Shown here: positions 1-64,000 of the stretch, in pieces
How positions within the stretch are numbered: the stretch's first letter is position 1
How the letters are laid out: each line of letters begins with the position of its first letter
Source of the DNA: a virus
DNA: 64,000 nucleotides
Virus record (IMG/VR): IMGVR_UViG_3300007512_000008
Coordinates: 62,001 to 126,000 of that record
Reading direction: 5' to 3' (one strand)
Program-made: the position numbers and the translations under genes
Notes under the pieces: model-generated
What the model saw: the letters and a program-made list of their open reading frames with translations, nothing else
Told to the model about the DNA's origin: nothing
The model's database searches: none

Positions 1-1
1 G

Positions 2-589
2 ACGGATGACGCTCGATTCGTGACTCCCGCAAAACTGGCTGCTGCAGCTACGGTGATCCAGTCGGGACAGGCGGCCGGTGGTGATCTGCAAGGCAGCTAT
101 CCGAACCCTACAGTGGTGCAGGCGTCCACCACCGTCGCCGGCAAGGTAGAGCTCGCGACGCAATCTGAGGTGGACTCAGGAACTGACACCACTCGGGCTG
201 TGACTCCTGCAACTCTGGCGAGCGCGCCCCGAAGAGCGGATATCCACATCATAGAGACGGATACGTTGAGCAACATCAGCTCTCCAACCCCGTCCATCGT
301 GACTGGGATGTCCTGGACACCTCCTGCGGGAACTTGGCTGGTGGTGTTTGATGCGGAGATCGAGGGCCACGGCAACGCTGTGACAACAGTGCAGATCTAC
401 ATGGATGCTGCAGCCCAGGGCTATCCTCGCAGAATCTCCATCACCACCAACGATTTCGACTCCATCATGGCACGCGCCCTTGTAACGACGACAGGCTCTG
501 AAGTTGTGTCCCTGCAGGCGTCTGTGTCTGCCCATGACGTAGATTTCCGGGGACGCGCGTTGACGCTCATCCGGGTGGGCATCGTATGA
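2..589 (+). CDS. Tail fibre protein, C-terminal part (5' end outside window)
   Basis: The reading frame is open from the window edge; the GTG at 20 is probably internal because residues before it (DDARFVTPAKL) match a repeat seen again downstream (DTTRAVTPATL). This repeat, with AxQSEVDSGTD before it, is typical of phage tail fibre shafts. The last ~110 residues form a beta-rich globular domain ending in LTLIRVGIV, probably a fibre tip or trimerisation domain. It stops 26 bases before the next structural gene. Tail fibre is a confident class call; the exact position in the virion is not. Confidence 0.7.
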   Translation, partial: TDDARFVTPAKLAAAATVIQSGQAAGGDLQGSYPNPTVVQASTTVAGKVELATQSEVDSGTDTTRAVTPATLASAPRRADIHIIETDTLSNISSPTPSIVTGMSWTPPAGTWLVVFDAEIEGHGNAVTTVQIYMDAAAQGYPRRISITTNDFDSIMARALVTTTGSEVVSLQASVSAHDVDFRGRALTLIRVGIV

Positions 590-615
590 TCCAGCATCTT
601 GCAGGAGACCTGTAG

Positions 616-3600
616 ATGGCTACTGCATCTATCGAGAGCTCTGTCACCGCACCGGTAGCGAAGCCGAGTGTCATCAATGCGTCTCGGGACGACCTTGAGA
701 TCAATGATGTAGTCCTGCTGGACTCCGTCAACGCGGGAACCGTATACTCCTGGACGATTGCCTTCGCTCCCGAAGGCTCCACGGCATCCTTCTCGGGATC
801 CGCTGTCGCCAAGAGCCCTGGTTCCTTCACCGTTGATGTCGAGGGGCCCTATCTCATCCGTCTGGTGTTTACAGACGGAACAGGAAGCACCGAACAGTTC
901 GTGCGGCTCCGGGCGCTCACCTCCCTCGGGGACCTGAAGCTGGTTGCTGCGGGTGAGGGTGTCTATGCAGTCCCCGTTCCAGTAGACGGAACAGCAGCGG
1001 GGTGGGCGGACGACCAGAACGGGAACCTCCTTTCTCTCCTCTCTCTGATCACCAAGGCGGGGTCAGGAGGGCGGCTCCTCTATGTGGACCCCGCACAGGG
1101 AGACTACCAGACGATCCAGGAGGCCCTCGACTACGCTCAGACACAGACCCCTACGGCGATTGCTCCGTGGGCTGTCTTGGTCCGTCCAGGCACCTACACA
1201 GAAGACCTCACCTTCTACTCGCATGTTCACGTCTTCGGGGCCCCTGGGGGTGGGGAGACCAAGGTGGTCCGTATCCAAAACGATACGGCAGCCCACTCCG
1301 TCTTCCTTGCGGGATCCTTGGACGAGGTCAACCTCACGAATCTGTACTTCGAGAATCCCGACACTTCAGCCAATGCTGTACTCAGCCTTTCCGGGGCAGG
1401 AACCCTCACCCTGTCCCAGTGTGTAGTCTCGGCGGAAGGAGGGGCCTCTCCCCAAGGACCTGCTATCCTCACTGCAGGGACGAGCGCTCTTCGGGTTCGG
1501 GGTGGAATCCTCTCCTCGAACTCAGGAGCCTCGGCAGACAGCTATGCGCTCATCGTAGGGGATGGGACAACAGCATCCCTCTGGAATGCGACCGTCGATA
1601 TCCGGGGGATCCATGCCCGGGCAGGGTCGACCCTCGAGCTCCGGGACTGTTCCATTGCGTCGAGCGGCTCCTATGGGATCCGCTCCGAGGCCGACTTCCT
1701 CGATGTTGAGCTCACGAAGATCTCTGGTGCGGCTACCCAAGACATAGCCTTCAATCCTGGCGGGGGTGCCGTTACTGGGGATGTGGTGTCAGTCATCCGT
1801 TGGAGCCGCTTCGGCGCTCTTCTGTATGACACGGCAGGCATCTCAGGGACCACCTCTCTCACTATGGGGAGTGTTGACCACGGGGCTCTCTCGTTCCCCT
1901 CCGGGAACCCTGGAGTCCTCGCAGCTACGGTTCTCTCAAGCACTCAGTTCTTCGACAACACCGCTACGGGACTGGCGGCAGAGAATGTACAGGCCGCTAT
2001 CGATGAGGTTTGGGGAGTCGCAGTCGCGGTTCGTACTCTCGATGACGCCTACGATGGCGGGGGCTCTCCGGGCTCCGGTCGTCGTATCGTGGCGGATCAA
2101 GGCGCAGTCGAGATCGTCGACGCCGCTGCCCCCTCCGATCCCATTCCCCCAGGAAGCACCGACGGGGGCCTCGATATTGTCGGGCGTTTCAGGCTGGGGG
2201 CTATCAACAAGCCGGAGCTCCAGCTCAGTCCCAACCCGTACGGAAATGGGCCTGAGGTCCTCATGGGCCAGGAGATCTGGGCTCCTGATGCTCCCTTCGG
2301 GTCCACTGCATTCCTCCTGGCGAACGCTACAGGAGTTCCAAGCCACCACAACTACAACATCCGTGTGGGGTCCAAGTCTGCGGCTGGTGGGAACCAAGTA
2401 GGTCGAGCGATCCTCCGAGGGGGTGATTCCCTCGCGAATCCTCTCCCCGCAGGCTCTGTCTATGTCCAAGCGGGTCGTGGTGCTGCCGCAGGGGGCGGAG
2501 ATGGAGCCTCCCTGTACCTGGTCCCTGGAGACTCCGAAGCCGGAACAGTTGGAGACGTGGTTCTCGTCCGTCCGGAGGCCGCCACTCCTGCGACTCTCCA
2601 AGCATCTGGTGCCTTCGTCGGGGGTGTCACCGGAACGGTGCGGTTCGGGACCGACATGGGGGCGGTCGAGGTCGCAATAGACGCGGCTGACAACCTGTTC
2701 GCGGTCCTGGGGAAGCTCAACGCTACTCTGGAGCTTGTTGCCTCAGACGCAGGCGGTGGGGTCATTCTCCTCACCACTGCCTCTCGAGGGGAAACAGCTG
2801 AGGTCTTCTTCCTCAATGCAGACACAGGCCTGGACGTAGCTCTCGGAGGGTTCGCCAGCCAAACCATGACGGCGGGCACCTTCCCTGAGGCTGTGCGGAT
2901 TCGAGTCACAGCGGCGAATGAGATCACCTTCGGGGTCGGCGACGCCAACCCGATGATCTACAACACAGATACCGGGAAGCTCACTGTCCCTGGTCCCCTC
3001 GACCCCACCTATCTGATCCAGACGGAAGCCCCTCCCACAGCGTTCATCTCAGGCAAGGGGGTTCTGTGGGTTGGGGACGGAGCTGGTGGTTCTGTCCTGG
3101 GGGACCTTTACTACATTCATGAGCATGGGACCTCCTCAGCTACGGCAATGAACCTGACAGGAGGTCTTGGGTCCATCACCGTAGAGGATGAAGGGACCGG
3201 GCTCGGTGCGTTCAAGATTCTCAACTTCACCGGCTCTGGAGTCACGGTTACGGACGCTGGAGGAGGCCAAGCCAACGTCGTCGTAACTGGAGGCGGGGGT
3301 GGCGGGGGCTCCCTTGTGGGAGCCGCTCAGGACGTGTTTGCGGCCACCGACTTTGCCTGGGACGGTTCGGTCTCCTCGGTGACTCTGTCCTCTATCCCAG
3401 ATTCAAATGTCATGAATGCTGGGATCATCGTCCTGTTTCGGAACGGCGTCTCGGACATCAACAACGTGGGCCCCACAGCCCCTACAACTGAGTTTGAGTA
3501 TCGGATCGTCTCCAATGTCCTGGAGATCGGAGCGGACGTTACCCTGGATCCCACCGACACATACAGGATCGTCTACCCAATCATTAGCGCGGCTATCCTG

Positions 3601-3870
3601 GCGGGAATTCAGCAGGATCTCTTCCCAAGTGCCTCCTTCACCTGGGACGGGACTGTGTCCAGCGTGGCGATCACTGAGACTCTGGATACAGCTGCTGACC
3701 TGGCGGGCTTCGTCATCCTGTACAAGAACGGGATCGCTGAGGTGGATAACGTCGGTCCTGCTGTCCCGACCAACGAATACGAGTATCGGATCAACGCAGG
3801 GAACCTCGAGATCGGTGACGACATCACCATCGAGACTCACAACTATCGGCTCGTGTACCCGAAGACCTGA
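616..3870 (+). CDS. Giant tail fibre/tailspike with right-handed beta-helix
   Basis: A 1084-residue virion protein. Residues ~150-400 look like a pectin-lyase-type right-handed beta-helix, opening with YVDPAQGDYQTIQEALDYA and VLVRPGTYTEDL. A phage tail motif, ENVQAAIDEV, lies near residue 455. The C-terminus holds two tandem ~90-residue modules (about 905-994 and 995-1084), each with an xRNG/YKNG turn, NVGP, EYRI and a final YRIVYP or YRLVYP. A related module ends the next gene. The start has a good ribosome site (GGAGACCTGTAG). Probably a receptor-binding or glycan-binding tail protein; no catalytic residues were identified. Confidence 0.75.
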   Translation: MATASIESSVTAPVAKPSVINASRDDLEINDVVLLDSVNAGTVYSWTIAFAPEGSTASFSGSAVAKSPGSFTVDVEGPYLIRLVFTDGTGSTEQFVRLRALTSLGDLKLVAAGEGVYAVPVPVDGTAAGWADDQNGNLLSLLSLITKAGSGGRLLYVDPAQGDYQTIQEALDYAQTQTPTAIAPWAVLVRPGTYTEDLTFYSHVHVFGAPGGGETKVVRIQNDTAAHSVFLAGSLDEVNLTNLYFENPDTSANAVLSLSGAGTLTLSQCVVSAEGGASPQGPAILTAGTSALRVRGGILSSNSGASADSYALIVGDGTTASLWNATVDIRGIHARAGSTLELRDCSIASSGSYGIRSEADFLDVELTKISGAATQDIAFNPGGGAVTGDVVSVIRWSRFGALLYDTAGISGTTSLTMGSVDHGALSFPSGNPGVLAATVLSSTQFFDNTATGLAAENVQAAIDEVWGVAVAVRTLDDAYDGGGSPGSGRRIVADQGAVEIVDAAAPSDPIPPGSTDGGLDIVGRFRLGAINKPELQLSPNPYGNGPEVLMGQEIWAPDAPFGSTAFLLANATGVPSHHNYNIRVGSKSAAGGNQVGRAILRGGDSLANPLPAGSVYVQAGRGAAAGGGDGASLYLVPGDSEAGTVGDVVLVRPEAATPATLQASGAFVGGVTGTVRFGTDMGAVEVAIDAADNLFAVLGKLNATLELVASDAGGGVILLTTASRGETAEVFFLNADTGLDVALGGFASQTMTAGTFPEAVRIRVTAANEITFGVGDANPMIYNTDTGKLTVPGPLDPTYLIQTEAPPTAFISGKGVLWVGDGAGGSVLGDLYYIHEHGTSSATAMNLTGGLGSITVEDEGTGLGAFKILNFTGSGVTVTDAGGGQANVVVTGGGGGGGSLVGAAQDVFAATDFAWDGSVSSVTLSSIPDSNVMNAGIIVLFRNGVSDINNVGPTAPTTEFEYRIVSNVLEIGADVTLDPTDTYRIVYPIISAAILAGIQQDLFPSASFTWDGTVSSVAITETLDTAADLAGFVILYKNGIAEVDNVGPAVPTNEYEYRINAGNLEIGDDITIETHNYRLVYPKT

Positions 3871-3878
3871 TATAAATA
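3871..3878 (+). promoter_or_regulatory. TATAAATA box, like the T4 late promoter
   Basis: TATAAATA directly follows the TGA of the preceding gene and lies 61 bases before the start of the next virion gene. It is identical to the T4 late promoter core. This is the only exact copy I noticed before a gene, so it may be chance; a CTATCT box lies at 3885-3890. Confidence 0.35.
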
Positions 3879-3890
3879 GTGGGCCTATCT

Positions 3891-3936
3891 GGGCTCCGTA
3901 GGGCGAGAGCAGTCTCCCCCCCCCTTCACGGAGTCC
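3891..3936 (+). promoter_or_regulatory. Leader hairpin containing the ribosome binding site
   Basis: Arms 3891-3899 (GGGCTCCGT) and 3928-3936 (ACGGAGTCC) pair over nine bases with one G-U. The 3' arm carries the GGAG ribosome site of the gene starting at 3940. The loop contains a run of nine Cs (3916-3924). It could modulate translation or protect the 5' end of the transcript. Confidence 0.45.
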
Positions 3937-3939
3937 TTC

Positions 3940-6228
3940 ATGTCAATCGCCTTCGAGCAGCTTCGGATGGCCACCAACCCTGGCGTCGAGGACGACGGTT
4001 CCGGGGGAATGCAGGTCAAGATCGGTTTCGGTATGACGCGAGACGCCGACGGCGTCAAGCTCGCTCCGAACAACGACACCTTCAAGACCCCGGTCCGCGT
4101 CAAGGCGCAGGGGAACATCAACCTGACCGGCGGCTCTTCCCCGGACGCGGTTGATGGCGTTACCCTGTCGGTCGGTGACCGGATCTTGGTTCCCGCCCAG
4201 TCCACCGCCAGCCAGGACGGCCTCTACGAGATGACGGTCGACGGTGGCGGCACTGACGACAACACCTGGGCCCGGACCAAGGACGCTCCCACCGGCGCTG
4301 AGGCAGCTGGCTGGTACGTGCAGGTCCTCGAGGGCTCCACCGATGTCGACAAGCTCTTCCGCGTGGATGCGGACCAGGGCGGCGCGACGGTCGGAACCGA
4401 TGGCTGGACGGTCGTCGAGGTCGGCGGCGCGACCTCCGACACCCTCGCTGGGGATGGCCTGGTCGCCAACGGAGCGGCTCTCGATGTCAACGTCGACGAC
4501 TCCTCCATCGAGACCAACGCTGACGTGGTCCGGGTCAAGGCGCTCGGTATCACCAACGCCATGCTGGCCGGCTCCATCGCCAACGCCAAGCTCTCCAACT
4601 CCAGCGTCACCGTCACGGCGGGCGACGGTCTGAAGACGGGCGGCTCGGTGGCTCTGGGTGCCGCGGTCACCCTCGACGTCGACGTCTCTGACTTCGCGGG
4701 AACCGGTCTGGAGGATGACGGCTCGGAGAACCTCCGTCTCGCCGCGCAGGGCAACGGTATCGCAGGCGGCGCGGGGTCGACCCTGAGCGTGGACCTCGAT
4801 GGTGCGACTCTCGCAGTGGGCGTCTCGGGCGTCAAGGTGGCTGACGGTGGTGTCACCGAGACTCAGCTCAACACCTCCGTGGCTGGCAACGGTCTCACGG
4901 GCGGTGGTGGCACGGTCCTCGCGGTTGGCGCCGGAACGGGCATCGTGGCGAACGCCAACGATGTCGCGGTTGACGTCGGCTCCGAAGTCACCTTCAACTC
5001 CAGCGCCGACTGGACCTTCCCGAACGGCGTCACTGCCAAGGGTCTGTTCGTCACCGGCACCATGATCGACGCCAACCACGTCGCCAACAAGGCGTATGTG
5101 GATGCCGCTGCCTCCGGGCTCAAGTGGCTGGCCCCGGCTGTCGTCCTGGACTACCAGGGCACCCGGACCGTGGCTCAGATCGACGCCCTCTCCCCCTTGG
5201 CGGGCTGGGCGGTCGTGGCCGGTGACGCAGGAACCCCCTCGGCGGGCTCCTCGGATCTCCTGGCGGCCGGCGACATCGCTGAGTACAACGGCACCGACTG
5301 GAAGAAGATCGTCTCCCACAGCGGCGGTTTCGTGCCCTCCGGCACTCGCTGCATCGTCTCGGCCGGCGCTCTCTTCGCCCCCCTCTCCGACGGGACCGAC
5401 GAGAACAAGCTCGCCGACTTCGACGGAACCAGCAACACCCCGACGCTCACCGCGCCGGCAGAGGGCAACGCGGCGCTGATCACCGGCGAGGCCTCGTACT
5501 ACGAGAACCTCGGCTACACCTACGACAACACCGCGTGGGTCCAGTTCACCGGTGCCGGCCAGATCAACGCGGGTGCGGGTCTGACCAAGTCGGGCCAGAC
5601 CTTCGATGTCGGAGCCGGCAACGGTATCACCGTCCTCGCCGATACCGTCGGTGTGGACGCTGACTCCACCACTGGCGGCAACATCCAGCCGGTCAACGTG
5701 GTCGCGAACGGTGTCGGTGTCGACATCAACGCCATCGCGGGCACGGGCCTCGAGGCCGACGGCTCCGCCAACCTCCGACTCGCCGCGCAGGGCAACGGTA
5801 TCGCCGGTGGTGCGGGCTCCACGCTCAGTGTGAACCTCGACGGAACCACGCTGTCCGTCAGTGCCTCTGGTGTCAAGGTCAACAAGATCACCGATACCGA
5901 GTTCAACGCGAACGTCCTCTCCCTGGACCGCCTGAACATCCGGTTCCGCGAGGAGACCCACGCGGCGGGCACCTTCACCAACGCCAACCCCTCCACGAAG
6001 GACCTGGCGGTGGCTGCCCTCATCGGCACCAACGAGGACAACTACAACGAGGTGTACCGCAACGGTATCGCGGACATGGCCAACCAGGGCAACGGCGGCT
6101 CGCCTTCCGGCGCCACCCAGTACAAGATCGACAACACGGGAGCGGGCTCGATCGGTCGGGTGACAATCGGAGCGAACATCTTCGCCTCCGGCCACACCTA
6201 CCGGGTCAAGTACCTCAGCGTCACCTGA
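3940..6228 (+). CDS. Tail fibre-like structural protein with internal repeats
   Basis: 762 residues. Residues ~50-125 contain a module common in phage tail proteins (DGVTLSVGDRILVPAQS then QDGLYEMT). HVANKAYVD near residue 380 is a classic tail fibre motif. Two near-identical ~36-residue repeats (GTGLExDGSxNLRLAAQGNG) lie near residues 253 and 600. The last ~95 residues (YRNGIADMANQG through GHTYRVKYLSV) resemble the C-terminal modules of the preceding gene. Codons are much more C/G-ending than in neighbours, suggesting high expression. The 778-residue antisense frame is a shadow of this codon bias. Confidence 0.75.
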   Translation: MSIAFEQLRMATNPGVEDDGSGGMQVKIGFGMTRDADGVKLAPNNDTFKTPVRVKAQGNINLTGGSSPDAVDGVTLSVGDRILVPAQSTASQDGLYEMTVDGGGTDDNTWARTKDAPTGAEAAGWYVQVLEGSTDVDKLFRVDADQGGATVGTDGWTVVEVGGATSDTLAGDGLVANGAALDVNVDDSSIETNADVVRVKALGITNAMLAGSIANAKLSNSSVTVTAGDGLKTGGSVALGAAVTLDVDVSDFAGTGLEDDGSENLRLAAQGNGIAGGAGSTLSVDLDGATLAVGVSGVKVADGGVTETQLNTSVAGNGLTGGGGTVLAVGAGTGIVANANDVAVDVGSEVTFNSSADWTFPNGVTAKGLFVTGTMIDANHVANKAYVDAAASGLKWLAPAVVLDYQGTRTVAQIDALSPLAGWAVVAGDAGTPSAGSSDLLAAGDIAEYNGTDWKKIVSHSGGFVPSGTRCIVSAGALFAPLSDGTDENKLADFDGTSNTPTLTAPAEGNAALITGEASYYENLGYTYDNTAWVQFTGAGQINAGAGLTKSGQTFDVGAGNGITVLADTVGVDADSTTGGNIQPVNVVANGVGVDINAIAGTGLEADGSANLRLAAQGNGIAGGAGSTLSVNLDGTTLSVSASGVKVNKITDTEFNANVLSLDRLNIRFREETHAAGTFTNANPSTKDLAVAALIGTNEDNYNEVYRNGIADMANQGNGGSPSGATQYKIDNTGAGSIGRVTIGANIFASGHTYRVKYLSVT
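4696..4802 (+). repeat. Internal repeat copy 1 in tail fibre gene
   Basis: This 107-base segment closely resembles 5737-5843 in the same gene and reading frame, including an identical CGCCGCGCAGGGCAACGGTA stretch. It encodes GTGLEDDGSENLRLAAQGNG and the residues after it. Confidence 0.8.
5737..5843 (+). repeat. Internal repeat copy 2 in tail fibre gene
   Basis: Second copy of the repeat at 4696-4802, of the same length and frame. It encodes GTGLEADGSANLRLAAQGNG and what follows. Likely a duplicated fibre-shaft unit. Confidence 0.8.
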
Positions 6229-6250
6229 TCCTGACGAGTCCCAGACTCTC

Positions 6251-6277
6251 GAAGGCCCGGCCCTGCGTCGGGCCTTC
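6251..6277 (+). terminator. Candidate hairpin terminator after structural gene
   Basis: A nine-base perfect stem (GAAGGCCCG / CGGGCCTTC) with a nine-base loop lies 23 bases after the stop at 6228. No T-run follows, so it may be a weak or factor-dependent terminator or a 3' stabiliser. Confidence 0.5.
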
Positions 6278-6289
6278 ATCGTAGGTAGA

Positions 6290-6320
6290 GTGGGAGATCC
6301 CTCATCCGGAGATCTCCCAC
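6290..6320 (+). promoter_or_regulatory. Hairpin abutting start codon of the gene at 6321
   Basis: Ten-base perfect stem (GTGGGAGATC 6290-6299 with GATCTCCCAC 6311-6320) ending directly at the ATG. The ribosome site GGAG (6308-6311) lies at the loop and stem edge. A TAGAGT box (6286-6291) just upstream could be a -10 element. Confidence 0.5.
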
Positions 6321-6770
6321 ATGGCTGGAACGCGCGTCATCCTTGTTGTCCTCAAGACCGACAACCCCAAGAATGGGTCAGTCACAGTCTGCTGTGGGGA
6401 GATCAGGCAGGATCCCCTCCTCCCCACCCATCTCCTGATGGTAGGTATCACGGGACTCTCATGGCCCTTCGGCGGGGCTTGGGTAGGTGTGGAGCGGTGG
6501 TCCGTCCCCAAGGACCTGGTCATGAACTGGAAGCTCGGACCTATCCGGAGCCAGCCCACCCTGACCATGGACAAGCTCAACAACGAGGGACAGGACATCC
6601 CCCGTCTTCCCGGAACGGTTCCCAGCAGGGATATGGACAACGACCCTGCCGCTATCGGAGAGCTTGTCCAGAACTCCGATGAGCAGGCAGAGCGGGCTCT
6701 CCAGGCCCAGGAAGCCATGGCTCGTCGTGCCAAGGTGGATGAGAGCAAGAAGGAGACGGACAAGAAGTAG
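6321..6770 (+). CDS. Unknown protein in structural block
   Basis: 149 residues, not recognised. The N-terminal ~110 residues are beta-rich with no clear motif; the C-terminal ~40 residues are charged and probably helical, ending in a lysine-rich tail (AKVDESKKETDKK). It lies between two giant virion genes on the same strand, so a small virion, assembly or chaperone role is possible but inferred from position only. Its start is at the foot of a 10-bp hairpin. Confidence 0.6.
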   Translation: MAGTRVILVVLKTDNPKNGSVTVCCGEIRQDPLLPTHLLMVGITGLSWPFGGAWVGVERWSVPKDLVMNWKLGPIRSQPTLTMDKLNNEGQDIPRLPGTVPSRDMDNDPAAIGELVQNSDEQAERALQAQEAMARRAKVDESKKETDKK

Positions 6771-6785
6771 CGGGTCGGAACGGTC

Positions 6786-6818
6786 CTCTCCCTATCGTTC
6801 TGAACCTCTGAGGGAGAG
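6786..6818 (+). promoter_or_regulatory. Hairpin containing ribosome site of the gene at 6824
   Basis: Perfect eight-base stem CTCTCCCT (6786-6793) / AGGGAGAG (6811-6818) with a 17-base loop. The 3' arm is the ribosome binding site, five bases before the ATG. Confidence 0.5.
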
Positions 6819-6823
6819 TCTGC

Positions 6824-9800
6824 ATGCCTGTCTACCTGCCTGGCCTGACGTTCGGTGGCCTCGGATATGGTGGCGCAGCCTACGGACACTCCTCGTATGG
6901 CGGAGCGGCTTTCCCAAGATCTCCGATTGCCGTCACAAGTGGCTATGGTGGATCCCCCTACGGGACCGGACCTTATGGGTCTCTGGATGCGATTCCTCCG
7001 AAGGTCTCCTCTGCCAGTTCCCTTGACGGGTTTCGGGTTGAGATCTTCTTCAGTGAGGAGATGGATCCCAATCCTGCACTGACCACCCCTTCCAACTACA
7101 CCTTCACTGATGTGTACGGGGTCCCACTCACGCCTCTCTCCGTAGCTCTGGGGACTCCAGGATCCTATGGGGGCTACACATCAGTCATCGTCACTCATTC
7201 AGGATCCACTCTGGGCGGGCAGTACCAGGTCTCGGTGGTTGGAGTCCAGGACCTCTCGGGGAACCCGATATCCCTGAGCTCCGCTACCTTCTCGAGCTTC
7301 GGGGATGTCTCCCAGGTCCAGATCTCATTCCCCTCCCCAGACGACGGGCGGACTGTCGTCTTGGACTTCGAGAACTCCAACGGGAACCCACAGCCCTTGT
7401 TGGCGGAGTCTGTGTTCTCTCCGGGCGTGGATGACGTCGCCTCCTATAGCGTCACGACCAGCTATCCAGCCCCTCCTACCTTGGGGTCCGCAGCTCAAGA
7501 TTCTTCAGTCCTCTCTCGGGTGGTGTTGGATCTCCACCCGATGACGTCCACCACATACAACTTGACCGTAGGCCCTGCTGGGGCATACACCTACGACGGG
7601 TCCGTACTTCCAGACGCAGATCCCAACCTGGACGGGGCGGAACTCGGGTCTGGGACTTCCAGCACGTCCGGAACAGGGCTCATTCTCTCGAAGTCGGCGG
7701 GCTTCTCCTATGGCTGGTCCTTGGGGGACACCTCCGGGAGACTCCTGACGGGCACGTCCTTCCGCGCGGACTTCACTCTCGACGTCTCCTCTGCTTCGAT
7801 CATTCCCTCCCCCCTGAACAGCAGTGTAGTCACGTTCTCTGTCTCGGACGGAACGGTCCAGATAGACCTGGTCCTTGAAGATGTGTCCGGAAACAAGGTC
7901 ATCTCTGTCCTGAGCGGTGCTCTCTCCCTACAGGTCCCTGCTGTCTGGGACCTGGCTGAGACGACGGTTTCCTTGGTCCGGAACATGAAGGGAGCTTTCT
8001 ACGCTCTCCTCGTGGATGGAGTGCCACTGCTCACCTTTGCTCTGTCTGCTCCGACAGGATCCCCTGTCTATGCGGCAGGGACAGCGGTTCTCCTGTCAGC
8101 CCCTCCCGAAATCAACTTGTTCCGTTTGGGTGGTGTGGACGTATCTGCTTCGGCGACTGTCTTCACGGATGCCTGGAACTTCATCCACGACCTCTCCGAC
8201 ACCTTCACGGGGAGTTCTGTCCTCACTCAGGATAGGATCCGAACCCTTCGAGGTCCTCTGGTTCGTGGGTGGGGAGACGCTACTCCCGCGAGGAAAGAAG
8301 ACGTCACGGTTCGCGTTGAAGGGACATCTGTTCCCGTAGCTTCGATCAATCCCTACATTGGGGAGATCGTTCTGGAGACGCCCATTCCCCGGACGGCTCC
8401 TGGAACTCTCAGCATCGACGTCGACTACATCTGGGCGTCCAATCCGGTCTTCCCCATGGCTGGTTTGAACACGCCAGGTCTCACCCTGAACACGTGGTCC
8501 CGCCCAGGTATCCGTCCTCCAGGAGGCGTCTCCGGAACGACAGGGGCTGCCCGGACCTCTCGCTTCCCTATGAGTGTGGTTCTTCAAGGAGGCCAGCGCA
8601 CCTCTCCGAAGCGTATCGGCCACCGATTCGTCGGGTTCCAGAGAGGATACTCTGCCCTCCTCAACTCTCCGACCACACTTCTCCTCAACCAGAGCCCCAC
8701 GGCGGTCTCCAAAGGGACGATCTCTGCAGATGCCCTCTACGAAAGCGGCGGGTTCCTCGGTACGACAACTCCAGAGGCCGCAGCCACCCCCTGGAGCCTT
8801 GTTGGTACTGACACGGGGGCCTTGGTAGGGGACGGGACCTACCGTCTTGTAGACGCCTCTACAGGCTCCTACGGGACAGGCGCCGGAGCGTACTACAAGA
8901 GGGATGTGGACCTCTCGATGACCACCCAGGTCACGGAGAGCGGCCGGTTCTATGTCGAGGAATACACGGCAGATGGGGTGTTCACTGGAGTAGGGTTCGG
9001 TGTCCATGATGGGAACCAGATCCTCCTGGTGGGTGCTCTCCTGGTGGGTGGTGTTCAGCATCTGGGGGTGCTCCTTGATGGGGAGAATCCTCACCTGGAA
9101 GCCAGTTGGGATATCGGCCCTCAGGTGACTGGAACAGCAACCAGCCAGAGCACAATCCAAGTGCCCTTCGCTGATCTCCCCACTGGAGTCTCCGACGGGA
9201 ACCGCTTCCGGGTGGCCTCTGGAAATCAGGCCGGGGTGTACACGGTATCCGAGTGTGGTGTCGTCCAAGCAGAGGACGGTCTCACCTATGAGCTCACGTT
9301 CTCTCCGGAACTCCCAGCGGACATCTCGGGCTTCGGGAATGACGAGCCCGAGATGCTGTTCGAGATCAAGTGGGACTCGGATCTCATTTCGGTGAGGACC
9401 ACCTCTGAGTTCCCGCTTGGCGGGGCCACTGTCCTCGTAGGAGGTCCTGTATCCGGAGAGGTCGCTGTCCTTACGAGCCTCCCGGCCTTCCCTGCCCAGA
9501 CGGCGCTGTTCCTCCCTGCAACCAAGAAGGGAGTCTCCTTCTGGGGTTCCCTATCTCGCCGCGCCACCAATCAGTCTATCTGGGACCTGGTCCTCTACTC
9601 GTCTGTACCGGAGAGGCTCACGAAGACCCTTCAGGGGTTGACAGTCCAGACGGAGATGAACACTCTCCCTCCGGATGATCCCAATGATCCCTGGTATGAG
9701 GTCGGAGGGTTCGGCTACGCTGTATCCCCCATCACCGAAGAGCTGCTCCTGAAGGCGACCTCTTCGGATCCCGGGATTGGGCTGACGTTCAGCTATTCCA

Positions 9801-12166
9801 GGGTGGAGCCGTTCCTCACCAACAAGGTGTCCACAGACTTCGAGGCGCGATTCCGTGTTGAGTCTGGGGTTCTGGGAGCCGGCGATGCCCGAGTCACCAT
9901 ACTGGACGGGGTCCGGGAGATCATCCTGGATACCCTCCTGTACACACAGGATGCCAACTCGAGGTCCCTGGTCGCGGATCTCCCGAAGGCTTCCCTCTCC
10001 GGGCTCCGGGCTCCGGTAGATGCAGGCTGGACACAGAACCCCTCGTTTGGCCTTCAGCCCCCGTTCGTGCGGGGACAGACTTTGGAGATCTCCAAGGCGG
10101 CAACTGAGACAGGGATCTGGTCCCGAAGTCTCCCTGATCCCTCGTCAGTCACCTATGAGGGTCTGGTCTCCGAAGCCCGGTTCTCCGTGACATCCAGCAC
10201 CTCGGGATCGGTAGGGATCGGGTTCCTGTTCGGAGTAGACGTCACGGTCGCGACAAACACTGTCCGCTCCGTCCGTATTGGATTCGATACGGGGTCTATC
10301 CTCCTCTTGGACGGCTCTCTGGCCACTATTGGGACCTTGGCCTATGCCTGGGATGATGAGCCCCATACCTATCGGATTCTCTGCGATCCGGTTGCTGATA
10401 CGGTCGTCCTGTTGGTGGACGATGTGGTGATTGGAGGGACCCCCCTCAGCGGGTTCGCTTCCTCCACAGGTTCTGCCCAGGCGTTCCTCGGAGCGGAAGG
10501 CTCCGGGGTCTGCGAAGTAGTCCTGGAATCAACCAGCGCTGTACCTCTTCGTCCTGTGGCTCTGCCTGGCTCTTCCCTCGGTCGCACCTTGGGGATCAAG
10601 CTACGAGAGGGAACGGGGATCGATGGGTACAGGATCCCACGTGCAGATACGAGCTCGGCGGCGAACTCCTCCGCTGTCGCGATCCCTGTCATCATGGACT
10701 GGCAGAACTTCCTCCATACACGGCTCTATCTGGATCCGACATGGGGCGTGAGTCTCTTCCGTCCGGATATCCCTCTGCCCCCCTCTGCAACGGGGGACTT
10801 CGCGACGGAGACTACGGACCCCACTGCTGCGTGGGCTACGGTCGAGTACGTCCAACTCCCAGTGAACAAGCAGGACAGGGGCTGTGTGGAGTTCGGCGCT
10901 CCAGACCCAAACTCCATCAGCCAGCAGCGCTGGGATTTTGTCCGCTATCGAATCCGAGGCGCAGTCGACGGAGTAGGGATCGCCCCCCAGGGCATGGTCC
11001 TCAACCGATACGTGACGGCTTCCTCTGGTGAGTTCCTGAGAGATACCACGCCGCAGGTAGTCACTATCACCTCCCGGACCTCGACTCTGGTGTACGTCCC
11101 AGACTCGGCTATGTTCGCGGACAGGGTGTTCGTGGTCCAGGTGGATGGAGCGGTCCTGCCTGTTAGCGACTGGGGGTTCGACAAGAACAGCCAGAACCTC
11201 ATCCTGAACTCCCCTCTTCCTGAGGATAACCATCCCGTTACGGTCACTTTCGCACCCGGTCGTCCCGTTACGAAGACGTACCTGTGTGGAGAGCCTATTG
11301 AGAACTCCTCGATTCTCCTGAACGAGGGGACGCCTCCGTTCGAGAAGAGTTGGGACAAGCCTGCCACCGCAACCGTCACGGCAGGGACTCCCATTGATGA
11401 TCCGGACGATGACCTTGATCCCGCTGAGTCTCTCATTCTCACGGATCCCTATCAGTATGTCAAGTTCACGGATGACCCTGAGTCCCGTTATGCTGACCTT
11501 GATTTCTGCGAGGTTGAGGAAGGGAAGAGCGTCCACCTCTCCAGCATGTGCGACGGCCCTGGACCCGAGACAGGTCTGGTAGGGATCACGATCGAGGGCC
11601 TGTTCACCACGGATCCCTTCTCTGTTCCGGAAGGTCCTGGGGGTCCTTGGGGCCAACAGTCTCCGTTCATCAAGGGGTCTGCCTCCCAGTTCGATCCGAC
11701 CAAGGTTCTGCTGGCCTCTGGAGGGGTGGTTCAGGGAGGCACTCTGGGCCCCGGAACCGCGATCCTGTATCCGAACGCACGAGGCCCTTCGGGGAATCCT
11801 CCTCCTGGAGGCATGGGTCTCAACCAGGAGATCTTCCTCGTTATCCAAGAGGTCTCCCCTCGGGAAGAGACCTGGGGCATCCAAGGCACGCTGGGAGATA
11901 ACGTTCCGCCCAGCTCAGTGTCTGGAGATCCCAACCCAGACGGGACTCCTGGAGCCACTGGGAATGGCGCTGCTGTCTACATGATGGAGGACTTTGCAGG
12001 CGCCACCTACTCGAAGCTGGGCCCTTGGGGAGGACTGGACGCCCTGTCCGTTCGGTCCCTCCTTGCAGGGGGCTCCCCTCTCTCCGGGGTGGAGCTCACA
12101 CTATCAGGCGGGTCTGCGCTCCCGGGACCTACTGTCACCACAGGGCAGATCGAGGCAGCGAACTAA
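6824..12166 (+). CDS. Giant virion structural protein (1780 residues)
   Basis: The largest gene in the window. Residues 10-50 are Gly/Tyr-rich (GGLGYGGAAYGHSSYGG, SGYGGSPYGTGPYG), a common start of large phage structural proteins. Residues ~57-150 resemble an SbsA/Big_5 Ig-like domain (VEIFFSEEMDPNP, then NYTF). Further on are several concanavalin/LamG-like beta-sandwich stretches, for example GVGFGVHDGNQILLVG near residue 725 and VGIGFLFGVDV near 1130. Likely a tail or adhesion protein that binds surface polymers. It ends in TAA, a stop used rarely here. Confidence 0.7.
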   Translation: MPVYLPGLTFGGLGYGGAAYGHSSYGGAAFPRSPIAVTSGYGGSPYGTGPYGSLDAIPPKVSSASSLDGFRVEIFFSEEMDPNPALTTPSNYTFTDVYGVPLTPLSVALGTPGSYGGYTSVIVTHSGSTLGGQYQVSVVGVQDLSGNPISLSSATFSSFGDVSQVQISFPSPDDGRTVVLDFENSNGNPQPLLAESVFSPGVDDVASYSVTTSYPAPPTLGSAAQDSSVLSRVVLDLHPMTSTTYNLTVGPAGAYTYDGSVLPDADPNLDGAELGSGTSSTSGTGLILSKSAGFSYGWSLGDTSGRLLTGTSFRADFTLDVSSASIIPSPLNSSVVTFSVSDGTVQIDLVLEDVSGNKVISVLSGALSLQVPAVWDLAETTVSLVRNMKGAFYALLVDGVPLLTFALSAPTGSPVYAAGTAVLLSAPPEINLFRLGGVDVSASATVFTDAWNFIHDLSDTFTGSSVLTQDRIRTLRGPLVRGWGDATPARKEDVTVRVEGTSVPVASINPYIGEIVLETPIPRTAPGTLSIDVDYIWASNPVFPMAGLNTPGLTLNTWSRPGIRPPGGVSGTTGAARTSRFPMSVVLQGGQRTSPKRIGHRFVGFQRGYSALLNSPTTLLLNQSPTAVSKGTISADALYESGGFLGTTTPEAAATPWSLVGTDTGALVGDGTYRLVDASTGSYGTGAGAYYKRDVDLSMTTQVTESGRFYVEEYTADGVFTGVGFGVHDGNQILLVGALLVGGVQHLGVLLDGENPHLEASWDIGPQVTGTATSQSTIQVPFADLPTGVSDGNRFRVASGNQAGVYTVSECGVVQAEDGLTYELTFSPELPADISGFGNDEPEMLFEIKWDSDLISVRTTSEFPLGGATVLVGGPVSGEVAVLTSLPAFPAQTALFLPATKKGVSFWGSLSRRATNQSIWDLVLYSSVPERLTKTLQGLTVQTEMNTLPPDDPNDPWYEVGGFGYAVSPITEELLLKATSSDPGIGLTFSYSRVEPFLTNKVSTDFEARFRVESGVLGAGDARVTILDGVREIILDTLLYTQDANSRSLVADLPKASLSGLRAPVDAGWTQNPSFGLQPPFVRGQTLEISKAATETGIWSRSLPDPSSVTYEGLVSEARFSVTSSTSGSVGIGFLFGVDVTVATNTVRSVRIGFDTGSILLLDGSLATIGTLAYAWDDEPHTYRILCDPVADTVVLLVDDVVIGGTPLSGFASSTGSAQAFLGAEGSGVCEVVLESTSAVPLRPVALPGSSLGRTLGIKLREGTGIDGYRIPRADTSSAANSSAVAIPVIMDWQNFLHTRLYLDPTWGVSLFRPDIPLPPSATGDFATETTDPTAAWATVEYVQLPVNKQDRGCVEFGAPDPNSISQQRWDFVRYRIRGAVDGVGIAPQGMVLNRYVTASSGEFLRDTTPQVVTITSRTSTLVYVPDSAMFADRVFVVQVDGAVLPVSDWGFDKNSQNLILNSPLPEDNHPVTVTFAPGRPVTKTYLCGEPIENSSILLNEGTPPFEKSWDKPATATVTAGTPIDDPDDDLDPAESLILTDPYQYVKFTDDPESRYADLDFCEVEEGKSVHLSSMCDGPGPETGLVGITIEGLFTTDPFSVPEGPGGPWGQQSPFIKGSASQFDPTKVLLASGGVVQGGTLGPGTAILYPNARGPSGNPPPGGMGLNQEIFLVIQEVSPREETWGIQGTLGDNVPPSSVSGDPNPDGTPGATGNGAAVYMMEDFAGATYSKLGPWGGLDALSVRSLLAGGSPLSGVELTLSGGSALPGPTVTTGQIEAAN

Positions 12167-12333
12167 CCCTCGCTTCTGTCCCTCTGAACCCGCTCCCAGT
12201 CCTCAGGACTGACCCAGCGCTCTCCGTCCCAGACTCGTCCGTTCCTCTCCTCCCCCACCTCGGGACTCTTGGTAGGAGGGAGGTAAACCTGAACCGGTCT
12301 CCGGAAAGCAATCCCTGTCTTGGTCATGGCCAT
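12163..12333 (-). CDS. Small unknown minus-strand protein
   Basis: 56 residues if started at the ATG at 12333, preceded by AGGAGA six bases upstream; GTG at 12354 is an alternative. The C-terminal half (RVWDGERWVSPEDWERVQR) looks like a genuine short phage protein with conserved-looking tryptophans. It is tail-to-tail with the giant structural gene, overlapping it by four bases. It is alone on the minus strand in this block, which lowers confidence. Confidence 0.45.
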   Translation of the reverse strand: MAMTKTGIAFRRPVQVYLPPTKSPEVGEERNGRVWDGERWVSPEDWERVQRDRSEG

Positions 12334-12410
12334 AACCATTCTCCTGTACGACACCTACATTATAGTGCGTCTCTACCGGGTACAGCCAGAGTACCTCCTC
12401 TGGAGTTCTC

Positions 12411-12686
12411 GTGTCAGAGTCCCACAAGAACGTGTCCTGCCCTGTCGATGATCCGACAGATCTGTTTGGCGTGTTCGCCAACGCTATCCGGTTGCGTTCA
12501 GATGGTCCTGATGTCCTCGTGGATTTTTGCGTGTACTCCTCTACTGAGAACCGCGCTCGGGTAGTGTCGAGAATCCGTGTCCAGAGATCCTTCCTTCCAA
12601 CGATCCAAGAGAAGATCGCAAACGCCGTCCCCGGGCTCGTCCGGGAGGAAGCGATCCTCGTCATGCCTCTCCTCGGTGAGACCTAA
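12411..12686 (+). CDS. Small DUF3467-like protein
   Basis: 91 residues from a GTG start. VFANAIRLRSDGPDVLVDF followed by RARVVSRIRVQRSFLPTIQ resembles the DUF3467 pattern (a small alpha/beta protein of unknown role). It is 9 bases upstream of the next gene and shares its orientation, so the two are probably co-transcribed. The leader contains a CCAGAG/CTCTGG hairpin close to the start. The family call is by eye and tentative. Confidence 0.55.
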   Translation: MSESHKNVSCPVDDPTDLFGVFANAIRLRSDGPDVLVDFCVYSSTENRARVVSRIRVQRSFLPTIQEKIANAVPGLVREEAILVMPLLGET

Positions 12687-12695
12687 GGAGTCCTC

Positions 12696-13739
12696 GTGAG
12701 TGAATACATTGTGAACACCAAGATCCGCGTCGGCGGTCAGGACCCTCTCGTAGAGCTCTACAAGGGGGAAGTCGTCCGGTTCCAAGGGAGCATGATCACC
12801 CGGGAGAACGGCGACGAGATCCGGCTCACCAACCCAGGGAGTATCCGACAGGCCATCAAGCTGGGGTGGATGGGTCTCGCCAGCCAAGGCCAGGGTGAGT
12901 ACCGTTCCCGTCCCGCCCCCATCCAGGTCCACTCCCCCGAGTCGAGGGGGCGGGACCGGACCTCGATCAAGATGAACACCGCCCACGAGGAAGAGACGGA
13001 GGTCGGAACCGTAGAGAGCGTCCGCCCCGACAACGCCCCCCGGACTCACCAGGCCAAGAACGCGGGCCAGTACACTGTTGTCGAGGAGCAGGAAGGCCAG
13101 GTGGTCGGCCGGTTCAAGTCCTCGGCCAAGGCCGGTACTGTCGAGGTGGGCAAGAACGATCAGCAGATCAAGCGTCAGCTGGACAACAACCCCCGACGGG
13201 GTGTGGAGCGCGTCGCCCCTCGGATCTCTCAGCCGGACAATCCCCGAGAGGGCGTCACAGTCACTGGAGGAAGCTCCATTGGAGGAGAGGAGACCGGACG
13301 TGTGGTCGGCCGTGTTTCCCGCGAGGAGCGGACTCCCGCCCCCCAGGTAGGCCCTGCCCCTACCCCCCGCCCTGCAGCTTCTCGGAAGGGACGTCGCAGT
13401 CTCCCGAAGGACGCCACTGCGGCTCTCCGTGAGTGGGTGTTCGAAGGGGAGACCTGGGATGGTCAGCCGATGGACATGAAGTCGGTTCGCACTCTCCTGG
13501 GCAAGCACTTCCGCACCCTGGACACCAACACGATGGTGTCTCGTGCAGAGGCGGCAGCCTCCGAGCCTGCAGCCCCCCAGGACGAGCCTGTCTGGAACCT
13601 CTCCCTCCACTGGAAGACGCGTGAGTCCCGGGTACGCCACCACGCGGAGAACGAAGAGGTCCTCCAGTGGATCCTGGACAACGACTCGAGCAACGCCGTC
13701 AAGAAGAAGGCGCGTCGGTTCCTTGAGGATCTCCTGTAG
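12696..13739 (+). CDS. Unknown protein with disordered middle, structural block
   Basis: 347 residues from GTG, with AAGGAG upstream. Residues 1-70 form a compact beta-rich domain with a hydrophobic core (VELYKGEVVRFQG). Residues ~70-225 are low-complexity, rich in P, R, E and T, and probably disordered. The last ~115 residues are helical (RRSLPKDATAALREWVFEGE, ending KKKARRFLEDLL). This layout suits an assembly or scaffold-type protein linking two partners, which is inference only. Confidence 0.6.
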   Translation: MSEYIVNTKIRVGGQDPLVELYKGEVVRFQGSMITRENGDEIRLTNPGSIRQAIKLGWMGLASQGQGEYRSRPAPIQVHSPESRGRDRTSIKMNTAHEEETEVGTVESVRPDNAPRTHQAKNAGQYTVVEEQEGQVVGRFKSSAKAGTVEVGKNDQQIKRQLDNNPRRGVERVAPRISQPDNPREGVTVTGGSSIGGEETGRVVGRVSREERTPAPQVGPAPTPRPAASRKGRRSLPKDATAALREWVFEGETWDGQPMDMKSVRTLLGKHFRTLDTNTMVSRAEAAASEPAAPQDEPVWNLSLHWKTRESRVRHHAENEEVLQWILDNDSSNAVKKKARRFLEDLL

Positions 13740-13744
13740 GTCCG

Positions 13745-13750
13745 GTATCT
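13745..13750 (+). promoter_or_regulatory. GTATCT box upstream of structural gene
   Basis: GTATCT lies 34 bases before the ATG at 13785 and is one of a recurring (C/G)TATC(T/G) set upstream of + strand genes (also at 3885, 31806, 32230, 34036, 43458, 48706 and 57219). Confidence 0.35.
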
Positions 13751-13784
13751 TCGCTATTCACAGCGAACCCTGCTGGAGCTCTAC

Positions 13785-14420
13785 ATGAAAATCCTCAAGG
13801 AAAGGTTCCGGAGCTTCTCCGACCAGGTTCGGATGCTCCTGGGTCTGGTCTACGAAGATAGCTTCCCCACGCCCAAGAAGGGGGAGGTCTTCATCCGGGT
13901 CGAGGACGCCGACACCGGCGAGCTCATCGAAGAGCGTCACATCAAGAATGTGATCACCCTCGATGCAGGCCTCTTGGCCTCTACGTTGATGCTTGCGCCG
14001 ACCTCTCGGAACGGCATCAACATGTTGGCCGTAGGGACCGGCGCCACTGGAGCCGTCCTGTCTCCGGACGCTCCGGACCCCAAGCAGAGGAAGCTCAACG
14101 CGGAGATCGCTCGGAAGACGTTTTCCTCGACTACCTATCGTGACGCCAGCGGGAACGCGGTTTCGATCCGGACCGACATCCTCGACATGACCACGACCTT
14201 CGAAGCGGGAGAGGCGGTTGGTCCGCTCAACGAGATGGGTCTCATGTCCACCATCTCGGACAACACGGGTGTCCAGAACCTGAATCCCGACACGTACCCG
14301 ACTCGGGACGTCACGGTGGATGTGGATGACTACGACATCCTCGTGAACTATCTGACGTTTGGCGTGATTTCTATCCCGGCGACCGCCAGATGGAGCCTTA
14401 CCTGGAGAATAACCTTCTGA
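13785..14420 (+). CDS. Probable virion structural protein
   Basis: 211 residues. The N-terminus is amphipathic (MKILKERFRSFSDQVRMLLG); the rest is beta-rich, with HIKNVITLDAGLLAST and MLAVGTGATGAVLSPDAPDP. The NxITxxG...VGTGxT pattern is common in small phage tail or baseplate-associated proteins. It ends the first structural block before a homing endonuclease. GGAG lies about 10 bases upstream of the ATG. Confidence 0.55.
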   Translation: MKILKERFRSFSDQVRMLLGLVYEDSFPTPKKGEVFIRVEDADTGELIEERHIKNVITLDAGLLASTLMLAPTSRNGINMLAVGTGATGAVLSPDAPDPKQRKLNAEIARKTFSSTTYRDASGNAVSIRTDILDMTTTFEAGEAVGPLNEMGLMSTISDNTGVQNLNPDTYPTRDVTVDVDDYDILVNYLTFGVISIPATARWSLTWRITF

Positions 14421-14500
14421 TTTCAGTGGGTTACAGGCCAAGGTAGTTTACCGGGATATCATAGATAGCGGCCTACACCGACTCAGGGTATCCTGGTTGT

Positions 14501-15646
14501 ATGCCTCTTCAGTGTCCTGTGTGCTCTCGGAACGGGTTCAAACGACTCACGCGCCACTTGAAACAGGCCCATTCTCTTTCGAAGCCTGAGGCCCTTGCGC
14601 GCTATCCGGGGCTGGTCTTCGAGGAACCCCTTCCTTCTCGGGAGATTCCCTGCTCAAGCTGCGGGGAGATCGTTCCTGGGGTTTCCCCGCGTGCGACCTA
14701 CGTCAAGTGCGAGAAGTGTCGAGTCCCCCCATACACAGGACCCCAGGTATCCTGCGCACTATGTGGAATCTCCCGAAGGAGTCTTCGGAACCACCTCAGG
14801 GCGTCTCATGAGTTGACACCGGACCAGTATCGTGCCAAGTATCCAGGAGAACCCGTAGAGGTTCCTGGGATCCGAAAGAAGTCTCCAGAGACCCGCACCA
14901 AGATGTCTGCCGGAGCTACTCGTCGGTGGTCCGACCCTGAGAAGAGAGCAGAGCAATCCGCTAAGCTGAAGCAGGTAGCTCCCTGGAAGGGGAAGAAGCT
15001 ATCTCCAGAGCATAGGGAAGCCATATCCAAGGCTGTCACAGGGTGCGACTACAACCTATCGGAAGAGGGGCGTAGGATCCGAGCAGAGTGTGGTCGGCGT
15101 GCTCTTGAGAAGATTCGCCAGAGACCTGGATATTGGGAGCGCGTTCGGAAAGGCCAGAAGGAGTCTCGTGCAAGAAGAGCTCGGGAGGGAACTCTCTATT
15201 TCCCAAACGGAAGAGGGATATCCGGGATCCGGAAGGATGTTGGACACTTCACCAGGTCTACGTTGGAGGCCAACTTTTCCCGGGTTCTCCTCCTCAACAA
15301 GATCCCCTACCAATATGAGCCGAAGTGCTTTAATCTGCAGATAGGGGGGAACACGGTCCTCTATCTCCCAGACTTCTACCTTGAGGAACCTTTGTCCCAC
15401 GACGGGCGAGTTCTTGTCCCTGCAGGTTGGGTTGAACTGAAAGGTTGGAGACCTAAACCGAGCGATATCCCTTGGATTGCTCAGGAGAAGATAGACGCCC
15501 TGTCCCTTCTGGTAGGGTCTTCAGTAGCCCTGGTGGTCCAATCCGAGCCCTCCTGGACAGATATCCGAGACATTTGGAGACCGCAGATACCCTTGTGGGA
15601 GACGGGACGTAGGAATCTGCGGACGAACCCTCAGATGTTTCGTTGA
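14501..15646 (+). CDS. Free-standing homing endonuclease, zinc fingers + NUMOD3 + PD-(D/E)XK
   Basis: 381 residues. Two C2H2/C2HC-like fingers (CPVCSRNGFKRLTRHLKQAH; CALCGISRRSLRNHLRASH) and a CxxC pair (CSSCGEIV) bind zinc. Residues ~125-180 contain a NUMOD3-type DNA-binding segment (KKLSPEHREAISKA). The C-terminal ~130 residues hold a PD-(D/E)XK nuclease (RSTLEANFSRVLLLNKIPY, LPDFYLEEP, WVELKGW). The nuclease domain matches that of the gene at 34574. It sits between the structural block and pyrC and is probably mobile, cutting an allelic site lacking it. Codons are less GC-biased than in virion genes. Confidence 0.8.
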   Translation: MPLQCPVCSRNGFKRLTRHLKQAHSLSKPEALARYPGLVFEEPLPSREIPCSSCGEIVPGVSPRATYVKCEKCRVPPYTGPQVSCALCGISRRSLRNHLRASHELTPDQYRAKYPGEPVEVPGIRKKSPETRTKMSAGATRRWSDPEKRAEQSAKLKQVAPWKGKKLSPEHREAISKAVTGCDYNLSEEGRRIRAECGRRALEKIRQRPGYWERVRKGQKESRARRAREGTLYFPNGRGISGIRKDVGHFTRSTLEANFSRVLLLNKIPYQYEPKCFNLQIGGNTVLYLPDFYLEEPLSHDGRVLVPAGWVELKGWRPKPSDIPWIAQEKIDALSLLVGSSVALVVQSEPSWTDIRDIWRPQIPLWETGRRNLRTNPQMFR

Positions 15647-15703
15647 TCTTGATGGAGTCTGACTTGGCGGATCACCTTCTAACAGGCGTGTCCCGCCGGT
15701 AAA

Positions 15704-15723
15704 GTCTCCCGTTGGCGGGAGAC
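15704..15723 (+). promoter_or_regulatory. Ribosome-site hairpin before pyrC
   Basis: Perfect eight-base stem GTCTCCCG / CGGGAGAC with a TTGG loop, three bases before the ATG at 15727. The 3' arm is the GGGAGA ribosome site, so folding would block initiation. A TAAAGT box at 15701-15706 overlaps the 5' arm. Confidence 0.55.
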
Positions 15724-15726
15724 CCT

Positions 15727-16788
15727 ATGAGAACGCTCACGATACGAGCGCCGGACGACATGCATCTCCACCTACGGCAAGGGGAGATGCTTCCCGATCT
15801 GGTGTCCTATTCGGCGATGCACTGGTCTCGCGGCATCGTGATGCCCAACACCAAGCCCCCAGTGCTAACGCACTGGGATGCCGCCGGCTATTGTGCGAAA
15901 ATCATGGAGGCCGGCACGGGCTTCCAGCCCCTCATGACCCTCTACATGACGGATGGGACCACTCCTCAGATCATCGAGGACGCGGCGGAGTCTGGATTCA
16001 TCTACGGGGTCAAGCTCTATCCCCACGGAGCCACAACCAACTCCGATGAGGGCGTCACCGAGATCGAGAACATCTATCCGGCCCTGGCGGTGATGGAGGA
16101 GCACGGGCTCCCTCTCCTGGTGCACGGGGAACTCACCCACGACTACATGGGTGAGGTGGACTTCTTCGACCGCGAGGAGAGATTCCTCCATGCGGTCATG
16201 CGTCCCATCCTGGACCGCTACCCCGACCTTCGGGTGGTCCTCGAACACATCACGACCCGAGCAGCCACCTCTTGGATTCGGATGGTGCAACCCGAACTCC
16301 CGGAAGATGTCAAACCCGGAGTACCTCAGATCGCTGCAACGATCACGGCCCATCATCTCCTGGAGAACCGGAACGCTCTCTTTCGGGAGGGGGCCAACAC
16401 CCACAACTTCTGCCTTCCCGTCCTGAAGCGCGAAGTCGATCGACAGGCCCTGGTGTCGGCGGCAACCTCCCGGGAGCCCTGGTTTTTCGCGGGGACTGAC
16501 TCTGCCCCCCACACTGTCTACGCCAAGCACAACCACGGTTGTGCCGGGTGCTACACAGCCCCCCATGCGCTCCAGCTCTATGCTGAGGTCTTTGATCAGG
16601 TGGGTCTCCTCGAGAGACTGGAGGACTTCACCTCTCGATTCGGGGCGGAGTACTATGGACTCCCTCTCAACCCCCACAGCATCACCCTCAAGGAGGAACC
16701 CTATGTGGTCCCCCTACACCACATGATCGGGAACAAGCCTGTGGTGCCCTTCTGGGCGGGTCGGAGGTTGGCGTGGTCCGTAGCCTGA
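15727..16788 (+). CDS. pyrC: Dihydroorotase (type II, PyrC)
   Basis: Zinc enzyme of pyrimidine synthesis interconverting N-carbamoyl-L-aspartate and dihydroorotate. The 353-residue product aligns by eye with E. coli PyrC along its whole length. Metal ligands are present: HLHLR (H13, H15), the lysine that is carbamylated in GVKLYP (K96), HGE (H133), EHITT (H174) and catalytic Asp in GTDSAPH (D258). Substrate-binding R17 and MPN (N41) are kept. An insertion near 190-200 (LPEDVKPGVP) is absent from E. coli. The ATG is preferred over the TTG at 15712, which lies in the leader hairpin. It overlaps pyrD by 16 bases. Confidence 0.95.
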   Translation: MRTLTIRAPDDMHLHLRQGEMLPDLVSYSAMHWSRGIVMPNTKPPVLTHWDAAGYCAKIMEAGTGFQPLMTLYMTDGTTPQIIEDAAESGFIYGVKLYPHGATTNSDEGVTEIENIYPALAVMEEHGLPLLVHGELTHDYMGEVDFFDREERFLHAVMRPILDRYPDLRVVLEHITTRAATSWIRMVQPELPEDVKPGVPQIAATITAHHLLENRNALFREGANTHNFCLPVLKREVDRQALVSAATSREPWFFAGTDSAPHTVYAKHNHGCAGCYTAPHALQLYAEVFDQVGLLERLEDFTSRFGAEYYGLPLNPHSITLKEEPYVVPLHHMIGNKPVVPFWAGRRLAWSVA

Positions 16789-17798
16789 GCTTCCTCGACT
16801 TCATCTATCGCTACGGGCTCAAACAAGTCCTGTTCCCTCTGGATGCTGAGAGATGTCACGAGGCCATGCTCTGGTCCGCTCGACACTTCTCCCGGTTCCT
16901 CCCGATGACTCCTTTCCCCAAGGGCATAGAATCCAAGATCGGGGACATCGAGATTCCGGGTCCTGTGGGTCTGGCCGCAGGGATGGACAAGAACGGGGAC
17001 GCCCTCCCTCTATGGGAGCGCCTTGGGTTCGGATTCATCGAGATAGGCTCAGTCCTCCTCCACCCCCAGGAAGGGAATCCGCGCCCGCGTATCAAGAGGC
17101 TCCCTGAGGAGATGCTCTGGAACTGGATGGGATTCCCCAGCGCTGGCATGGTACGGGTGAAGAGGAACTTCCGCCACTGGCAGGACTGCGGTCTCTGGCC
17201 TTCGGTTCCTGTTGGGATCAACATCGGTCTGAACAAGGAGGTCGAGGCCAAGGACGCCCCTCTCCACTATGCATCAGTGGCCAACTTCCTGTCTCAGTTC
17301 GCCGACTACTTCGTGGTGAACCTGTCCTCCCCGAATACTCCCGGACTGCGGAGCCTCCAGCACCGGGAGAACTTCAAGAGGATCGTCGGGGCTGTCCTAA
17401 AGGCAGTTCCCCACGTCCGAGTCTTCGTGAAGCTCAGTCCTGACCTCCCTCCCCTCCCCTACATGGAAGTTCTGGAAGCCGCTGAGAGAGTCGGAGTTCA
17501 CGGGATCATCGCGACGAATACCTCGGGACACTCAGGCCTCAACCCTCGAGGGCACGGAGGGGTCTCAGGATCCTACCTGTACCACAACTCCCAGGAGAAG
17601 GTCCAGGCTGCTCTCCAGGGAACTCGACTTCCTGTGATTGCCTGTGGAGGGATCAACTCCACCTATCGAACCCAGAAGGCTCTCCTGGATGGTTGTGCTG
17701 CTGTACAGCTTCTCACGGCCCTTGTCTTCAAAGGCCCGGCCTTCCCCCACCGGATCAACCAGGGGCTCTACAAGCTCCTACAGGACGCTCCAGAATAG
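16773..17798 (+). CDS. pyrD: Dihydroorotate dehydrogenase, class 2 (quinone-dependent)
   Basis: Oxidises dihydroorotate to orotate, passing electrons via FMN to membrane quinone. 341 residues with the class 2 N-terminal helical extension that docks on the membrane (YRYGLKQVLFPLDAERCHEA). Also present are LAAGMDKNG, the catalytic serine in VNLSSPNTPGLRS, VFVKLSPDL, IATNTSG and the phosphate-binding CGGI. The usual NRMGFNN is NWMGFPS here. GTG start inside the end of pyrC implies translational coupling. Being quinone-linked, the enzyme would have to use the host membrane respiratory chain. It converges with, and overlaps by 44 bases, a minus-strand HAD gene. Confidence 0.95.
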   Translation: MVRSLSFLDFIYRYGLKQVLFPLDAERCHEAMLWSARHFSRFLPMTPFPKGIESKIGDIEIPGPVGLAAGMDKNGDALPLWERLGFGFIEIGSVLLHPQEGNPRPRIKRLPEEMLWNWMGFPSAGMVRVKRNFRHWQDCGLWPSVPVGINIGLNKEVEAKDAPLHYASVANFLSQFADYFVVNLSSPNTPGLRSLQHRENFKRIVGAVLKAVPHVRVFVKLSPDLPPLPYMEVLEAAERVGVHGIIATNTSGHSGLNPRGHGGVSGSYLYHNSQEKVQAALQGTRLPVIACGGINSTYRTQKALLDGCAAVQLLTALVFKGPAFPHRINQGLYKLLQDAPE

Positions 17799-18381
17799 CT
17801 CGAGCGCGGGCTACGTCTTCGTCCCGAAGTCCGTGTCGGGAGCTCACTCGGATGAACCGGGAGAAGCTCTCGGGATCTGGTTCCGGCATCCGAGCCTCCC
17901 AGCCTTCCCACGGGCCCCACTCTTCCACCCAGTTGGATGAGAACCACTCCCGGGTGTATTGACACCTCTCCTCTGAGAATGGTAGGTCTCGGTCGTCGAA
18001 GATCACGTAGGAGAGGATCTCTCGCCCCTTCATCCAGTCGCGGATCTGTTGGGGGCGGTCTGGCCAGGTGAGGCTCTCCGGCCCCTGGTCTGTGTATCCG
18101 ATGACGAGCTCGTTGGGGACTCCACACTCCTCCAGGTCTTGTATGGCAAACTGGACTTTCTCCTCCAAGGTGTATGTAGATTCCTCAAACATTTGGACAG
18201 CGTCTGATATGATGACGACCCGAGCCCCTGTTTCGTCGCAGAGGTCCTTGATCCGGGCCCCGCACAAGGGGTCGAGCCGTTCATCCCGGTCCAGATCTCT
18301 ACGGAGAGGTCCGTCCATGACCCCGTAGAAGTCCAGGAAGATGATCTTCAACGCGTCGGAATGGTCTTCCACCACAGACAC
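17755..18381 (-). CDS. HAD-superfamily phosphatase-like protein
   Basis: 208 residues. Motif I is IIFLDFYGVMDG near residue 15, with only the first Asp of the usual DxD and Tyr at the second position. Motif II is ARVVIISDA near 55. A late acidic motif lies in YVIFDDRDLPF near 127. The pattern resembles HAD domains of RNA- and polynucleotide-repair proteins. GTG 18381 has poor ribosome-site spacing; GTG 18375, or TTG 18351 overlapping the upstream stop (TTGA), are alternatives. Loss of the second motif I Asp leaves catalytic activity uncertain. Confidence 0.65.
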   Translation of the reverse strand: MSVVEDHSDALKIIFLDFYGVMDGPLRRDLDRDERLDPLCGARIKDLCDETGARVVIISDAVQMFEESTYTLEEKVQFAIQDLEECGVPNELVIGYTDQGPESLTWPDRPQQIRDWMKGREILSYVIFDDRDLPFSEERCQYTREWFSSNWVEEWGPWEGWEARMPEPDPESFSRFIRVSSRHGLRDEDVARARAILERPVGACRAPG

Positions 18382-18958
18382 CCCTCGGCAGGCACTGAAG
18401 TGTACCCCCAGGTGCCGTCATGGGGGCAGGGGACCCACGGGGCCAGGCCCACCCCCTGCTTCGAACTGTAGATCTGGTCCGACCCTCGAGGACCTGAGTA
18501 CTCCCCCTCGTGGTTCCGGCCCTCGCTGTCGACGGTGTCTGCGTAGCCGGCCTGTTCCATCGCACAGAAGGAGCACCACCCTTTGACGCTGTCCCCGAAG
18601 ATGTGAGTCCGCCGCCAGAGCTTGACACCAGTTCTGCCACACTTGTGGCAGAAGTAGATGTCGCGCTGGGAATCGGAGAGGCGGTAGCCCTTGAGGTTCG
18701 CCACGCCCTCGGCGAAGAGCGGAACCACGTCGTAGTTCTTCTTGCCTCCCAGGGAGCCAAACATCCGGCTCTTGGCGGTGGTGAAGTCCTGGGGGAGGAC
18801 CAGCGGATCCTCCGGTCCCTCTTCCTGTTCCGTAGCGGGGGGACCTCGTCAATGACGGCCCGGATCTTCTGGCGAAGCATCCCATCAGAGAGGCTCAGCC
18901 AGGCAGCGTGGCTGAGGAGTTCGTCGCAGAGTTCGATGGCACGGGCAAGGGAAGCCAT
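18348..18958 (-). CDS. Zinc-ribbon protein gene with an apparent -1 frameshift
   Basis: Frame A starts at ATG 18958 with a GAGGA ribosome site and reads MASLARAIELCDELLSHAAW to ...VIDEVPP, then becomes non-protein-like. One base back, frame B (closed by TGA just upstream) continues as ATEQEEGPEDPLVLPQDFTT and on to a zinc ribbon: CHKCGR, then CSFCAMEQAG. The switch lies at a run of six Cs (G6 at 18837-18842 on +). Joined, they give a ~203-residue protein. This could be a homopolymer sequencing error, a true mutation, or programmed slippage. Without a shift, frame B could only start at ATG 18764. Confidence 0.6.
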
Positions 18959-18984
18959 GGGGTTCCTCGGTTTGGGTTCACTTG

Positions 18985-19016
18985 GGATTACCGGCGGGGA
19001 GCTCTTTTCCGAGGGT
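18985..19016. promoter_or_regulatory. Possible divergent regulatory region with inverted CGGTAAT boxes
   Basis: The short space between divergent genes contains ATTACCG near its left end and CGGTAAT at 19020-19026, forming an inverted pair about 30 bases apart. Similar CGGTAA(C/T) elements occur before other minus-strand genes (23041, 27629, 39242, 41456). No full two-box motif was found here. Confidence 0.3.
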
Positions 19017-19044
19017 TTCCCGGTAATGGGCGCCAGGAGGAGAT

Positions 19045-19566
19045 ATGTCCAAAGCATCAGATGCCCTGCGAATGCTCCGTGCGGGGGCCACCAATCAAGA
19101 GATCCAAGCACACTGCAAGGAGAAGTACGGGAAGGGAATCTCCACGCAAACTCTGGCCAACTACCGGAAGGATATGCGGGAGAAGGACTCCACCAGACAA
19201 CAGGCCCTGGCGCGGGCTGGGTTCCTTCTCTCGGAAGGGAGGACTCGGAACGCAGCTCAAATCGAGATCAAGAAGCTCTATGGTGTCACCCTCAGCTACA
19301 AGACCCTCAATGGTCTCATGCCTCCTTCCGAGACCGCTCCTCCGGATCCGGAACCGCGAGCCCCGGCTGGGGCAGGCCCGGAGGCTGTGACCGCCCTCAC
19401 AGTCCCGACGGAGGTTCTGACCTCCACAGCGGATGACCTGGAGTCCCGTCTGGAACAGACCTACCAGTGGATGAAGGCTCTTGGGGTCGAGACACTCAAC
19501 ATCTCTGGCGGGGAAGCCACCGTCACATTCAAACAGAGGTTCAACCTCGGAGGAGACACGCCGTGA
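19045..19566 (+). CDS. Unknown protein with two helix-turn-helix-like units
   Basis: 173 residues with an AGGAGG ribosome site. Two N-terminal units look like repeated DNA-binding helices: MLRAGATNQEIQAHCKEKYG and LLSEGRTRNAAQIEIKKLYG, each followed by (G/T)(I/L)SxxTL. A Pro-rich linker (~residues 92-115) leads to a C-terminal domain with a helix (DDLESRLEQTYQWMKALG). Possibly a phage transcription regulator. The gene diverges from the zinc-ribbon gene at 18958, and the space between has an inverted ATTACCG...CGGTAAT pair that could be an operator. Confidence 0.6.
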   Translation: MSKASDALRMLRAGATNQEIQAHCKEKYGKGISTQTLANYRKDMREKDSTRQQALARAGFLLSEGRTRNAAQIEIKKLYGVTLSYKTLNGLMPPSETAPPDPEPRAPAGAGPEAVTALTVPTEVLTSTADDLESRLEQTYQWMKALGVETLNISGGEATVTFKQRFNLGGDTP

Positions 19567-19946
19567 AGCTACGTCTCAAAGGGATCATCATGTGCTCCTT
19601 CCAGCGGAGCGAGGCCACCAACCTCAAGATCTACCGGAAGTCCCCGGAGTACCCTGGGGATCTGCAAGAGGGGGAGGTCTTCCTGTTTGTCTCCCGTGGG
19701 CTGAACCAGGTCATCTTCGTGTTCCGCGACAAGGAGGGGATCACCAAGGATGGCTGGGAATACGATATCCTGGATTCCCGTCGTCTCCGCTTGGCCGGCG
19801 CGACCTGGCACCCGTACATGCTTCAGGAGTACGCCCGTCAGGTGGGTCTCAGCCTGATTGGCATCCGGTCGTTCGGGGAGATCCTCGAGGAGCGTCGCCA
19901 AGAGCAGCGGGAGCAGCGTCTCGCGCGGAAGCGTCAGGGCAGATAG
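19563..19946 (+). CDS. Unknown 127-residue protein
   Basis: GTG start overlaps the upstream stop (GTGA), so it is coupled to the HTH-like gene. The N-terminal ~75 residues are beta-rich (MKLRLKGIIMCSF; GEVFLFVSRGLNQVIFVF). The C-terminus is a strongly charged helix (EILEERRQEQREQRLARKRQ), probably a coiled coil or nucleic-acid contact. Not recognised; no catalytic motif. Confidence 0.55.
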   Translation: MKLRLKGIIMCSFQRSEATNLKIYRKSPEYPGDLQEGEVFLFVSRGLNQVIFVFRDKEGITKDGWEYDILDSRRLRLAGATWHPYMLQEYARQVGLSLIGIRSFGEILEERRQEQREQRLARKRQGR

Positions 19947-20116
19947 ACGCCATCCTTGGTGAGCCTCTCCCGGCAGCGGGGGCAGGTCACTCTCCGGTTG
20001 TTGGGGTTCTCGGTTGCTCTGTGTACCGAGACCATTTCCCCACACCAAGCTCTACGGACCCTTTTACCGGGAGGTCCTTGGATGTCCTGGTCTTGCGCCG
20101 CGTGGACGACGCTCAA
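19934..20116 (-). CDS. Small zinc-finger-like protein
   Basis: 60 residues from a TTG start that overlaps the upstream stop (TTGA), with GGAG eight bases before. A CPRCRERL knuckle near residue 46 and an earlier Cys/His (WCGEMVSVH) form a plausible single zinc site. It is tail-to-tail with the gene ending at 19946, with a 13-base overlap. Similar tiny zinc proteins are scattered through this window. Confidence 0.5.
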   Translation of the reverse strand: MSVVHAAQDQDIQGPPGKRVRRAWCGEMVSVHRATENPNNRRVTCPRCRERLTKDGVYLP

Positions 20117-20814
20117 CGGGAGTGCTCCGCCCTCATCTTGTTGAGGCGGGCCATCTCTGCCGGGTTCTTCTTGAGCTGCTGCCAGCCCTTCTGCATGCCA
20201 TCATGCCAGGCGCTGGCGTAGATCTCCCGCAGAGCCGCTCGTGCCTGCCGGGTCGTGTAGTAGGGCTGGTGGCGCTCGTAGTACTCCATGGGCTTGTGCG
20301 TCCCAGAGTCCAGAGCCATGGAGAGGCGATCCCACAGAGCCTGCACCTTGCCGGGAAGGCTCCACTCCCAGTTCTGCCCTACGTCGGCGGAGATGCCCTC
20401 GAGGTAGCCGGGGAAGGCATCTTCATCGGCTCTGTCCTGGTACATCCCGCTCACGTCCATGTTGACGTAGAGGTCTGCGGCATAGGCAGGGTCCGGCTTG
20501 CCGACTTCCTTCCAGATGGTTTGGAGAAGCTTCTCCCAGAGTTTGGGGATGTCCGGCCCGCGCTTGGAGGGGCCCGTCCGAGGCGCTCGGGGAATCGCCC
20601 GGCCGGTGGCGCCGAGATCCTTCAGGGTGACGCTCTTCCCCCGGACAGGAGAACTCTGATTCACCCAGGCGTCGGGGATGCTCTTGTCTCCCCGGAGATA
20701 CATCCCCAGATCCATGCCGGGCTTGACGCCCATCCCACGGAGCCAGTTCGCGAAGGCGAGGCTCTCGATCCGGAAAGTCTTGCCCGACTCAGTGGTGAAG
20801 AGTTCTTTGCCCAT
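20113..20814 (-). CDS. Unknown 233-residue protein
   Basis: Starts at ATG 20814 with GGAAGG upstream. The longer frame from 20847 is rejected because that ATG is only seven bases from a promoter-like -10 box. N-terminus MGKELFTTESGKTFRIESLA; the middle is proline- and aromatic-rich and the C-terminus helical (ARAALREIYASAWHDGMQKG). No family recognised. First gene of a two-gene minus-strand unit with the small zinc protein, driven by the two-box motif at 20855-20882. Confidence 0.55.
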   Translation of the reverse strand: MGKELFTTESGKTFRIESLAFANWLRGMGVKPGMDLGMYLRGDKSIPDAWVNQSSPVRGKSVTLKDLGATGRAIPRAPRTGPSKRGPDIPKLWEKLLQTIWKEVGKPDPAYAADLYVNMDVSGMYQDRADEDAFPGYLEGISADVGQNWEWSLPGKVQALWDRLSMALDSGTHKPMEYYERHQPYYTTRQARAALREIYASAWHDGMQKGWQQLKKNPAEMARLNKMRAEHSR

Positions 20815-20854
20815 GTCCGACACCTTCCTTCGGGAGAGTCCTCCCATATATCAG

Positions 20855-20882
20855 ATACCGTCTCGGAGGGCGTTTGGGAAAC
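20855..20882 (-). promoter_or_regulatory. Two-box promoter motif (variant)
   Basis: On the minus strand: GTTTCC, 16 bases, then CGGTAT. The -35-like box is identical to the other copies; the -10-like box differs from CGTAAC. It lies 40 bases upstream of the ATG at 20814. Confidence 0.55.
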
Positions 20883-20896
20883 CGGTAATCGAGGTC

Positions 20897-21490
20897 ATGG
20901 AACCCATCAAATACGACGCTCTCTCGACGACCAACGAGGCCCTGGATGCCCTCATCTCAGGCGCACGGGACAACTGCCCGGGCCTCCCCATCGGGAGGAT
21001 ATCGGTGTTCTCCGGAGAGGGAAGCACCCCAAGCGTCCTGGCTACGGTCTGCATTTTCAAGGCTCTGGCCGGAAGCCGGGAGGCTCTGGCGATTGACTTC
21101 GCGGAAGACTTCTCCCATGAAGCCATCGGGGGCCCTTATCAAGAGATGGTTTCGGTCCTGCAGACTCGGTGCCCTGTCTTGGCTTCAAAGATGGCAGTTG
21201 TGGCCCCAAAGAGGTCCCTGTTGATCCTCAACCGGCCGGACCGAGCTCTCTACAACGAGGACTTCTCATGGGCTGGGTTCCTGAAGGATCTCCGGAAGGT
21301 CCTTCAGGAGCGGGAGTCTATTCTGCTGATTATCCTTCCACCTCTCTCGGAAATCGAGGTGGATCGCACCTGGCGTTCCCCTTCCTCCCTCTGGGCCAAC
21401 ATCGAAGACCGGGAAGACGGTGTCTACGCAACCATCCGTAAATCCATGGTCTCCGACTCCATGGGCAGAACAGAGAGGATCCTTGCATGA
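20897..21490 (+). CDS. RecA-fold protein lacking Walker A lysine (paralogue 1)
   Basis: 197 residues from ATG 20897 (GAGG just upstream). The start of the RecA core is visible: STTNEALDALISGARDN and GLPIGRISVFSGEGSTP, matching RecA's SxxLDxxLGxGGxPxGRIxEIxGP. The P-loop is SGEGSTPS instead of GPESSGKT, so the ATP-binding lysine is gone. A hydrophobic strand (ILLIILPPL) stands where Walker B would be, without its Asp. It overlaps the next, also RecA-like, gene by four bases (ATGA). Probably a structural or regulatory recombinase partner rather than an active ATPase. Confidence 0.6.
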   Translation: MEPIKYDALSTTNEALDALISGARDNCPGLPIGRISVFSGEGSTPSVLATVCIFKALAGSREALAIDFAEDFSHEAIGGPYQEMVSVLQTRCPVLASKMAVVAPKRSLLILNRPDRALYNEDFSWAGFLKDLRKVLQERESILLIILPPLSEIEVDRTWRSPSSLWANIEDREDGVYATIRKSMVSDSMGRTERILA

Positions 21491-22083
21491 TCGTTCCCAC
21501 AGGCTTCACTACGCTCGACCACCACGCCAAGGGGTTTCCCCGACCGGGGATCACTCAGATGTGGGCTCCTCTGGGAACCGGCTTCTCGGAAGTCGCGGTC
21601 CAGGTTCTCAAGACAGCCATCGACCACGGGCACCGGGTCCTGTTCCTCGACTACGTGATGGCTCTCTCCAGCGAGGCTCTCGCCAAGCATGGGCTTCGGT
21701 TCACGGATGATGCGCTCATCTACTGCTCCCCGGGAACCGTACTGGACACCGAAGCGTTCATCGAGCAGCACCTGTCCGACCCCGACGGACCGCGGATCGT
21801 CCTGATGTACCACCCGGACTACGTGGCACACACCCCTGGAACTCCCCAGTTCGCCCTCTGGACCGATGCTCTCCCCCGAATCCAGGCTCGAGTCATGACG
21901 GCGAACGCCTGCGTGGTCGGATTCTTCTCGGAGCCTCGGTTCAACGACGAACCCCCCAACGGCACCTGGCGACACCACGCGAGTATGCGGATCCGTTGGA
22001 TGCCAGACCCCAGCACGGGCCTCTGGAAAGTCCACATGAGGAAGTCTCGGGACATCGTCCCCGAGAGGCCCTTCTCTATCTGA
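21487..22083 (+). CDS. RecA-fold protein lacking Walker A lysine (paralogue 2)
   Basis: 198 residues that can be followed along RecA: TGFTTLDHHAKGFPRPGITQ (core start), APLGTGFSE in place of the P-loop, GHRVLFLDYVMALSSEALAK (RecA GKTCAFIDAEHALD), LIYCSPGTVLDTEAFI, then ASMRIRW and WKVHMRKSRDIVPERPF (RecA ASVRLDIRR and VKVVKNKIAAPF). The Walker A Lys/Thr are replaced (GFSE). Coupled to paralogue 1 by an ATGA overlap. It converges on the exonuclease gene, so this looks like a DNA repair/recombination region. The RecA-like fold is well supported; function is inferred. Confidence 0.7.
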   Translation: MIVPTGFTTLDHHAKGFPRPGITQMWAPLGTGFSEVAVQVLKTAIDHGHRVLFLDYVMALSSEALAKHGLRFTDDALIYCSPGTVLDTEAFIEQHLSDPDGPRIVLMYHPDYVAHTPGTPQFALWTDALPRIQARVMTANACVVGFFSEPRFNDEPPNGTWRHHASMRIRWMPDPSTGLWKVHMRKSRDIVPERPFSI

Positions 22084-23041
22084 CCTGGGAGATTCTCTCC
22101 CAGGACTTGCCCTCGAGGAGACTCCACATCCGGAGTTGCTCCAGGGCATGGCGAAGAAGACCGATGTCCCGAGCGCCCTTGTCTATCTCGACGGGGGCAT
22201 CTGATACGGTCTTCGCGAGCTCCCAGGATACCCGTACCTGTTGGGCGTTCTCTCGGAGCTTCTTGGAGAGGCTTGGGGACCTCCACCGCTTGCCCTGGAA
22301 CTCTCCCGTCAGTATCCCCGCCTCAGCGTCCTGGAGGAGCTGGGGGATGCTTCTGGGCGGTCCTGCGAGGAGCTTCTTCGCCCACCCAGGCCCACATCCA
22401 GGGCATCCTGGGATGTCATCCGCTCCGTCCCCCGCAAGGCCCAGAACCTCGGCGACTCTCTCCGGACCGACTCCCCAACGCTCGCGCACGGTGTCTGGGG
22501 TCCAGATCGCGTCGCTGTCCTTGGGACGGGCTGAGATGACGTGGACCTTGTCCGTGACACACTGGTGGAGATCCTTGTCCCCTGTGTAGAGCGCGACTCG
22601 GGAACCCTGGCTCCCGTAGCGCGCCGCGAGGGTAGCCATCGCGTCGTCCGCTTCGAATCCGGAGGCACGGGCCTGACTCCAGCCGAGGATTCCCAGGAGT
22701 CTCCGAAGGACTCTCTGCTGGGCGAACATGGAGTCCATCTGCGCCTGCTTCTCCGGGTCCGGGGGCACTCGGCGGCTGGCCTTGTATCCCTCATAGAGGG
22801 CCGTTCGGTGAGTGTAGCCTCCTTCCCAGCACACAGTGACTGAGCAGGGCCTGTCGGCGTACCTCTTCCAAACACGGCCGACGACCGAGAGGAACCCGTA
22901 GATCACTCCCGTGAAGATCTCTCGCCCCTCATCGTTGACGAACGAGAGTTCCGAGTGCGCATAGGCGGAGCGATGGACCAGGTGCTGGCCGTCGATCAGA
23001 ATGTGCGCGTAGTCGTCGTTCTCTTCGAAGAAGAATGGCAT
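22076..23041 (-). CDS. 5'-3' exonuclease (FEN / Pol I N-terminal family)
   Basis: 321 residues from ATG 23041 (AGGTG close upstream; GTG 23062 possible). Typical acidic metal sites: HILIDGQHL near residue 14, FEADDAMATLA near 130, YTGDKDLHQC near 153, and the helix-hairpin-helix GLAGDGADDIPGCPGCGP near 200. CWEGGYTHR and YKASR match the substrate-binding arch region. Length suits T5/T4-type flap nucleases. It would remove RNA primers and 5' flaps during phage replication or supply nucleotides by degradation. Last gene of a minus-strand run; it overlaps the RecA-like gene end by eight bases. Confidence 0.85.
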   Translation of the reverse strand: MPFFFEENDDYAHILIDGQHLVHRSAYAHSELSFVNDEGREIFTGVIYGFLSVVGRVWKRYADRPCSVTVCWEGGYTHRTALYEGYKASRRVPPDPEKQAQMDSMFAQQRVLRRLLGILGWSQARASGFEADDAMATLAARYGSQGSRVALYTGDKDLHQCVTDKVHVISARPKDSDAIWTPDTVRERWGVGPERVAEVLGLAGDGADDIPGCPGCGPGWAKKLLAGPPRSIPQLLQDAEAGILTGEFQGKRWRSPSLSKKLRENAQQVRVSWELAKTVSDAPVEIDKGARDIGLLRHALEQLRMWSLLEGKSWERISQVR

Positions 23042-23067
23042 GGTCACCTGGTGGCTGGCCACCGAAG

Positions 23068-23364
23068 TTACCGCCCTTCCACGTCGACGGGACGGGCCCA
23101 GTCCTGGAGGGTGCGCGCGGCCTCGCGGCGGGCGCGGCGGATAGCCCTCTCGACGGTGCTGGAGTTGACGGAGCTCAGGGAGAGCTCGACACCCTGGACG
23201 CCGAAGCGGATGGTGGTGGTGACGAGGTTGAGACTACCGGGGTTGATGGTGGTCGTGGCCTCGAAGCCATCCCAGAAGGCCCAGCCGGTGGCCGCGTCGT
23301 CGGAGACGTCGATGTTGGCGTGGGCGGGGAAGCAAGCGGCGAAGGCGGTGCGGTCGATAGTCAT
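23068..23364 (-). CDS. Small tandem-family protein A
   Basis: 98 residues, with GAGGA before the ATG. One of four consecutive minus-strand genes with the same plan: an N-terminal hydrophobic F/W segment, a beta hairpin (here TTTIRFGVQGVELSL) and a C-terminal basic helix (VERAIRRARREAARTLQDWA). Function unknown. This copy is behind its own two-box promoter motif (23394-23421) and is more diverged in the middle than its neighbours. Confidence 0.6.
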   Translation of the reverse strand: MTIDRTAFAACFPAHANIDVSDDAATGWAFWDGFEATTTINPGSLNLVTTTIRFGVQGVELSLSSVNSSTVERAIRRARREAARTLQDWARPVDVEGR

Positions 23365-23393
23365 GGGGTTCCTCGGGTCCTTTCCTCGATACT

Positions 23394-23421
23394 GTTACGT
23401 CGAGGCCGCCCCAGAGGAAAC
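23394..23421 (-). promoter_or_regulatory. Two-box promoter motif GTTTCC-N16-CGTAAC
   Basis: Minus-strand reading: GTTTCC, exactly 16 bases, CGTAAC; 29 bases upstream of the ATG at 23364. Confidence 0.7.
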
Positions 23422-23424
23422 CCT

Positions 23425-23721
23425 CTACGGGTCGATTTCTTTGGCTCGCTCTCGGAGAATCCTCGCCGCCTCTCTTCGAGCCCGCTCGATGGTTTCTCGC
23501 GGAGAGTTCCCGGAGAACTCTGCGAGGTGGAGACCGTTGAACCACACCTCCACGCTGTATCGAGCCTTCTTGTCCGGACCGTAGTCTCGCACCTTGAGCC
23601 CGAAGTTGCCCCAGTAGGTCCCAGCTTCGGGGGGATTCCTGTAGGGGTCAGACCACAGGTGCTCGGGGTGGGGGGAGATCTCCTGGATCGCCTGGAGGAC
23701 CTGGCTACACATGTAGCTCAT
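23425..23721 (-). CDS. Small tandem-family protein B
   Basis: 98 residues from ATG 23721. The family pattern is clear: WGNFGLKVRDYGPDKKARYS, then VEVWFNGLHLAEF and the helix ETIERARREAARILRERAKE. It is closest to protein C (WDNFSIYLRDHGPEKTLRYT, AKVWFSGKPIG). Longer upstream reading is rejected because it runs into gene C in another frame. Seven bases separate it from C. Confidence 0.6.
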   Translation of the reverse strand: MSYMCSQVLQAIQEISPHPEHLWSDPYRNPPEAGTYWGNFGLKVRDYGPDKKARYSVEVWFNGLHLAEFSGNSPRETIERARREAARILRERAKEIDP

Positions 23722-23728
23722 GAGGCCC

Positions 23729-24016
23729 CTACGGCTTGATGTTCCGGGAGAGGTCCTGGAGGTGGGTGTGGGCCAGATACCGAGCGTCCCGGACTGCCTG
23801 TTTGAGGGCGCACCGGGAGGCCTCTCCAATAGGCTTGCCGCTGAACCACACCTTCGCTGTGTATCGGAGGGTTTTCTCAGGTCCGTGGTCCCTCAGATAG
23901 ATGCTGAAGTTGTCCCAGCAGAGAACTGCTTCCGGGAAATCGGGAAGATGGTCTACTCGAGCCTGCACAAGTGGTGGGGCCAGACTGCGGAGGGTCTTGA
24001 TGTCTTCGGGGGTCAT
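23729..24016 (-). CDS. Small tandem-family protein C
   Basis: 95 residues. Contains WDNFSIYLRDHGPEKTLRYT, AKVWFSGKPIG and a C-terminal helix ALKQAVRDARYLAHTHLQDL, parallel to protein B. The repeated W-x-x-F...G...WF-x-G plan and terminal helix suggest a duplicated small alpha/beta fold. No known function. Confidence 0.6.
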   Translation of the reverse strand: MTPEDIKTLRSLAPPLVQARVDHLPDFPEAVLCWDNFSIYLRDHGPEKTLRYTAKVWFSGKPIGEASRCALKQAVRDARYLAHTHLQDLSRNIKP

Positions 24017-24023
24017 GATATCC

Positions 24024-24332
24024 TCAGGCGAGATCGATGATGTAGAGGTCTTCGGACATTTCCCGGAGCCGGGAACCGGCCTTCTGGCGGGCCTTCAGGA
24101 TGGCGAGACGGAGGGTGACTTCCTGGACGTGTCCCAAGGGACACCCCGCATCGAGGCCGTCGATGAAGATGCAGACCCCGTAGGGGAGGGGGAAGCGCGG
24201 TGACTTCTTCTCCGTCACCAGGGCCCTGAACACCCCCCACCTCACCTCGGCGTAGGGATGGTCCTCGGAGATCGTGACCTGGGCTCCTGGGGGGAAGCGG
24301 GGGGCCAGGTTCTCTACGGTGAGTTCGCTCAT
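24024..24332 (-). CDS. Small tandem-family protein D
   Basis: 102 residues from ATG 24332. It follows the family plan more loosely: YAEVRWGVFRALVTEKKSPR, GVCIFIDGLDAG, helix VTLRLAILKARQKAGSRLRE. The gene begins two bases after the upstream gene's end, so it is co-transcribed. Duplication and divergence are inferred from the common layout. Confidence 0.55.
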   Translation of the reverse strand: MSELTVENLAPRFPPGAQVTISEDHPYAEVRWGVFRALVTEKKSPRFPLPYGVCIFIDGLDAGCPLGHVQEVTLRLAILKARQKAGSRLREMSEDLYIIDLA

Positions 24333-24334
24333 GA

Positions 24335-24829
24335 CTACATATCCTCCAGCTTGGTGCCAACGAGGGCAATGGTGTCCCCACCGAGGGTCTGGCACAGAGG
24401 GCCTCCTGCGTGGGTGAGTGCGATTTCGGTCCTCTCGTCCCCATTGCGAACAACGAGGATGACCGGGAGATCGTTCCGCTCGGACCAGTTCCGACGATCG
24501 TTCTCGGCGAGAATGCGGCCGATGCGCTCGTGGAGCTTGCGAAGAGAGAGGGTCCGGTCAAGGACAGCACGACGGCAGGCCCCCACTTCCTGTAGACGGG
24601 CCTGCCGGACTGCTTCTTCTCGCTTGGCCCTCTGCGTGAGCTCATCTCGCCGAGCCTCTGCACAGGGCTTGCAGGTACGACCCTTGCCGCCTCGAGCGGA
24701 CACGACTTGGTGGCCGCCTCGTCCGAGGCTCTCTCGCCACTGTGCCGTGTACTTCCGGACCACCCAGATCGGGGCTGTTTCGATTTCTCCCAAGTAGGGA
24801 GTGTTGCAGCGGGGGCAGCGACGAGACAT
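24335..24829 (-). CDS. Zinc-binding protein of unknown function
   Basis: 164 residues. An N-terminal CPRCNTPYLGEIE and a later CKPCAEARRDEL form a probable zinc site with a ~45-residue insertion between knuckles. The middle is a long charged helix (~residues 60-120) and the C-terminus a small beta domain (LPVILVVRNGDERTEIALTH). Preceded by the two-box promoter motif at 24860-24887, it leads the transcription unit that includes the small tandem family. Confidence 0.55.
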   Translation of the reverse strand: MSRRCPRCNTPYLGEIETAPIWVVRKYTAQWRESLGRGGHQVVSARGGKGRTCKPCAEARRDELTQRAKREEAVRQARLQEVGACRRAVLDRTLSLRKLHERIGRILAENDRRNWSERNDLPVILVVRNGDERTEIALTHAGGPLCQTLGGDTIALVGTKLEDM

Positions 24830-24859
24830 AGGGTTCCAAATGCGACTGGGTTCGGGGGA

Positions 24860-24887
24860 GTTACGCCCACCCCGAACCCAGGGAAAC
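24860..24887 (-). promoter_or_regulatory. Two-box promoter motif GTTTCC-N16-CGTAAC
   Basis: Minus-strand GTTTCC, 16 bases, CGTAAC; 30 bases upstream of the ATG at 24829. Confidence 0.7.
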
Positions 24888-24904
24888 CCAGCCAGGCCCT
24901 TGAA

Positions 24905-25261
24905 CTACCGGACGGCTCGGAACTGCGCTGCTGCCTGCGCGATGGCCTTGTTGTTCCGAGTGGACGTGCTCTCCAAGGCTTCCACCAGATTGGGCAATCC
25001 GGCCGATGCCTGGATCTTCTCCGCGATGGTCGCTTCGAAGAGCCTCACGAATACCCTGTCCGTGCGTCGGATGTAGAGACCCCATTCCTGTCGATGGTTG
25101 GCAAAGTACAGACTCTTGCCGTTCTTCAGGGTGACATCAGCAGAGACCTCTGGGAATCTCCGGGTGAGCTTTTCCTCAGTCGACTTGATCCCCTCCCCGA
25201 GTTGATGGAGGAGTTCCTGCCGGCTGAGCTCCCGATCCTTGTCCTGGCTGAAGTTGGGCAT
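24905..25261 (-). CDS. Unknown 118-residue protein
   Basis: ATG 25261 with GGAG seven bases upstream; residues before it in the longer frame are a shadow of the next gene. MPNFSQDKDRELSRQELLHQ begins an N-terminal helix, followed by a beta segment (ADVTLKNGKSLYFANHRQEW) and a C-terminal helix. It loosely recalls the small tandem-family layout but without the basic last helix. It lies directly downstream of the VWA gene (10 bases) and is likely co-expressed. Confidence 0.55.
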   Translation of the reverse strand: MPNFSQDKDRELSRQELLHQLGEGIKSTEEKLTRRFPEVSADVTLKNGKSLYFANHRQEWGLYIRRTDRVFVRLFEATIAEKIQASAGLPNLVEALESTSTRNNKAIAQAAAQFRAVR

Positions 25262-25271
25262 CTGGGATCTC

Positions 25272-27629
25272 CTACTTGGCCGCTGCCGCCTGGGGCTTCT
25301 GGACGGTGTACCAGGAGGTCTCGGGGACGATGTTGACCACCAGACCCCCAGAGAACGTGAAGAAGATGCCCTCCTTCTCGTCCTTGCCCAGCTTGACACC
25401 GAACTGAGTGGCGAACTCATCCGCCTCGTAGCGGGTGGCGACAGCCTCGAGAGCGCGGGGCAGGAGGCCGGTACAACCGATTTCCATGACCAGACCCTGG
25501 AGGGCGTCGTTGGCCTCGTTGATGGTGTTCGTCGCCACGTCGAGGTAGGCGACGATCTCCTCGTTGGAGGCCCGCTCGTCGGAGAGCAGGAGGGCGTCGA
25601 AGGCGGTGGCCATCAGGTCGTCGGCATCGGTCCAGGCCCCGCGTCCCCGTGGCTTGACGGTGTAGGTGTCCCCGTTCTGGTAGCCCTGCAGCGTCGGCTT
25701 GGCGATCGCCGTCTCCCCGTTGGCGACCTTGTACCGCTTCTTCAGGAAGGCGTTCCCAGACTTGAACTTCTTCTTGCTCAGGATGCCCACGGTGCCGAAG
25801 TTGACCCGATACCGTGTGTAGGCGTCGATCTCGCCCTTGCGCACAGCCTCGTCCCGGTCCGTGTACTCGTACATGGTTGGGGGAGAGAAGTACAGGGCGG
25901 GGGTCAGGTGAACAGCCTTGAGGGCGGCGACCTGGGTTCCGCTGTACGGAGAGGCCTGTCCCTTGCTGACCATTGCGGAGAGGGCCTTGGAGCGGGCCAT
26001 GGCCTGGTTCCGCGAGCTCACCAGGGCCAGGATGTCGGAGGGAGTCGGGCAGGTGTCCGACTCGAGCCGGAAGCGGCGCATCTCGATGTGCACCAGCTGC
26101 CCGGGCCGGAAGCCCTTGGCCACCTCGCTCGGGATCATGAACGGGGTCAGGGCGGTCCAGGCCTGCTCCGTGTAGATCCGCAGGGGGATCTTGTCCACGT
26201 TGCGCTCGCCGCTGGAGATCACCGTGTAGGACCGGAAGTCCTGAAGGCGGCTCACGTCGACGAACTGGACCTCCCGGACGATCTCGCCCTCGGACAGCTT
26301 GAGATCGACATCCCGGACCGTCTCCAGCTGCACGGAGGCGTCGGTCGTGTTGAACTTCATCCCGCGGATGAAGACCCGGTTTCCTCGTGGCTGTAGGGAG
26401 GCGGCCAGCGGGATGACGTTCCCCTCCGGGTCCCGGCGACCCGGGATGCGACGCAGAGAGCGCCGCCGGTAGGAGGAGAGGAAGCGGTCGGTGTCCAGGC
26501 CAACGCTGCGGGCGGGGAGCCCGTTGAGAACGTCAGCCAGTGTGAACAGGTTGTACTGGGGCCGGACGTTGCGGCCCATCTCGTAGGCGTCACTGTTGCC
26601 CGCGAGGACCCAGGCGATGAGGTCCTCGAGCATGTCGGACAGGGTGGAGGGGGTCATAGCGCTCTGGTGCGCATCCCACAGCGTCTTGTTGCCACTGGCG
26701 AACAGGACCTCCTTCGCCTTCCGGAGATCCTGGAGGCTGGTGAGCGCCATGGTCAGGGCCCCGTGGAGGTAGGTGTCCTCCCGAGAGACGGCGTGGACAC
26801 CCTTGGCAGCCTTGGTCGTCGCGGGGACCTCGGTGATCTCGTAGATGTCCACCACCTCGTTGGCGCCGACACCTGCGAGGTTGAGCTCGCTGTGGGAGGC
26901 GTTGACCTGGCCAGTGGTGCGGTTGATCGCCAGGAGGAGCCCGTCGTTCTGCGGGGTGATGGTCGTAGCCGGGGCGACGCCTGCGGAGAGCAGCGTCTGG
27001 GTGTCCTTCATCACAGTGAGGACTTCCCGGAAGGATCGGGCACGGACGGTGGTGCCGGAGAGCGCGTTGGACATCGCGTTCATCCGGGGCCAGTCGCACC
27101 AGGATCGGTAGCCGATGCAGTTCAGGAACAGACCACCCACCTTCCGGGCGTCGGAGACGAATCGGTCGAGGTTCCGGTTCTCCTGGTAGGAGGAGGGGGA
27201 GTTGGCGTAGCCATCGGTGAAGAGGCTCATGCCGGTGGTCTCGCCCTTCCGGACGTGCTTGAGGCCGAGGTTGAGGGCCTGGCTGATCCCGGTCAGGAAG
27301 CTGGCCCGGATGGCCCGGAGCTTCTTGAGGTAGGGGTTGTCCAGCTTGAGGACCTCGGACACGGGGATGCGAACCCAGTGCTCGGTGACGTCGCCGTGGG
27401 TCGAGAACGAGATCAGGGTGGTGAGCACCCCCTCGTTGGTCATGGACTCGACGGCGAGGGACTGCTCGAGGCTCTGCTTGAGCTTCTCGATGTCGCCCCA
27501 CATTGAGCCGGAGCGGTCGATGACCATGATGTGGTGGCCCACGGTGGCCGAGGGGGTCGGAGGGGTCTCAGGGGTGAGCGGCTTCAGCAGGAACAGGGAG
27601 CTTGCAGTGCGAATGAATCTGGTCGACAA
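25272..27629 (-). CDS. Large von Willebrand A domain protein
   Basis: 785 residues from TTG 27629, chosen because GGAGG stands four bases upstream; earlier codons lack a ribosome site. A complete metal-ion-dependent adhesion site is visible: DRSGSMWG near residue 38, the Thr in ASFLTGISQ, and SLFTDGYAN. The remaining ~550 residues are unrecognised alpha/beta sequence with a C-terminal domain (FFTFSGGLVVNIVPETSWYT). Codons are strongly C/G-ending, suggesting high expression. VWA proteins usually mediate Mg-dependent protein contacts and often pair with a MoxR-type ATPase; none is visible here. Confidence 0.75.
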   Translation of the reverse strand: MSTRFIRTASSLFLLKPLTPETPPTPSATVGHHIMVIDRSGSMWGDIEKLKQSLEQSLAVESMTNEGVLTTLISFSTHGDVTEHWVRIPVSEVLKLDNPYLKKLRAIRASFLTGISQALNLGLKHVRKGETTGMSLFTDGYANSPSSYQENRNLDRFVSDARKVGGLFLNCIGYRSWCDWPRMNAMSNALSGTTVRARSFREVLTVMKDTQTLLSAGVAPATTITPQNDGLLLAINRTTGQVNASHSELNLAGVGANEVVDIYEITEVPATTKAAKGVHAVSREDTYLHGALTMALTSLQDLRKAKEVLFASGNKTLWDAHQSAMTPSTLSDMLEDLIAWVLAGNSDAYEMGRNVRPQYNLFTLADVLNGLPARSVGLDTDRFLSSYRRRSLRRIPGRRDPEGNVIPLAASLQPRGNRVFIRGMKFNTTDASVQLETVRDVDLKLSEGEIVREVQFVDVSRLQDFRSYTVISSGERNVDKIPLRIYTEQAWTALTPFMIPSEVAKGFRPGQLVHIEMRRFRLESDTCPTPSDILALVSSRNQAMARSKALSAMVSKGQASPYSGTQVAALKAVHLTPALYFSPPTMYEYTDRDEAVRKGEIDAYTRYRVNFGTVGILSKKKFKSGNAFLKKRYKVANGETAIAKPTLQGYQNGDTYTVKPRGRGAWTDADDLMATAFDALLLSDERASNEEIVAYLDVATNTINEANDALQGLVMEIGCTGLLPRALEAVATRYEADEFATQFGVKLGKDEKEGIFFTFSGGLVVNIVPETSWYTVQKPQAAAAK

Positions 27630-27716
27630 GGGTCCTCCAGGGTGGATTGCCCTTCTGGTTACCGTATCGCAATGCATTGTTAGGCAATATCGCGACTATA
27701 GATTTGGTCAGGTGTC

Positions 27717-29945
27717 ATGACTGATTCACGCCGCCAAGCTGTCCGCGCCGTCATTGCTGGGTCATGGGGATACCTCCCCTGGGAAGGTGATGGTCCTCAT
27801 GATGAGCGTTGGCGTGTCCTAAACAAGGTGAAGTCCAAGCCGGCCTTCGACTACCTCAAGAAGGAGCTGACCCGCATCCGGAAGCAGAGCGAGGATCCTG
27901 AGAGAGACAACGTGTTCGAGTACTGGACCTGGTTGGGCGCTCTGTTCCTCTCTTCAGACTCCCTCTACGCTGCGGTGCCAAAGCCACTCCTGAAGGAAGC
28001 TCTCAAGGCGCTGGACGAGATGCGGGACTGTGGGGGATACGAGGCCTGGGTCGCCCAGTGGAAGGAGCCGGGGAGCATCGGTCCCGCGCGCAAGGAAGTC
28101 AAGGAAGCCCTGGAGCAAGCTCTGAAGAAGCCTGCTCCTCTCCACATGTGGCGCACTGATTTTGAGAAAACGTCGGCGCTCCGTGTGCTTCTGAAGTTCG
28201 CAGAGACTCGAGACCCCAACGACTTCGGCACCAAGACGCACGTGACCCACAACTCGGAGATGGGCCTCCCCACCGGGAACAATGGGTCTGATGAGGTGTC
28301 ATATTCGGCTCTCCCCCCGGATGCTGCCCATCCGGGAGCCCACGGCCGGGCAATCGGTCCCACCAACTTCAACACTCCGGATATGGACCGCGACCTCCAG
28401 CCCCGGACTCTGGGTGTCCCTGGTGCTCAGACAACCGAGCACCCTGTCAACGACACTACGGATGGAATCGTGACCCGTAGACCCCAAGCTTCCGGCTCCT
28501 GTACGATGGGACACTCCCTGGGATGGATCTCACCGAAGGGAGTGATTCATCGCATCCATGTAGATCACGGAGTATGGGCTCTCAATCGTTTCGAGAAGGA
28601 TCCTCAGTTCCTGGCCTGGCGAGGGCCCAAGCCCAAGTTCGGGAAGTCTCCTCGTGATTGGCTTGTATCTACAGGTTGGGTGGCTGTCACGAATCTGTAC
28701 GCAATACAGATCGGCGGGGGCCTCAAGGACCTCTCCCCAGGGGCACGTCAGGGGCTCCTGGAGCTCATCAATGACTGTGCAGGCTCTGCGATTGTAGACC
28801 CCTCCAAGACTGTCTTCTTGGACCAGGAGAAGGGAAACGCCTCGGATTCCCGAAGGATCCCTCTCGAGGAGTTCGTCAAGGAAATCGGCGGGCAGAAGGC
28901 TCAGGACGAGTTCTTCGATGCGCTCCTGTCCCGAAGGGCCTTCCTCCGTCTGGCCGTGTGGAAGCAGAGGTGGAAGCCCGGCAAACGGCGGCGGAAGCAG
29001 AGGGGACAGGCTCGAGCCAAGAGTCGCGCCTACTACCGCAAGAACCGGGCGAAGCTCCTTCGGAAGCAGAGGCGTCGTCGGTCCAAGAGCTCCTGGAAGA
29101 ACAACCCTGCTCGGAAGCGGAGCGAGGCGCGGCGGAAGAAGCAGAACCGGAAGATGATTGGCTCTCGCTTCTCCGTCAACATCCGCCGGGTGGCTCTCCT
29201 GGCTTCCAACTATGCGGTTCCTACAGAGCGGGGTGGGGAGAACGGACGCCCCCAACGTCGACAGCGCACCACGGACAAGCGCAAGGACCAGATTCGGTAT
29301 CGAAAGAACAAGAACCAAAACCGGCTGAAGTCCCGTCGTCGCTACCACCTGAAGTGCAAGAAGAATCCTCGTTGTATGAAGCGACGCGAGATGTACCGGA
29401 AGAACCCGGGACGCTACGAGAGACGTGCGCCCAAGAACGCTTCGGTCCTCACGATTCCGCAGATCACCTTCGTCCTGGGTCCGGAGCACCTCCTCTGCCA
29501 CGTTCACTCGGTCTCTCCCCTGACCGGCGTCGTCACCTTCCAGGTCCATGAGCGGGATGTGTCTCCCATCGCGTCCCTCCCTGTAGAGGTCCTCCTCCGC
29601 GTAGCGACCTTCATGTCGGATGCGGATACCCTGGCCTTCATGGAGCTCGTAGAGACCGAAATCGGTCTGGATGCCTATGAGGATCTGGACCACGAGGGTC
29701 TCTTGGCTTGCGCCCAGATCCAGGGCTATGACGTGGCTTCCGAAGAGTTCTCGGCCAAATGCGCTCCGTTCACGGACGGGCTGGGTCTCGAAGATCTCCA
29801 GCCTGCCAACATCGAGCTGATCGCAGATGCTCTGATCGACGGGGCTCACCTGGCCCCTGCCCCTCCGGAGAACGTGGATGTTGAGGATATCGACTTCTCC
29901 TCCCACCTGTTCTATGGCCAAGTGAGCCACAGAGAGGAATCATGA
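27717..29945 (+). CDS. Large protein with polycationic central domain
   Basis: 742 residues in four parts. Residues 1-140 (SWGYLPWEGDGPHDERWRVL) loosely resemble DUF4259-type phage proteins. Residues ~260-400 hold a module shared with the next gene (LGWISPKGVIHRI...DHGVWA; IPLEEFVKEIGGQKAQDEFF). Residues ~403-574 are extremely Lys/Arg-rich (KPGKRRRKQRGQARAKSRAY) with recurring YRKN units. The C-terminus is acidic. The basic part probably binds nucleic acid; candidate roles are DNA condensation, an injected protein or a host-DNA effector. It overlaps the next gene by four bases. Confidence 0.6.
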   Translation: MTDSRRQAVRAVIAGSWGYLPWEGDGPHDERWRVLNKVKSKPAFDYLKKELTRIRKQSEDPERDNVFEYWTWLGALFLSSDSLYAAVPKPLLKEALKALDEMRDCGGYEAWVAQWKEPGSIGPARKEVKEALEQALKKPAPLHMWRTDFEKTSALRVLLKFAETRDPNDFGTKTHVTHNSEMGLPTGNNGSDEVSYSALPPDAAHPGAHGRAIGPTNFNTPDMDRDLQPRTLGVPGAQTTEHPVNDTTDGIVTRRPQASGSCTMGHSLGWISPKGVIHRIHVDHGVWALNRFEKDPQFLAWRGPKPKFGKSPRDWLVSTGWVAVTNLYAIQIGGGLKDLSPGARQGLLELINDCAGSAIVDPSKTVFLDQEKGNASDSRRIPLEEFVKEIGGQKAQDEFFDALLSRRAFLRLAVWKQRWKPGKRRRKQRGQARAKSRAYYRKNRAKLLRKQRRRRSKSSWKNNPARKRSEARRKKQNRKMIGSRFSVNIRRVALLASNYAVPTERGGENGRPQRRQRTTDKRKDQIRYRKNKNQNRLKSRRRYHLKCKKNPRCMKRREMYRKNPGRYERRAPKNASVLTIPQITFVLGPEHLLCHVHSVSPLTGVVTFQVHERDVSPIASLPVEVLLRVATFMSDADTLAFMELVETEIGLDAYEDLDHEGLLACAQIQGYDVASEEFSAKCAPFTDGLGLEDLQPANIELIADALIDGAHLAPAPPENVDVEDIDFSSHLFYGQVSHREES

Positions 29946-31801
29946 GCCACACGTTCCTGTATGATCGGGAGTCTCCCGACCAGCCTGAGAAGGCTGGGAA
30001 CCCGTTCCCCCAAGGAGAGGCCCCTGGGAACTCTGGTGGGAATTCCCCCGCTCACGACAGCATGAACCCCGCCTCGTCGAAAGTGATCCCCGACCACCTC
30101 AAGCATGGCTTCAAGCTCGAGCTGAATCCCGCGTGGGTGTCCCAGGTTCGGGAGGTCATTCGGAGAGGTCTTCGTCGCAAGTCGAGCCTGGTGTTCCGCC
30201 CCAAAGGGTGGAGAGCACTTGGGAGCGAAGCCCTCCAGGAAATGGGGTCTTGGCCTCGGAACCTGGTGTGGCGGGGAATGACCCAGGCGGAGTTCAAGAA
30301 CACCGTGGGGTCTCTCAAACCTATCTGGAGTACTGGAAGATTCTCCCTGGAGGGGGAGGGCACCAACTTTGCGGAGGACCCGCGAGATGCCGAGTCCTAT
30401 GTGAACTTTGGTCGTGACGACCCTCGCAATACCAACCAGAACACGTATCTTGTGGGGGTCCGGCGCCATCCGGATATGAGAAAGGAACGGGACGGATACA
30501 TCAAGATGCCCTCTCCCCTACCTCTCGATTTTGTTGAGGTGGTGTGGGAGATGTATCCTGAGGAAGGGGCCGTGGTTGGGAGGACAATCCGATCCTCAAC
30601 CCGGACAGCCGCGACCTCTCGGGACATACTGGATAGGACGTCCAGAAAGGTCCTGGACAGCGCGCGCAGGGTTCGGCTCACCCCGGTAGCCTCGGGGGAG
30701 CGGGACGGCGTCTACACCCTCCGAGCAGCCGGGAGCAGCGGCACACATACGGTCAAGATCCGGACTTCCCGGAACCACGTCTGGTGTGCCTGCTCGTGCC
30801 CCTTCTGGCAATACCAGGGACCCGAGTTCTGGGCCAAGAATGGCGGCTATCTTCTGGGAGATCCCCGAGGAACAGCAACCCGTCCCGACAAGAGAGATCC
30901 CAAGGGGCAGAACTGGTGCTGCAAGCACGTAGCTGCCGCTCTCCGGATGTATCCAGAGGTGCGGGGGAAGACAGCTTCCTTCCATGCCCTGCCCTGTCCC
31001 AAGCGCGTTGCTATCCGGTTTGCTATCTCGAGGATGGAGCATTCCTGGGCTTGGATCTCCCCCTCGGGTCGGTTCATCGAAATCAGGGATCACGGTCGTT
31101 GGGCTTGGAAGAATCACCCAGATATCCTTCTCTCGTATGCCCTGGAGGAATGGCCCTCCCACTACAAAGCCCCTGCTGGATACATGGAGGACATCCTTCC
31201 ATCCTTGACCCGTGATTCAAGAATTGTTGAGAGACAGGACACTCCCGGGTTGGTCGGAACCGAGGTCCTCCAGTTGAACTCCTCTGTCTTGAACTCTCGT
31301 CGGTTCAAGTCTCGTCAAAGATGGATGGATGTCCTGGGCAAGGGCTATTGGCTCCCTCATGAAAGGCTCTCCCGAGAGGAAGAGAAGTTCATCGAGCGGG
31401 CGCATCAGGAGCACGGGTCCGTATTCTCAAAGGAGACACGGGTCCTGGAAGACTCCCCAGCCAACAAGGCTCGTCGGAAGTTCTGGAAAAAGGAGCGTCA
31501 GAGGATTGGGATGGATCTCCGGGAATGGGCCTCTCGGGCTCTTCACGAAGATGGATGGATGTCCGCTTCCAATACCCAATCTGTGAGCTTGGCGGACGGA
31601 GAGAAGGGGAACCGTGCCCAGTGGGACGCCTTCTTCCGAGTGGTGCTCTCAGAGTTCGAGAAGTCCCGCCAGAAAGAACTTCCTCCCGATCTCTATGTCA
31701 CCACCCCCCGGACTATCCGAACGCTCTCTTATGAGGATGCTTTGGAACAGAAGGCCAGCAAGAGAACCCAGGACGCCTTCTATGAGTGGCTTCTCAGGTA
31801 G
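29942..31801 (+). CDS. ADP-ribosyltransferase-like protein with SWIM zinc finger
   Basis: 619 residues. Residues ~95-210 resemble an ADP-ribosyltransferase core: LVWRGMTQAEF (Arg motif), GTNFAEDPRDAESYVNFG (second motif region) and FVEVVWEMYPEEG (possible Glu). Residues ~280-335 contain a SWIM-type finger, CACSCPFW then WCCKHVAAAL (CxC...CxH). Residues ~360-610 contain the module shared with the preceding gene (AWISPSGRFIEIRDHGRWAW; LSYEDALEQKASKRTQDAFY). An ATGA overlap couples the two. The SWIM call is fairly firm; the transferase call is tentative since the catalytic Glu is not certain. Confidence 0.55.
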   Translation: MSHTFLYDRESPDQPEKAGNPFPQGEAPGNSGGNSPAHDSMNPASSKVIPDHLKHGFKLELNPAWVSQVREVIRRGLRRKSSLVFRPKGWRALGSEALQEMGSWPRNLVWRGMTQAEFKNTVGSLKPIWSTGRFSLEGEGTNFAEDPRDAESYVNFGRDDPRNTNQNTYLVGVRRHPDMRKERDGYIKMPSPLPLDFVEVVWEMYPEEGAVVGRTIRSSTRTAATSRDILDRTSRKVLDSARRVRLTPVASGERDGVYTLRAAGSSGTHTVKIRTSRNHVWCACSCPFWQYQGPEFWAKNGGYLLGDPRGTATRPDKRDPKGQNWCCKHVAAALRMYPEVRGKTASFHALPCPKRVAIRFAISRMEHSWAWISPSGRFIEIRDHGRWAWKNHPDILLSYALEEWPSHYKAPAGYMEDILPSLTRDSRIVERQDTPGLVGTEVLQLNSSVLNSRRFKSRQRWMDVLGKGYWLPHERLSREEEKFIERAHQEHGSVFSKETRVLEDSPANKARRKFWKKERQRIGMDLREWASRALHEDGWMSASNTQSVSLADGEKGNRAQWDAFFRVVLSEFEKSRQKELPPDLYVTTPRTIRTLSYEDALEQKASKRTQDAFYEWLLR

Positions 31802-31805
31802 CTGG

Positions 31806-31811
31806 GTATCT
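31806..31811 (+). promoter_or_regulatory. GTATCT box
   Basis: GTATCT 19 bases upstream of the ATG at 31831, a member of the recurring (C/G)TATC(T/G) set. Confidence 0.3.
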
Positions 31812-31830
31812 TGGAGTCTCTGGAGACCTC

Positions 31831-32214
31831 ATGCCGACCTATACCTACCACTGCGATGCCTGTGACCACCCCTTCGAGAAGATCCTTCGGATGTCCCAGT
31901 ATGCGGATCCTCAGGACTGTCCGGAGTGTGGAGGGGCCGCTCGGAAGACTGTATCTCCTGTAGGATTCGTCCTCAAGGGAGATGGCTGGACAGGGAAGAA
32001 CCTCAAGATCAAGCGCCAGATGGCCAAGAAGAACCAGCGTCTTGATGCCAAGGCAGCGGACCGCCGTCGCTCCTCCTCGGGGCCCAAGTTGGTCCCCAAT
32101 GTCGGCGGGGAGCGGACCGAGTCTTGGTCCGATGCTGGGAAGCTCGCCAAGTCCAAGGGGTTGGGCACCTCGGGATACGAGAAGAAGGCGGCTTCGGAGA
32201 AGTCCTCTTCCTGA
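31831..32214 (+). CDS. FmdB-family zinc ribbon protein
   Basis: 127 residues from ATG 31831, with GGAG upstream. The N-terminus is a textbook FmdB/CxxC_CxxC ribbon: MPTYTYHCDACDHPFEKILR, then CPECGGAARKTVSP and VGFVLKGDGWTGK. The rest is a basic, low-complexity tail. Such ribbons are common in phage and bacterial genomes with no settled role; a regulatory or nucleic-acid-binding role is usually assumed. Confidence 0.8.
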   Translation: MPTYTYHCDACDHPFEKILRMSQYADPQDCPECGGAARKTVSPVGFVLKGDGWTGKNLKIKRQMAKKNQRLDAKAADRRRSSSGPKLVPNVGGERTESWSDAGKLAKSKGLGTSGYEKKAASEKSSS

Positions 32215-32229
32215 ACTCCGGTGGACCCC

Positions 32230-32235
32230 CTATCG
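32230..32235 (+). promoter_or_regulatory. CTATCG box
   Basis: CTATCG 29 bases before the GTG at 32265, matching the (C/G)TATC(T/G) set. Confidence 0.3.
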
Positions 32236-32264
32236 CATCCCAAGTTTCCTGAGTAGGAGAGCCC

Positions 32265-32951
32265 GTGACGGTCTCGCCCAATCTGATCAAGAGATATGTT
32301 GGGGTCATCGACCTCACGATCCGTCGTCGGGCTGGAGTCTACTCGTACAAGGTTGGGGCGGCCCGTTCTCTGGATGCGGCGTTCACGGGGACCACTGAAC
32401 TCGCGACGGTTCGGTCTGGGCGCCATGTCCGGAGCCGTACTCTCCGGAGAACTCGTCGGGGGATGGACGCCATGTCCATCCGGAACCTGACCCGCTTCGC
32501 GTATGCCCCTGAGGATTTCGTCTCCGCGACCGTCCCCAGCGACGAAGAGATCGCGTTCATCCGTGTGTCCGAAGTTGACCTTGGAGGGAACGATCTCGGA
32601 GAAGGCCCTGTCCTGGTAGTGCCTCCCGCAGGATTCTTCGCCAGTGGCCGCAACACCCTCTTCCTGCCGGGAACTGGACCTGACGTGTCCGGTCTCGCAA
32701 ACAATCTCCCCCCGCCTGATGCGCTCATCATCGACTTCCCAAAGTTCATCGATGAGCTCAACATCCAGAACACCGATGGAACGAACTCTCTGTTCGTGTC
32801 TCCGGGCCCGGGTCTCCCGGAGCGGGAAATCTCTGCTGGTGAAGACATCACGATCTACCAGGGCAGAGCGGGCCCTCTCTACATCAGAGGAGACTCAGCT
32901 GCCGTTGGATTCCAGATCACTGCTGTCCTTGTTAGCGGAATCCAGAGCTGA
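32265..32951 (+). CDS. Probable virion protein
   Basis: 228 residues from a GTG start with AGGAG upstream. The first ~85 residues are basic (RTLRRTRRGMDAMSIRNLTR); the rest is beta-sandwich-like with many Gly/Pro turns, ending in a strand-rich domain (SAGEDITIYQGRAGPLYIRG). Position among small structural genes and the beta-rich composition suggest a capsid decoration or tail-completion protein. Not recognised at family level. Confidence 0.5.
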   Translation: MTVSPNLIKRYVGVIDLTIRRRAGVYSYKVGAARSLDAAFTGTTELATVRSGRHVRSRTLRRTRRGMDAMSIRNLTRFAYAPEDFVSATVPSDEEIAFIRVSEVDLGGNDLGEGPVLVVPPAGFFASGRNTLFLPGTGPDVSGLANNLPPPDALIIDFPKFIDELNIQNTDGTNSLFVSPGPGLPEREISAGEDITIYQGRAGPLYIRGDSAAVGFQITAVLVSGIQS

Positions 32952-33027
32952 CTCTTCCAATAGATAGGAAATACCGCATCTCAAGGTAGGGTCCGAGCCC
33001 TGCACGTCTCCACGGAGTATTCCAACA

Positions 33028-33699
33028 ATGGCCAACACCGCATACGTCTGCCGGCTCCGGACCGATATCCCTGCCGGCACTCTCCAGCTGCTCGATCTGC
33101 AGCCCAACACCTCCAGCCGCAACCTCACTCTCGAGCCCGTCGGTCAGTCCGGCTACCTCGGGGACCGGGTCGAGAACGACACCCTTGCTGCCCTGACCGG
33201 CGGCACGGACACCGCTGCTGTGTACAAGGGTCTCGCCGCGTACCTCATCGACAACGTCATCGACGGCACCTCCAACGTCACGATCACGGTGACGGTCGCC
33301 AACGACGGGGCTGCTGGCCTCATCGCTCTGCTGGATGCCGGCTCTGCGCTGACCGAGGCTGCCATCAACGCTGACCTGATCGCCACGGGCGGAGCAGGAG
33401 CGGGCACCGACATCAACGCAAACAGCTCCTCGGGGAGTGTCAAGGACATTCTGAAGATCATGAGCGGCGGTAAGTACACCCTGCCCTCCGGATCGACGGT
33501 CGGTGGCCTCTCCGCTGCTGCGGAGCTCGGCTCCTTCGACGACGACGCCTACCGTCAGCTGTACGGAACGAGCGCCCTGCAGATCTCCTGCGGCTCGGGT
33601 CGGATCGCCACCTTTGCGGCGGCGGCCTTCTCGTACAGCGGGACTGCGGGTGCTGCCCTGGTCGTGTACGACCACGAGGGCAACGTCCTCTCCGCCTGA
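33028..33699 (+). CDS. Virion structural protein, highly expressed codon use
   Basis: 223 residues. The N-terminus (TAYVCRLRTDIPAGTLQLLD) and middle are beta-rich and low in charge; the C-terminus is a small beta domain (IATFAAAAFSYSGTAGAALV). Codons are almost uniformly C/G-ending, like the fibre gene at 3940, so it is probably abundant in the virion. A hairpin follows at 33714-33733. Family not recognised. Confidence 0.6.
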   Translation: MANTAYVCRLRTDIPAGTLQLLDLQPNTSSRNLTLEPVGQSGYLGDRVENDTLAALTGGTDTAAVYKGLAAYLIDNVIDGTSNVTITVTVANDGAAGLIALLDAGSALTEAAINADLIATGGAGAGTDINANSSSGSVKDILKIMSGGKYTLPSGSTVGGLSAAAELGSFDDDAYRQLYGTSALQISCGSGRIATFAAAAFSYSGTAGAALVVYDHEGNVLSA

Positions 33700-33713
33700 T
33701 CCAGTTCTCCTTT

Positions 33714-33733
33714 GAGGACGTTGCCCCGTCCTC
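33714..33733 (+). terminator. Candidate terminator hairpin
   Basis: Seven-base stem GAGGACG / CGTCCTC with a TTGCCC loop, 14 bases after the stop at 33699, followed by CTTGG rather than a T-run. A second hairpin (TCGCGTC/GACGCGA) follows about 10 bases later. Confidence 0.45.
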
Positions 33734-33794
33734 CTTGGCCTGTCGCGTCTGCGTTCTCCGGTTCGTGGACGCGACTCTGCGTTTGGGAGGCTGA

Positions 33795-34022
33795 ATGTTC
33801 AGGACCAAGGATCTGTACTTCGCCGCGTACCTGAAGGTCGCCGCCCTCACCTATGTGGGGACTGAGCGAGAGGGGGCTCAAGTCACCTGGGTCTTCGAAC
33901 ATCCAGGTCGGGATGTCCTCGGGGCTCTACGTCATCAGTTCTACGCGGATACGGCGCGGGTCCCTGCCCTCTCCTTTGTTCAGGCGATCAAGGATCTCAA
34001 GCGTTCCGTCTATCGGGAGTAG
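33795..34022 (+). CDS. DUF5659-like small protein
   Basis: 75 residues. MFRTKDLYFAAYLKVAAL, VTWVFEHPGRD and ALSFVQAIKDLKRSVY fit the DUF5659 pattern: a short FRTKDLYLAAYL start, a central strand and a terminal helix. The family is found in phages and phage-related bacterial loci and has no known function. GGGAGG lies seven bases upstream. Confidence 0.65.
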   Translation: MFRTKDLYFAAYLKVAALTYVGTEREGAQVTWVFEHPGRDVLGALRHQFYADTARVPALSFVQAIKDLKRSVYRE

Positions 34023-34035
34023 TGGAGTAGAGAAG

Positions 34036-34041
34036 CTATCT
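34036..34041 (+). promoter_or_regulatory. CTATCT box upstream of split-intein gene
   Basis: CTATCT 23 bases before the ATG at 34065. A CTATC/GATAG pair (34036-34040 and 34051-34055) could form a small hairpin in the leader. Confidence 0.35.
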
Positions 34042-34064
34042 CTCCCCCCTGATAGGAGGTCCTC

Positions 34065-34574
34065 ATGGGAACCGTCTTCGAGCAAGGCCAGGAACTTGGG
34101 CGTGGAGACCTGGATATCTTCACCGAAGACTCCGACGGGAACCCAGTCAATGTCTACGAGATTTCATACTCGATCTACTACGTGGACTCGGACAACGGGG
34201 CTGAAGTTCTCATCGGTCCGGATACCCGAACGCCGGTGAATCCTGAGGTCGGGGAATACTACGCTGCGGTCCGGATTCCCAACTCTGCCGTGGCGGGCTG
34301 CTACCGCATCAGGTGGCGGGTCCGAGAGACTGCTTCCTCATCCCAGGAAGGTGCTGTCCAGGAGTTTGGCGTCGTTGCGGATGTCTCAGGAACGGCAGAT
34401 GTCTACACGACGGCGGTCCGGGACCTGATCAACAAGCTCCGGATCATGACCAGGGACAACTGCCTGGGCGGGGACACCCTGGTGGAAGTGGACGCGGACG
34501 GGGAGATCATCCAGGTGAGCCTCGAGGACTTGTACGAGGCGATTGGGGATATGCCCATGCAAGAGGCATCCTGA
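34065..34574 (+). CDS. Virion protein N-terminal half (N-extein) fused to split intein N-fragment
   Basis: 169 residues. Residues 1-132 are a beta-rich structural protein (SYSIYYVDSDNGAEVLIGPD; GCYRIRWRV) ending LINKLRIMTRDN. At C133 an intein block A begins (CLGGDTLVEVDADGEI), then SLEDLYEAIGDMP, and the protein ends 37 residues later. This short N-fragment resembles atypically split inteins of viral terminase genes, whose N-part is only ~25-40 residues. Its stop and the next start overlap (TGATG). The rest of both intein and host protein is encoded at 35493, after an endonuclease gene. Confidence 0.85.
   Translation: MGTVFEQGQELGRGDLDIFTEDSDGNPVNVYEISYSIYYVDSDNGAEVLIGPDTRTPVNPEVGEYYAAVRIPNSAVAGCYRIRWRVRETASSSQEGAVQEFGVVADVSGTADVYTTAVRDLINKLRIMTRDNCLGGDTLVEVDADGEIIQVSLEDLYEAIGDMPMQEAS
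34461..34571 (+). other. Split intein N-fragment (37 residues)
   Basis: Starts at the nucleophile C1 (codon 34461-34463) and contains only block A (CLGGDTLVEV) plus a short helix (LEDLYEAI). Block B is on the C-fragment, so the break falls between blocks A and B rather than at the usual endonuclease position. Confidence 0.85.
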
Positions 34575-35506
34575 TGCCAAGACCCGCGACACCCCCCAAA
34601 GACCCGCCTCCGGAGATCGTCCCGTACCTGGAGAAGCATGAGATCAGTTGGGAGTTGTTCTCGCGCAGGATGGTCCGTGATCCCGAGGTGAAGAGGATTC
34701 GAAGCGAAGTGGTTACCGAACTCCACCAACAGGGGAAAACCTGGGCTCAGATGACAGCTCTCACTTCTTTCGGCGCGGGGCAGCTGAGAGGGTACACCCG
34801 TGCGGTAGGTTGTGTGGCCTCCCGAAAAAACCTGAGCGAAGCGGGAGCACGTTCTGGCAGGGCCCGAAAAGGGGAGAAGAAGCCATGGTTTTCCAAGCAG
34901 ATGAAGGAGAGATGGGAGAAGGGAGAATTCGACTTCCATAGAGGGAGGGTGCGTTCGGAGGAAGAGAGGCAAGCTCTCAGGGATTCTTGGACTCCAGAGA
35001 GGAGAGCAGCGTTTTGCCGAACCATGACGGAACGTTGGGCAAACCCGGAATTCCGGCAGAAGTTGGAAAGATTCCATCAGGACCCAAAGACACGTATGGA
35101 GAGATCCGCACGGCAAGCAGCAGCTATCAAGGCGGATCCCCAGAAATGGTCTTGGGGGAAGGGTTCCCGGGTACGCAGCACCAAATCGGATAGAGCGAGG
35201 TTTTGGGTTCGAAGCACCTTTGAGACCGCTGCTGTCCGGCTATTGGAAGGGGATGTCCAGGTTGCCAGCTACGAGTACGAGCCTGTTTTCAAGGATGAGG
35301 CAGGCCTCACAATTTTGCCAGACTTCAAGGTGGTCTTCACAGACGGGTCATGGAAGATTGTCGAGGTGAAAGCAAGTTGGGTTCTTAGACTCCCCCCAGA
35401 ACACCCCAAAGCCCAGAAGCTCGCGCGTTACCGCCGGTTAGCAGAGCGGCTGGGGGTGTCTTTCGAGATTTGGACAGAACAGGACGTGCTCCATGATCAC
35501 CTCTGA
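34574..35506 (+). CDS. Homing endonuclease, PD-(D/E)XK, inside split-intein gene
   Basis: 310 residues from the ATG overlapping the upstream TGA. The N-terminus is Pro-rich, then a helical DNA-binding region with repeated basic units (MKERWEKGEFDFHRGR; RQALRDSWTPERRAAF; MTERWANPEFRQKLERF). The C-terminal nuclease has RSTFETAAVRLLEGD, ILPDFKVVF and WKIVEVKASWV, giving the PD...ExK triad. The same nuclease occurs in the gene at 14501. It overlaps the C-extein gene by 14 bases. By analogy it would cut intein-less alleles of this virion gene and spread the cassette. Confidence 0.85.
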   Translation: MPRPATPPKDPPPEIVPYLEKHEISWELFSRRMVRDPEVKRIRSEVVTELHQQGKTWAQMTALTSFGAGQLRGYTRAVGCVASRKNLSEAGARSGRARKGEKKPWFSKQMKERWEKGEFDFHRGRVRSEEERQALRDSWTPERRAAFCRTMTERWANPEFRQKLERFHQDPKTRMERSARQAAAIKADPQKWSWGKGSRVRSTKSDRARFWVRSTFETAAVRLLEGDVQVASYEYEPVFKDEAGLTILPDFKVVFTDGSWKIVEVKASWVLRLPPEHPKAQKLARYRRLAERLGVSFEIWTEQDVLHDHL

Positions 35507-35882
35507 GACCAGAAACAGGATTCGCGCCGCTTTCTCAGTGGGTCGGCTGAAGACCCGCACCGTCTCTCCGGAAGGGAAGGGACGTTGGCAGCGTGTTCTG
35601 AAAGCATCCAAGATGGAGATTCCAGATTCTTTGGATTGCCTGGAGGTCTCTACTTCCAGGGGGTCTATGATCCTCACGGAAGACCACAGGGTTTTCACGG
35701 CACCCACTGAGAAGACAGAGGCGAGGAATCTGGAGAAGGGATCTCCTGTGCTGGGGTCTGGGGGCCTGCTGATCCTGGTGACTCAGGTCCGGGCTGCCCC
35801 TCGCGAGCGCTTCATGTTCGACATCACCGTGGAGGGGGATCACAACTTCATTCCCGTGGGGTCTGGGGTCGTGGTGTCAAAC
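35493..35882 (+). other. Split intein C-fragment (130 residues)
   Basis: Contains block B (TEDH), block F (FDITVEGDHNF) and block G (VVVSN followed by C). It begins with its own ATG, and its ribosome site is inside the end of the endonuclease gene. Confidence 0.85.
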
Positions 35883-36383
35883 TGCCCCGACAAGCACTAC
35901 AAGTTCCGTCCTCCTGAAGGAACGGAGACCGTGGGCTGCTACAACCAGGTCTTTGGTTATATCTGGACTGACGAGGAGCTTGCCCAGTATCTCGAGATGG
36001 CCCTCTGGAAGTGGAACCTCTACCCTCCGGACACTTCTGCCAAGTGGACCACGGTCGACAAGGTGTACAAGGGGAAGCAGGGTTGGAGATCAGCTCTCCT
36101 GTGGGGAGCTCTGGTCTTGGCCGCCCAGGCTCTCAGCTTCCAGTGGGTCGCGAATGAGTTCGGCTACAGCATCGGAGGAATCAGCCTCGATCTGGAGAAG
36201 TCCTCCAAGTACCAGGCCCTCCGGGCGGACGCCGAGGCTCAGTGGACTCAGCTCACAGAGGCGAAGCAGCGTACCGAGAAGTACATGCGGGGCTTGGCCC
36301 AGCCCAGGTTCGGCAGGGGGGTGAGGTCGGCCTTTGGTCCACATGTGGGAGCGGGAATTTTGTCTCCACGGTCATTCATCTAA
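35493..36383 (+). CDS. Split intein C-fragment fused to virion protein C-terminal half (C-extein)
   Basis: 296 residues. Residues 1-130 are the intein C-fragment: block B (GSMILTEDHRVFT, with the T-x-x-H), then blocks F and G (FMFDITVEGDHNFIPVGSG, VVVSN). Asn130 is the splice residue and Cys131 the +1 nucleophile; the penultimate residue is Ser rather than the usual His. Residues 131-296 (CPDKHYKFRPPEGTE..., WTDEELAQYLEMALWKWN) are the rest of the virion protein, with a helix-rich end (SKYQALRADAEAQW). Trans-splicing with the 34065 product is needed for a full protein. Confidence 0.85.
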   Translation: MITSETRNRIRAAFSVGRLKTRTVSPEGKGRWQRVLKASKMEIPDSLDCLEVSTSRGSMILTEDHRVFTAPTEKTEARNLEKGSPVLGSGGLLILVTQVRAAPRERFMFDITVEGDHNFIPVGSGVVVSNCPDKHYKFRPPEGTETVGCYNQVFGYIWTDEELAQYLEMALWKWNLYPPDTSAKWTTVDKVYKGKQGWRSALLWGALVLAAQALSFQWVANEFGYSIGGISLDLEKSSKYQALRADAEAQWTQLTEAKQRTEKYMRGLAQPRFGRGVRSAFGPHVGAGILSPRSFI

Positions 36384-36448
36384 CCGGTTTTTAGGGCTTT
36401 ATTTGGGACGCAGGGTACGGTAACCTTCCTTCAAGGGGGTTCTCACCC

Positions 36449-37966
36449 ATGCCCATCATCTGTCCCCATTGCTCACGTAGATTCAAGGGCACATCGATCA
36501 ATTCCAGGCACAAACGTGTCTGTGCCGGATGGCCGAACCCACCCTCTCCGATCCCCTGCCTGTGCGGCCATGAATCCACTTCATCTACCCAGATGAAGCG
36601 CCACCGTCGGACTTGCTTTACATGGCAGTCTCGGGACAAGAAGGCAGTGGCCCAGGCGCGGAAGCGGGAGACCTCTCTTCGGAGGCACGGGGTCGAGAAC
36701 GGTTCTCAGGCCCCTTCTGTGCAGGCACGACGTGCTGCGACCAACCTCGAGAGATACGGACACACCAATCCGGGAGCCTCAGAGCAGGCCAAGGCCAAGA
36801 TCCGACAGACCAACCTGGAACGCTATGGCGTAGAGCATGTCACCTCATCTCCGGAGGTTCAGGCTCGGATGCGGGAGACCCTACGGAGGAATCATGGGGT
36901 CGGCAACCCGTTTGAGTCCCCGGAGGTCCAGGCCAAGATCCGAGCTACGATGCTCGAGAGGTACGGAGTTGAGAATCCCCAGCAGTGTCCGGAGATCCGA
37001 GCCCGCACGACAGCTACGTGCAAGGCCCGTTACGGAGGCAGGCTTCTTGCTTCTCCGGAGATTGCTGCGAAGGCTCGAGCCACGAACCTGGAACGCTACG
37101 GGGACGAGGTCCCTCAGCGCACTCCCGAACTTCGGGAGAGGACCCGCCAGACCAACATGGAGAGGTACGGAGTCCCCTGGACCTGCATGGACCCAGAGGT
37201 CCGAGCGAAGCAGCTGGCGACGCACCACAAGAGGTATGGGTCCCACTACTTCGCCTCAGAGGAGGGCAAGGCCCAGATTCTCGCATCTTTCCGAGAGAGG
37301 TATGGGGTCGATCATTGGATGCAGGCTGAGGGGGCGTGGGACAGGCTCGTCGCCGTGTTCCAAGAGAGATACGGAGTCGACCATCCTCTTCAGCTCGCAG
37401 AGTTCCTGGAGAAGCGCGTCCGGACAACCCAGGCCCGCTATGGCGTGGACCACGTGCTTCAGGACGTGGAAATCATGGCCCGTCTCCAAGCCACGAACAT
37501 GGAGAGGTATGGCCACCCCTTTGCGATGCAAAACAAGGAGGTGAGCAGTAGGATGGTTGCCACCAAGATCGAACGGTACGGAAATCCCTGGGGACCCTCT
37601 CCGGTAGACGGACCCAACGGTCTGGAACAAGCCGTTCATGCCCTTGCCCCAGAGGGATCCCTCCTATTCACAGGGGATTTCACGTTCTGGAGATGGCTGC
37701 CAACACTCTCCAAGCACAAGAACCCCGATTTCATCGTTCCGGGACCTGATCCGGACCATCCCAAGCGGGGAGTCACGAAGGTCGTAGAAGCGTTTGGCGA
37801 CTACTGGCACAGCCGGATGTTCACGGGAAAGGTGCCGTTCGCCCACGAGCAGGAGCTCATCTCCGCCTATCAAGAGGTCGGTATCGAGTGCCTGGTCGTC
37901 TGGGAGTCCGAGGTCAACTCAGAGCCTGAGGGAGTTCAAGCCCGGCTGGCCAAGTTCCTCTCGTAG
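36449..37966 (+). CDS. Vsr-like homing endonuclease with ~12 ERYG repeats
   Basis: 505 residues. Two N-terminal zinc knuckles (CPHCSRRFKGTSINSRHKRVC; CLCGHESTSSTQMKRHRRTC) precede about a dozen ~26-residue repeats of the type RATNLERYGVENPxxSPEVQ (residues ~70-390), probably a modular DNA-recognition array. The C-terminal domain has NPDFIVPG, KVVEAFGDYWHS and a final CLVVWESEV, resembling Vsr/EDxHD-type nucleases known from phage homing genes. It starts 65 bases after the fractured virion gene, so it may be a second homing element at the same site. Confidence 0.75.
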   Translation: MPIICPHCSRRFKGTSINSRHKRVCAGWPNPPSPIPCLCGHESTSSTQMKRHRRTCFTWQSRDKKAVAQARKRETSLRRHGVENGSQAPSVQARRAATNLERYGHTNPGASEQAKAKIRQTNLERYGVEHVTSSPEVQARMRETLRRNHGVGNPFESPEVQAKIRATMLERYGVENPQQCPEIRARTTATCKARYGGRLLASPEIAAKARATNLERYGDEVPQRTPELRERTRQTNMERYGVPWTCMDPEVRAKQLATHHKRYGSHYFASEEGKAQILASFRERYGVDHWMQAEGAWDRLVAVFQERYGVDHPLQLAEFLEKRVRTTQARYGVDHVLQDVEIMARLQATNMERYGHPFAMQNKEVSSRMVATKIERYGNPWGPSPVDGPNGLEQAVHALAPEGSLLFTGDFTFWRWLPTLSKHKNPDFIVPGPDPDHPKRGVTKVVEAFGDYWHSRMFTGKVPFAHEQELISAYQEVGIECLVVWESEVNSEPEGVQARLAKFLS

Positions 37967-37968
37967 TT

Positions 37969-38190
37969 TCAGGAAACCAGCGCCCAGGTATCTGAGTCGG
38001 ACGGGTGCTCTACGAACCCCGCACGGATGAAGTACTCGGGGTCGATTTGGGAGGACTCGCCCATCTTGACGGCGATTCGCCGCCCGTTGTGGGAGTAGCT
38101 GGCGATCCAACCTGCTTCCTCCAGGAGCTCAGCGAACAGCGTAGCCAGGCCGGCGGACTCGAAGGTGTGTGAGAAGACACGGTAGAACAT
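37969..38190 (-). CDS. Small unknown protein
   Basis: 73 residues. MFYRVFSHTFESAGLATLFA starts an alpha/beta fold, with EEAGWIASYSHNGRRIAVK and EYFIRAGFVEHP. It looks like a complete small globular protein; no family recognised. It abuts the homing endonuclease tail-to-tail (2-base gap) and is probably co-transcribed with the gene at 38212. Confidence 0.5.
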   Translation of the reverse strand: MFYRVFSHTFESAGLATLFAELLEEAGWIASYSHNGRRIAVKMGESSQIDPEYFIRAGFVEHPSDSDTWALVS

Positions 38191-38211
38191 GGTTGTCTCG
38201 GGGGCTTGGGC

Positions 38212-38631
38212 TCAGTGTTCGTCGTTGGTGGTCCAGACCACCTTGTGGTCCTGGTTGCGGTCGGTGATCTCGGTGCAGTAGCCCTCTTTCGTGTAGGTCC
38301 GGCACTTCCGGCAGGCCTTGGCCGCCCGGATGGATGAGAAGCTCTCGCCGCAGGAGCACTCGTAGTGGCAGAGCGCCATCGTCTCGGCGTAGCGAGCCTC
38401 GTCCGCCGCGACCTGCTCGGCCTCGAAGTCGGCGGAGAAGTCCCGGACCGCGCCGGAGCGGAGATCCTCGGACGCCACCTTGCAGCAGCGCGCGGCGTGG
38501 CGGTGCTGCCGATAGCAGTTCGTGCACCCGGCGCACTTGAACGGGTGCGCGTTGGGTCCCGTCAGCTCGACCGGGAAGCCGTTCACGAGGACGGTACGGG
38601 CGGAGGCGGAGCGGGTTTCTGAAGCGGCCAT
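38212..38631 (-). CDS. Cysteine-rich zinc-binding protein
   Basis: 139 residues with ten or so cysteines in two groups: FKCAGCTNCYRQHRHAARCC near residue 31 and HYECSCGESFSSIRAAKACR followed by CRTYTKEGYC near 89. At least two zinc sites are likely. ATG 38631 has AGGAGA upstream and the two-box motif at 38652-38679. The role is unknown; a nucleic-acid or transcription-factor contact is plausible. Confidence 0.6.
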   Translation of the reverse strand: MAASETRSASARTVLVNGFPVELTGPNAHPFKCAGCTNCYRQHRHAARCCKVASEDLRSGAVRDFSADFEAEQVAADEARYAETMALCHYECSCGESFSSIRAAKACRKCRTYTKEGYCTEITDRNQDHKVVWTTNDEH

Positions 38632-38651
38632 GTTGTTCTCCTGTCGCCTTC

Positions 38652-38679
38652 GTTACGTCCAGCCCCGCAGGAGGGAAAC
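38652..38679 (-). promoter_or_regulatory. Two-box promoter motif GTTTCC-N16-CGTAAC
   Basis: Minus-strand GTTTCC, 16 bases, CGTAAC; 20 bases upstream of the ATG at 38631. Confidence 0.7.
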
Positions 38680-38735
38680 CCTCCCTACTCCCAATCGCGA
38701 ACCCATAGTTGGGCGCACCTCCCCGCTCCACGTGA

Positions 38736-38912
38736 TCAGGCCCCGTGCTTGCTGGGTTGGCTGTCCCATTCCTCTCCCTGGTGTCCGTAGGTGTAGAAGT
38801 GGTTGCAGCGGCCGTTCCGACACTGGTACGTAGGTCGCCCGTCAGCAGCCTCTCCTGTCCGCTCGACGGTTTTCTTCCCACACGCGGAGCATTGACCCCG
38901 TTCTACTTTCAC
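38736..38912 (-). CDS. 58-residue zinc ribbon protein
   Basis: A GTG start with TAGGAGG six bases upstream. MKVERGQCSACGKKTVERTG followed by YQCRNGRCNHFYTYGHQ gives a CxxC...CxxxxC ribbon with a nearby His. It lies between the genes at 38212 and 38931 on the same strand. Too short to be confident of function; the ribosome site and zinc spacing support a real gene. Confidence 0.65.
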   Translation of the reverse strand: MKVERGQCSACGKKTVERTGEAADGRPTYQCRNGRCNHFYTYGHQGEEWDSQPSKHGA

Positions 38913-38930
38913 GACGCCCCTCCTATCGGA

Positions 38931-39242
38931 TCATTGACGGAGCGCTTCTCGATCCAGAGCCTCTTGCAGGAGGTTCTCCAGTTCCTTGACGCGCGCTTCG
39001 AGCTCTCGCTGTTTCATCGCGTGGGTGGAGTTGATGAGCTCTCCGGACTCCCACTTTGCCAGCTGGCCGTTCTGGAACTGTTGGCGGCGGAGCCCTGTGA
39101 GGATGCTACCTACTTGGCCAGCCAAGCTGATGGCGTGTCTGAGAGCAGCGGCTTCAACTGGAGCCGCCACCTCCTCTGCGTGGGCCAGCATATCCTGATG
39201 CAGGCCCGAAGCCGCTTGGACCAACCTGTCGTACCTGCTCAT
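38931..39242 (-). CDS. Helical/coiled-coil protein
   Basis: 103 residues from ATG 39242 with GGAGGT four bases upstream. Almost entirely helical: SRYDRLVQAASGLHQDMLAH and a heptad-like C-terminus (MKQRELEARVKELENLLQEA). A coiled-coil oligomer is likely. A weaker promoter-like copy (GCTTCC, 17 bases, CGGTAA) lies at 39260-39288. Confidence 0.6.
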   Translation of the reverse strand: MSRYDRLVQAASGLHQDMLAHAEEVAAPVEAAALRHAISLAGQVGSILTGLRRQQFQNGQLAKWESGELINSTHAMKQRELEARVKELENLLQEALDREALRQ

Positions 39243-39268
39243 AGCACCTCCATGGAGGGTTACCGGGA

Positions 39269-39562
39269 TCACTCGTCGTAGAGGAAGCTGTCCTCCTCGG
39301 CAAGTCTGTCCTCGAAGTCCCATGCCTGGGAACGAGCCCTGTTGTAGCAGACCAAGCAGAACCGGAAGGTGAGGTATCTCCACCGACCATCGTAGAAGTA
39401 GCGGGCGCGGGCGTCCCAGTACCTCTTGCCGCAGTCCCCACCACAGTCTCGGCAGGTGTGCTTCTTCAGGGAGTTCCGCACCGTTCCTGTGAGAGATACG
39501 ACCCCACCCTCAGCGTTGAACTCAAGCTGGTTTGAGCCCGGCGTTCTCTGCAGACGTCCCAT
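39269..39562 (-). CDS. Zinc-binding protein
   Basis: 97 residues with GGAGGT before ATG 39562. A cysteine cluster (CRDCGGDCGKRYWDARARYF and later CLVCYNRARSQ) forms a likely zinc site split by a beta hairpin, and the C-terminus is acidic. First gene of the minus-strand run driven by the divergent promoter at 39583-39610. Confidence 0.6.
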   Translation of the reverse strand: MGRLQRTPGSNQLEFNAEGGVVSLTGTVRNSLKKHTCRDCGGDCGKRYWDARARYFYDGRWRYLTFRFCLVCYNRARSQAWDFEDRLAEEDSFLYDE

Positions 39563-39582
39563 GATGACACCTCCATGGAAGA

Positions 39583-39610
39583 GTTACGTAGACATCCAGA
39601 ATGAGGAAGT
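39583..39610 (-). promoter_or_regulatory. Two-box promoter motif, minus half of a divergent pair
   Basis: Minus-strand ACTTCC (diverged from GTTTCC), 16 bases, CGTAAC, 20 bases from ATG 39562. Its outer box overlaps that of the + motif in the palindrome GGAAGTTTCC (39605-39614). Confidence 0.6.
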
Positions 39611-39636
39611 TTCCATAAGGGGGCACCAGACGTAAC
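39609..39636 (+). promoter_or_regulatory. Two-box promoter motif, plus half of a divergent pair
   Basis: GTTTCC (39609-39614), 16 bases, CGTAAC (39631-39636), 20 bases before the ATG at 39657. This is the only strong + strand copy and shows the motif is tied to gene direction. Confidence 0.7.
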
Positions 39637-39656
39637 TGCTTCGCAAAGGAGCCTCT

Positions 39657-40157
39657 ATGGATCCCGACCCCTCCGTCTTCCTCTGGTGTCTCAACTACCG
39701 CAACAACGGCATGTGGACTCTCCTCTCCGACTACCGGGACGCGAGCGAAGCTGCTGCCCTGGCGGTCGCTGTGTACATCGCCTACCGGGGCATCATCCGT
39801 GACACCCATTGCTCCGACGACACCATCGTCATCGAGACTCCATCCATCATGGGAGCAGTGGATGTCCTCTACCTGAAGGGACACCCTTCCCTGATCCGTG
39901 AGGTCCGACGGGTCCTCTCCACTTTCCGGAGCGGGTCGGTCCGCGAGGTCTTCGAAGAGATCATGGAGATCCCGTATCCGGAGAGCCTCCGAGGCGACCC
40001 CTACCGGGCGGTCTGGGCGGTCGGAGACCTCCTCAGGAACCCGGAGTTCACCCCGGAGGAGTGCGTCGATACCCTTCCTCCGTATCGGAACAACAAGATG
40101 GGTCCGTTCTCCGAACACCAGCCCCCGCCGTGCTACGGAGGACAGCTCCCTACTTGA
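39657..40157 (+). CDS. Unknown 166-residue protein
   Basis: MDPDPSVFLWCLNYRNNGMW begins a mixed alpha/beta protein with an Ala-rich helix (SEAAALAVAVYIAYRG) and a helical C-terminal half (VREVFEEIMEIPYPESLRGD). No family recognised. It has AAGGAG upstream and its own two-box promoter. It ends eight bases inside the convergent gene at 40150. Confidence 0.55.
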   Translation: MDPDPSVFLWCLNYRNNGMWTLLSDYRDASEAAALAVAVYIAYRGIIRDTHCSDDTIVIETPSIMGAVDVLYLKGHPSLIREVRRVLSTFRSGSVREVFEEIMEIPYPESLRGDPYRAVWAVGDLLRNPEFTPEECVDTLPPYRNNKMGPFSEHQPPPCYGGQLPT

Positions 40158-40560
40158 TCCAAGCCAGGGTCCAGATGGCTCCTTCCGCAGACTTGCCTTC
40201 GAAGGCGAGACCCTGGAACGTGCAGTTCTCTCCTGTGCAGGATTTCTCCCCATCCCTCCCAGACAGAAGCTCCGATCCGCAGCGGAAGCAGAACTGAGGA
40301 TAGCCCGACCCTTCTACTGCGGACAGCGCAAAGGAATCCCCCGGGCTCGAGAGGATCCCCGCGAGAGGGTGGTGCTCCCGGAGGTTGTTCCCTTCCGTCG
40401 GGCACTCCATGTTCGAGCAGTACCAGTGGGTGCTCTTGTCTGCCCCCGGCTGGGGGCCCTCGAAGTTCGAGTCCTCCCATGCGTTGAGGGCGTCCGCCTC
40501 CAGGGCGTAGAAGTCCCTCTCAACACGCTCGAGGGTTCTGGAACAGCAGGGGCATCTCAT
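40150..40560 (-). CDS. Zinc ribbon protein with three cysteine pairs
   Basis: 136 residues from ATG 40560 with GGAGA upstream. MRCPCCSRTLERVERDFYAL resembles Lar-type/restriction-alleviation ribbons (CPxCxxxxL...AxxAWN: here ADALNAWEDSNFEG), followed by CSNMECPTEG, FCFRCGSEL and CTGENCTF. Several zinc sites are likely. It overlaps the upstream gene by four bases (ATGA). Confidence 0.6.
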   Translation of the reverse strand: MRCPCCSRTLERVERDFYALEADALNAWEDSNFEGPQPGADKSTHWYCSNMECPTEGNNLREHHPLAGILSSPGDSFALSAVEGSGYPQFCFRCGSELLSGRDGEKSCTGENCTFQGLAFEGKSAEGAIWTLAWIK

Positions 40561-40997
40561 TCCTTCTCCAGGAGCCTCTTCATGACCTTGAGCGCAGCGG
40601 AACGCTCCCAGCGCCTCCGAAGAGCATACCGTCTCTTCAGAGCTTCCTTCCGACGTCTCTCCGTCTTCCGTTGGCGGAAGTTCCCGTGGCAGTTCCAGCC
40701 CTGAGGGCCCCACGGAGGTATGTCTTCCCCGTCCTTGAGGACCTTCCAGTAGCTGAGGTCCTCCCCGCTGTGCGGACCTACCAATACGACGTGGCGGAGA
40801 GATAGGCGGCGCCAGATCCGTGCGTTCTTCTTCGGGAACCTGCCGGGCCACGGCCACCGGTGCATACTCTCACCGCACTTGGGGCAGAGAGGAACAGAGG
40901 GTGCTTCTCCGTATCCGGTCTGCTTCTGCCTTCTCGCCCCCTCTCGACAGGGAAGGCAGAACCACTGGATCTTGATGCTGTTGGTAGGGGAGCCCAT
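40557..40997 (-). CDS. Zinc-binding basic protein
   Basis: 146 residues. N-terminal CLPCREGARRQKQ and CPKCGESMHRW form a zinc site. A C-terminal run rich in Arg/Lys (RQRKTERRRKEALKRRYALR) suggests nucleic-acid binding. Coupled to the ribbon gene downstream by an ATGA overlap and separated by nine bases from the gene upstream. Confidence 0.6.
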   Translation of the reverse strand: MGSPTNSIKIQWFCLPCREGARRQKQTGYGEAPSVPLCPKCGESMHRWPWPGRFPKKNARIWRRLSLRHVVLVGPHSGEDLSYWKVLKDGEDIPPWGPQGWNCHGNFRQRKTERRRKEALKRRYALRRRWERSAALKVMKRLLEKE

Positions 40998-41006
40998 GCC
41001 CCTACC

Positions 41007-41456
41007 CTACCGGAAGATGGCCTCCAGAGCAGGATCCAGTTCCTGAACCATGTCCGGCCGTCCGGGATGTGGGATCCCGTTCAAGGTGAACGGACGCCAA
41101 CGGTGGTGTTTGATGAGGAAACACACCACCCGAAGGTCGGCTTGCCCCGGAGTGCTCAGACAGATCATCACTACCGCCCCGAACTCTTGGACCAGAGGCT
41201 TGATCCCCGGGTCCCGGTACGTCGCGACGTCCGTCCGAAGGGCCTCAAGGATGTCTCCCCGATTCATGGAGATTTCCCGCTGCTGCGCCGCCTCGTAGAT
41301 CCAGGGACACTTGGCCATGAGCATCTGAATGGTGATCGCGATCTGAGCCTGGCCTGCGACCTGCTCCTGGAACTCGCGTCGGTTCCGGTACTCGTAGACC
41401 CATCCGATGATCTTTGCTACTGCGAGTTCCTCTACCCATTTCCTTGTTCCGGGCAT
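41007..41456 (-). CDS. Unknown 149-residue helical protein
   Basis: ATG 41456 has AAGGAGGG four bases upstream; the longer frame is a shadow of the divergent gene. Begins MPGTRKWVEELAVAKIIGWV and is mainly helical up to residue ~75 (AQIAITIQMLMAKCPWIYEA); the second half is alpha/beta (GAVVMICLSTPGQADLRVV). First of a three-gene minus operon (41456 to 40150). Not recognised. Confidence 0.55.
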   Translation of the reverse strand: MPGTRKWVEELAVAKIIGWVYEYRNRREFQEQVAGQAQIAITIQMLMAKCPWIYEAAQQREISMNRGDILEALRTDVATYRDPGIKPLVQEFGAVVMICLSTPGQADLRVVCFLIKHHRWRPFTLNGIPHPGRPDMVQELDPALEAIFR

Positions 41457-41520
41457 CAGCCCTCCTTGTAGTGCTGCCCGGTTACCGGCGCGGTAATCAG
41501 GTGTAGATTCTGGAGGTGTC

Positions 41521-41958
41521 TTGGGAATCCGTAGAACTATCATCAGGATGCTGGCCGCGACCTTCGAGGAGGACGAGCCGCCGGAGCCGCCTACCCCGGA
41601 CCCCACAGAGCAGGAAGACCCTCCGGAGAGGTCGGGAGCGTTCCTGGCAGGTCCCAGCGGAATCATCCCGGTGCCTGAGGGTATGAGCCCTCAGGAGGCG
41701 ATCGCTCGCCACTTCGGTTCCCGAAATCCCTCTCCGCAGATCCCACGCACCACCCCGACCAAGTGGCATGGACCCTCGAGCGACCATTACCACATGAAGG
41801 TAGTAAACTGTGCGGAGGAGATGAACCCCGAGAACGATCCCGAGGTCAAGGATCTCCTACAGGACGGCTGGGAGCCCTTCGGAGTCCACCGCGTTCGGAT
41901 GGCTGGGACGATGGGTGTCCGGATGTACTTCCGGATGCCCTGCGGAGGCCACGGATGA
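41521..41958 (+). CDS. Unknown 145-residue protein
   Basis: TTG start with GGAGGTG two bases upstream. A hydrophobic-basic start (MGIRRTIIRMLAATFEEDEP) is followed by an acidic Pro-rich stretch, then a folded C-terminus (MKVVNCAEEMNPENDPEVKD; VRMAGTMGVRMYFRM). The Pro-rich part may be a linker. It overlaps the next gene by four bases (ATGA) and leads a run of six tightly spaced + genes reaching pyrE. Confidence 0.5.
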   Translation: MGIRRTIIRMLAATFEEDEPPEPPTPDPTEQEDPPERSGAFLAGPSGIIPVPEGMSPQEAIARHFGSRNPSPQIPRTTPTKWHGPSSDHYHMKVVNCAEEMNPENDPEVKDLLQDGWEPFGVHRVRMAGTMGVRMYFRMPCGGHG

Positions 41959-42479
41959 TCTTTACAAGGCATCCGGACGACCCGAAGTTCACAGTTCCGG
42001 GTCGGAAGTTCATCGGCTATTGGAAGCCTCCTCGGGGACCAAACCTCAAGAACCTGCCCGACCCCTCGAGCTTTATCGATCCAGATATGGAGCAGGATTT
42101 CGCAGACAAGACGGCGCGGGTCCTGGAAATGGGCGCCACGTTCGTCCAGTGGAGAGGCCCCTCCTCGTGCCGTATCTGCGGTGTTCGGAACGAGGCCAAG
42201 TGCCTCACGTTCGATGGGACGTGGGTTTGGCCAGAGGGGCTCGCCCACTACGTCCAGGCCCACCGGGTTCGTCTACACTCCGATTTCATCTTCTATCTTA
42301 TGCAGATCCCGGAGGAAGTCGGGGCCGAGGTTCTTCTACACCGCGCGACCATGCAGGAGATCTGGGAGTCCCGGGAGTCGAGGTCCGCTCTGGATCACAT
42401 CCGCCTGCGAGGTCGCGAGATCAACAGGCATCGCGAGGCTGTCATGTCTCACGCCAAGATCCCCTGGGATGTGGCGTGA
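41955..42479 (+). CDS. Unknown protein with CxxC pair
   Basis: 174 residues from ATG 41955. MIFTRHPDDPKFTVPGRKFI; a CRICGVRNEAKCL cysteine group near residue 72, then a helical C-terminus with a HYVQAHRVRLHSDF stretch. The cysteines and histidines could make one zinc finger (C..C..H..H). Its stop overlaps the next start (TGATG). Confidence 0.5.
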   Translation: MIFTRHPDDPKFTVPGRKFIGYWKPPRGPNLKNLPDPSSFIDPDMEQDFADKTARVLEMGATFVQWRGPSSCRICGVRNEAKCLTFDGTWVWPEGLAHYVQAHRVRLHSDFIFYLMQIPEEVGAEVLLHRATMQEIWESRESRSALDHIRLRGREINRHREAVMSHAKIPWDVA

Positions 42480-42685
42480 TGGACGGCAAGACCCTGTACA
42501 AAACGGGCCTGGGGTTCCTCCTCTCCGCGATCTTCCTGTGCTTCCCCTTCGACTTGGTTGGGCTCTCCGGTTTGAGGAACATAGAGCCTCACCAGCACAC
42601 AGGTCTGATAATCATCCTGATGTTGGTCTCCGGCGCCACAGGGTTCTTTTCCCTGGCGCACGCAGTTGAGAAAGCTCCGAAGTGA
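42479..42685 (+). CDS. Small two-helix membrane protein
   Basis: 68 residues with two predicted membrane spans: ~9-29 (TGLGFLLSAIFLCFPFDLVG) and ~42-63 (GLIIILMLVSGATGFFSLA). A short charged C-tail follows. The size and hairpin topology fit small holins or inner-membrane effectors, but the lysis genes are 3.5 kb away, so a holin role is only a possibility. Coupled by overlaps on both sides. Confidence 0.55.
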   Translation: MDGKTLYKTGLGFLLSAIFLCFPFDLVGLSGLRNIEPHQHTGLIIILMLVSGATGFFSLAHAVEKAPK

Positions 42686-42831
42686 GGGGCTTCTCCTACA
42701 TCCAGGTTGAACTCAACGGACACCTCTGGATCTTGACTCCACAGAAGGTAGTCGTGATCAACAAGCACACCGGGGAGGTAGGGGTGATCCCCACCTCCCA
42801 AGCCATTCGTCTGCTCGAGAGGAAGAAGTGA
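42682..42831 (+). CDS. 49-residue unknown protein
   Basis: GTG start overlaps the upstream TGA (GTGA) and its own TGA overlaps the next ATG (TGATG). Product begins MRGFSYIQVELNGHLWILTP with VVVINKHTGEVGVIPTSQ and a basic end: a small beta-sheet plus helix. Gapless coupling on both sides is the main support. Confidence 0.55.
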   Translation: MRGFSYIQVELNGHLWILTPQKVVVINKHTGEVGVIPTSQAIRLLERKK

Positions 42832-43448
42832 TGATTGAACGCGACCCCCTCATGTATCTCAGAGACCTTCGCTCCCTCATCTCCATTCTCCGGACCTCCG
42901 AGGAAGGGTGGGAGAACCGAGCGGCGGATGCCCTGATCTCCATAGCGCGGAGCCTCAAGATCGAGAACCAGGACTGCTTCTGCGTCTCTCCTCCAGGCTT
43001 CACCTACCACTTCCCGGTCCAGGAGGACCTCTGGTCTCGGTTCGCGAACGCTCATCGGGGTCTGAGGCCTGATACCAACAAGATCATCGAGCTCACCAAG
43101 ACCTGGGCTCCGAAGGACTTGAACACCAGGATCATCCTCCTGACCTATGCCTCGGTCCCGGTCCTCCTGAAGCTCGGGGATGTGCACCGACGCAGGTTCG
43201 CCGGTCTCCTCGAACAGCACGTTGCCATGGTGAGCCTGGGTTCAGAGACGTACCGGAAGCTGGAGGGCATGGCTCTGGACCGGGAGAAGGCCAACCGCTT
43301 CCGGGATCTCATCTCCCTCCTCCACGACCACAAGGGCCTGGACGCCTTCTGGCTTGCTGATGTGGACGATGCCCTGAAGGGCCTCCTGGGGGAGGAGTCT
43401 TGGAAGGCGTTCCATAGGAACTTCCTCCGGTCCTCGGAATGGAAATAG
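42831..43448 (+). CDS. Unknown 205-residue helical protein
   Basis: MIERDPLMYLRDLRSLISIL and the remainder are predominantly helical, with clustered leucines (LLTYASVPVLLKLGDVHRRR; FRDLISLLHDHKGLDAFWLA). No motif recognised. The GTG at 42828 is rejected in favour of the ATG overlapping the previous stop. It precedes pyrE by 42 bases, but pyrE has its own box and hairpin. Confidence 0.5.
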   Translation: MIERDPLMYLRDLRSLISILRTSEEGWENRAADALISIARSLKIENQDCFCVSPPGFTYHFPVQEDLWSRFANAHRGLRPDTNKIIELTKTWAPKDLNTRIILLTYASVPVLLKLGDVHRRRFAGLLEQHVAMVSLGSETYRKLEGMALDREKANRFRDLISLLHDHKGLDAFWLADVDDALKGLLGEESWKAFHRNFLRSSEWK

Positions 43449-43457
43449 GTGTTCAGC

Positions 43458-43472
43458 CTATCTGGGGTATCT
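43458..43472 (+). promoter_or_regulatory. Double (C/G)TATCT box before pyrE
   Basis: CTATCT at 43458-43463 and GTATCT at 43467-43472. The second is part of the leader hairpin. Transcription could start within this region to give a very short leader. Confidence 0.35.
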
Positions 43473-43490
43473 CCCTCCCCAGGAGATACC
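43466..43490 (+). promoter_or_regulatory. Ribosome-site hairpin flush with pyrE start
   Basis: Perfect nine-base stem GGTATCTCC (43466-43474) / GGAGATACC (43482-43490) with a CTCCCCA loop; the ATG follows immediately. The 3' arm holds the GGAG ribosome site, so folding would prevent initiation. It is analogous to the pyrC leader hairpin. Confidence 0.55.
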
Positions 43491-44033
43491 ATGCACAAAC
43501 AGAATCTTGCTGAGTTCCTGACCCAAACCGCAGTCCTCCACGGGGACTTCACCCTGACCAGCGGCGCCAAATCCAAGGTCTACCTGGACATCAAGAAGGC
43601 GGCGCTGACCTCCGAGGGTGCGTACCTGATTGGGATGTCCATGCTGTCCAAGTTCGCAGACCTGGACCTCCGCTACAGCGCCATCGGCGGCTTGGAGCTT
43701 GGGGCTGTCCCTGTTGTCTCCGCCACTCTGGCCTGCGCTCGAGTCCGGGGAACAATCATCGACGGATTTGTCGTCCGCAAGGGGGACCGGAGCCACGGCA
43801 CCGGGAAGAAGATCGAGGGCGTCGATATCAATGGGCTTCGGGTCGCTGTCCTCGAGGACGTCACCACTTCTGGAGGCTCTGCTCTGGAGGCTGTTCAGGA
43901 GATTCGGAAGGCCGGGGGAGATGTCGCGGGCGTGTTCACTGTCGTGGACCGACTGATGGGAGCGCGGGAGTTCCTACACGATCACAGCATCCGGTTCCAT
44001 GCCCTCACGGACATCAAGGACCTGGGCCTGTGA
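43491..44033 (+). CDS. pyrE: Orotate phosphoribosyltransferase
   Basis: Joins orotate to PRPP to form OMP. 180 residues, slightly shorter than E. coli PyrE (213). Key elements: FTLTSGAKSKVYLDIKKA, IGGLELGAVP, the flexible catalytic loop VRKGDRSHGTGKKIEG, and the PRPP-binding LEDVTTSGGSA. The upstream in-frame residues are rejected since the ATG is preceded by GGAG. It overlaps the DUF4326 gene (GTGA). It lies ~26 kb from pyrC/pyrD yet completes the conversion of carbamoyl-aspartate to OMP. Confidence 0.93.
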   Translation: MHKQNLAEFLTQTAVLHGDFTLTSGAKSKVYLDIKKAALTSEGAYLIGMSMLSKFADLDLRYSAIGGLELGAVPVVSATLACARVRGTIIDGFVVRKGDRSHGTGKKIEGVDINGLRVAVLEDVTTSGGSALEAVQEIRKAGGDVAGVFTVVDRLMGAREFLHDHSIRFHALTDIKDLGL

Positions 44034-44416
44034 GCTTCGTCAAAGTCGCCAACGTCCGGAAACACCATCGGACCGGGGAGGAGACCCGTGTCTATGTAGG
44101 GCGGAAGTGCAACGGCTACGAGGGAAGTCCCCTCGGGAATCCGTTTCGCCCCGGAGGACTCCCCGGAAGCTCCATCCCCAAGTTCAGGACCTGGCTCGTG
44201 GACAAGCTACATGAGAAGGATGCAGCGGTGACTGAAGAGGTGCTCCGATTGGCCCGTATCCACCTCTCAGGGAAGTCTCTGACCCTCCTCTGCTGGTGTG
44301 CTCCCACCGGGGCAGGGTTGACCACGGAGGACAAGCCCTACAAGTGCCACGGCCAAGAGATCGCTGAGATCGTACAGCAGATCTCCGAGAAGGCTGTAGA
44401 ACGCGGCATGGCCTGA
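44030..44416 (+). CDS. DUF4326 protein
   Basis: 128 residues from a GTG overlapping the pyrE stop. VKVANVRKHH, VYVGRKCNG, SPLGNPF, a helix and then LTLLCWCAPTGAG with KCHGQEIAEIV match DUF4326, in which conserved Cys/His suggest metal or nucleotide binding. Its biochemical role is not known to me. Translational coupling to pyrE hints at a nucleotide-related job, which is inference. Confidence 0.8.
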   Translation: MSFVKVANVRKHHRTGEETRVYVGRKCNGYEGSPLGNPFRPGGLPGSSIPKFRTWLVDKLHEKDAAVTEEVLRLARIHLSGKSLTLLCWCAPTGAGLTTEDKPYKCHGQEIAEIVQQISEKAVERGMA

Positions 44417-44418
44417 GG

Positions 44419-45591
44419 CTACGCGGGGACGACGCCCACCTGGCGCTTGAACACCAGCCCGTGCTCAGCCAACCACGTTTCGAATCCCTGATCGACCCAG
44501 GTCATCGACACCATCCCCTGGTGGACACCTTTGTCTACGATGACCTCTCCTTGACCATGGAAGGGGAACTTCTGTCGTAGCTCTCGGGGGAGCTCGTTGA
44601 AGTCGATCACGACTTTGCTTGCAGGCACCACCGCTTTGACCAACCAGTTGATCGACTTCTTGGCTTGGCCCGCCGCAAAGTTGGTCGCGACCTGAGCGGA
44701 TACGGACCAGCTGCTCTCCTTCCCCCGCTTCACCTTGATCTTGTCTCCAACGTGGAGCTTGGTCAAGTCTCGGACTCCTGTGCGGCGGAACAGTCTCTTC
44801 TTGACATCGGCCATAGTGACGCCGGAGTAGTCCCCCCAGTCATCGACCTGAGTCCCAAATCCCCGGTACACGGTCACCTGGGTGTAGTCCTTCGGCGAGT
44901 TCTCAAGGAGCCACTCCTTGACCGGTTTCTTCATCCGCTTCCCAGGATTCTTCGTGTACCGAAGGAGCTCGTCGATCACCCAGTCTGGCATCGTGAACCC
45001 TTCGGCTCCCGGCCCGGCGTCGATCCTCTGGGCTGCGCCATCCACTATCGTCCCTTGGTTCAGGACGATGTCGGTCCAGACGTAGTTGACGTGTCTGTCT
45101 ACGATCCCATCAAACAGAACCCGGAACTTCTTGGCTGTGGTACCGAGCGTGTTGGCATCACGGCCCATCGTGTAGCCATCCAGCTTGCCTGCCAGAACCT
45201 TGGCCATTTGAATGTGGTCTTCGGGGAAGGTCATCCCCCAGTAGCGATCGAGGGCCTCCTTCGTGATGGCTCCCGCTTTGATCGCCCGGTAGCAGTCTCT
45301 TTCACTGCCGTCGAACAGTTTGAGCCCTCGATACATGTAGATGTAGTTGTCCATCCCTGCCAAAGAGCGCACTCCGACATTCCGACGCCATCGCACATAG
45401 GACTTCGCGGGTCTCACCGGGAGGAGGCTGTTGTTCGCTTGACGCCCTCCCCACTCGAAGTACATCGCCCGACGCTGTAGGTCGGGCATCTGGTCGACGA
45501 GGTGGGGGAGGAACAGGTAGAAGTTTCCCTGGAGAGCAGCCTGGTGGAGCCCGGCCACCCGCTGGGAGCATACTTGTAGGGGGGGTGTCAT
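44419..45591 (-). CDS. ADP-ribosyltransferase-like protein
   Basis: 390 residues. The C-terminal ~150 carry an ADP-ribosyltransferase signature: TVYRGFG (Arg), SSWSVSAQVATNFA (S-x-S region) and HGQGEVIVDKG (Q-x-E with the catalytic Glu). The Q-x-E form is typical of enzymes not specific for arginine, though that is only a guide. The N-terminal ~200 residues are unrecognised, with another FRVLFDGIVDRHVNYVWTDI segment. T4 packages and expresses comparable enzymes to modify host RNA polymerase and ribosomal proteins; a similar takeover role is inferred. Confidence 0.65.
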   Translation of the reverse strand: MTPPLQVCSQRVAGLHQAALQGNFYLFLPHLVDQMPDLQRRAMYFEWGGRQANNSLLPVRPAKSYVRWRRNVGVRSLAGMDNYIYMYRGLKLFDGSERDCYRAIKAGAITKEALDRYWGMTFPEDHIQMAKVLAGKLDGYTMGRDANTLGTTAKKFRVLFDGIVDRHVNYVWTDIVLNQGTIVDGAAQRIDAGPGAEGFTMPDWVIDELLRYTKNPGKRMKKPVKEWLLENSPKDYTQVTVYRGFGTQVDDWGDYSGVTMADVKKRLFRRTGVRDLTKLHVGDKIKVKRGKESSWSVSAQVATNFAAGQAKKSINWLVKAVVPASKVVIDFNELPRELRQKFPFHGQGEVIVDKGVHQGMVSMTWVDQGFETWLAEHGLVFKRQVGVVPA

Positions 45592-45623
45592 GACACCCCC
45601 CCGGAATAGCCAAGGTACCGGAC

Positions 45624-46017
45624 TCAGGCCGCGCGGAGGAGCTCAGCGAAGGTGGCCGTGAGGGGCTTGCCATCGACACACTTGGCAACGAGCGCCTCGT
45701 GGGCGGCCTTCTCTGCGGCTTTTTACACATTCCACAGGACATCTCGCGACTCGAGAGAGGGCCTCGTCCGATACCAGGCCCAGGTAGCGGTCGAGGAAGG
45801 TCCAGAGCGACTCCTGGGCGCGTTCTCCGCTTCTGTCGGGGGAAGGGTGGCGGGGTGGCTTCTTCGACCGTCTGGAAGGGTGTTTCCGACGTGGTTTGAT
45901 GCCCTTCTCTTTCCGGCGTCTCGCGACGGTGGAGGCAGTACATCCGATGCGTCCCGCGAGCACTCTATCCACCTCTGTCCCCAGCAGCGGGTCCCATTTC
46001 TCCCAGTCGTAGGCCAT
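45624..46017 (-). CDS. Two-unit HTH-like DNA-binding protein with an apparent +1 frameshift
   Basis: Frame A starts at ATG 46017: LLGTEVDRVLAGRIGCTAST and VARRRKEKGI, a motif typical of phage helix-turn-helix repeats, a Pro/Arg-rich linker, then LGLVSDEALSRVARCPVECV. There frame A turns into non-protein-like Arg-rich sequence, while the +1 frame reads KAAEKAAHEALVAKCVDGKP and ends AELLRAA at 45624. The switch is at five As (T5 at 45720-45724 on +). One extra base in the run, a real mutation or a sequencing error, would explain it. Joined product ~130 residues. Confidence 0.6.
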
Positions 46018-46064
46018 GCCCTCGTTACCCTATATCCTGGGGGAGCCCAACTCCTGAGGTCATC

Positions 46065-46865
46065 ATGAAGGTTCTCCGTCAGGGCTCTCGAGGCTCCGAA
46101 GTTCGTCGTCTACAGCAGCTCCTCAACATCGGCGCCGATGGCATCTTTGGCGCCGGGACCAAGAGGTCCGTCATCGCGTTCCAGAAGTCGAAGGGCCTCT
46201 CTGCTGATGGCATCGTCGGCAAGGGAACGTGGGGCGCGCTCGAGAAGGACTCGGGGGAACCGATCAATCCAGACCCCGAGCCTCGGACGGCTGACTGGCT
46301 GGTCGCCCAGTACCAGGCCAAGGGCTACATCCTCCACACGGGGGGTCGGGTCAACTTCGGCTCTCTCCGGACCATCCCCGGAACGCCCAACAGGTTCGAT
46401 GACTTCGTCTTCATGCTCTGGCAGGAGGGGGGTGTCTGGAAAGTCACGTTCTTCGAGGCCACTACCGACCCAGGCACCTACTGGCTGGAGAACCCGGGGA
46501 ACTCTCGAGGAACGGCCATCCTGTGCCCTGGCCAGTACGTCGACGTCTACAAGATCGACAAGCACGGTGGGAAGTACGAGGCGCTTTGCCAGAGGAACGG
46601 CAAGGTCAAGGTGTGGCGGGACAAGGACCGCGACGCCGTTGCCGAGTACCAGCAGGGCTCCGAGGGCGAGGACGGGTGGTATGGGATCAACATCCACCGC
46701 GCTTCCTCGAGCCGCATGTCCACGAACGTGGAGAAGTGGTCTGCGGGCTGTCAGGTGATGGCGGACCCTGACGACTTCGCTCGGTTCATGACGACCTGCC
46801 ACTCCGAGAAGAAGCTCCATGGGGAGACCTTCACCTGGACTCTCTTGGAGAACCACGTCTCGTAG
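46065..46865 (+). CDS. Endolysin with peptidoglycan-binding domain
   Basis: 266 residues. Residues 1-62 are a PG_binding_1 domain (LRQGSRGSEVRRLQQLLNIG, ADGIFGAGTKRSVIAFQK, DGIVGKGTWGAL). The C-terminal ~180 residues carry YGINIHRAS and WSAGCQVM, a His...Cys arrangement recalling L,D-transpeptidase-like catalytic domains; similar His/SAGC proteins occur as phage lysins. No signal peptide, so a holin or another export route is needed. A gene of opposite strand for a secreted transglycosylase follows three bases later. Confidence 0.75.
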   Translation: MKVLRQGSRGSEVRRLQQLLNIGADGIFGAGTKRSVIAFQKSKGLSADGIVGKGTWGALEKDSGEPINPDPEPRTADWLVAQYQAKGYILHTGGRVNFGSLRTIPGTPNRFDDFVFMLWQEGGVWKVTFFEATTDPGTYWLENPGNSRGTAILCPGQYVDVYKIDKHGGKYEALCQRNGKVKVWRDKDRDAVAEYQQGSEGEDGWYGINIHRASSSRMSTNVEKWSAGCQVMADPDDFARFMTTCHSEKKLHGETFTWTLLENHVS

Positions 46866-46867
46866 GT

Positions 46868-47380
46868 CTACTGGCTAAGCTCCATGAAGAGCGCAGTTGC
46901 GTCGTCCGCATAGACGGCAGCCCCATATCCCGAGCCGTTGTAGCGGCGGAGAGCGCGCCACACATCTCCGTCCGTCCTGCCCAGATGTCCGCTCAGGATG
47001 TAGGCGGAGCATCGGAGGTTGGTCAGGGGGTCCAGCAGGTCCGAGGGATCCTGGATCAGATGGAGATTCTGGAGGGTCTCCGTCCAGACGCCCGGATGGA
47101 TCTGGGCCAGCCCGATCTCCCCGACTCCGCCGATAGCGTCGGGATCGCAGAAGGATTCCTTGGTCACCACTGCCCCAAGAAGGGCAGGCGGAATCTGGAA
47201 CTCCTCGGACACCTGCTCAATCAACACGTCCAAGTGCGTAGAGCTCTGGGATTCGCACAGCTGGGTCCACTTCCCGACCGGAGGCGCCACAGGAGTGTTC
47301 GGAAGGGGGTTCTCCTGGACTGCCCAGACGACAGTGTTCATGGTGGTCAGGAAGCTTAGGGCAAACAACACGGTACGCAT
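46868..47380 (-). CDS. Secreted lytic transglycosylase (SLT / lysozyme-like fold)
   Basis: 170 residues from ATG 47380 (GGAG upstream). Residues 1-22 are a signal peptide (MRTVLFALSFLTTMNTVVWA). The SLT core: PPALLGAVVTKESFCDPDAI with the catalytic Glu in KES, GGVGEIGLAQIHPGVW, a LRCSAYILSGHL helix and LRRYNGSGYGA. It would act in the periplasm or wall, cleaving glycan strands. Driven by its own two-box promoter motif on the minus strand, unlike the endolysin; perhaps an early cell-wall function or superinfection role rather than final lysis. Confidence 0.8.
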   Translation of the reverse strand: MRTVLFALSFLTTMNTVVWAVQENPLPNTPVAPPVGKWTQLCESQSSTHLDVLIEQVSEEFQIPPALLGAVVTKESFCDPDAIGGVGEIGLAQIHPGVWTETLQNLHLIQDPSDLLDPLTNLRCSAYILSGHLGRTDGDVWRALRRYNGSGYGAAVYADDATALFMELSQ

Positions 47381-47419
47381 CAGCAACTCCAGCAGCGGTA
47401 TGTCAGGTTCAGCACTGGG

Positions 47420-47447
47420 GTTACGCCTCCGGATTCCAGAGGGAAAC
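47420..47447 (-). promoter_or_regulatory. Two-box promoter motif GTTTCC-N16-CGTAAC
   Basis: Minus-strand GTTTCC, 16 bases, CGTAAC; 39 bases upstream of the ATG at 47380. Confidence 0.7.
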
Positions 47448-47452
47448 TCGTT

Positions 47453-47478
47453 AGAGAGGCTATGTTGGGCTCCTCTCT
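47453..47478 (+). promoter_or_regulatory. Leader hairpin before the gene at 47500
   Basis: Seven-base stem AGAGAGG / CCTCTCT with a 12-base loop, 21 bases before the ATG; it does not include the ribosome site. A CTATGT box is in the loop. Confidence 0.35.
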
Positions 47479-47499
47479 GAACCGAGTTCCGGGAATCAG

Positions 47500-48003
47500 A
47501 TGGATCGCACCTCTCTACGCAACCTCCTCACCAGCGAGGGGCTTCTCTCCAAAGAGGCTCGCAAGTCTCTCGAGCTCTTGGACAATCTGGACAACGAGCA
47601 CGCGGTCCAGGACGCGTGGCCTGACGTCACCTACAAGGGCAAGCCTCTTCTCCCCAGCGGGAGAATGTACCCCTTCTATGCTCGTGCTGAAGGGGCGATC
47701 ACCGAGAAGGACTTCCAGGAAGTCTTCATGGGCTACGATCCCGTCAAGGACGTGTTCATCGTGGGGTTCGACGTCTGGCCCGACGACAACTGGGAAGACG
47801 AGTACGAAGAGGACCATCGATACGCTCGTGTTCGCCAGCTTCGGGCTCGGGGCAAGACGGCGATGATGTCCGCAGAGTATGTCGTTGTCAAGTTCGACGG
47901 ACGTGTGCTCGCTCAGCACACTGCCCCCGGCGGGTTCTACCCGAACGGTCTGAAGGATGCCAAGAGAAGGTTCCCTCGGATGATCTCTATCCGTCTCGAC
48001 TGA
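47500..48003 (+). CDS. Unknown 167-residue protein
   Basis: N-terminal helices (SLRNLLTSEGLLSKEARKSL) lead to an alpha/beta region with acidic stretches (FDVWPDDNWEDEYEEDHRYA) and a C-terminal beta part (AEYVVVKFDGRVLAQHT). The second half might bind a cation or basic partner. Not recognised. It overlaps the convergent sulfotransferase-like gene by 17 bases. Confidence 0.5.
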   Translation: MDRTSLRNLLTSEGLLSKEARKSLELLDNLDNEHAVQDAWPDVTYKGKPLLPSGRMYPFYARAEGAITEKDFQEVFMGYDPVKDVFIVGFDVWPDDNWEDEYEEDHRYARVRQLRARGKTAMMSAEYVVVKFDGRVLAQHTAPGGFYPNGLKDAKRRFPRMISIRLD

Positions 48004-48682
48004 GAACCCATTCGGGTTTCTTCCCGAACTGAAAGCCGAAGCGACGGATGAGGTCTCCATCCCCGTCGTCAATCATGTGCTTCACCTCCAGCCCGAAAGT
48101 AGTATCCGGGCCTCGCCATACGTTCTGGGCGGGGAGAGCACCCACTGCCCCCAGAGGCGCGCCCAGGAGTTCCGAGAGGCCCTCGTTGAGGCGCTGGGTG
48201 TTTAGCCATATACGTGGAGTCTCTGCATCCTGTCCGTAGACGTGTCGGAACATCCAGGTGGCCAATCCCTGGCTCGAGTCCTGCAGATCGAAGAAGGACA
48301 TCTTGGGAGCGCTGGAGATCTGAGGACACCATACATTGGGGATCGGTGCAACCACCATCCACGGATGCGTCCAGTAGTACACAGCGTCCGCGAACTCTCG
48401 GGTCCCTTCCGTCCAGAAATCAATGACCTCTGGGTCCGAACGGAGAGTGTGTTCGAACAGGGAGCAGTACCAGTCCCAGGGGTTCCGAACCACGCCGAAC
48501 CAGGTACGCTTCTCCCCAGCCTCGGATAGGATGCTCCGGGCTTCCGATATGGATCGGTGCCTTCCCACCCCAGGAAACACCTGGGGGTTCTCTCCGAGTT
48601 CTCTCAACGCCTGGTAGACGGAGAAGCCCCCGGTCTTGGGCATGTGCCAGAAGGCCAGGCCTGATGCGGTGTGTACAGCCAT
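47987..48682 (-). CDS. Sulfotransferase-like protein 1
   Basis: 231 residues. The N-terminal FWHMPKTGGFSVYQALRE matches the PAPS 5'-phosphosulfate loop of sulfotransferases (PKTGGxS), and GVVRNPWDWYCSLFEH matches the 3'-phosphate-binding strand-helix (RNPxxRxxS-like). The C-terminus ends LIRRFGFQFGKKPE, as in many sulfotransferases. It would transfer sulfate from PAPS to an unknown acceptor, perhaps a glycan. It is divergent from the baseplate-like gene at 48727, with a second family member beyond. Confidence 0.75.
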   Translation of the reverse strand: MAVHTASGLAFWHMPKTGGFSVYQALRELGENPQVFPGVGRHRSISEARSILSEAGEKRTWFGVVRNPWDWYCSLFEHTLRSDPEVIDFWTEGTREFADAVYYWTHPWMVVAPIPNVWCPQISSAPKMSFFDLQDSSQGLATWMFRHVYGQDAETPRIWLNTQRLNEGLSELLGAPLGAVGALPAQNVWRGPDTTFGLEVKHMIDDGDGDLIRRFGFQFGKKPEWVLSRDG

Positions 48683-48705
48683 GAGGGAATAGTACCGTGG
48701 CTGGG

Positions 48706-48711
48706 CTATCT
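48706..48711 (+). promoter_or_regulatory. CTATCT box
   Basis: CTATCT 15 bases before the ATG at 48727; member of the recurring (C/G)TATC(T/G) set. Confidence 0.35.
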
Positions 48712-48726
48712 ACAAAGAGGGCTACG

Positions 48727-50046
48727 ATGTCCCACGACAACGACGAATCTCGCGCCGGTCTGGTTCCGTTTTCTCTGGACCAGAATCCTGCTCCCGGACC
48801 CTCCCTCGAGGGCCAGGACTACCAGGACAAAAAACAGGCCTTGGTCAACCAGATCATGGCTACTTTCCGGAAGCTCTTGCCCTCCAACTATGTGGCGGAA
48901 ACCAACGGTCCGTGGTACTCTCTGCAGTTCCAGGCAATGGCGGAGCAGCTGGCGGATATCCAGCTGGAGGTTTCCGAGATCTACAAGGACTCCGACTGGG
49001 ACTTCACCCGAACGGACTTCCTGTGGTCTGTATTGGGGCAGATGGTGTTCCCCGGAGCTACCGACAGGTCTGGGATCCCGGACATCAGCTCGGATCTGGC
49101 GTATCGAGATTTCCTCCATCAGATGGTGGTTCAGCTCCTCAAGGGGGCGACCACCGAGTCCATGGAAGGAGGCGTGGACGCTCTGGGAGATGATTTCATC
49201 TCTACTGTCCTCGAGAGATACCTGGCGTCCCCCCCTCGGGACCCGAACGGTGCATACACGATCAAGGACCAGTTCACAGTCGATATCTTCATCGAGACCG
49301 AATCCGGGGGCTTTCCTGGAGACCCTACGGTCACGGAGAGAAACGCGCGCCTGGTCCTCTCCGCCCTGAAGCCTGCCCATGTCATCTACACATATAGCCA
49401 CCTGTTCCGCGACGCCTTCGATCAGATCGCGGATGATGCAGGAGGTCCTGAGTCCTGGGAGATCGAGGACTACCGCTATGACGACATGCGGAAGTGGTGT
49501 CATGGATTCAAGGGCATCACAGGAACGGGGGAGACCCTCTCCAACAGGACCCTCTTCTCAGATCCTTCCCTCTCCTTTGTTTCTATCACCAAGAACGCGG
49601 TGTTGCGGGTCTTGTCAGGCCCCAACGCCGGGGCGTACAGGGTCGTGGGGACGCGTGCTCTCCTGAGCGGGGCTACGGCTACCCCAGCCTCCTACACGGT
49701 CTCCAGCGGGGGCTCAGGGACTCTGGTAGCTCTCGAGGACGATGTGGTAGAGGATACTTCCCGGGATTGGGGGGCTCTCGCTGTCGACACTACGATCACG
49801 ATCCTCGACGGTGTCAACGCAGGCACCTATCGTCTCCACGCTGTCCTGGGCTCTACTGGGGGTCTGGTCGGGAAGCCAGGGGTGTCTGGGGACCAGGTCC
49901 GTCTCTCCCCTTCGATCCTACAGGTGGAGAGACGGATGCCTTCCACCGCGGTCGGCCAGAGCTATGAGGTAGAGGTGGATAGGCTCGGCCACAAGTCGCC
50001 CAAGACGGTCTCCGCTGAGGATGTATCGGCGCAGTTCTACCTCTGA
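48727..50046 (+). CDS. Baseplate/tail structural protein
   Basis: 439 residues from ATG 48727. The N-terminal region (QALVNQIMATFRKLLPSNYV, QFQAMAEQLADIQLEVSEIY) and FLWSVLGQMVFP...YRDFLHQMVVQLLKGAT resemble proteins that assemble at phage baseplates and neck. Residues ~270-439 add beta-rich units with NAGAYRVVGTRAL and NAGTYRLHAVLGS, a repeated GxNAGxYR turn found in phage tail proteins. Its stop overlaps the next start (TGATG). Class call good; exact role unknown. Confidence 0.65.
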   Translation: MSHDNDESRAGLVPFSLDQNPAPGPSLEGQDYQDKKQALVNQIMATFRKLLPSNYVAETNGPWYSLQFQAMAEQLADIQLEVSEIYKDSDWDFTRTDFLWSVLGQMVFPGATDRSGIPDISSDLAYRDFLHQMVVQLLKGATTESMEGGVDALGDDFISTVLERYLASPPRDPNGAYTIKDQFTVDIFIETESGGFPGDPTVTERNARLVLSALKPAHVIYTYSHLFRDAFDQIADDAGGPESWEIEDYRYDDMRKWCHGFKGITGTGETLSNRTLFSDPSLSFVSITKNAVLRVLSGPNAGAYRVVGTRALLSGATATPASYTVSSGGSGTLVALEDDVVEDTSRDWGALAVDTTITILDGVNAGTYRLHAVLGSTGGLVGKPGVSGDQVRLSPSILQVERRMPSTAVGQSYEVEVDRLGHKSPKTVSAEDVSAQFYL

Positions 50047-50735
50047 TGCTGTACACAGATAAGCACATCGCTGCCTGCCAGCCTCGAACAGGATCCACTG
50101 CTCGAAGACACCGGTTCTCGAGGGTCCTCGGTGCCCGGACCATGTTCACCAAAGATGGGAAGGAGTTCCATGGACACATGCCTCTCCGTGTTCTTCCTCC
50201 TGAACTTCTCGAAGGCCGGGTCGGGGTGGCTACTGTCCGGGACCCCTTCAGCTGGATGGTGTCCGTCTACTTCCGATTGGTCGCGTTCCCTCCGGGGAAG
50301 ACCCGTGACTTCCTCAAGAAGTGGGGCGGGGGAACGCACCGATGGGATCGTGTCCTCTACGGGTGGACCCACCCCGGGGAGATCGAGTCTCCTATGGAAA
50401 GGCATGCTTGGGCGAACCCCTGGGGATCCCAGACGTCCGGGACCGAGGGCCTGTGGAGCGCCTCCGTCCGCTGGTATCACGAAGGGGCCTCGGTCTTCAT
50501 CGATACAGCAAGGCAGAACGAGGGCTGGGCTTCTCTGTATCCTGAACACCGCGATGCCCTGATAGAGTGTGGGCGGACCAACGAGTGGGACCACCCTCTT
50601 GTCGGGGACATGTTCACTCCAGAACAGGAGCGCTGGGTCCAGGAAGCCGATGGGGATCTGATGGAAGCCCTCGGGTATTCGGGAGTAGGCCAACCCAGCA
50701 CCAACATGGTCTCCGAGTTCCCGGTCATGCGGTAA
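50046..50735 (+). CDS. Sulfotransferase-like protein 2
   Basis: 229 residues, ATG overlapping the baseplate gene's stop. HIAACQPRTGSTARRHRF fits the PAPS loop (PRTGST) and GVATVRDPFSWMVSVYFRLV the 3'-phosphate site (RDPxxxxxSxY). C-terminal LMEALGYSGVG parallels sulfotransferase ends. It is distinct in sequence from the gene at 47987. Coupling to a tail gene is odd for an enzyme and may mean late expression, perhaps to modify virion or host surface glycans. Confidence 0.7.
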   Translation: MLYTDKHIAACQPRTGSTARRHRFSRVLGARTMFTKDGKEFHGHMPLRVLPPELLEGRVGVATVRDPFSWMVSVYFRLVAFPPGKTRDFLKKWGGGTHRWDRVLYGWTHPGEIESPMERHAWANPWGSQTSGTEGLWSASVRWYHEGASVFIDTARQNEGWASLYPEHRDALIECGRTNEWDHPLVGDMFTPEQERWVQEADGDLMEALGYSGVGQPSTNMVSEFPVMR

Positions 50736-50745
50736 TCAGTAATAT

Positions 50746-50824
50746 GCTCCCGTAGCTCAGTTGGTTAGAGCGCTGGGGTTTAAGTCCTGGGTCGTCACCA
50801 GTTCGATTCTGGTCGGGAGTTCCA
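50746..50824 (+). tRNA. tRNA with atypical anticodon arm (UUA or UAA anticodon unclear)
   Basis: Acceptor GCTCCCG / CGGGAGT (one G-U), D arm GCTC...GAGC with AGTTGGTTA loop, T arm ACCAG-TTCGATT-CTGGT and an encoded CCA are all clear. The anticodon arm is odd: the best pairing (CTGGG with CCTGG, two wobbles) leaves an eight-base loop GTTTAAGT and a six-base variable loop. Read with a normal seven-base loop the anticodon is TTA (would read UAA stop) but the stem has a T-T mismatch; shifted by one it is TAA (Leu). Discriminator is T. 79 bases with CCA. Confidence 0.75.
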
Positions 50825-50837
50825 TCTTGGGGGGTGT

Positions 50838-51263
50838 GTGTTACGTGTAGTGGATATCACGGAGGCGGAGAGGGTTCTCAAGGATCTCGAGAAGAGGGCT
50901 CTCCTCCGACCTATCTCGTGGGAGGTCCTGAAGATCGCCAAAGAGAAGGGCGTCCTCCCGCCGACCAACAACGAGCTCACCGTGCGGCTGGCAGGTGGGC
51001 TGCAGGTCACTCTCACGTTCGAGCACCAGCAGTACGGTTTGGTCCGTCACGCATCCTTCTCCACGGTAACTGGGGAGGCTGAGTCTATGCCGGCTCCGCT
51101 CCTCATTCGGGAACTGCTTCCCTTCCTTGGGTTCACTGGTTCTCTCAAGGACTGCCACCTGTGGATCGAGGACCTCTCCCATGGAAAGAAGGCCGTCAAT
51201 GTCATCCAACCGCATGACGGAGACTGGAGTCCTTTCATCACCGATAGACCTGGGAGTGTGTGA
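50838..51263 (+). CDS. Unknown 141-residue protein
   Basis: GTG start 13 bases after the tRNA's CCA, with a weak G-rich ribosome site. EAERVLKDLEKRALLRPISW is a helix; NELTVRLAGGLQVTLTFEHQ and HASFSTVTGEAES are strands. A small alpha/beta protein with no recognised motif. It overlaps the next gene by 65 bases, unusually long for this genome, so one of the two starts may be wrong. Confidence 0.45.
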   Translation: MLRVVDITEAERVLKDLEKRALLRPISWEVLKIAKEKGVLPPTNNELTVRLAGGLQVTLTFEHQQYGLVRHASFSTVTGEAESMPAPLLIRELLPFLGFTGSLKDCHLWIEDLSHGKKAVNVIQPHDGDWSPFITDRPGSV

Positions 51264-51984
51264 GGGCTGTCCCACCCGTAGTCGGTGCCACTCAGCTGCC
51301 TGGAACGCGACGGCCAAGCCGGATTCCGTCCCCACCAAGGCGGAAGAGATCTCTATGGTCCACGAGTGCGTCTCGTGCTTCGATGTTCGCCTGAGCTTCT
51401 TCGGCGGGAATGAGGCGTTCCCCATCCCGGATGAGTGTCCCCGCAGGGGTGGGAGCTCTGGTAGCTGGCGGGAGTGCGGGGAGTGCTATGCCTACAGGGA
51501 TAGTGTGACCCGACCTCCCCTGACTCCTGAGATGAGGGAAGCTTCCCGTGGTCTCTGGGTTTCCATCGTTGAGCGAGTCCAGGACCGACTTGAACACGGC
51601 CCTGACTACCACGACCTTCAGCAGGAGCGCAAGGCCAAGGAGGCCGTATCCCGATTCGGTGACGCCATAGACCAGTATCCCGCTCTCCGGAAGCTCACGG
51701 AGTCAGGAGAGTCGAATCCCGAGGGCCTCCACAAGCTGGTCTCGTTTCTTGACGCTCTACTGGACACGGCCCCCGGAGAACCGGACTTCTCTGGAATTGA
51801 CTCGGAACGGGTCGGGCTGGAGCTGATGGATGGCCTCCTTCAGTCCCTCCAACGAGGGCACGAAACCCCAGACTCCTGGCTTCGGGAATGGAAGGTCTGG
51901 TACACGAACCGGCGTCCGTTCTTCCGGTTGTTGGGCTATAAGGGGGAGGGGGAGAGCAAACCCCGAGGTCCAGATGTCTCCTGA
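51199..51984 (+). CDS. Unknown protein with several zinc knuckles
   Basis: 261 residues from ATG 51199 (AAGAAGG upstream); ATG 51214 is an alternative. The N-terminal third is Cys-rich: CEGCPTRSRC, CVSCFDVRL, CPRRGG and CGECYAY, likely two or three zinc sites. The remainder is helical (VQDRLEHGPDYHDLQQERKA), ending with an aromatic-basic segment (WYTNRRPFFRLLGYKGE). Not recognised; it overlaps the next gene by 11 bases. Confidence 0.5.
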   Translation: MSSNRMTETGVLSSPIDLGVCEGCPTRSRCHSAAWNATAKPDSVPTKAEEISMVHECVSCFDVRLSFFGGNEAFPIPDECPRRGGSSGSWRECGECYAYRDSVTRPPLTPEMREASRGLWVSIVERVQDRLEHGPDYHDLQQERKAKEAVSRFGDAIDQYPALRKLTESGESNPEGLHKLVSFLDALLDTAPGEPDFSGIDSERVGLELMDGLLQSLQRGHETPDSWLREWKVWYTNRRPFFRLLGYKGEGESKPRGPDVS

Positions 51985-52408
51985 CGAACGTTCTTCCCTG
52001 ATCCAGAGGGCTGCCTCTTTTCCCAAGGGTTCCGTGGAACGACGGGAGATCCTCGCTGGTCTCAAGCAGGCCAACACGGTGGTCATCCCTGTCCCGTTCC
52101 CTGCCGAGTCAGGCCAGACCTTTGAGGAACTGGGTCTCTCCTACGGAAATCCCGAGGAGGACGCTGGTGACGGCCTGGAGGACACCCAGCGGAACGTCCT
52201 GTCCTACCTGGGGAAGCGTCGCTCGGAGGACATCCAGGTGATCGGAGGGGAGGGCGCCAACCTTGAGCTCCTCCGCGCCGCCTGGAAGAAGGGCCGGACT
52301 CTGGGTCCTATCCTGGGAGACTTCGGCAATGACGAGGCGGTGGCTGGGACTCTGGGGCGCATCAAGGCTGTCATGGTCCCCTCCTACCACACTGTTTGGA
52401 TGATCTGA
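51974..52408 (+). CDS. Unknown 144-residue protein
   Basis: ATG 51974 with GAGG upstream. N-terminal MSPDERSSLIQRAASFPKGS followed by ERREILAGLKQAN is a short helical motif of the kind seen in peptide extensions of phage virion and maturation proteins (ALIRLAASLPKGSxERRxLL). C-terminal VMVPSYHTVWMI is hydrophobic. The role is not known. Confidence 0.5.
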   Translation: MSPDERSSLIQRAASFPKGSVERREILAGLKQANTVVIPVPFPAESGQTFEELGLSYGNPEEDAGDGLEDTQRNVLSYLGKRRSEDIQVIGGEGANLELLRAAWKKGRTLGPILGDFGNDEAVAGTLGRIKAVMVPSYHTVWMI

Positions 52409-52439
52409 ACGCGGTATAGTTCAGTAGACGGAGAATCCA

Positions 52440-52472
52440 ATGATCGACTACATCCGAGGCTGGTTAAGGTAG
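52440..52472 (+). CDS. Possible 10-residue leader peptide
   Basis: ATG preceded by CGGAGAATCCA encodes MIDYIRGWLR then TAG. It stands at the head of a structured leader for the gene at 52572 and shares the same ribosome-site context (GGAGAATnnnATG). An ORF this short could be chance; it is listed because of the position and ribosome site. Confidence 0.35.
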   Translation: MIDYIRGWLR

Positions 52473-52571
52473 AGTCTCCCCTCTCAGGGGCCTGCCGACT
52501 GCACGAGGCCCTCCTGGGCTGGTGTTCGCTGATACGACCAAAGCGGCACATCACCAACCCAGGAGAATACC
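52473..52571 (+). promoter_or_regulatory. Attenuator-like structured leader
   Basis: Hairpin A pairs CCCCT (52478-52482) with AGGGG (52486-52490). Hairpin B pairs AGGGGCCT (52486-52493) with AGGCCCT (52506-52512); A and B compete for the same bases. Hairpin C pairs CCTGGGCTGGTG (52513-52524) with CACCAACCCAGG (52552-52563), with an inner CGCT/AGCG stem, and its 3' arm takes in AGG of the ribosome site AGGAG (52561-52565). Together with the short ORF upstream it looks like an attenuation or translation-control leader. Confidence 0.45.
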
Positions 52572-53102
52572 ATGTCCCGTGCCCGTACCACCCATCTCAA
52601 GATCAAGATCCACACCCTCGCTGACGAGGCCCGCCATATCCGCCGTGAGGAGCGGAAGGCTCGTCAGAGGGAGTTCTACGCGTCTCCGGACAAGATGATC
52701 CGGAAGGCGGACTCCCTCGAGCGCTTCGCTCGCTGGGCGGACAACTCGGAGAACTCCAGCGCCACCCGTGCGGAGATCAGCTCCGCTCTGGCCGAGGCGG
52801 AGAAGCTCCGCGCCCGCGCTCAGAACTTCGGCGACGAGAGGAAGGCCCACGCTGCCCGGCGGGAGCGTCTCGACCTCCGAGACCATCGCAAGGGGGTCGT
52901 GCGGACGATGTCCCGCTCTTGCCTGCTCGCCTACGGCTACCTCCGGGGCGTTCCGTACGCGAAGATCGAGCAGAATCACCGGGAGGACAACTATCCGAAC
53001 TGGCGGGAGGCCGAGAAGATCATCAAGCGGTTCGGCGGAGATCCCTCTGGGTTCCGCCCCTGGCTGAAGGGGGAGACGGAGGTGTCCTGTGCGGCGAAGT
53101 AG
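52572..53102 (+). CDS. Unknown basic helical protein behind structured leader
   Basis: 176 residues. Almost all helical and strongly charged (EARHIRREERKARQREFYAS; RARAQNFGDERKAHAARRER), net basic, with a C-terminal segment PYAKIEQNHREDNYPNW. Codons are highly C/G-biased, suggesting strong expression. Possibly an RNA- or DNA-binding protein. It overlaps the next gene by 14 bases. Confidence 0.55.
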   Translation: MSRARTTHLKIKIHTLADEARHIRREERKARQREFYASPDKMIRKADSLERFARWADNSENSSATRAEISSALAEAEKLRARAQNFGDERKAHAARRERLDLRDHRKGVVRTMSRSCLLAYGYLRGVPYAKIEQNHREDNYPNWREAEKIIKRFGGDPSGFRPWLKGETEVSCAAK

Positions 53103-53454
53103 CTGCAACACAGGAGGCTGTTCCCCGGAGCACATCTGGGGACTCCTCCGTCCCGACGGCCGGCTGGCGCGCTTCTCGTTCAGCCACTCCGTCTTGACGT
53201 GGGTCAACAACCAGGCCCTCGAGGGCAGGGGCCGCATCCAGCGGTTCCGGTTCCTCCGGGGCCTCCCCATTCCCCCCGGAGGAACCTCTCGTTCGGGCCT
53301 CTACGCAATCGTGGCTGAGCGCGGTTCCAAGGGCCGCGTGCTCCGGGTGTGCTACTCGAAGGAGGCAGCGGACTTCTTCCGTGAGCCGGGCGCTCGATCC
53401 ATTCATGAGTTTTGGCTCGCTCCGGAAACTCTGGCCCTGAGGAGGGCAGCATGA
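53089..53454 (+). CDS. Unknown 121-residue protein
   Basis: MRRSSCNTGGCSPEHIWGLL then a basic beta-rich middle (LARFSFSHSVLTWV; RIQRFRFLRGLPIPP) and GLYAIVAERGSKGRVLRVC. N-terminal cysteines (CNTGGC) may bind metal. ATGA overlap with the next gene. No family recognised. Confidence 0.5.
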   Translation: MRRSSCNTGGCSPEHIWGLLRPDGRLARFSFSHSVLTWVNNQALEGRGRIQRFRFLRGLPIPPGGTSRSGLYAIVAERGSKGRVLRVCYSKEAADFFREPGARSIHEFWLAPETLALRRAA

Positions 53455-53879
53455 AGTCCAATATCCAATGGGGCTGGAAGGTCAGCTGTGCTCACGAGAG
53501 CTGTTCGGAGCACCTGGAGGTCTGGGGTCCGATGAAGGGGGACACCGAGTATCCCATCGTGCCCGGTCTCATCAGCGGTTGGAACAAGCCCGAAGAGTAC
53601 GGAGGATGGTTCTTCTGGAGCTTCCCCAAGGAAGGCCAGCGGTTCTACAGGGCGTTTTGCTCAAAGCACTCCGCAGCCGCGTTCACCTGGCGGGACGCGG
53701 ATATCTCCTGGCATCGCAGACTCCGCGAAGCTCGAGACGCCCAGAAGAACTCCATCATCCACAAGTTGGAGAAGTGGGGCCGGAAGAAGTTCGGACTCCG
53801 GATGAAGGGATACATGGAAGACTGGTACAAGAAGAACCCGAAGCCGGCCCCTCCGTGGCCGGTAACGGAGAGGGACTGA
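53451..53879 (+). CDS. Unknown 142-residue protein with CxxxxC and CxxH
   Basis: ATG 53451 overlaps the upstream stop (ATGA). WKVSCAHESCSEHLEVW and later AFCSKHSAAAFTW could make one zinc site (C..C..C..H). The C-terminal half is a basic helix (KLEKWGRKKFGLRMKGYMED). The same compact layout is seen in several small zinc proteins elsewhere in the window. Confidence 0.5.
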   Translation: MKSNIQWGWKVSCAHESCSEHLEVWGPMKGDTEYPIVPGLISGWNKPEEYGGWFFWSFPKEGQRFYRAFCSKHSAAAFTWRDADISWHRRLREARDAQKNSIIHKLEKWGRKKFGLRMKGYMEDWYKKNPKPAPPWPVTERD

Positions 53880-53888
53880 GGAGGCCTG

Positions 53889-55160
53889 ATGGGTCGGTTG
53901 AAGAGCTACAACTACGAGGCGCGGGAAGTCTTCTTCACGGAGGAGAACCGTATTCTGGAGAATCAGACCCGACACGGTTCCGACTGTGGGAAGTTCTACC
54001 TCGTGGTCGATGTCTACAAGACCAAGAAGGGCTCGTGGAACTACACCCGGGGCCGTGTGTTCCGGACTGGAGAGGACGAGCCCATTCCCATCGCGGACAT
54101 CAAGAGGAACTACGGAGGGTTCGGATTCGCCTGGGTCTACGTTGGCCCCCATAGGAAGCCGTTCCTGGTCTGCGGGTTCGACTACCAGGGCCAGACGTTC
54201 GTGGATCTCAGCACTGGCGAGCGCCGCGACGAACTCTCCCCAGGAGCGGAGAAGGGCTTCGGGTTCTGTTGGATCCACCGGGTTCAGCTCAAGCAGACCC
54301 CGGATATCCTCCAGGTCAGCGGCTGTCACTGGGCGTGCCCCTACGAGTATCGGTTCTTCGATATCTCGGACCCCATCGGGAAAGGATGGCCTCAGGTCTC
54401 CATGCCGGAGGAGCACCTCTCTTTGGATTGCCTGGGTAAGACTCGGATCATGGAGACCGGTGAGAACAACTTCTCCTGGCATATGTACGAGGGTGTGTTC
54501 ATCGGGACCGGGGAGTGGCATCGGGATGTGGAGGACACCAGCTTCGACCTACACTGCGAGGTCTCCAAGCTGAAGATCCAGGGAGGCTCTGCAGAGGAGA
54601 TCGAGGCAGCCAAGGCAGCGGAGAATGCTCATGATGAGAAGTACTCCGACCCAGAGGATGATCCACACCTCTGGGACACGGAGCTTCTCATCGATCGGAA
54701 GTTCGAGTTCGTCCGGGACGCTCACGGAGTCTATGCCCGGCTCCTCTCCGAGACCAAGCATCCCGTGGTTCTGAAGCGGGAAGAGCTCTATCTTCAGTGG
54801 AAGGAGAAGCGTCGGGCTCAGGAAGCCGAGTGGAAGCAGGACCCAATCTTCCAAGAGCTCTCCAACACCATCCCCTTGAAGGGCCGTGTGGGAATCGGAT
54901 CCCCTTCCTTGAACGACAAGTGGAAGGGAGAGCCGAACCCAGCCTTCTTCCGTGTCACTCTCGGAGACCCCAAGGGGGAGGAGAACCTCGCAGCATCCCT
55001 CCAGTGGGGAGTCAATGAAGGGCCGCTGAAGCTGTCCTTGTGGTTGCGGGGGAAGGGGGATGTAGAGAAGCCCCAGTTCCCCCGCACCTCCGAGGGCCTA
55101 CACCAAGCCCTACGACGCAGCCGTGAGTACCTGGCTGGGGGCTCCTCCGACCAGGAGTAG
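53889..55160 (+). CDS. Unknown 423-residue beta-rich protein
   Basis: Residues ~60-200 look like repeated beta blades: GFGFAWVYVGPHRKPFLVCG, FVDLSTGERRDEL, FGFCWIHRVQLKQTPDILQV and YEYRFFDISDP, suggesting a beta-propeller or related repeat fold. A helical segment follows (EEIEAAKAAENAHDEKYSDP) and then an alpha/beta end. No catalytic motif. The last 51 bases overlap the convergent gene at 55110, an unusually long tail-to-tail overlap. Confidence 0.5.
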   Translation: MGRLKSYNYEAREVFFTEENRILENQTRHGSDCGKFYLVVDVYKTKKGSWNYTRGRVFRTGEDEPIPIADIKRNYGGFGFAWVYVGPHRKPFLVCGFDYQGQTFVDLSTGERRDELSPGAEKGFGFCWIHRVQLKQTPDILQVSGCHWACPYEYRFFDISDPIGKGWPQVSMPEEHLSLDCLGKTRIMETGENNFSWHMYEGVFIGTGEWHRDVEDTSFDLHCEVSKLKIQGGSAEEIEAAKAAENAHDEKYSDPEDDPHLWDTELLIDRKFEFVRDAHGVYARLLSETKHPVVLKREELYLQWKEKRRAQEAEWKQDPIFQELSNTIPLKGRVGIGSPSLNDKWKGEPNPAFFRVTLGDPKGEENLAASLQWGVNEGPLKLSLWLRGKGDVEKPQFPRTSEGLHQALRRSREYLAGGSSDQE

Positions 55161-56129
55161 CACGGTCAGGTATTCCATGACCTTGTCCTTGGTCCAGGCG
55201 TGGATGTACACCCGGGTCCCATCCTCCGACACACCGAAGGTGACTCGGTCTTCCTCAGCGAGCTTCCGGATCGCTGAGTTGTTCCGGGCGACCTGGTACT
55301 CGACACGGAGGCTGACCACACGCTTCCGCCAGCCCATCACGATGGTGGTGTCTCCGAACACGGCCCGGAACCAGGGCTCCTTGCCTCCGTAGCCGTTCTC
55401 GACGGGAATGCGTTCTCCGAGGTCGATGCCTCGCTCTGCCATCTCTGTCCAGACGGCGTCGAAGTACTCCCGGTTCTTGGTGATGATGGGGTCCTCGGGG
55501 ATCGGCAGGTACTCCGAGTAGGCGGGGTCGATCTTGGACCAGTGCGTGTAGGAGTCTCCGTTCTTGTCCGTCTTCCGTATCGCGAAGTAGCCAACGACAC
55601 CGGTGATCTCCGGGAAGGCCGGCGGATACAGAGGTCGAAGGAGATCATCCGGATAGGTCAGGTACACACCCTTCTTCAGGGGCTTGTCTCGGGACCCCCA
55701 GGTCTCGTCGTGCAGCTTCTGCGCGTCCTCGGGGCAGTCGTGGTAGCTGATCTGGTGGTCGGTGAAGAGCGGAGTGCTTCCGTGGAGATCCGGGAACTTC
55801 ACGTAGAAGACCTCCTTGAGCCAGGTCGCCCACTCCAGGGTCTCGTGGGCCTTCAGTGCAGCGAGCCGATGGCGCCAGGTGGGGAGGAGAATCTCGTTCA
55901 TCCACCAGGACAGACGCTTGGGGAGCATGAGCCGGTCGCGCTCATCCCGACACAGGCTGGTGTTCCGGACGAAGACCACAACAGCCCCTGCCCGATTGGA
56001 GAGGACCTCAACGGCGGCCTTGCACCGAGAGCACGTGTAGTGTCTCTGACACGAGGAACCCCCGAAGGAGCCCCCTCCTCCGCTGAGCTTGGTTCCATGG
56101 CAGAAAGGGCAGGGGGGTGGCTTGAGCAT
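55110..56129 (-). CDS. Unknown protein with N-terminal zinc ribbon
   Basis: 339 residues. CPFCHGTKLSGGGGSFGGSS then CQRHYTCSRCKAAVEV forms a Lar-like zinc ribbon. The rest is alpha/beta with many aromatic residues (EWATWLKEVFYVKFPDLHG; YLTYPDDLLRPLYPPAFPEI). A C-terminal domain (TRVYIHAWTKDKVMEYLTVL) is followed by a hydrophobic tail. It is nine bases downstream of the gene at 56139, so they form one transcription unit. Confidence 0.5.
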   Translation of the reverse strand: MLKPPPCPFCHGTKLSGGGGSFGGSSCQRHYTCSRCKAAVEVLSNRAGAVVVFVRNTSLCRDERDRLMLPKRLSWWMNEILLPTWRHRLAALKAHETLEWATWLKEVFYVKFPDLHGSTPLFTDHQISYHDCPEDAQKLHDETWGSRDKPLKKGVYLTYPDDLLRPLYPPAFPEITGVVGYFAIRKTDKNGDSYTHWSKIDPAYSEYLPIPEDPIITKNREYFDAVWTEMAERGIDLGERIPVENGYGGKEPWFRAVFGDTTIVMGWRKRVVSLRVEYQVARNNSAIRKLAEEDRVTFGVSEDGTRVYIHAWTKDKVMEYLTVLLLVGGAPSQVLTAAS

Positions 56130-56138
56130 GGGGTTCTC

Positions 56139-57074
56139 CTACAGGGAGGCCAGGGGGATCATTTCACAGAGGAGTTTGGCTCGCTCCTCTGTGAGTCTCA
56201 TGAGGGGGCGTCCTTGAGCATCGAGAGCCAGGAACTCATCGTTGGTCTTGGACACGTATCGGATGTCGCAGTAGGGAGCGGGGTCCTCTTCGAGAGGATT
56301 TGGAAGACAGGCCGGGTTCTGCTTCGATACCGCAGGCTGGTAGAGCCCGTCGGAGAGGACCGAGAAGTCCCATACGTTGGCCCAGTCCTGAGAGGACTCG
56401 GTCTTGACCCGAATCCGGGTCTGGCCCGTCCATTCGATGACCCCAACCTTTCCACTGGGGAGCATCCCTCTGTCTCCCACCTTGGGGAAGGACTCCTTCC
56501 AGCTGTCTTGCAGCTTCTCCACCTTGATTTGGTGGGCTTCCCAACCGTGTATGGGAGTCTCGTCCCTATACACCCCAGTGATGAACGCGCGGAGGTTGGT
56601 GATGGCGGTCCAGTGGGTGTTTCCGCTTTGGGTCTCTATGAGAGCCCGCCTTCCGAATCCTCCGTTCACAATCCGAGACACAACCCCACGTGTCCCCTTG
56701 GGAACCTTGCGTCCCTTGTAGACCTCGACCCAGGATCCGATCTTGACCTCTCGGAGAGCTTCCTCTGCTTCCTCTTCCTTGGCCGGGTCCAGGGCCTGCT
56801 TCTTCTCTGACTTCTCCGCCAAGTGGAGGAGGCGAATGTTCAGGGTGGCGTCTTCCGTTGCGAAGCCTCTCTGAGCCATGCCCTCGCAGCGGATGATGCA
56901 TTCCTCGGAGTTCCCTCCGGTGAGATCCCAGACAGTGGCGAAGGTGGCCTGTACCCACTCTCCGGGGATTAGCTCGGTCTCACGGGTGCTGACGTGGAGC
57001 ACCCGCCCCTCGTGAGTCGGGCTCCCGTGGGGAACCCACGCACCGTCAACCAGCTTTTCCCAGATGATTGCCAT
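56139..57074 (-). CDS. Unknown protein with KOW/SH3-like segments
   Basis: 311 residues. Two similar stretches look like SH3/KOW barrels: IGSWVEVYKGRKVPKGTRGV near residue 112 and VGDRGMLPSGKVGVIEWTGQ near 200. N-terminal MAIIWEKLVDGAWVPHGSPT; C-terminal MRLTEERAKLLCEMIP. The barrels could contact RNA or RNA polymerase. First gene of the unit behind the two-box motif at 57091-57118. Confidence 0.55.
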   Translation of the reverse strand: MAIIWEKLVDGAWVPHGSPTHEGRVLHVSTRETELIPGEWVQATFATVWDLTGGNSEECIIRCEGMAQRGFATEDATLNIRLLHLAEKSEKKQALDPAKEEEAEEALREVKIGSWVEVYKGRKVPKGTRGVVSRIVNGGFGRRALIETQSGNTHWTAITNLRAFITGVYRDETPIHGWEAHQIKVEKLQDSWKESFPKVGDRGMLPSGKVGVIEWTGQTRIRVKTESSQDWANVWDFSVLSDGLYQPAVSKQNPACLPNPLEEDPAPYCDIRYVSKTNDEFLALDAQGRPLMRLTEERAKLLCEMIPLASL

Positions 57075-57090
57075 ATTCTCTCCTGGAACC

Positions 57091-57118
57091 GTTACGTCCC
57101 TGGGAGCACTGGGGAAAC
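57091..57118 (-). promoter_or_regulatory. Two-box promoter motif GTTTCC-N16-CGTAAC
   Basis: Minus-strand GTTTCC, 16 bases, CGTAAC; 16 bases upstream of the ATG at 57074. Confidence 0.7.
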
Positions 57119-57218
57119 CTCGCCGGTAGGAACACTATGGGCACTGCGGCGGCAGGGTCATCCGGGGTGTCTGTGTCGGAAGTCAGTGCGAGAGCAGATC
57201 GAACTCCGACCAGGTCGG

Positions 57219-57224
57219 GTATCG
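57219..57224 (+). promoter_or_regulatory. GTATCG box
   Basis: GTATCG 29 bases before the ATG at 57254, in the set upstream of virion genes. Confidence 0.3.
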
Positions 57225-57253
57225 TCGCATCCCGGAATACGGAGAGACCATAG

Positions 57254-60200
57254 ATGGCGACCCAAGACAAGTTCTTCCCCGGAAGCAGCGTCTCCCGCTA
57301 CCTCATCCCGGGCGAGAGAAGCTGGGGAGAAGCTGTGTACCAGAGCGGGAAGCCCGTTCTGGATGCCGAGCTCATCCTCTCCCAGGAAATCGTCCGCGAG
57401 ATGCAGGGCCTCCTGTGGGACCGAGAGACTCCCTCTGGTTGGCTCCGAGGACCTGTTCCCCTCGATGGGAATGACTTCGCGGGGTCTCCCACGGCGAACT
57501 CCCTCCGCATGGTCAAGCGTACAGCTTTGGTGGCGGGCCTTCCGGTGGTCGTCGAATACACAGGAACGACCACTCCTTCCCTGAACGAGATCGTCCTCGA
57601 TGCCGCGCCGATTTTCGGGGGAGCTCCGCCGGATGTCAAGAGAACGGACTTCATCTTCCTCGAGGTGTTCCGGGCCCTCGTGTCTCACAGCCCTCGGGCT
57701 TCTGCGACCACGGAGGTCATCACCAACGCTGACGTGACGGCAGGAGATACGATCACCATCAACGGGACTCCTCTCACTGCTGTGGCGGGTGCTCCCGCCG
57801 CCGACGAGTTCCAGATTGGTCTGAACGAGAACGCTACCGCTTCGAACATCGCAGCAGCCATCAATCTCCCAGGCAACAGCTTCACCAGCATCTGCACCGC
57901 AACGACGGATGTCGCGAACCCTGCTCTGGTCAATCTCCGTGCTGCGGATGCTTTGGCTGGCGCCGCCGGGAACGCTATCACCCTGACTCTCTCCCTGACG
58001 ACAGGCGGCGCCATCCAAGTCAATGGTGGTGCAGGGCCCACCACGTTCTCTGGGGGTTCGGATACCTCGAACAAACCGACCCAGGCGACCCTGTATCGCC
58101 ACGGGAACGTAGACGTTCCTTCGGGAGTGAACTTCCCTGATGATATCGCGGACCCCACCATTGGAACCGAGTCCACCAAGCGGGTTCAGATCCAGTACCG
58201 CATTCGCACCACAGGGCAGTCCGAAGCCGTCAACTTCAAGACAGGGAACGGCTTCGAATCCTCCGTTCTGGCTCAGGGAACCCAGTCCGCCCCCGTCGCA
58301 GGCTATCCCTTTGTCCCCGCAGATGGGACGTCCTCCAGCGGCTCTTCAGACGCTTCTGCCTACCAACGGGTAGACGCGGGCCTTTGGGTTGCTGGGGACG
58401 GCTCAGAGGCCGCTGCCACCGCCCTGGGGACAATCGATGGCTATGTCTACGCGGTTCCGATGGCAATGGTCTTCCGGCGGAACGATGCATACAACGGAGG
58501 GGCCGGCGGGGGCTGGAATCCTCTGACGAATACCAATGGTGCACTCCCCCGTGTCCATGGAGGCTTTGCCAACCCTGTCGTCGGCGTTATCCCTGCGAAC
58601 TCTTCAGACCGCCCAGATGGCCGGTTCCATGACGAGATTCTTCCCGCCGATGTGATGGATCTCCGGAAGCAGGTCTCCCCTGGAGGAATCGATCTGAAAG
58701 CGGAGCTCGAGCGGCAGATGACGTCCCTGATGGACGGGAACTTCGGAACCTGGGCCATCGATGCGGCGGACAAGAACACTCTGGGTGCAGGTTCCGGAGA
58801 TGTAGGAACTCAGTTCCTGGTCTGCAATGAGGTGGGTCGCTCCGCAGCGAAGGGCGGAGTGGCTCCGGACAGCGGAAGCACCACTCGGGGCAACGGTATC
58901 GGGGACTTCGACCACATCCGCCGTCGGTTCGCTGACTGGCCTGTTGTGGAGCGTCGGGTTCTCCCAATCCTCCCCACCGATCTGGTGGGCGCGCAGCCTG
59001 GCAAGTACGTCGCCAAGGTCACCGGGGGATACACGACGTGGGAAGCAGGGGATGTGCTTCACATCGACCTGGACACCCTGGACGCCACCGGCCTTGGTGG
59101 CTGGGCCCACGCTCCCTCTGGAGTTCCCACAGGAGGAGGTGCTGTCACCAACCTGTGGCCTCTTGGGACCAAGGTGACCAACGTCCTCCGAGTCTTGCAT
59201 GACGACGGCAACTACAACGCAGCCATCGACAAGAACGTAGCTCTGGACCAGGTCGTTGGTGTGGGGACACCCCATATCGAGCTCACACTCGGACGGAACA
59301 CCCTTCAGGCTACCGGGGGGATCAACGTCGCAGGATACGACCTGGTAGGTGCCGGAGGCGGAGGAGACAACAACTCACCACGGCGCATCTGGGTCGAGCT
59401 CGAGATCACGTATCCAACGGCAAACGGGACAACCGACACCCCTGTAGAGATCACTCCCGACGCTACTGTGTATCCCTCAGGACCGGTTTTCGAGAACCAG
59501 ACCTCCCAGCGGCCTGATGACTGGGAAGGGGTCATCCAGCCCAAGTACAGGGATGGGGCTCGTGAGGTAGGTCTGGAGTACATCACCAACGACGGCTCTG
59601 GCGCCGGCTCGGGAACTCCGATCACGGACCTGGTCGTCAGCGACTCTACGACTACAGTGACGATGCCGCGCCGTGTCTATGGTTCGGGGGTCACGACGAC
59701 CACCGTGACTGACCAGGTGTCCACTCTGCCTCGGGCGGTGGACACCGCGACCACCCCTTATGGGTCCAGCGCCCGTCGCATCGATCTTCAGGACCCTCTC
59801 TCAGGAGCGGGTCAGGTCCTGGTCTCGGTGGAGTACTTCGCCCAGGACCCTCTTCCGAACTGGGGGGCCGTAGGCTACCAGCTGTCCTGCTACTTCAGGT
59901 CCGATGCTCCTCAGACTCTGGGCGTTCAGGCGGGAGCTCCCGGAACGGTGCAGATGCCGACGACGCTCCTTCTGCGTCCCCTGGTTATGTCCCGAACGCT
60001 CTGGACAGGCACAGCGGGAGCGGGTAGTGCTGATCTCCCGTATCCCTATGCCAAGCCTCTCGACCAGATCGCGGTCAACGGGGACCAGAGCCCGTCTCCC
60101 TTCCCTGGGGAATGGATCCTCTCGGCGAACGCCTCCATCTCGATTGCTGACTTCAGTGCAGAGACGGGCCTGCTGAATCTCCAGCAGCTGGTTCCTGTGG

Positions 60201-60526
60201 ATGGGAACCAGGATTTCCAGTTCAGTTCCCTGGATGTAGACTCGGAGTTCCGAGTCGCATACAAGGTCTCGGACACGAGTGCCTACCGCCCGGTAGCCAT
60301 GGCCCAGCCCCTCTCCGGAATCGCAACCCACAAGGTCTGGTTCCCCTTCTTGGCTCGTGCCTCTGCTGACGGCACCTTCTTCCGGAAGGATGAGGTTCTC
60401 CTGGTTGTGGTGAGCCGCTTGGCTATCCTGGACAACACCAACGTGGTGCGGTTCGTGGACTCCAACAACGATACATGTGCCGCCGTCTATCGGACGAGGG
60501 GCATCTTCCTCTTGGCGTCGGAGTGA
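57254..60526 (+). CDS. Giant tail/virion structural protein (1090 residues)
   Basis: The N-terminus (VSRYLIPGERSWGEAVYQSG then KPVLDAELILSQEIVREMQG) and TDFIFLEVFRALVSH resemble phage tail-fibre base regions in which 'LEVW'-type strands are common. Residues ~155-215 form an insert typical of virion proteins (TITINGTPLTAVAGAPAADE, ATASNIAAAIN). The remainder is beta-rich with many Gly/Pro turns to the end (AVYRTRGIFLLASE). Seven bases separate it from the next giant gene. Baseplate-linked fibre or spike is likely. Confidence 0.65.
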   Translation: MATQDKFFPGSSVSRYLIPGERSWGEAVYQSGKPVLDAELILSQEIVREMQGLLWDRETPSGWLRGPVPLDGNDFAGSPTANSLRMVKRTALVAGLPVVVEYTGTTTPSLNEIVLDAAPIFGGAPPDVKRTDFIFLEVFRALVSHSPRASATTEVITNADVTAGDTITINGTPLTAVAGAPAADEFQIGLNENATASNIAAAINLPGNSFTSICTATTDVANPALVNLRAADALAGAAGNAITLTLSLTTGGAIQVNGGAGPTTFSGGSDTSNKPTQATLYRHGNVDVPSGVNFPDDIADPTIGTESTKRVQIQYRIRTTGQSEAVNFKTGNGFESSVLAQGTQSAPVAGYPFVPADGTSSSGSSDASAYQRVDAGLWVAGDGSEAAATALGTIDGYVYAVPMAMVFRRNDAYNGGAGGGWNPLTNTNGALPRVHGGFANPVVGVIPANSSDRPDGRFHDEILPADVMDLRKQVSPGGIDLKAELERQMTSLMDGNFGTWAIDAADKNTLGAGSGDVGTQFLVCNEVGRSAAKGGVAPDSGSTTRGNGIGDFDHIRRRFADWPVVERRVLPILPTDLVGAQPGKYVAKVTGGYTTWEAGDVLHIDLDTLDATGLGGWAHAPSGVPTGGGAVTNLWPLGTKVTNVLRVLHDDGNYNAAIDKNVALDQVVGVGTPHIELTLGRNTLQATGGINVAGYDLVGAGGGGDNNSPRRIWVELEITYPTANGTTDTPVEITPDATVYPSGPVFENQTSQRPDDWEGVIQPKYRDGAREVGLEYITNDGSGAGSGTPITDLVVSDSTTTVTMPRRVYGSGVTTTTVTDQVSTLPRAVDTATTPYGSSARRIDLQDPLSGAGQVLVSVEYFAQDPLPNWGAVGYQLSCYFRSDAPQTLGVQAGAPGTVQMPTTLLLRPLVMSRTLWTGTAGAGSADLPYPYAKPLDQIAVNGDQSPSPFPGEWILSANASISIADFSAETGLLNLQQLVPVDGNQDFQFSSLDVDSEFRVAYKVSDTSAYRPVAMAQPLSGIATHKVWFPFLARASADGTFFRKDEVLLVVVSRLAILDNTNVVRFVDSNNDTCAAVYRTRGIFLLASE

Positions 60527-60532
60527 TCTGAA

Positions 60533-63500
60533 ATGCCTCGCAACGTAAACCCAGCGGGCATCTCAACCGGAGGTGGGACTGTTGCCCCGAACTCCGTAGA
60601 GGACTCCTCTCTTCGGAATCATCTACGGGATACCCGGCCTCTCGAAGCCCACGTCAATGATCCTTCCGAATCCCATATGGCGGTCACGGTTCGGATCACT
60701 GATAGTGGGGGGATGTACACATCGGATGAGGTAGAAGGAGCCCTGCAGGAGATCGGAGCAGGCCAGTCTGGAGGCCGGACCAACGGGTGGCTCCAAGGCG
60801 GGACTTGGACGGCGGTTGGGAACACCCTCACTCTGGACACCCCTTCCCTGGCTCTGATCGGATCCTCTGAGGTCTCGTTCTCCGGGTCCAGCATCGCCCT
60901 GCCTGATGGGACCCGCTGGGTTTACATCGACGCGACCACCGGGAACCTGACCTCGGATACCGTCGCTCCCAACCTCGTCAACGAACCCATCCTGGTAGGT
61001 CTGGTTGTGACTACCGGCGGGGTCATCAATGTCCTGACAAGCACGGACGCGCGGTTCTTCGTCTCCCAACTGGACCGGAAGCCTGCTCTCACTCTCCGAG
61101 AGACAGGAGGCACCAATGCCACGGCAGAAGGATGCTTCGTCACTCTTGAGGCGGCGCTCCTGTACCTGCAGACCTATGCGGCAACTGGAGCCTCTGAGGC
61201 GGAGACCCAGACGATCGTGGTTCGAGGGCCAATCACTCTGCCCACTACGGTGACGATTCCGGTTCCTGGGATCCGATTCGTCGGGGATGGAGAGGATGCC
61301 GCTTTTGTCACAGGGGCGACCCTCAACCCCATGTTCGATGTAGACGGGGTCACCAATACCCAGTTCCTCGACCTGACCTTCCGAGCAGACCACACCGGAT
61401 CCATCGCTGTTGCCAGTACGGGATCCCCCGTTCTGAGCTTCCGCATGGAGCGCTGTCGGGTCATCTCCGGAGCTCAGGACTGGGACATCGGGGTGAACTT
61501 CCCGGACGCGACGGCCGTAAACACCGCGACTATCCGCGACTGCTTGTTCGAAGCGGATACTCGGGGAATCCTGATCGATCGAGCGCACGATACTCTCGTA
61601 GAGCACACCCGGATCATTGAAAAGGGTGCTGCCGGGGTCTCCGGAATCGAGCTCAACCTCTCCGGCCCCTTTGCCGGAGAGGGGAACAACCATATCCGTG
61701 CCTGTCGGGTCTCGGGCTTCACGACCGGGGCTTCTCTTACCGGAGATGGCTCTACAATCTCCAGCACAACCCTGGAAGGCTCGAACATCGGTCTGCGTCT
61801 GGATGGAGGGGAGACCTCGGCAACGGATCTCCAGATCCTCCTGAGCTCTACCACTGGAGTGGACGGGATTCTCGCTGACGGTATTCCTTCCATCACCGGA
61901 TGTTCGATCAACTGCCCTCGTACTGTCTGGGCCGCAGAGAACCCCCAGGGCATCACTGTCCTCGCAACGGCCTCGAAGGCTCGGATCACTGGGAACAACA
62001 TCTACGGTTTCGAGAACGCCACCTCTGGGTCCGGAATCCAGTTCTCGGCTTCCTCCATCCAGAGCATCCTCTCCGGGAACACAATCACGAACTGCACGGA
62101 CGGGATCCACTGCCTTCCCGGTGTCCTGAACTGTGCGATCAACACGAATACGATCTCCGACTGCAACGTGGGTATCCGAGTCGAGGGGAACGACATCGAT
62201 ACTCAGAGGTCTTCGAATATCTCCATCGTCGGAAACCTCGTCACCGAGTCCGGAGAGACGGGCATTCTCCTCGTAGGGGAGATCCTGGACACCAGCGTAG
62301 AGGGGAACATCGTAGATGGGGCCATCCCGGGCTCAGAGACCGATCCCACGTCCAATGGCATCCTTGTTTCGGCAGCCAACGCGAACCTCCCTTCCCGAAT
62401 CCAGGTGGTCAACAACCTCGTCTGGCGCTGCACTTCGGGGATCGAAGCCAGAGGAACCAACGCGACCCTGCAGGTGGCTGAGATCAGCATCCAGGGGAAC
62501 ATGGTCCACCACTGCGCCTTCCCGGAGAACATTTCGGGCGTCACCAACACCTATGACGGGAGGGGCTCCAAGGGTATCGGGCTGGAATGGTGCTCAAAGG
62601 CCCAGGTTATCCAAAACAACATCCACAAGATCGGCACGGGCATTGACAACTCCGAGGTGGAAGCCTTCCCGAACGGGGGCGGCGCCATCCGAGATGTACA
62701 GTCCATCAGCATCTACGCGCGGAACTGTGATCGGCTCTCTGTAGACGGGAACGACGTCCGGGATAGTGTCGCTCTGGACTTCAACACCACGGGATTCCCT
62801 CTCGCTCACGGGATCTTCATCGAGGTCAACTCGGTCGCAACCGGAGCCGACTTTGAGGCGAACGACTACTCGATTTGCGACAACCAGATCACCTGGGCGG
62901 CCATCCTTCCGGGGGTCGCTGGGGGCGGGGAGCGGGGGATCTCCCTTGAGGTCACGGCTGGGAGCGATTCGGACACCAACCTCCTCCGGTTCGTGAAGAC
63001 CTCTGGGAACATGATCCGCCGAACCCGGCGCAGCGGCATCCGATACATCGTCTCCGGAAGCGTCGCGGGAGGAAGCTCCGGGATCCTTCATGCCCAGATC
63101 AACGACAACATGGTCTGGAACGCCTGCGGCCAAGCAGCCCTCGTAGGGGAAAGCCAGGGTGGTATCGTCATCGAAGCCCTCGGAACAGGGACTGGCGACC
63201 CAATGGAGATCGTCGACTTCCTCGTCCAGGGGAACATCCTGGAGAACATCGGATCCCTCGCGGCGACCGACGGAACTGGTATCCTCTTCGCTCTCTTCCG
63301 AGAGGCCAATCTCCGGGACATCTCGGTAGTTGGGAACAAGGTCACCGATGCGAAGGACTACGGGATCTTCCTCCGGGTGGATTCTACCATCACAGGAGGA
63401 CCCTCCAACCTGGATCGCTGGCTCATCTCAAACAACACCGTCCGGAACACAGACTTCACTGGCATCTTGGCGAACGCAGACGGGGCCGGAGTAGGTTCCG

Positions 63501-64000
63501 ATGAGATCGACGGGGTCGTGGTCCAGGGGAACTACGTCGAGGACTGTACCGGAGGTGGAATCTGGGTCCAGGCGGACTCTCATATCGTCGGGCTGGACAT
63601 CTCGAACAACCTGGGCAAGGACAACGGCGCCCACACTGTCACCGTTGTCTTGGCTGCCGCCACCCAGGATACCATTTCGGAAGCTCTCTCCATCCGTGGG
63701 AACACTGATCGAGGAGGGCCCGGTGTGGTGAGCTTCACCTCGAGCCACGGACTGGCAGGCCTCACGGTCTCCGACAACATTGCGCAGGGCTTCACCGGGA
63801 CTGCCCTCAAAGTGGATATCGGGAGTTCCTCTTCTGGGATCAGCATCACCGGGAACAACCTCCGGGAGGATCTCCTTACCACCAACTCAGTTGGGATGGA
63901 CATCGATCTCCCGAACAACGGCTTGCTTGGACTCACCATCTCCAACAACACCATCCGACAGGACAACGGCTCCAGTACCAGCATGACCGTGGACTACTCG
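60533..64000 (+). CDS. Giant beta-helix tailspike/fibre, 3' end beyond window
   Basis: At least 1156 codons open to the window end. The N-terminus holds SEVEGALQE-type tail motif (YTSDEVEGALQEIG near residue 65), then a right-handed parallel beta-helix with short coils of repeated GN-x-I and 'VxGN' units (SGNTITNC, SGNMIRRT, QGNYVEDC, SGNNLRED) running to the edge. Such helices form trimeric spikes that bind or cleave surface glycans. No catalytic residues could be placed. The ATG is seven bases after the previous stop, with GGAG weak. Confidence 0.75.
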   Translation, partial: MPRNVNPAGISTGGGTVAPNSVEDSSLRNHLRDTRPLEAHVNDPSESHMAVTVRITDSGGMYTSDEVEGALQEIGAGQSGGRTNGWLQGGTWTAVGNTLTLDTPSLALIGSSEVSFSGSSIALPDGTRWVYIDATTGNLTSDTVAPNLVNEPILVGLVVTTGGVINVLTSTDARFFVSQLDRKPALTLRETGGTNATAEGCFVTLEAALLYLQTYAATGASEAETQTIVVRGPITLPTTVTIPVPGIRFVGDGEDAAFVTGATLNPMFDVDGVTNTQFLDLTFRADHTGSIAVASTGSPVLSFRMERCRVISGAQDWDIGVNFPDATAVNTATIRDCLFEADTRGILIDRAHDTLVEHTRIIEKGAAGVSGIELNLSGPFAGEGNNHIRACRVSGFTTGASLTGDGSTISSTTLEGSNIGLRLDGGETSATDLQILLSSTTGVDGILADGIPSITGCSINCPRTVWAAENPQGITVLATASKARITGNNIYGFENATSGSGIQFSASSIQSILSGNTITNCTDGIHCLPGVLNCAINTNTISDCNVGIRVEGNDIDTQRSSNISIVGNLVTESGETGILLVGEILDTSVEGNIVDGAIPGSETDPTSNGILVSAANANLPSRIQVVNNLVWRCTSGIEARGTNATLQVAEISIQGNMVHHCAFPENISGVTNTYDGRGSKGIGLEWCSKAQVIQNNIHKIGTGIDNSEVEAFPNGGGAIRDVQSISIYARNCDRLSVDGNDVRDSVALDFNTTGFPLAHGIFIEVNSVATGADFEANDYSICDNQITWAAILPGVAGGGERGISLEVTAGSDSDTNLLRFVKTSGNMIRRTRRSGIRYIVSGSVAGGSSGILHAQINDNMVWNACGQAALVGESQGGIVIEALGTGTGDPMEIVDFLVQGNILENIGSLAATDGTGILFALFREANLRDISVVGNKVTDAKDYGIFLRVDSTITGGPSNLDRWLISNNTVRNTDFTGILANADGAGVGSDEIDGVVVQGNYVEDCTGGGIWVQADSHIVGLDISNNLGKDNGAHTVTVVLAAATQDTISEALSIRGNTDRGGPGVVSFTSSHGLAGLTVSDNIAQGFTGTALKVDIGSSSSGISITGNNLREDLLTTNSVGMDIDLPNNGLLGLTISNNTIRQDNGSSTSMTVDYS

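What the first reader, a model, noticed from the sequence alone, without database searches (positions are those of the whole stretch)
34065..36383. Virion gene fractured by an atypically split intein with an endonuclease gene in the break
Gene 34065 ends with an intein block A (CLGGDTLVEV) and stops 37 residues into the intein. Gene 35493 starts with the rest of an intein (TEDH block B, FDITVEGDHNF, VVVSN/C) and then the remainder of a virion protein. Joining the exteins gives ...KLRIMTRDN-CPDKHYKFRPP..., a continuous product of about 298 residues. Between them is a separate PD-(D/E)XK homing endonuclease gene coupled by TGATG and a 14-base overlap. The N-part is far shorter than in normal split inteins and resembles the atypical viral type. 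The protein must be made by trans-splicing for a virion to form. The penultimate residue is Ser, not His.
Basis: partly seen in the sequence, partly recalled or inferred. Interest (0 to 1): 0.9.

Follow-up and report, generated by a model that had tools for sequence, protein, structure and literature searches.

The report
Phage connector gene fractured by split intein
A huge phage encodes one structural protein in two separate genes that should be rejoined after translation by a self-splicing split intein, with a DNA-cutting "homing" gene in the gap; relatives show that this gene is broken again and again, at two exact sites, each served by its own kind of nuclease.

Summary
Gene 34065-34574 (132-residue N-extein, 37-residue IntN), nuclease gene 34574-35506 and gene 35493-36383 (130-residue IntC, 166-residue C-extein) form a fractured gene. 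Unbroken homologues, up to 68% identical, read straight through the junction. Profiles built only from other loci recover just these two halves in the window (E 1.6e-13 and 9e-38). The intein is of the atypically split kind (AceL-TerL, GOS-TerL, Cat), here in a head-tail-connector-like protein. The nuclease is TnsA-like, not the Vsr-like (EDxHD) family of the originally described fractured genes.

It is one allele of a larger system. A +1 Cys/Ser/Thr pattern retrieved 32 viral contigs, all in this gene: 30 carry an intein at this site and two are empty with Ser+1. A second conserved site carries a sister intein lineage with Vsr-like nucleases. All 17 site-A nucleases are TnsA-like and all four site-B nucleases Vsr-like. 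Four phages are split at both sites (three genes); one has its two gene pieces in reversed order; one pair of near-identical alleles differs by deletion of the nuclease.

Splicing is inferred, not assayed. That a virion cannot form without it is unproven.

The parts
34065..34460 (+). N-extein: first 132 residues of a head-tail-connector-like protein (BppU-N-like beta-sandwich module plus one helix)
   Evidence: 62% identical to unbroken homologue L006; AF2 model of the unbroken homologue L015; Foldseek BFVD hits incl. a BppU N-terminal domain protein
34461..34571 (+). IntN, 37 aa, Cys1, block A CLGGDTLVEV, ...LEDLYEAI
   Evidence: HMM of other site-A IntNs E 1.6e-13, unique in the window; best PDB sequence hit CatN 6dsl_A, weak, E 0.019
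34574..35506 (+). TnsA-like PD-(D/E)XK nuclease gene, putative homing endonuclease (310 aa); invariant E217, PD249-250, E264-x-K266
   Evidence: PF08722 in 17/17 site-A nucleases, best 1.2e-9, window member 0.0047 and below Pfam's cut-off; alignment A14; absent from the records of 15 other connector-bearing viral contigs
35493..35882 (+). IntC, 130 aa: block B TEDH, block F MFDITVEGDHNF, block G GVVVSN
   Evidence: HMM of other site-A IntCs E 9e-38; TIGR01443 26 bits vs 15.6; PF14890 3e-4, below cut-off
35883..36380 (+). C-extein: Cys+1 and the remaining 165 residues of the connector-like protein
   Evidence: 73% identical to the unbroken homologue L006; phage G gp165 resembles this module
36449..37966 (+). 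separate free-standing DUF7487-type homing-endonuclease-like gene next to the fractured gene; not needed for splicing
   Evidence: PF24308 5.6e-81, phrog_3339 homing endonuclease 2.5e-44; same position downstream of intact connectors in many loci

Best explanation
A mobile, atypically split intein sits in the gene of a head-tail-connector-like protein of a huge phage. The two halves are translated from two separate genes. IntN (37 aa) and IntC (130 aa) associate, and by the class 1 route (Cys1 thioester, transfer to Cys+1, Asn cyclisation) excise themselves and ligate the exteins at N132/C131 into one 298-residue protein. The TnsA-like nuclease between the halves is proposed to cut intein-free copies of the gene at its most conserved stretch during co-infection; repair then copies intein plus nuclease into the empty allele and replaces the native Asn or Asp at +1 by the Cys (or Ser) that splicing needs. 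Shown by sequence: both intein halves, the unbroken homologues, the site, patchy distribution, nuclease family and allele series. Inferred: trans-splicing, DNA cleavage specificity, homing and the connector role.
For: Unbroken homologues cross the junction as RDN|NPDRNY; +1 is Asn or Asp in all 51 intact members examined and Cys in the window and LR745208. Cys1, block B T-H, block F and the terminal Asn+Cys are conserved between window and LR745208 at 37% intein identity. Independent profile detection of both halves. Pattern scan for C/S/T at +1: 32 contigs, all connector genes, 30 with inteins at this site. Insertion sites fall in the two most conserved stretches of 289 windows, as expected of homing elements. 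Fractured alleles lie on three separate lineages with empty sisters. Nuclease family is tied to site: 17/17 TnsA-like at A, 4/4 Vsr-like at B. L128 and L147 are 100%/99.4% identical around a 771-bp deletion that removes most of the nuclease and leaves IntN and IntC. L120 has the IntC gene upstream of the IntN gene, which no colinear read-through or frameshift could use. No Rfam intron at the gathering threshold.
Against: No splicing assay, no proteomics. The penultimate residue is Ser, not His (but so in 14 of 23 distinct site-A inteins). The AF2 model of IntC alone was poor (mean pLDDT 49.6) and gives no structural proof. Pfam PF14890 scores below its cut-off for the window. The junction lies between modules, so function without ligation is conceivable.
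Confidence: 0.88

Rival explanations
1. Genes in pieces without splicing: a homing nuclease broke the gene and the two polypeptides work as separate subunits (as reported for a phage ribonucleotide reductase gene split by a HEG, cited in PMC10448857); the intein remnants are decaying.
For: The break falls between two modules; phage G makes the C-module as its own protein.
Against: Intein motifs are kept in 23 distinct site-A alleles, incl. Cys1 in all 22 where it was read and only Cys or Ser at +1, although intact members have Asn or Asp there. At site B the break is inside the C-terminal module and inteins are kept there too.
Confidence: 0.06
2. The middle gene is a virion nuclease (T4 gp4-like head completion/closure protein), not a homing endonuclease, and sits there by chance.
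For: phrog_218 'head closure' hits the nuclease domain; Acinetobacter phage ME3 head completion protein at E 0.02.
Against: No relative of it in the records of 15 other connector-bearing viral contigs; always at site A between IntN and IntC in 17 loci; deleted in L147 and missing in L119, L133, L144, L148. A shared TnsA-like fold explains the hits.
Confidence: 0.05
3. Assembly or sequencing artefact joining unrelated pieces.
For: The window is one metagenomic contig; a second contig of the same phage (L005) starts 63 bp past the junction.
Against: Same layout in LR745208 and many independent assemblies; halves are in order, with overlapping genes.
Confidence: 0.01

Closest known systems
Atypically split inteins AceL-TerL (25/104 aa), GOS-TerL (37/115), Cat consensus (30/104) (PMC11766414), PolB16 OarG (15/168) (PMC10189870)
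   Same: Short IntN, long IntC, Cys1 or Ser1; window IntN 37 aa; CatN is the best PDB sequence hit (E 0.019)
   Different: Host protein (connector-like, not TerL or PolB); IntC 130 aa; mostly Ser as penultimate residue; a large clade at one gene
Fractured genes (Dassa et al. 2009, doi 10.1093/nar/gkp095; known to me and from citations, text not held)
   Same: Host gene split by a split intein with a free-standing homing endonuclease gene between the halves
   Different: As I recall, those inteins split at the usual place and the nuclease is Vsr-like/EDxHD. Here the split is atypical and the nuclease TnsA-like; only site B has the EDxHD-like nuclease
EDxHD/Vsr-like homing endonucleases (PDB 3r3p, 'Mobile intron protein')
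   Same: Site-B nucleases of relatives hit 3r3p, E 8.5e-4
   Different: The window's own nuclease does not belong: TnsA-like, hhalign to the site-B nuclease probability 0.9%
Split PolB intein with HNH homing endonuclease in jumbo phage MIJ3 (PMC6892783)
   Same: Jumbo phage gene fractured by a split intein plus a homing endonuclease
   Different: Blocks A to N4 in the N-part (usual split site), polymerase gene, HNH nuclease

Membership tests
Atypically split intein | IntN of about 15-37 aa and IntC above 100 aa on separate polypeptides | tested here: met
   37 and 130 aa; known range from PMC11766414 and PMC10189870
Atypically split intein | Sequence similarity to a known member | tested here: inconclusive
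   CatN 6dsl_A E 0.019 over residues 2-28; profile of two sequences gives 0.56
Class 1 intein | Nucleophile at 1, block B T..H, block F, terminal Asn, C/S/T at +1 | tested here: met
   C1, TEDH, MFDITVEGDHNF, SN|C; conserved in LR745208
Class 1 intein | Penultimate His in block G | tested here: not met
   Ser; also Ser in 14 of 23 distinct site-A alleles. A frequent but not strictly required feature, from own knowledge
Class 1 intein | Trans-splicing activity | not testable with these tools
   needs co-expression or proteomics
Fractured gene arrangement | Split intein halves in two genes with a free-standing homing-endonuclease-like gene between | tested here: met
   same in LR745208
EDxHD (Vsr-like) homing endonuclease of the 2009 fractured genes | Vsr-like nuclease domain | tested here: not met
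   TnsA-like in 17/17 site-A members; met only for site B
TnsA-like nuclease | PF08722 match and catalytic E, D, E/Q-x-K | tested here: met
   17/17 matched at E up to 0.01; LR745208 member 39 bits vs cut-off 26.5, window member 17.9 bits, below cut-off; invariant residues in A14
Homing endonuclease (function) | Cuts the intein-free allele | not testable with these tools
   only indirect: tie to one site, patchy distribution, deletion alleles
Head-tail connector protein | Homology to a proven connector | tested here: inconclusive
   Tunturi_5 annotation; phage G gp165 fold hit 4.2e-8; PDB portal-adaptor hit only 7.8e-3

The most novel reading that the evidence does not exclude
The window is one allele of a two-site split-intein system in a huge-phage structural gene. 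Two sister lineages of atypically split inteins each occupy one site with their own nuclease family, TnsA-like nucleases being a homing endonuclease family not reported with inteins in the papers I could search. In at least four relatives the native protein is encoded in three genes and built by two orthogonal trans-splicing reactions; in another the two gene pieces are in reversed order.
Probability: 0.65. Interest if true: 0.8.

Novelty: new variant of a known kind. Interest (0 to 1): 0.7.

Why it matters
The family holds, in one gene, all the states expected of a homing cycle: empty site, split intein with nuclease, split intein with the nuclease deleted, contiguous mini-intein, and an empty site with Ser at +1 (possible scar of precise loss). 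That makes two open questions testable: how inteins become split, and why at the atypical position. It also gives over 20 natural short-IntN inteins with Cys or Ser at the junctions, and natural pairs at two sites of one protein, useful as candidate orthogonal ligation tools.

Tried and rejected
Structure of IntC alone: too poor to use (mean pLDDT 49.6; nearest hits 6rpp and VidaL 6vgv not significant). Self-splicing introns: no Rfam match at the gathering threshold. Read-through: 9 stops in frame. Searches of viral contigs with IntC alignments A3 and A7 found only LR745208's record; the later +1 pattern scan showed that these searches had missed about 30 alleles, so their negative result meant nothing. 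Accelerated extein evolution after fracture: the window's C-extein differs by about 10 points more than its sister's and the N-extein by 0.2, while LR745208 shows N 7.7 and C 3.6; no consistent effect. Global alignments that included the L030 IntC gene were misaligned and not used. Dassa 2009 and a JBC 2015 paper on atypical inteins are not held.

Full report
1. The observation. Two genes in the same phase (34065-34574, 35493-36383) flank a nuclease gene (34574-35506) coupled by TGATG and a 14-base overlap. Nine stops lie between the halves in their own frame, so no read-through is possible. The 126-kb virus record holds a single copy.

2. The halves belong together. The 132-residue N-extein and 166-residue C-extein (from Cys+1) join into 298 residues. 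Viral contigs L006, L007/L009 and L008 and about 75 further loci carry the same protein unbroken, reading RDN|NPDRNY across the junction. The next upstream genes are homologous too (33028, 33795 and 32265 against L006, 53-57% identity). LR745208.1, a 485-kb uncultured phage, is fractured at the same residue with the same three genes.

3. The intein. IntN is 37 aa and IntC 130 aa. TIGR01443 passes its cut-off (26 vs 15.6 bits); PF14890 does not. CatN, the engineered consensus of atypically split inteins, is the best PDB sequence hit of the joined halves, weakly (E 0.019). HMMs built only from other loci find IntN at 1.6e-13 and IntC at 9e-38, nothing else in the window below E 1. GOS-TerL has 37/115 and AceL-TerL 25/104 residues (PMC11766414), so the size class fits.

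4. The nuclease. All 17 nucleases found at this site match PF08722 (TnsA-like), the best at 1.2e-9 and the window's at 0.0047, and share invariant E217, PD249-250 and E264-x-K266 (window numbering). It does not resemble the Vsr-like nuclease found at the other site (hhalign 0.9%). Its profile finds nothing in the records of 15 other connector-bearing viral contigs, so it is an accessory gene. The head-closure PHROG hit reflects a shared nuclease domain.

5. The host protein. Tunturi_5 annotates its homologue as head-tail connector protein. The AF2 model of the unbroken homologue L015 has a well-predicted beta domain (1-105), a helix (117-129), a low-confidence stretch starting at 133 and a helical domain. 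In BFVD the model resembles Bacillus phage G gp165 (E 4.2e-8) and the list includes BppU-domain proteins. A connector role is likely but not proven.

6. A system, not a single case. A DNA pattern allowing Cys, Ser, Thr, Arg or Trp at +1 matched 32 viral contigs, every one in a connector gene. Thirty carry an intein at site A; L122 and L120 have no intein there but Ser+1, which may be a scar of precise loss. Among 23 distinct site-A alleles the penultimate residue is Ser in 14, and +1 is Cys in 9 and Ser in 14 (its single 'E' comes from the truncated L132 entry, whose full sequence ends VHN). IntN is 29-37 aa.

7. Second site. L030 is fractured after EF225, with Ser1, a Vsr-like nuclease and Thr+1 in place of Asp. 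Its IntC is homologous to the window's over the full length (BLASTP 2e-10, hhalign 97.4%). Ten distinct inteins occupy site B, all with Ser1 and penultimate His. Site-A and site-B inteins form two separate clades (100/98). The four complete site-B nucleases match REase_MTES_1575, two also Vsr, and as a profile they hit the mobile-intron nuclease 3r3p. The ten-residue windows at the two insertion sites are the most conserved of 289.

8. Alleles that speak to mechanism. L141, L142, L144 and L149 are split at both sites, giving three extein genes. L120 has the site-B IntC gene upstream of the IntN gene, with no other copy found in the 113-kb contig. L128 and L147 are 100% and 99.4% identical on the two sides of a 771-bp deletion that removes most of the nuclease; L147 keeps its C-terminal tail. 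L123/L130 and L132 (site A) and L126/L137 and L143 (site B) carry contiguous mini-inteins; the tree needs four changes between split and contiguous, at least three forced by well-supported branches. Next to L030's insertion, DNA identity to the empty relative L020 falls to 71% in the first 45 bases of the right flank and is 98-100% beyond, against about 91% over the gene: consistent with a short co-converted tract, though silent changes under nuclease pressure would look alike.

9. Distribution. On the connector tree the three fractured lineages first found (window, LR745208, L030) are separate, each next to empty relatives (three changes). Horizontal gain or repeated loss both fit; the data do not decide.

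10. Limits. Splicing, cleavage and the connector role are inferred. The pattern scan is biased to alleles with Asn before the +1 residue, so frequencies are not estimated. The novelty of TnsA-like homing nucleases and of three-gene connectors was checked only in open-licence papers; the 2009 fractured-gene paper was not readable.

Noticed in passing
window 36449-37966; L026, L027, L032, L034-L036, L038, L039, L041, L042, L055, L058, L073, L079, L002: A DUF7487-type homing-endonuclease-like gene lies just downstream of the connector gene (mostly 44-92 bp, same strand), also where the connector is intact: an independent free-standing nuclease at the same hot spot.
   Followed up: partly
L120:25-1463: Site-B split intein with its gene order reversed: the IntC gene precedes the IntN gene; only these two connector pieces were found in the 113-kb contig.
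   Followed up: partly
L154:4992-6831: Site-B intein in a contig binned as Altiarchaeales: a Vsr-like nuclease remnant is fused in frame to IntC.
   Followed up: no
LR745208.1 (L002, L105-L107): The 485-kb phage has several further intein-like matches (8 to PF14890).
   Followed up: no
L002:3405-4529: A further gene directly upstream of the fractured gene in LR745208 overlaps its start by 10 bases and looks nuclease-like near its end (YLPDF...); unassigned by Pfam.
   Followed up: no
window 14501-15643: Another homing-endonuclease-like gene (phrog_22215 1.4e-19, phrog_314 2e-6).
   Followed up: no
L051, L054-L057, L059, L062, L064-L068, L073, L076, L080, L084, L091: A second, diverged copy of the connector's N-terminal module lies upstream of the connector gene in many loci.
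   Followed up: no
window 34065-36380, L002: Asn138 (L015 numbering), invariant in 51 intact connectors, is His in the window and Asp in LR745208, close to the splice junction.
   Followed up: no
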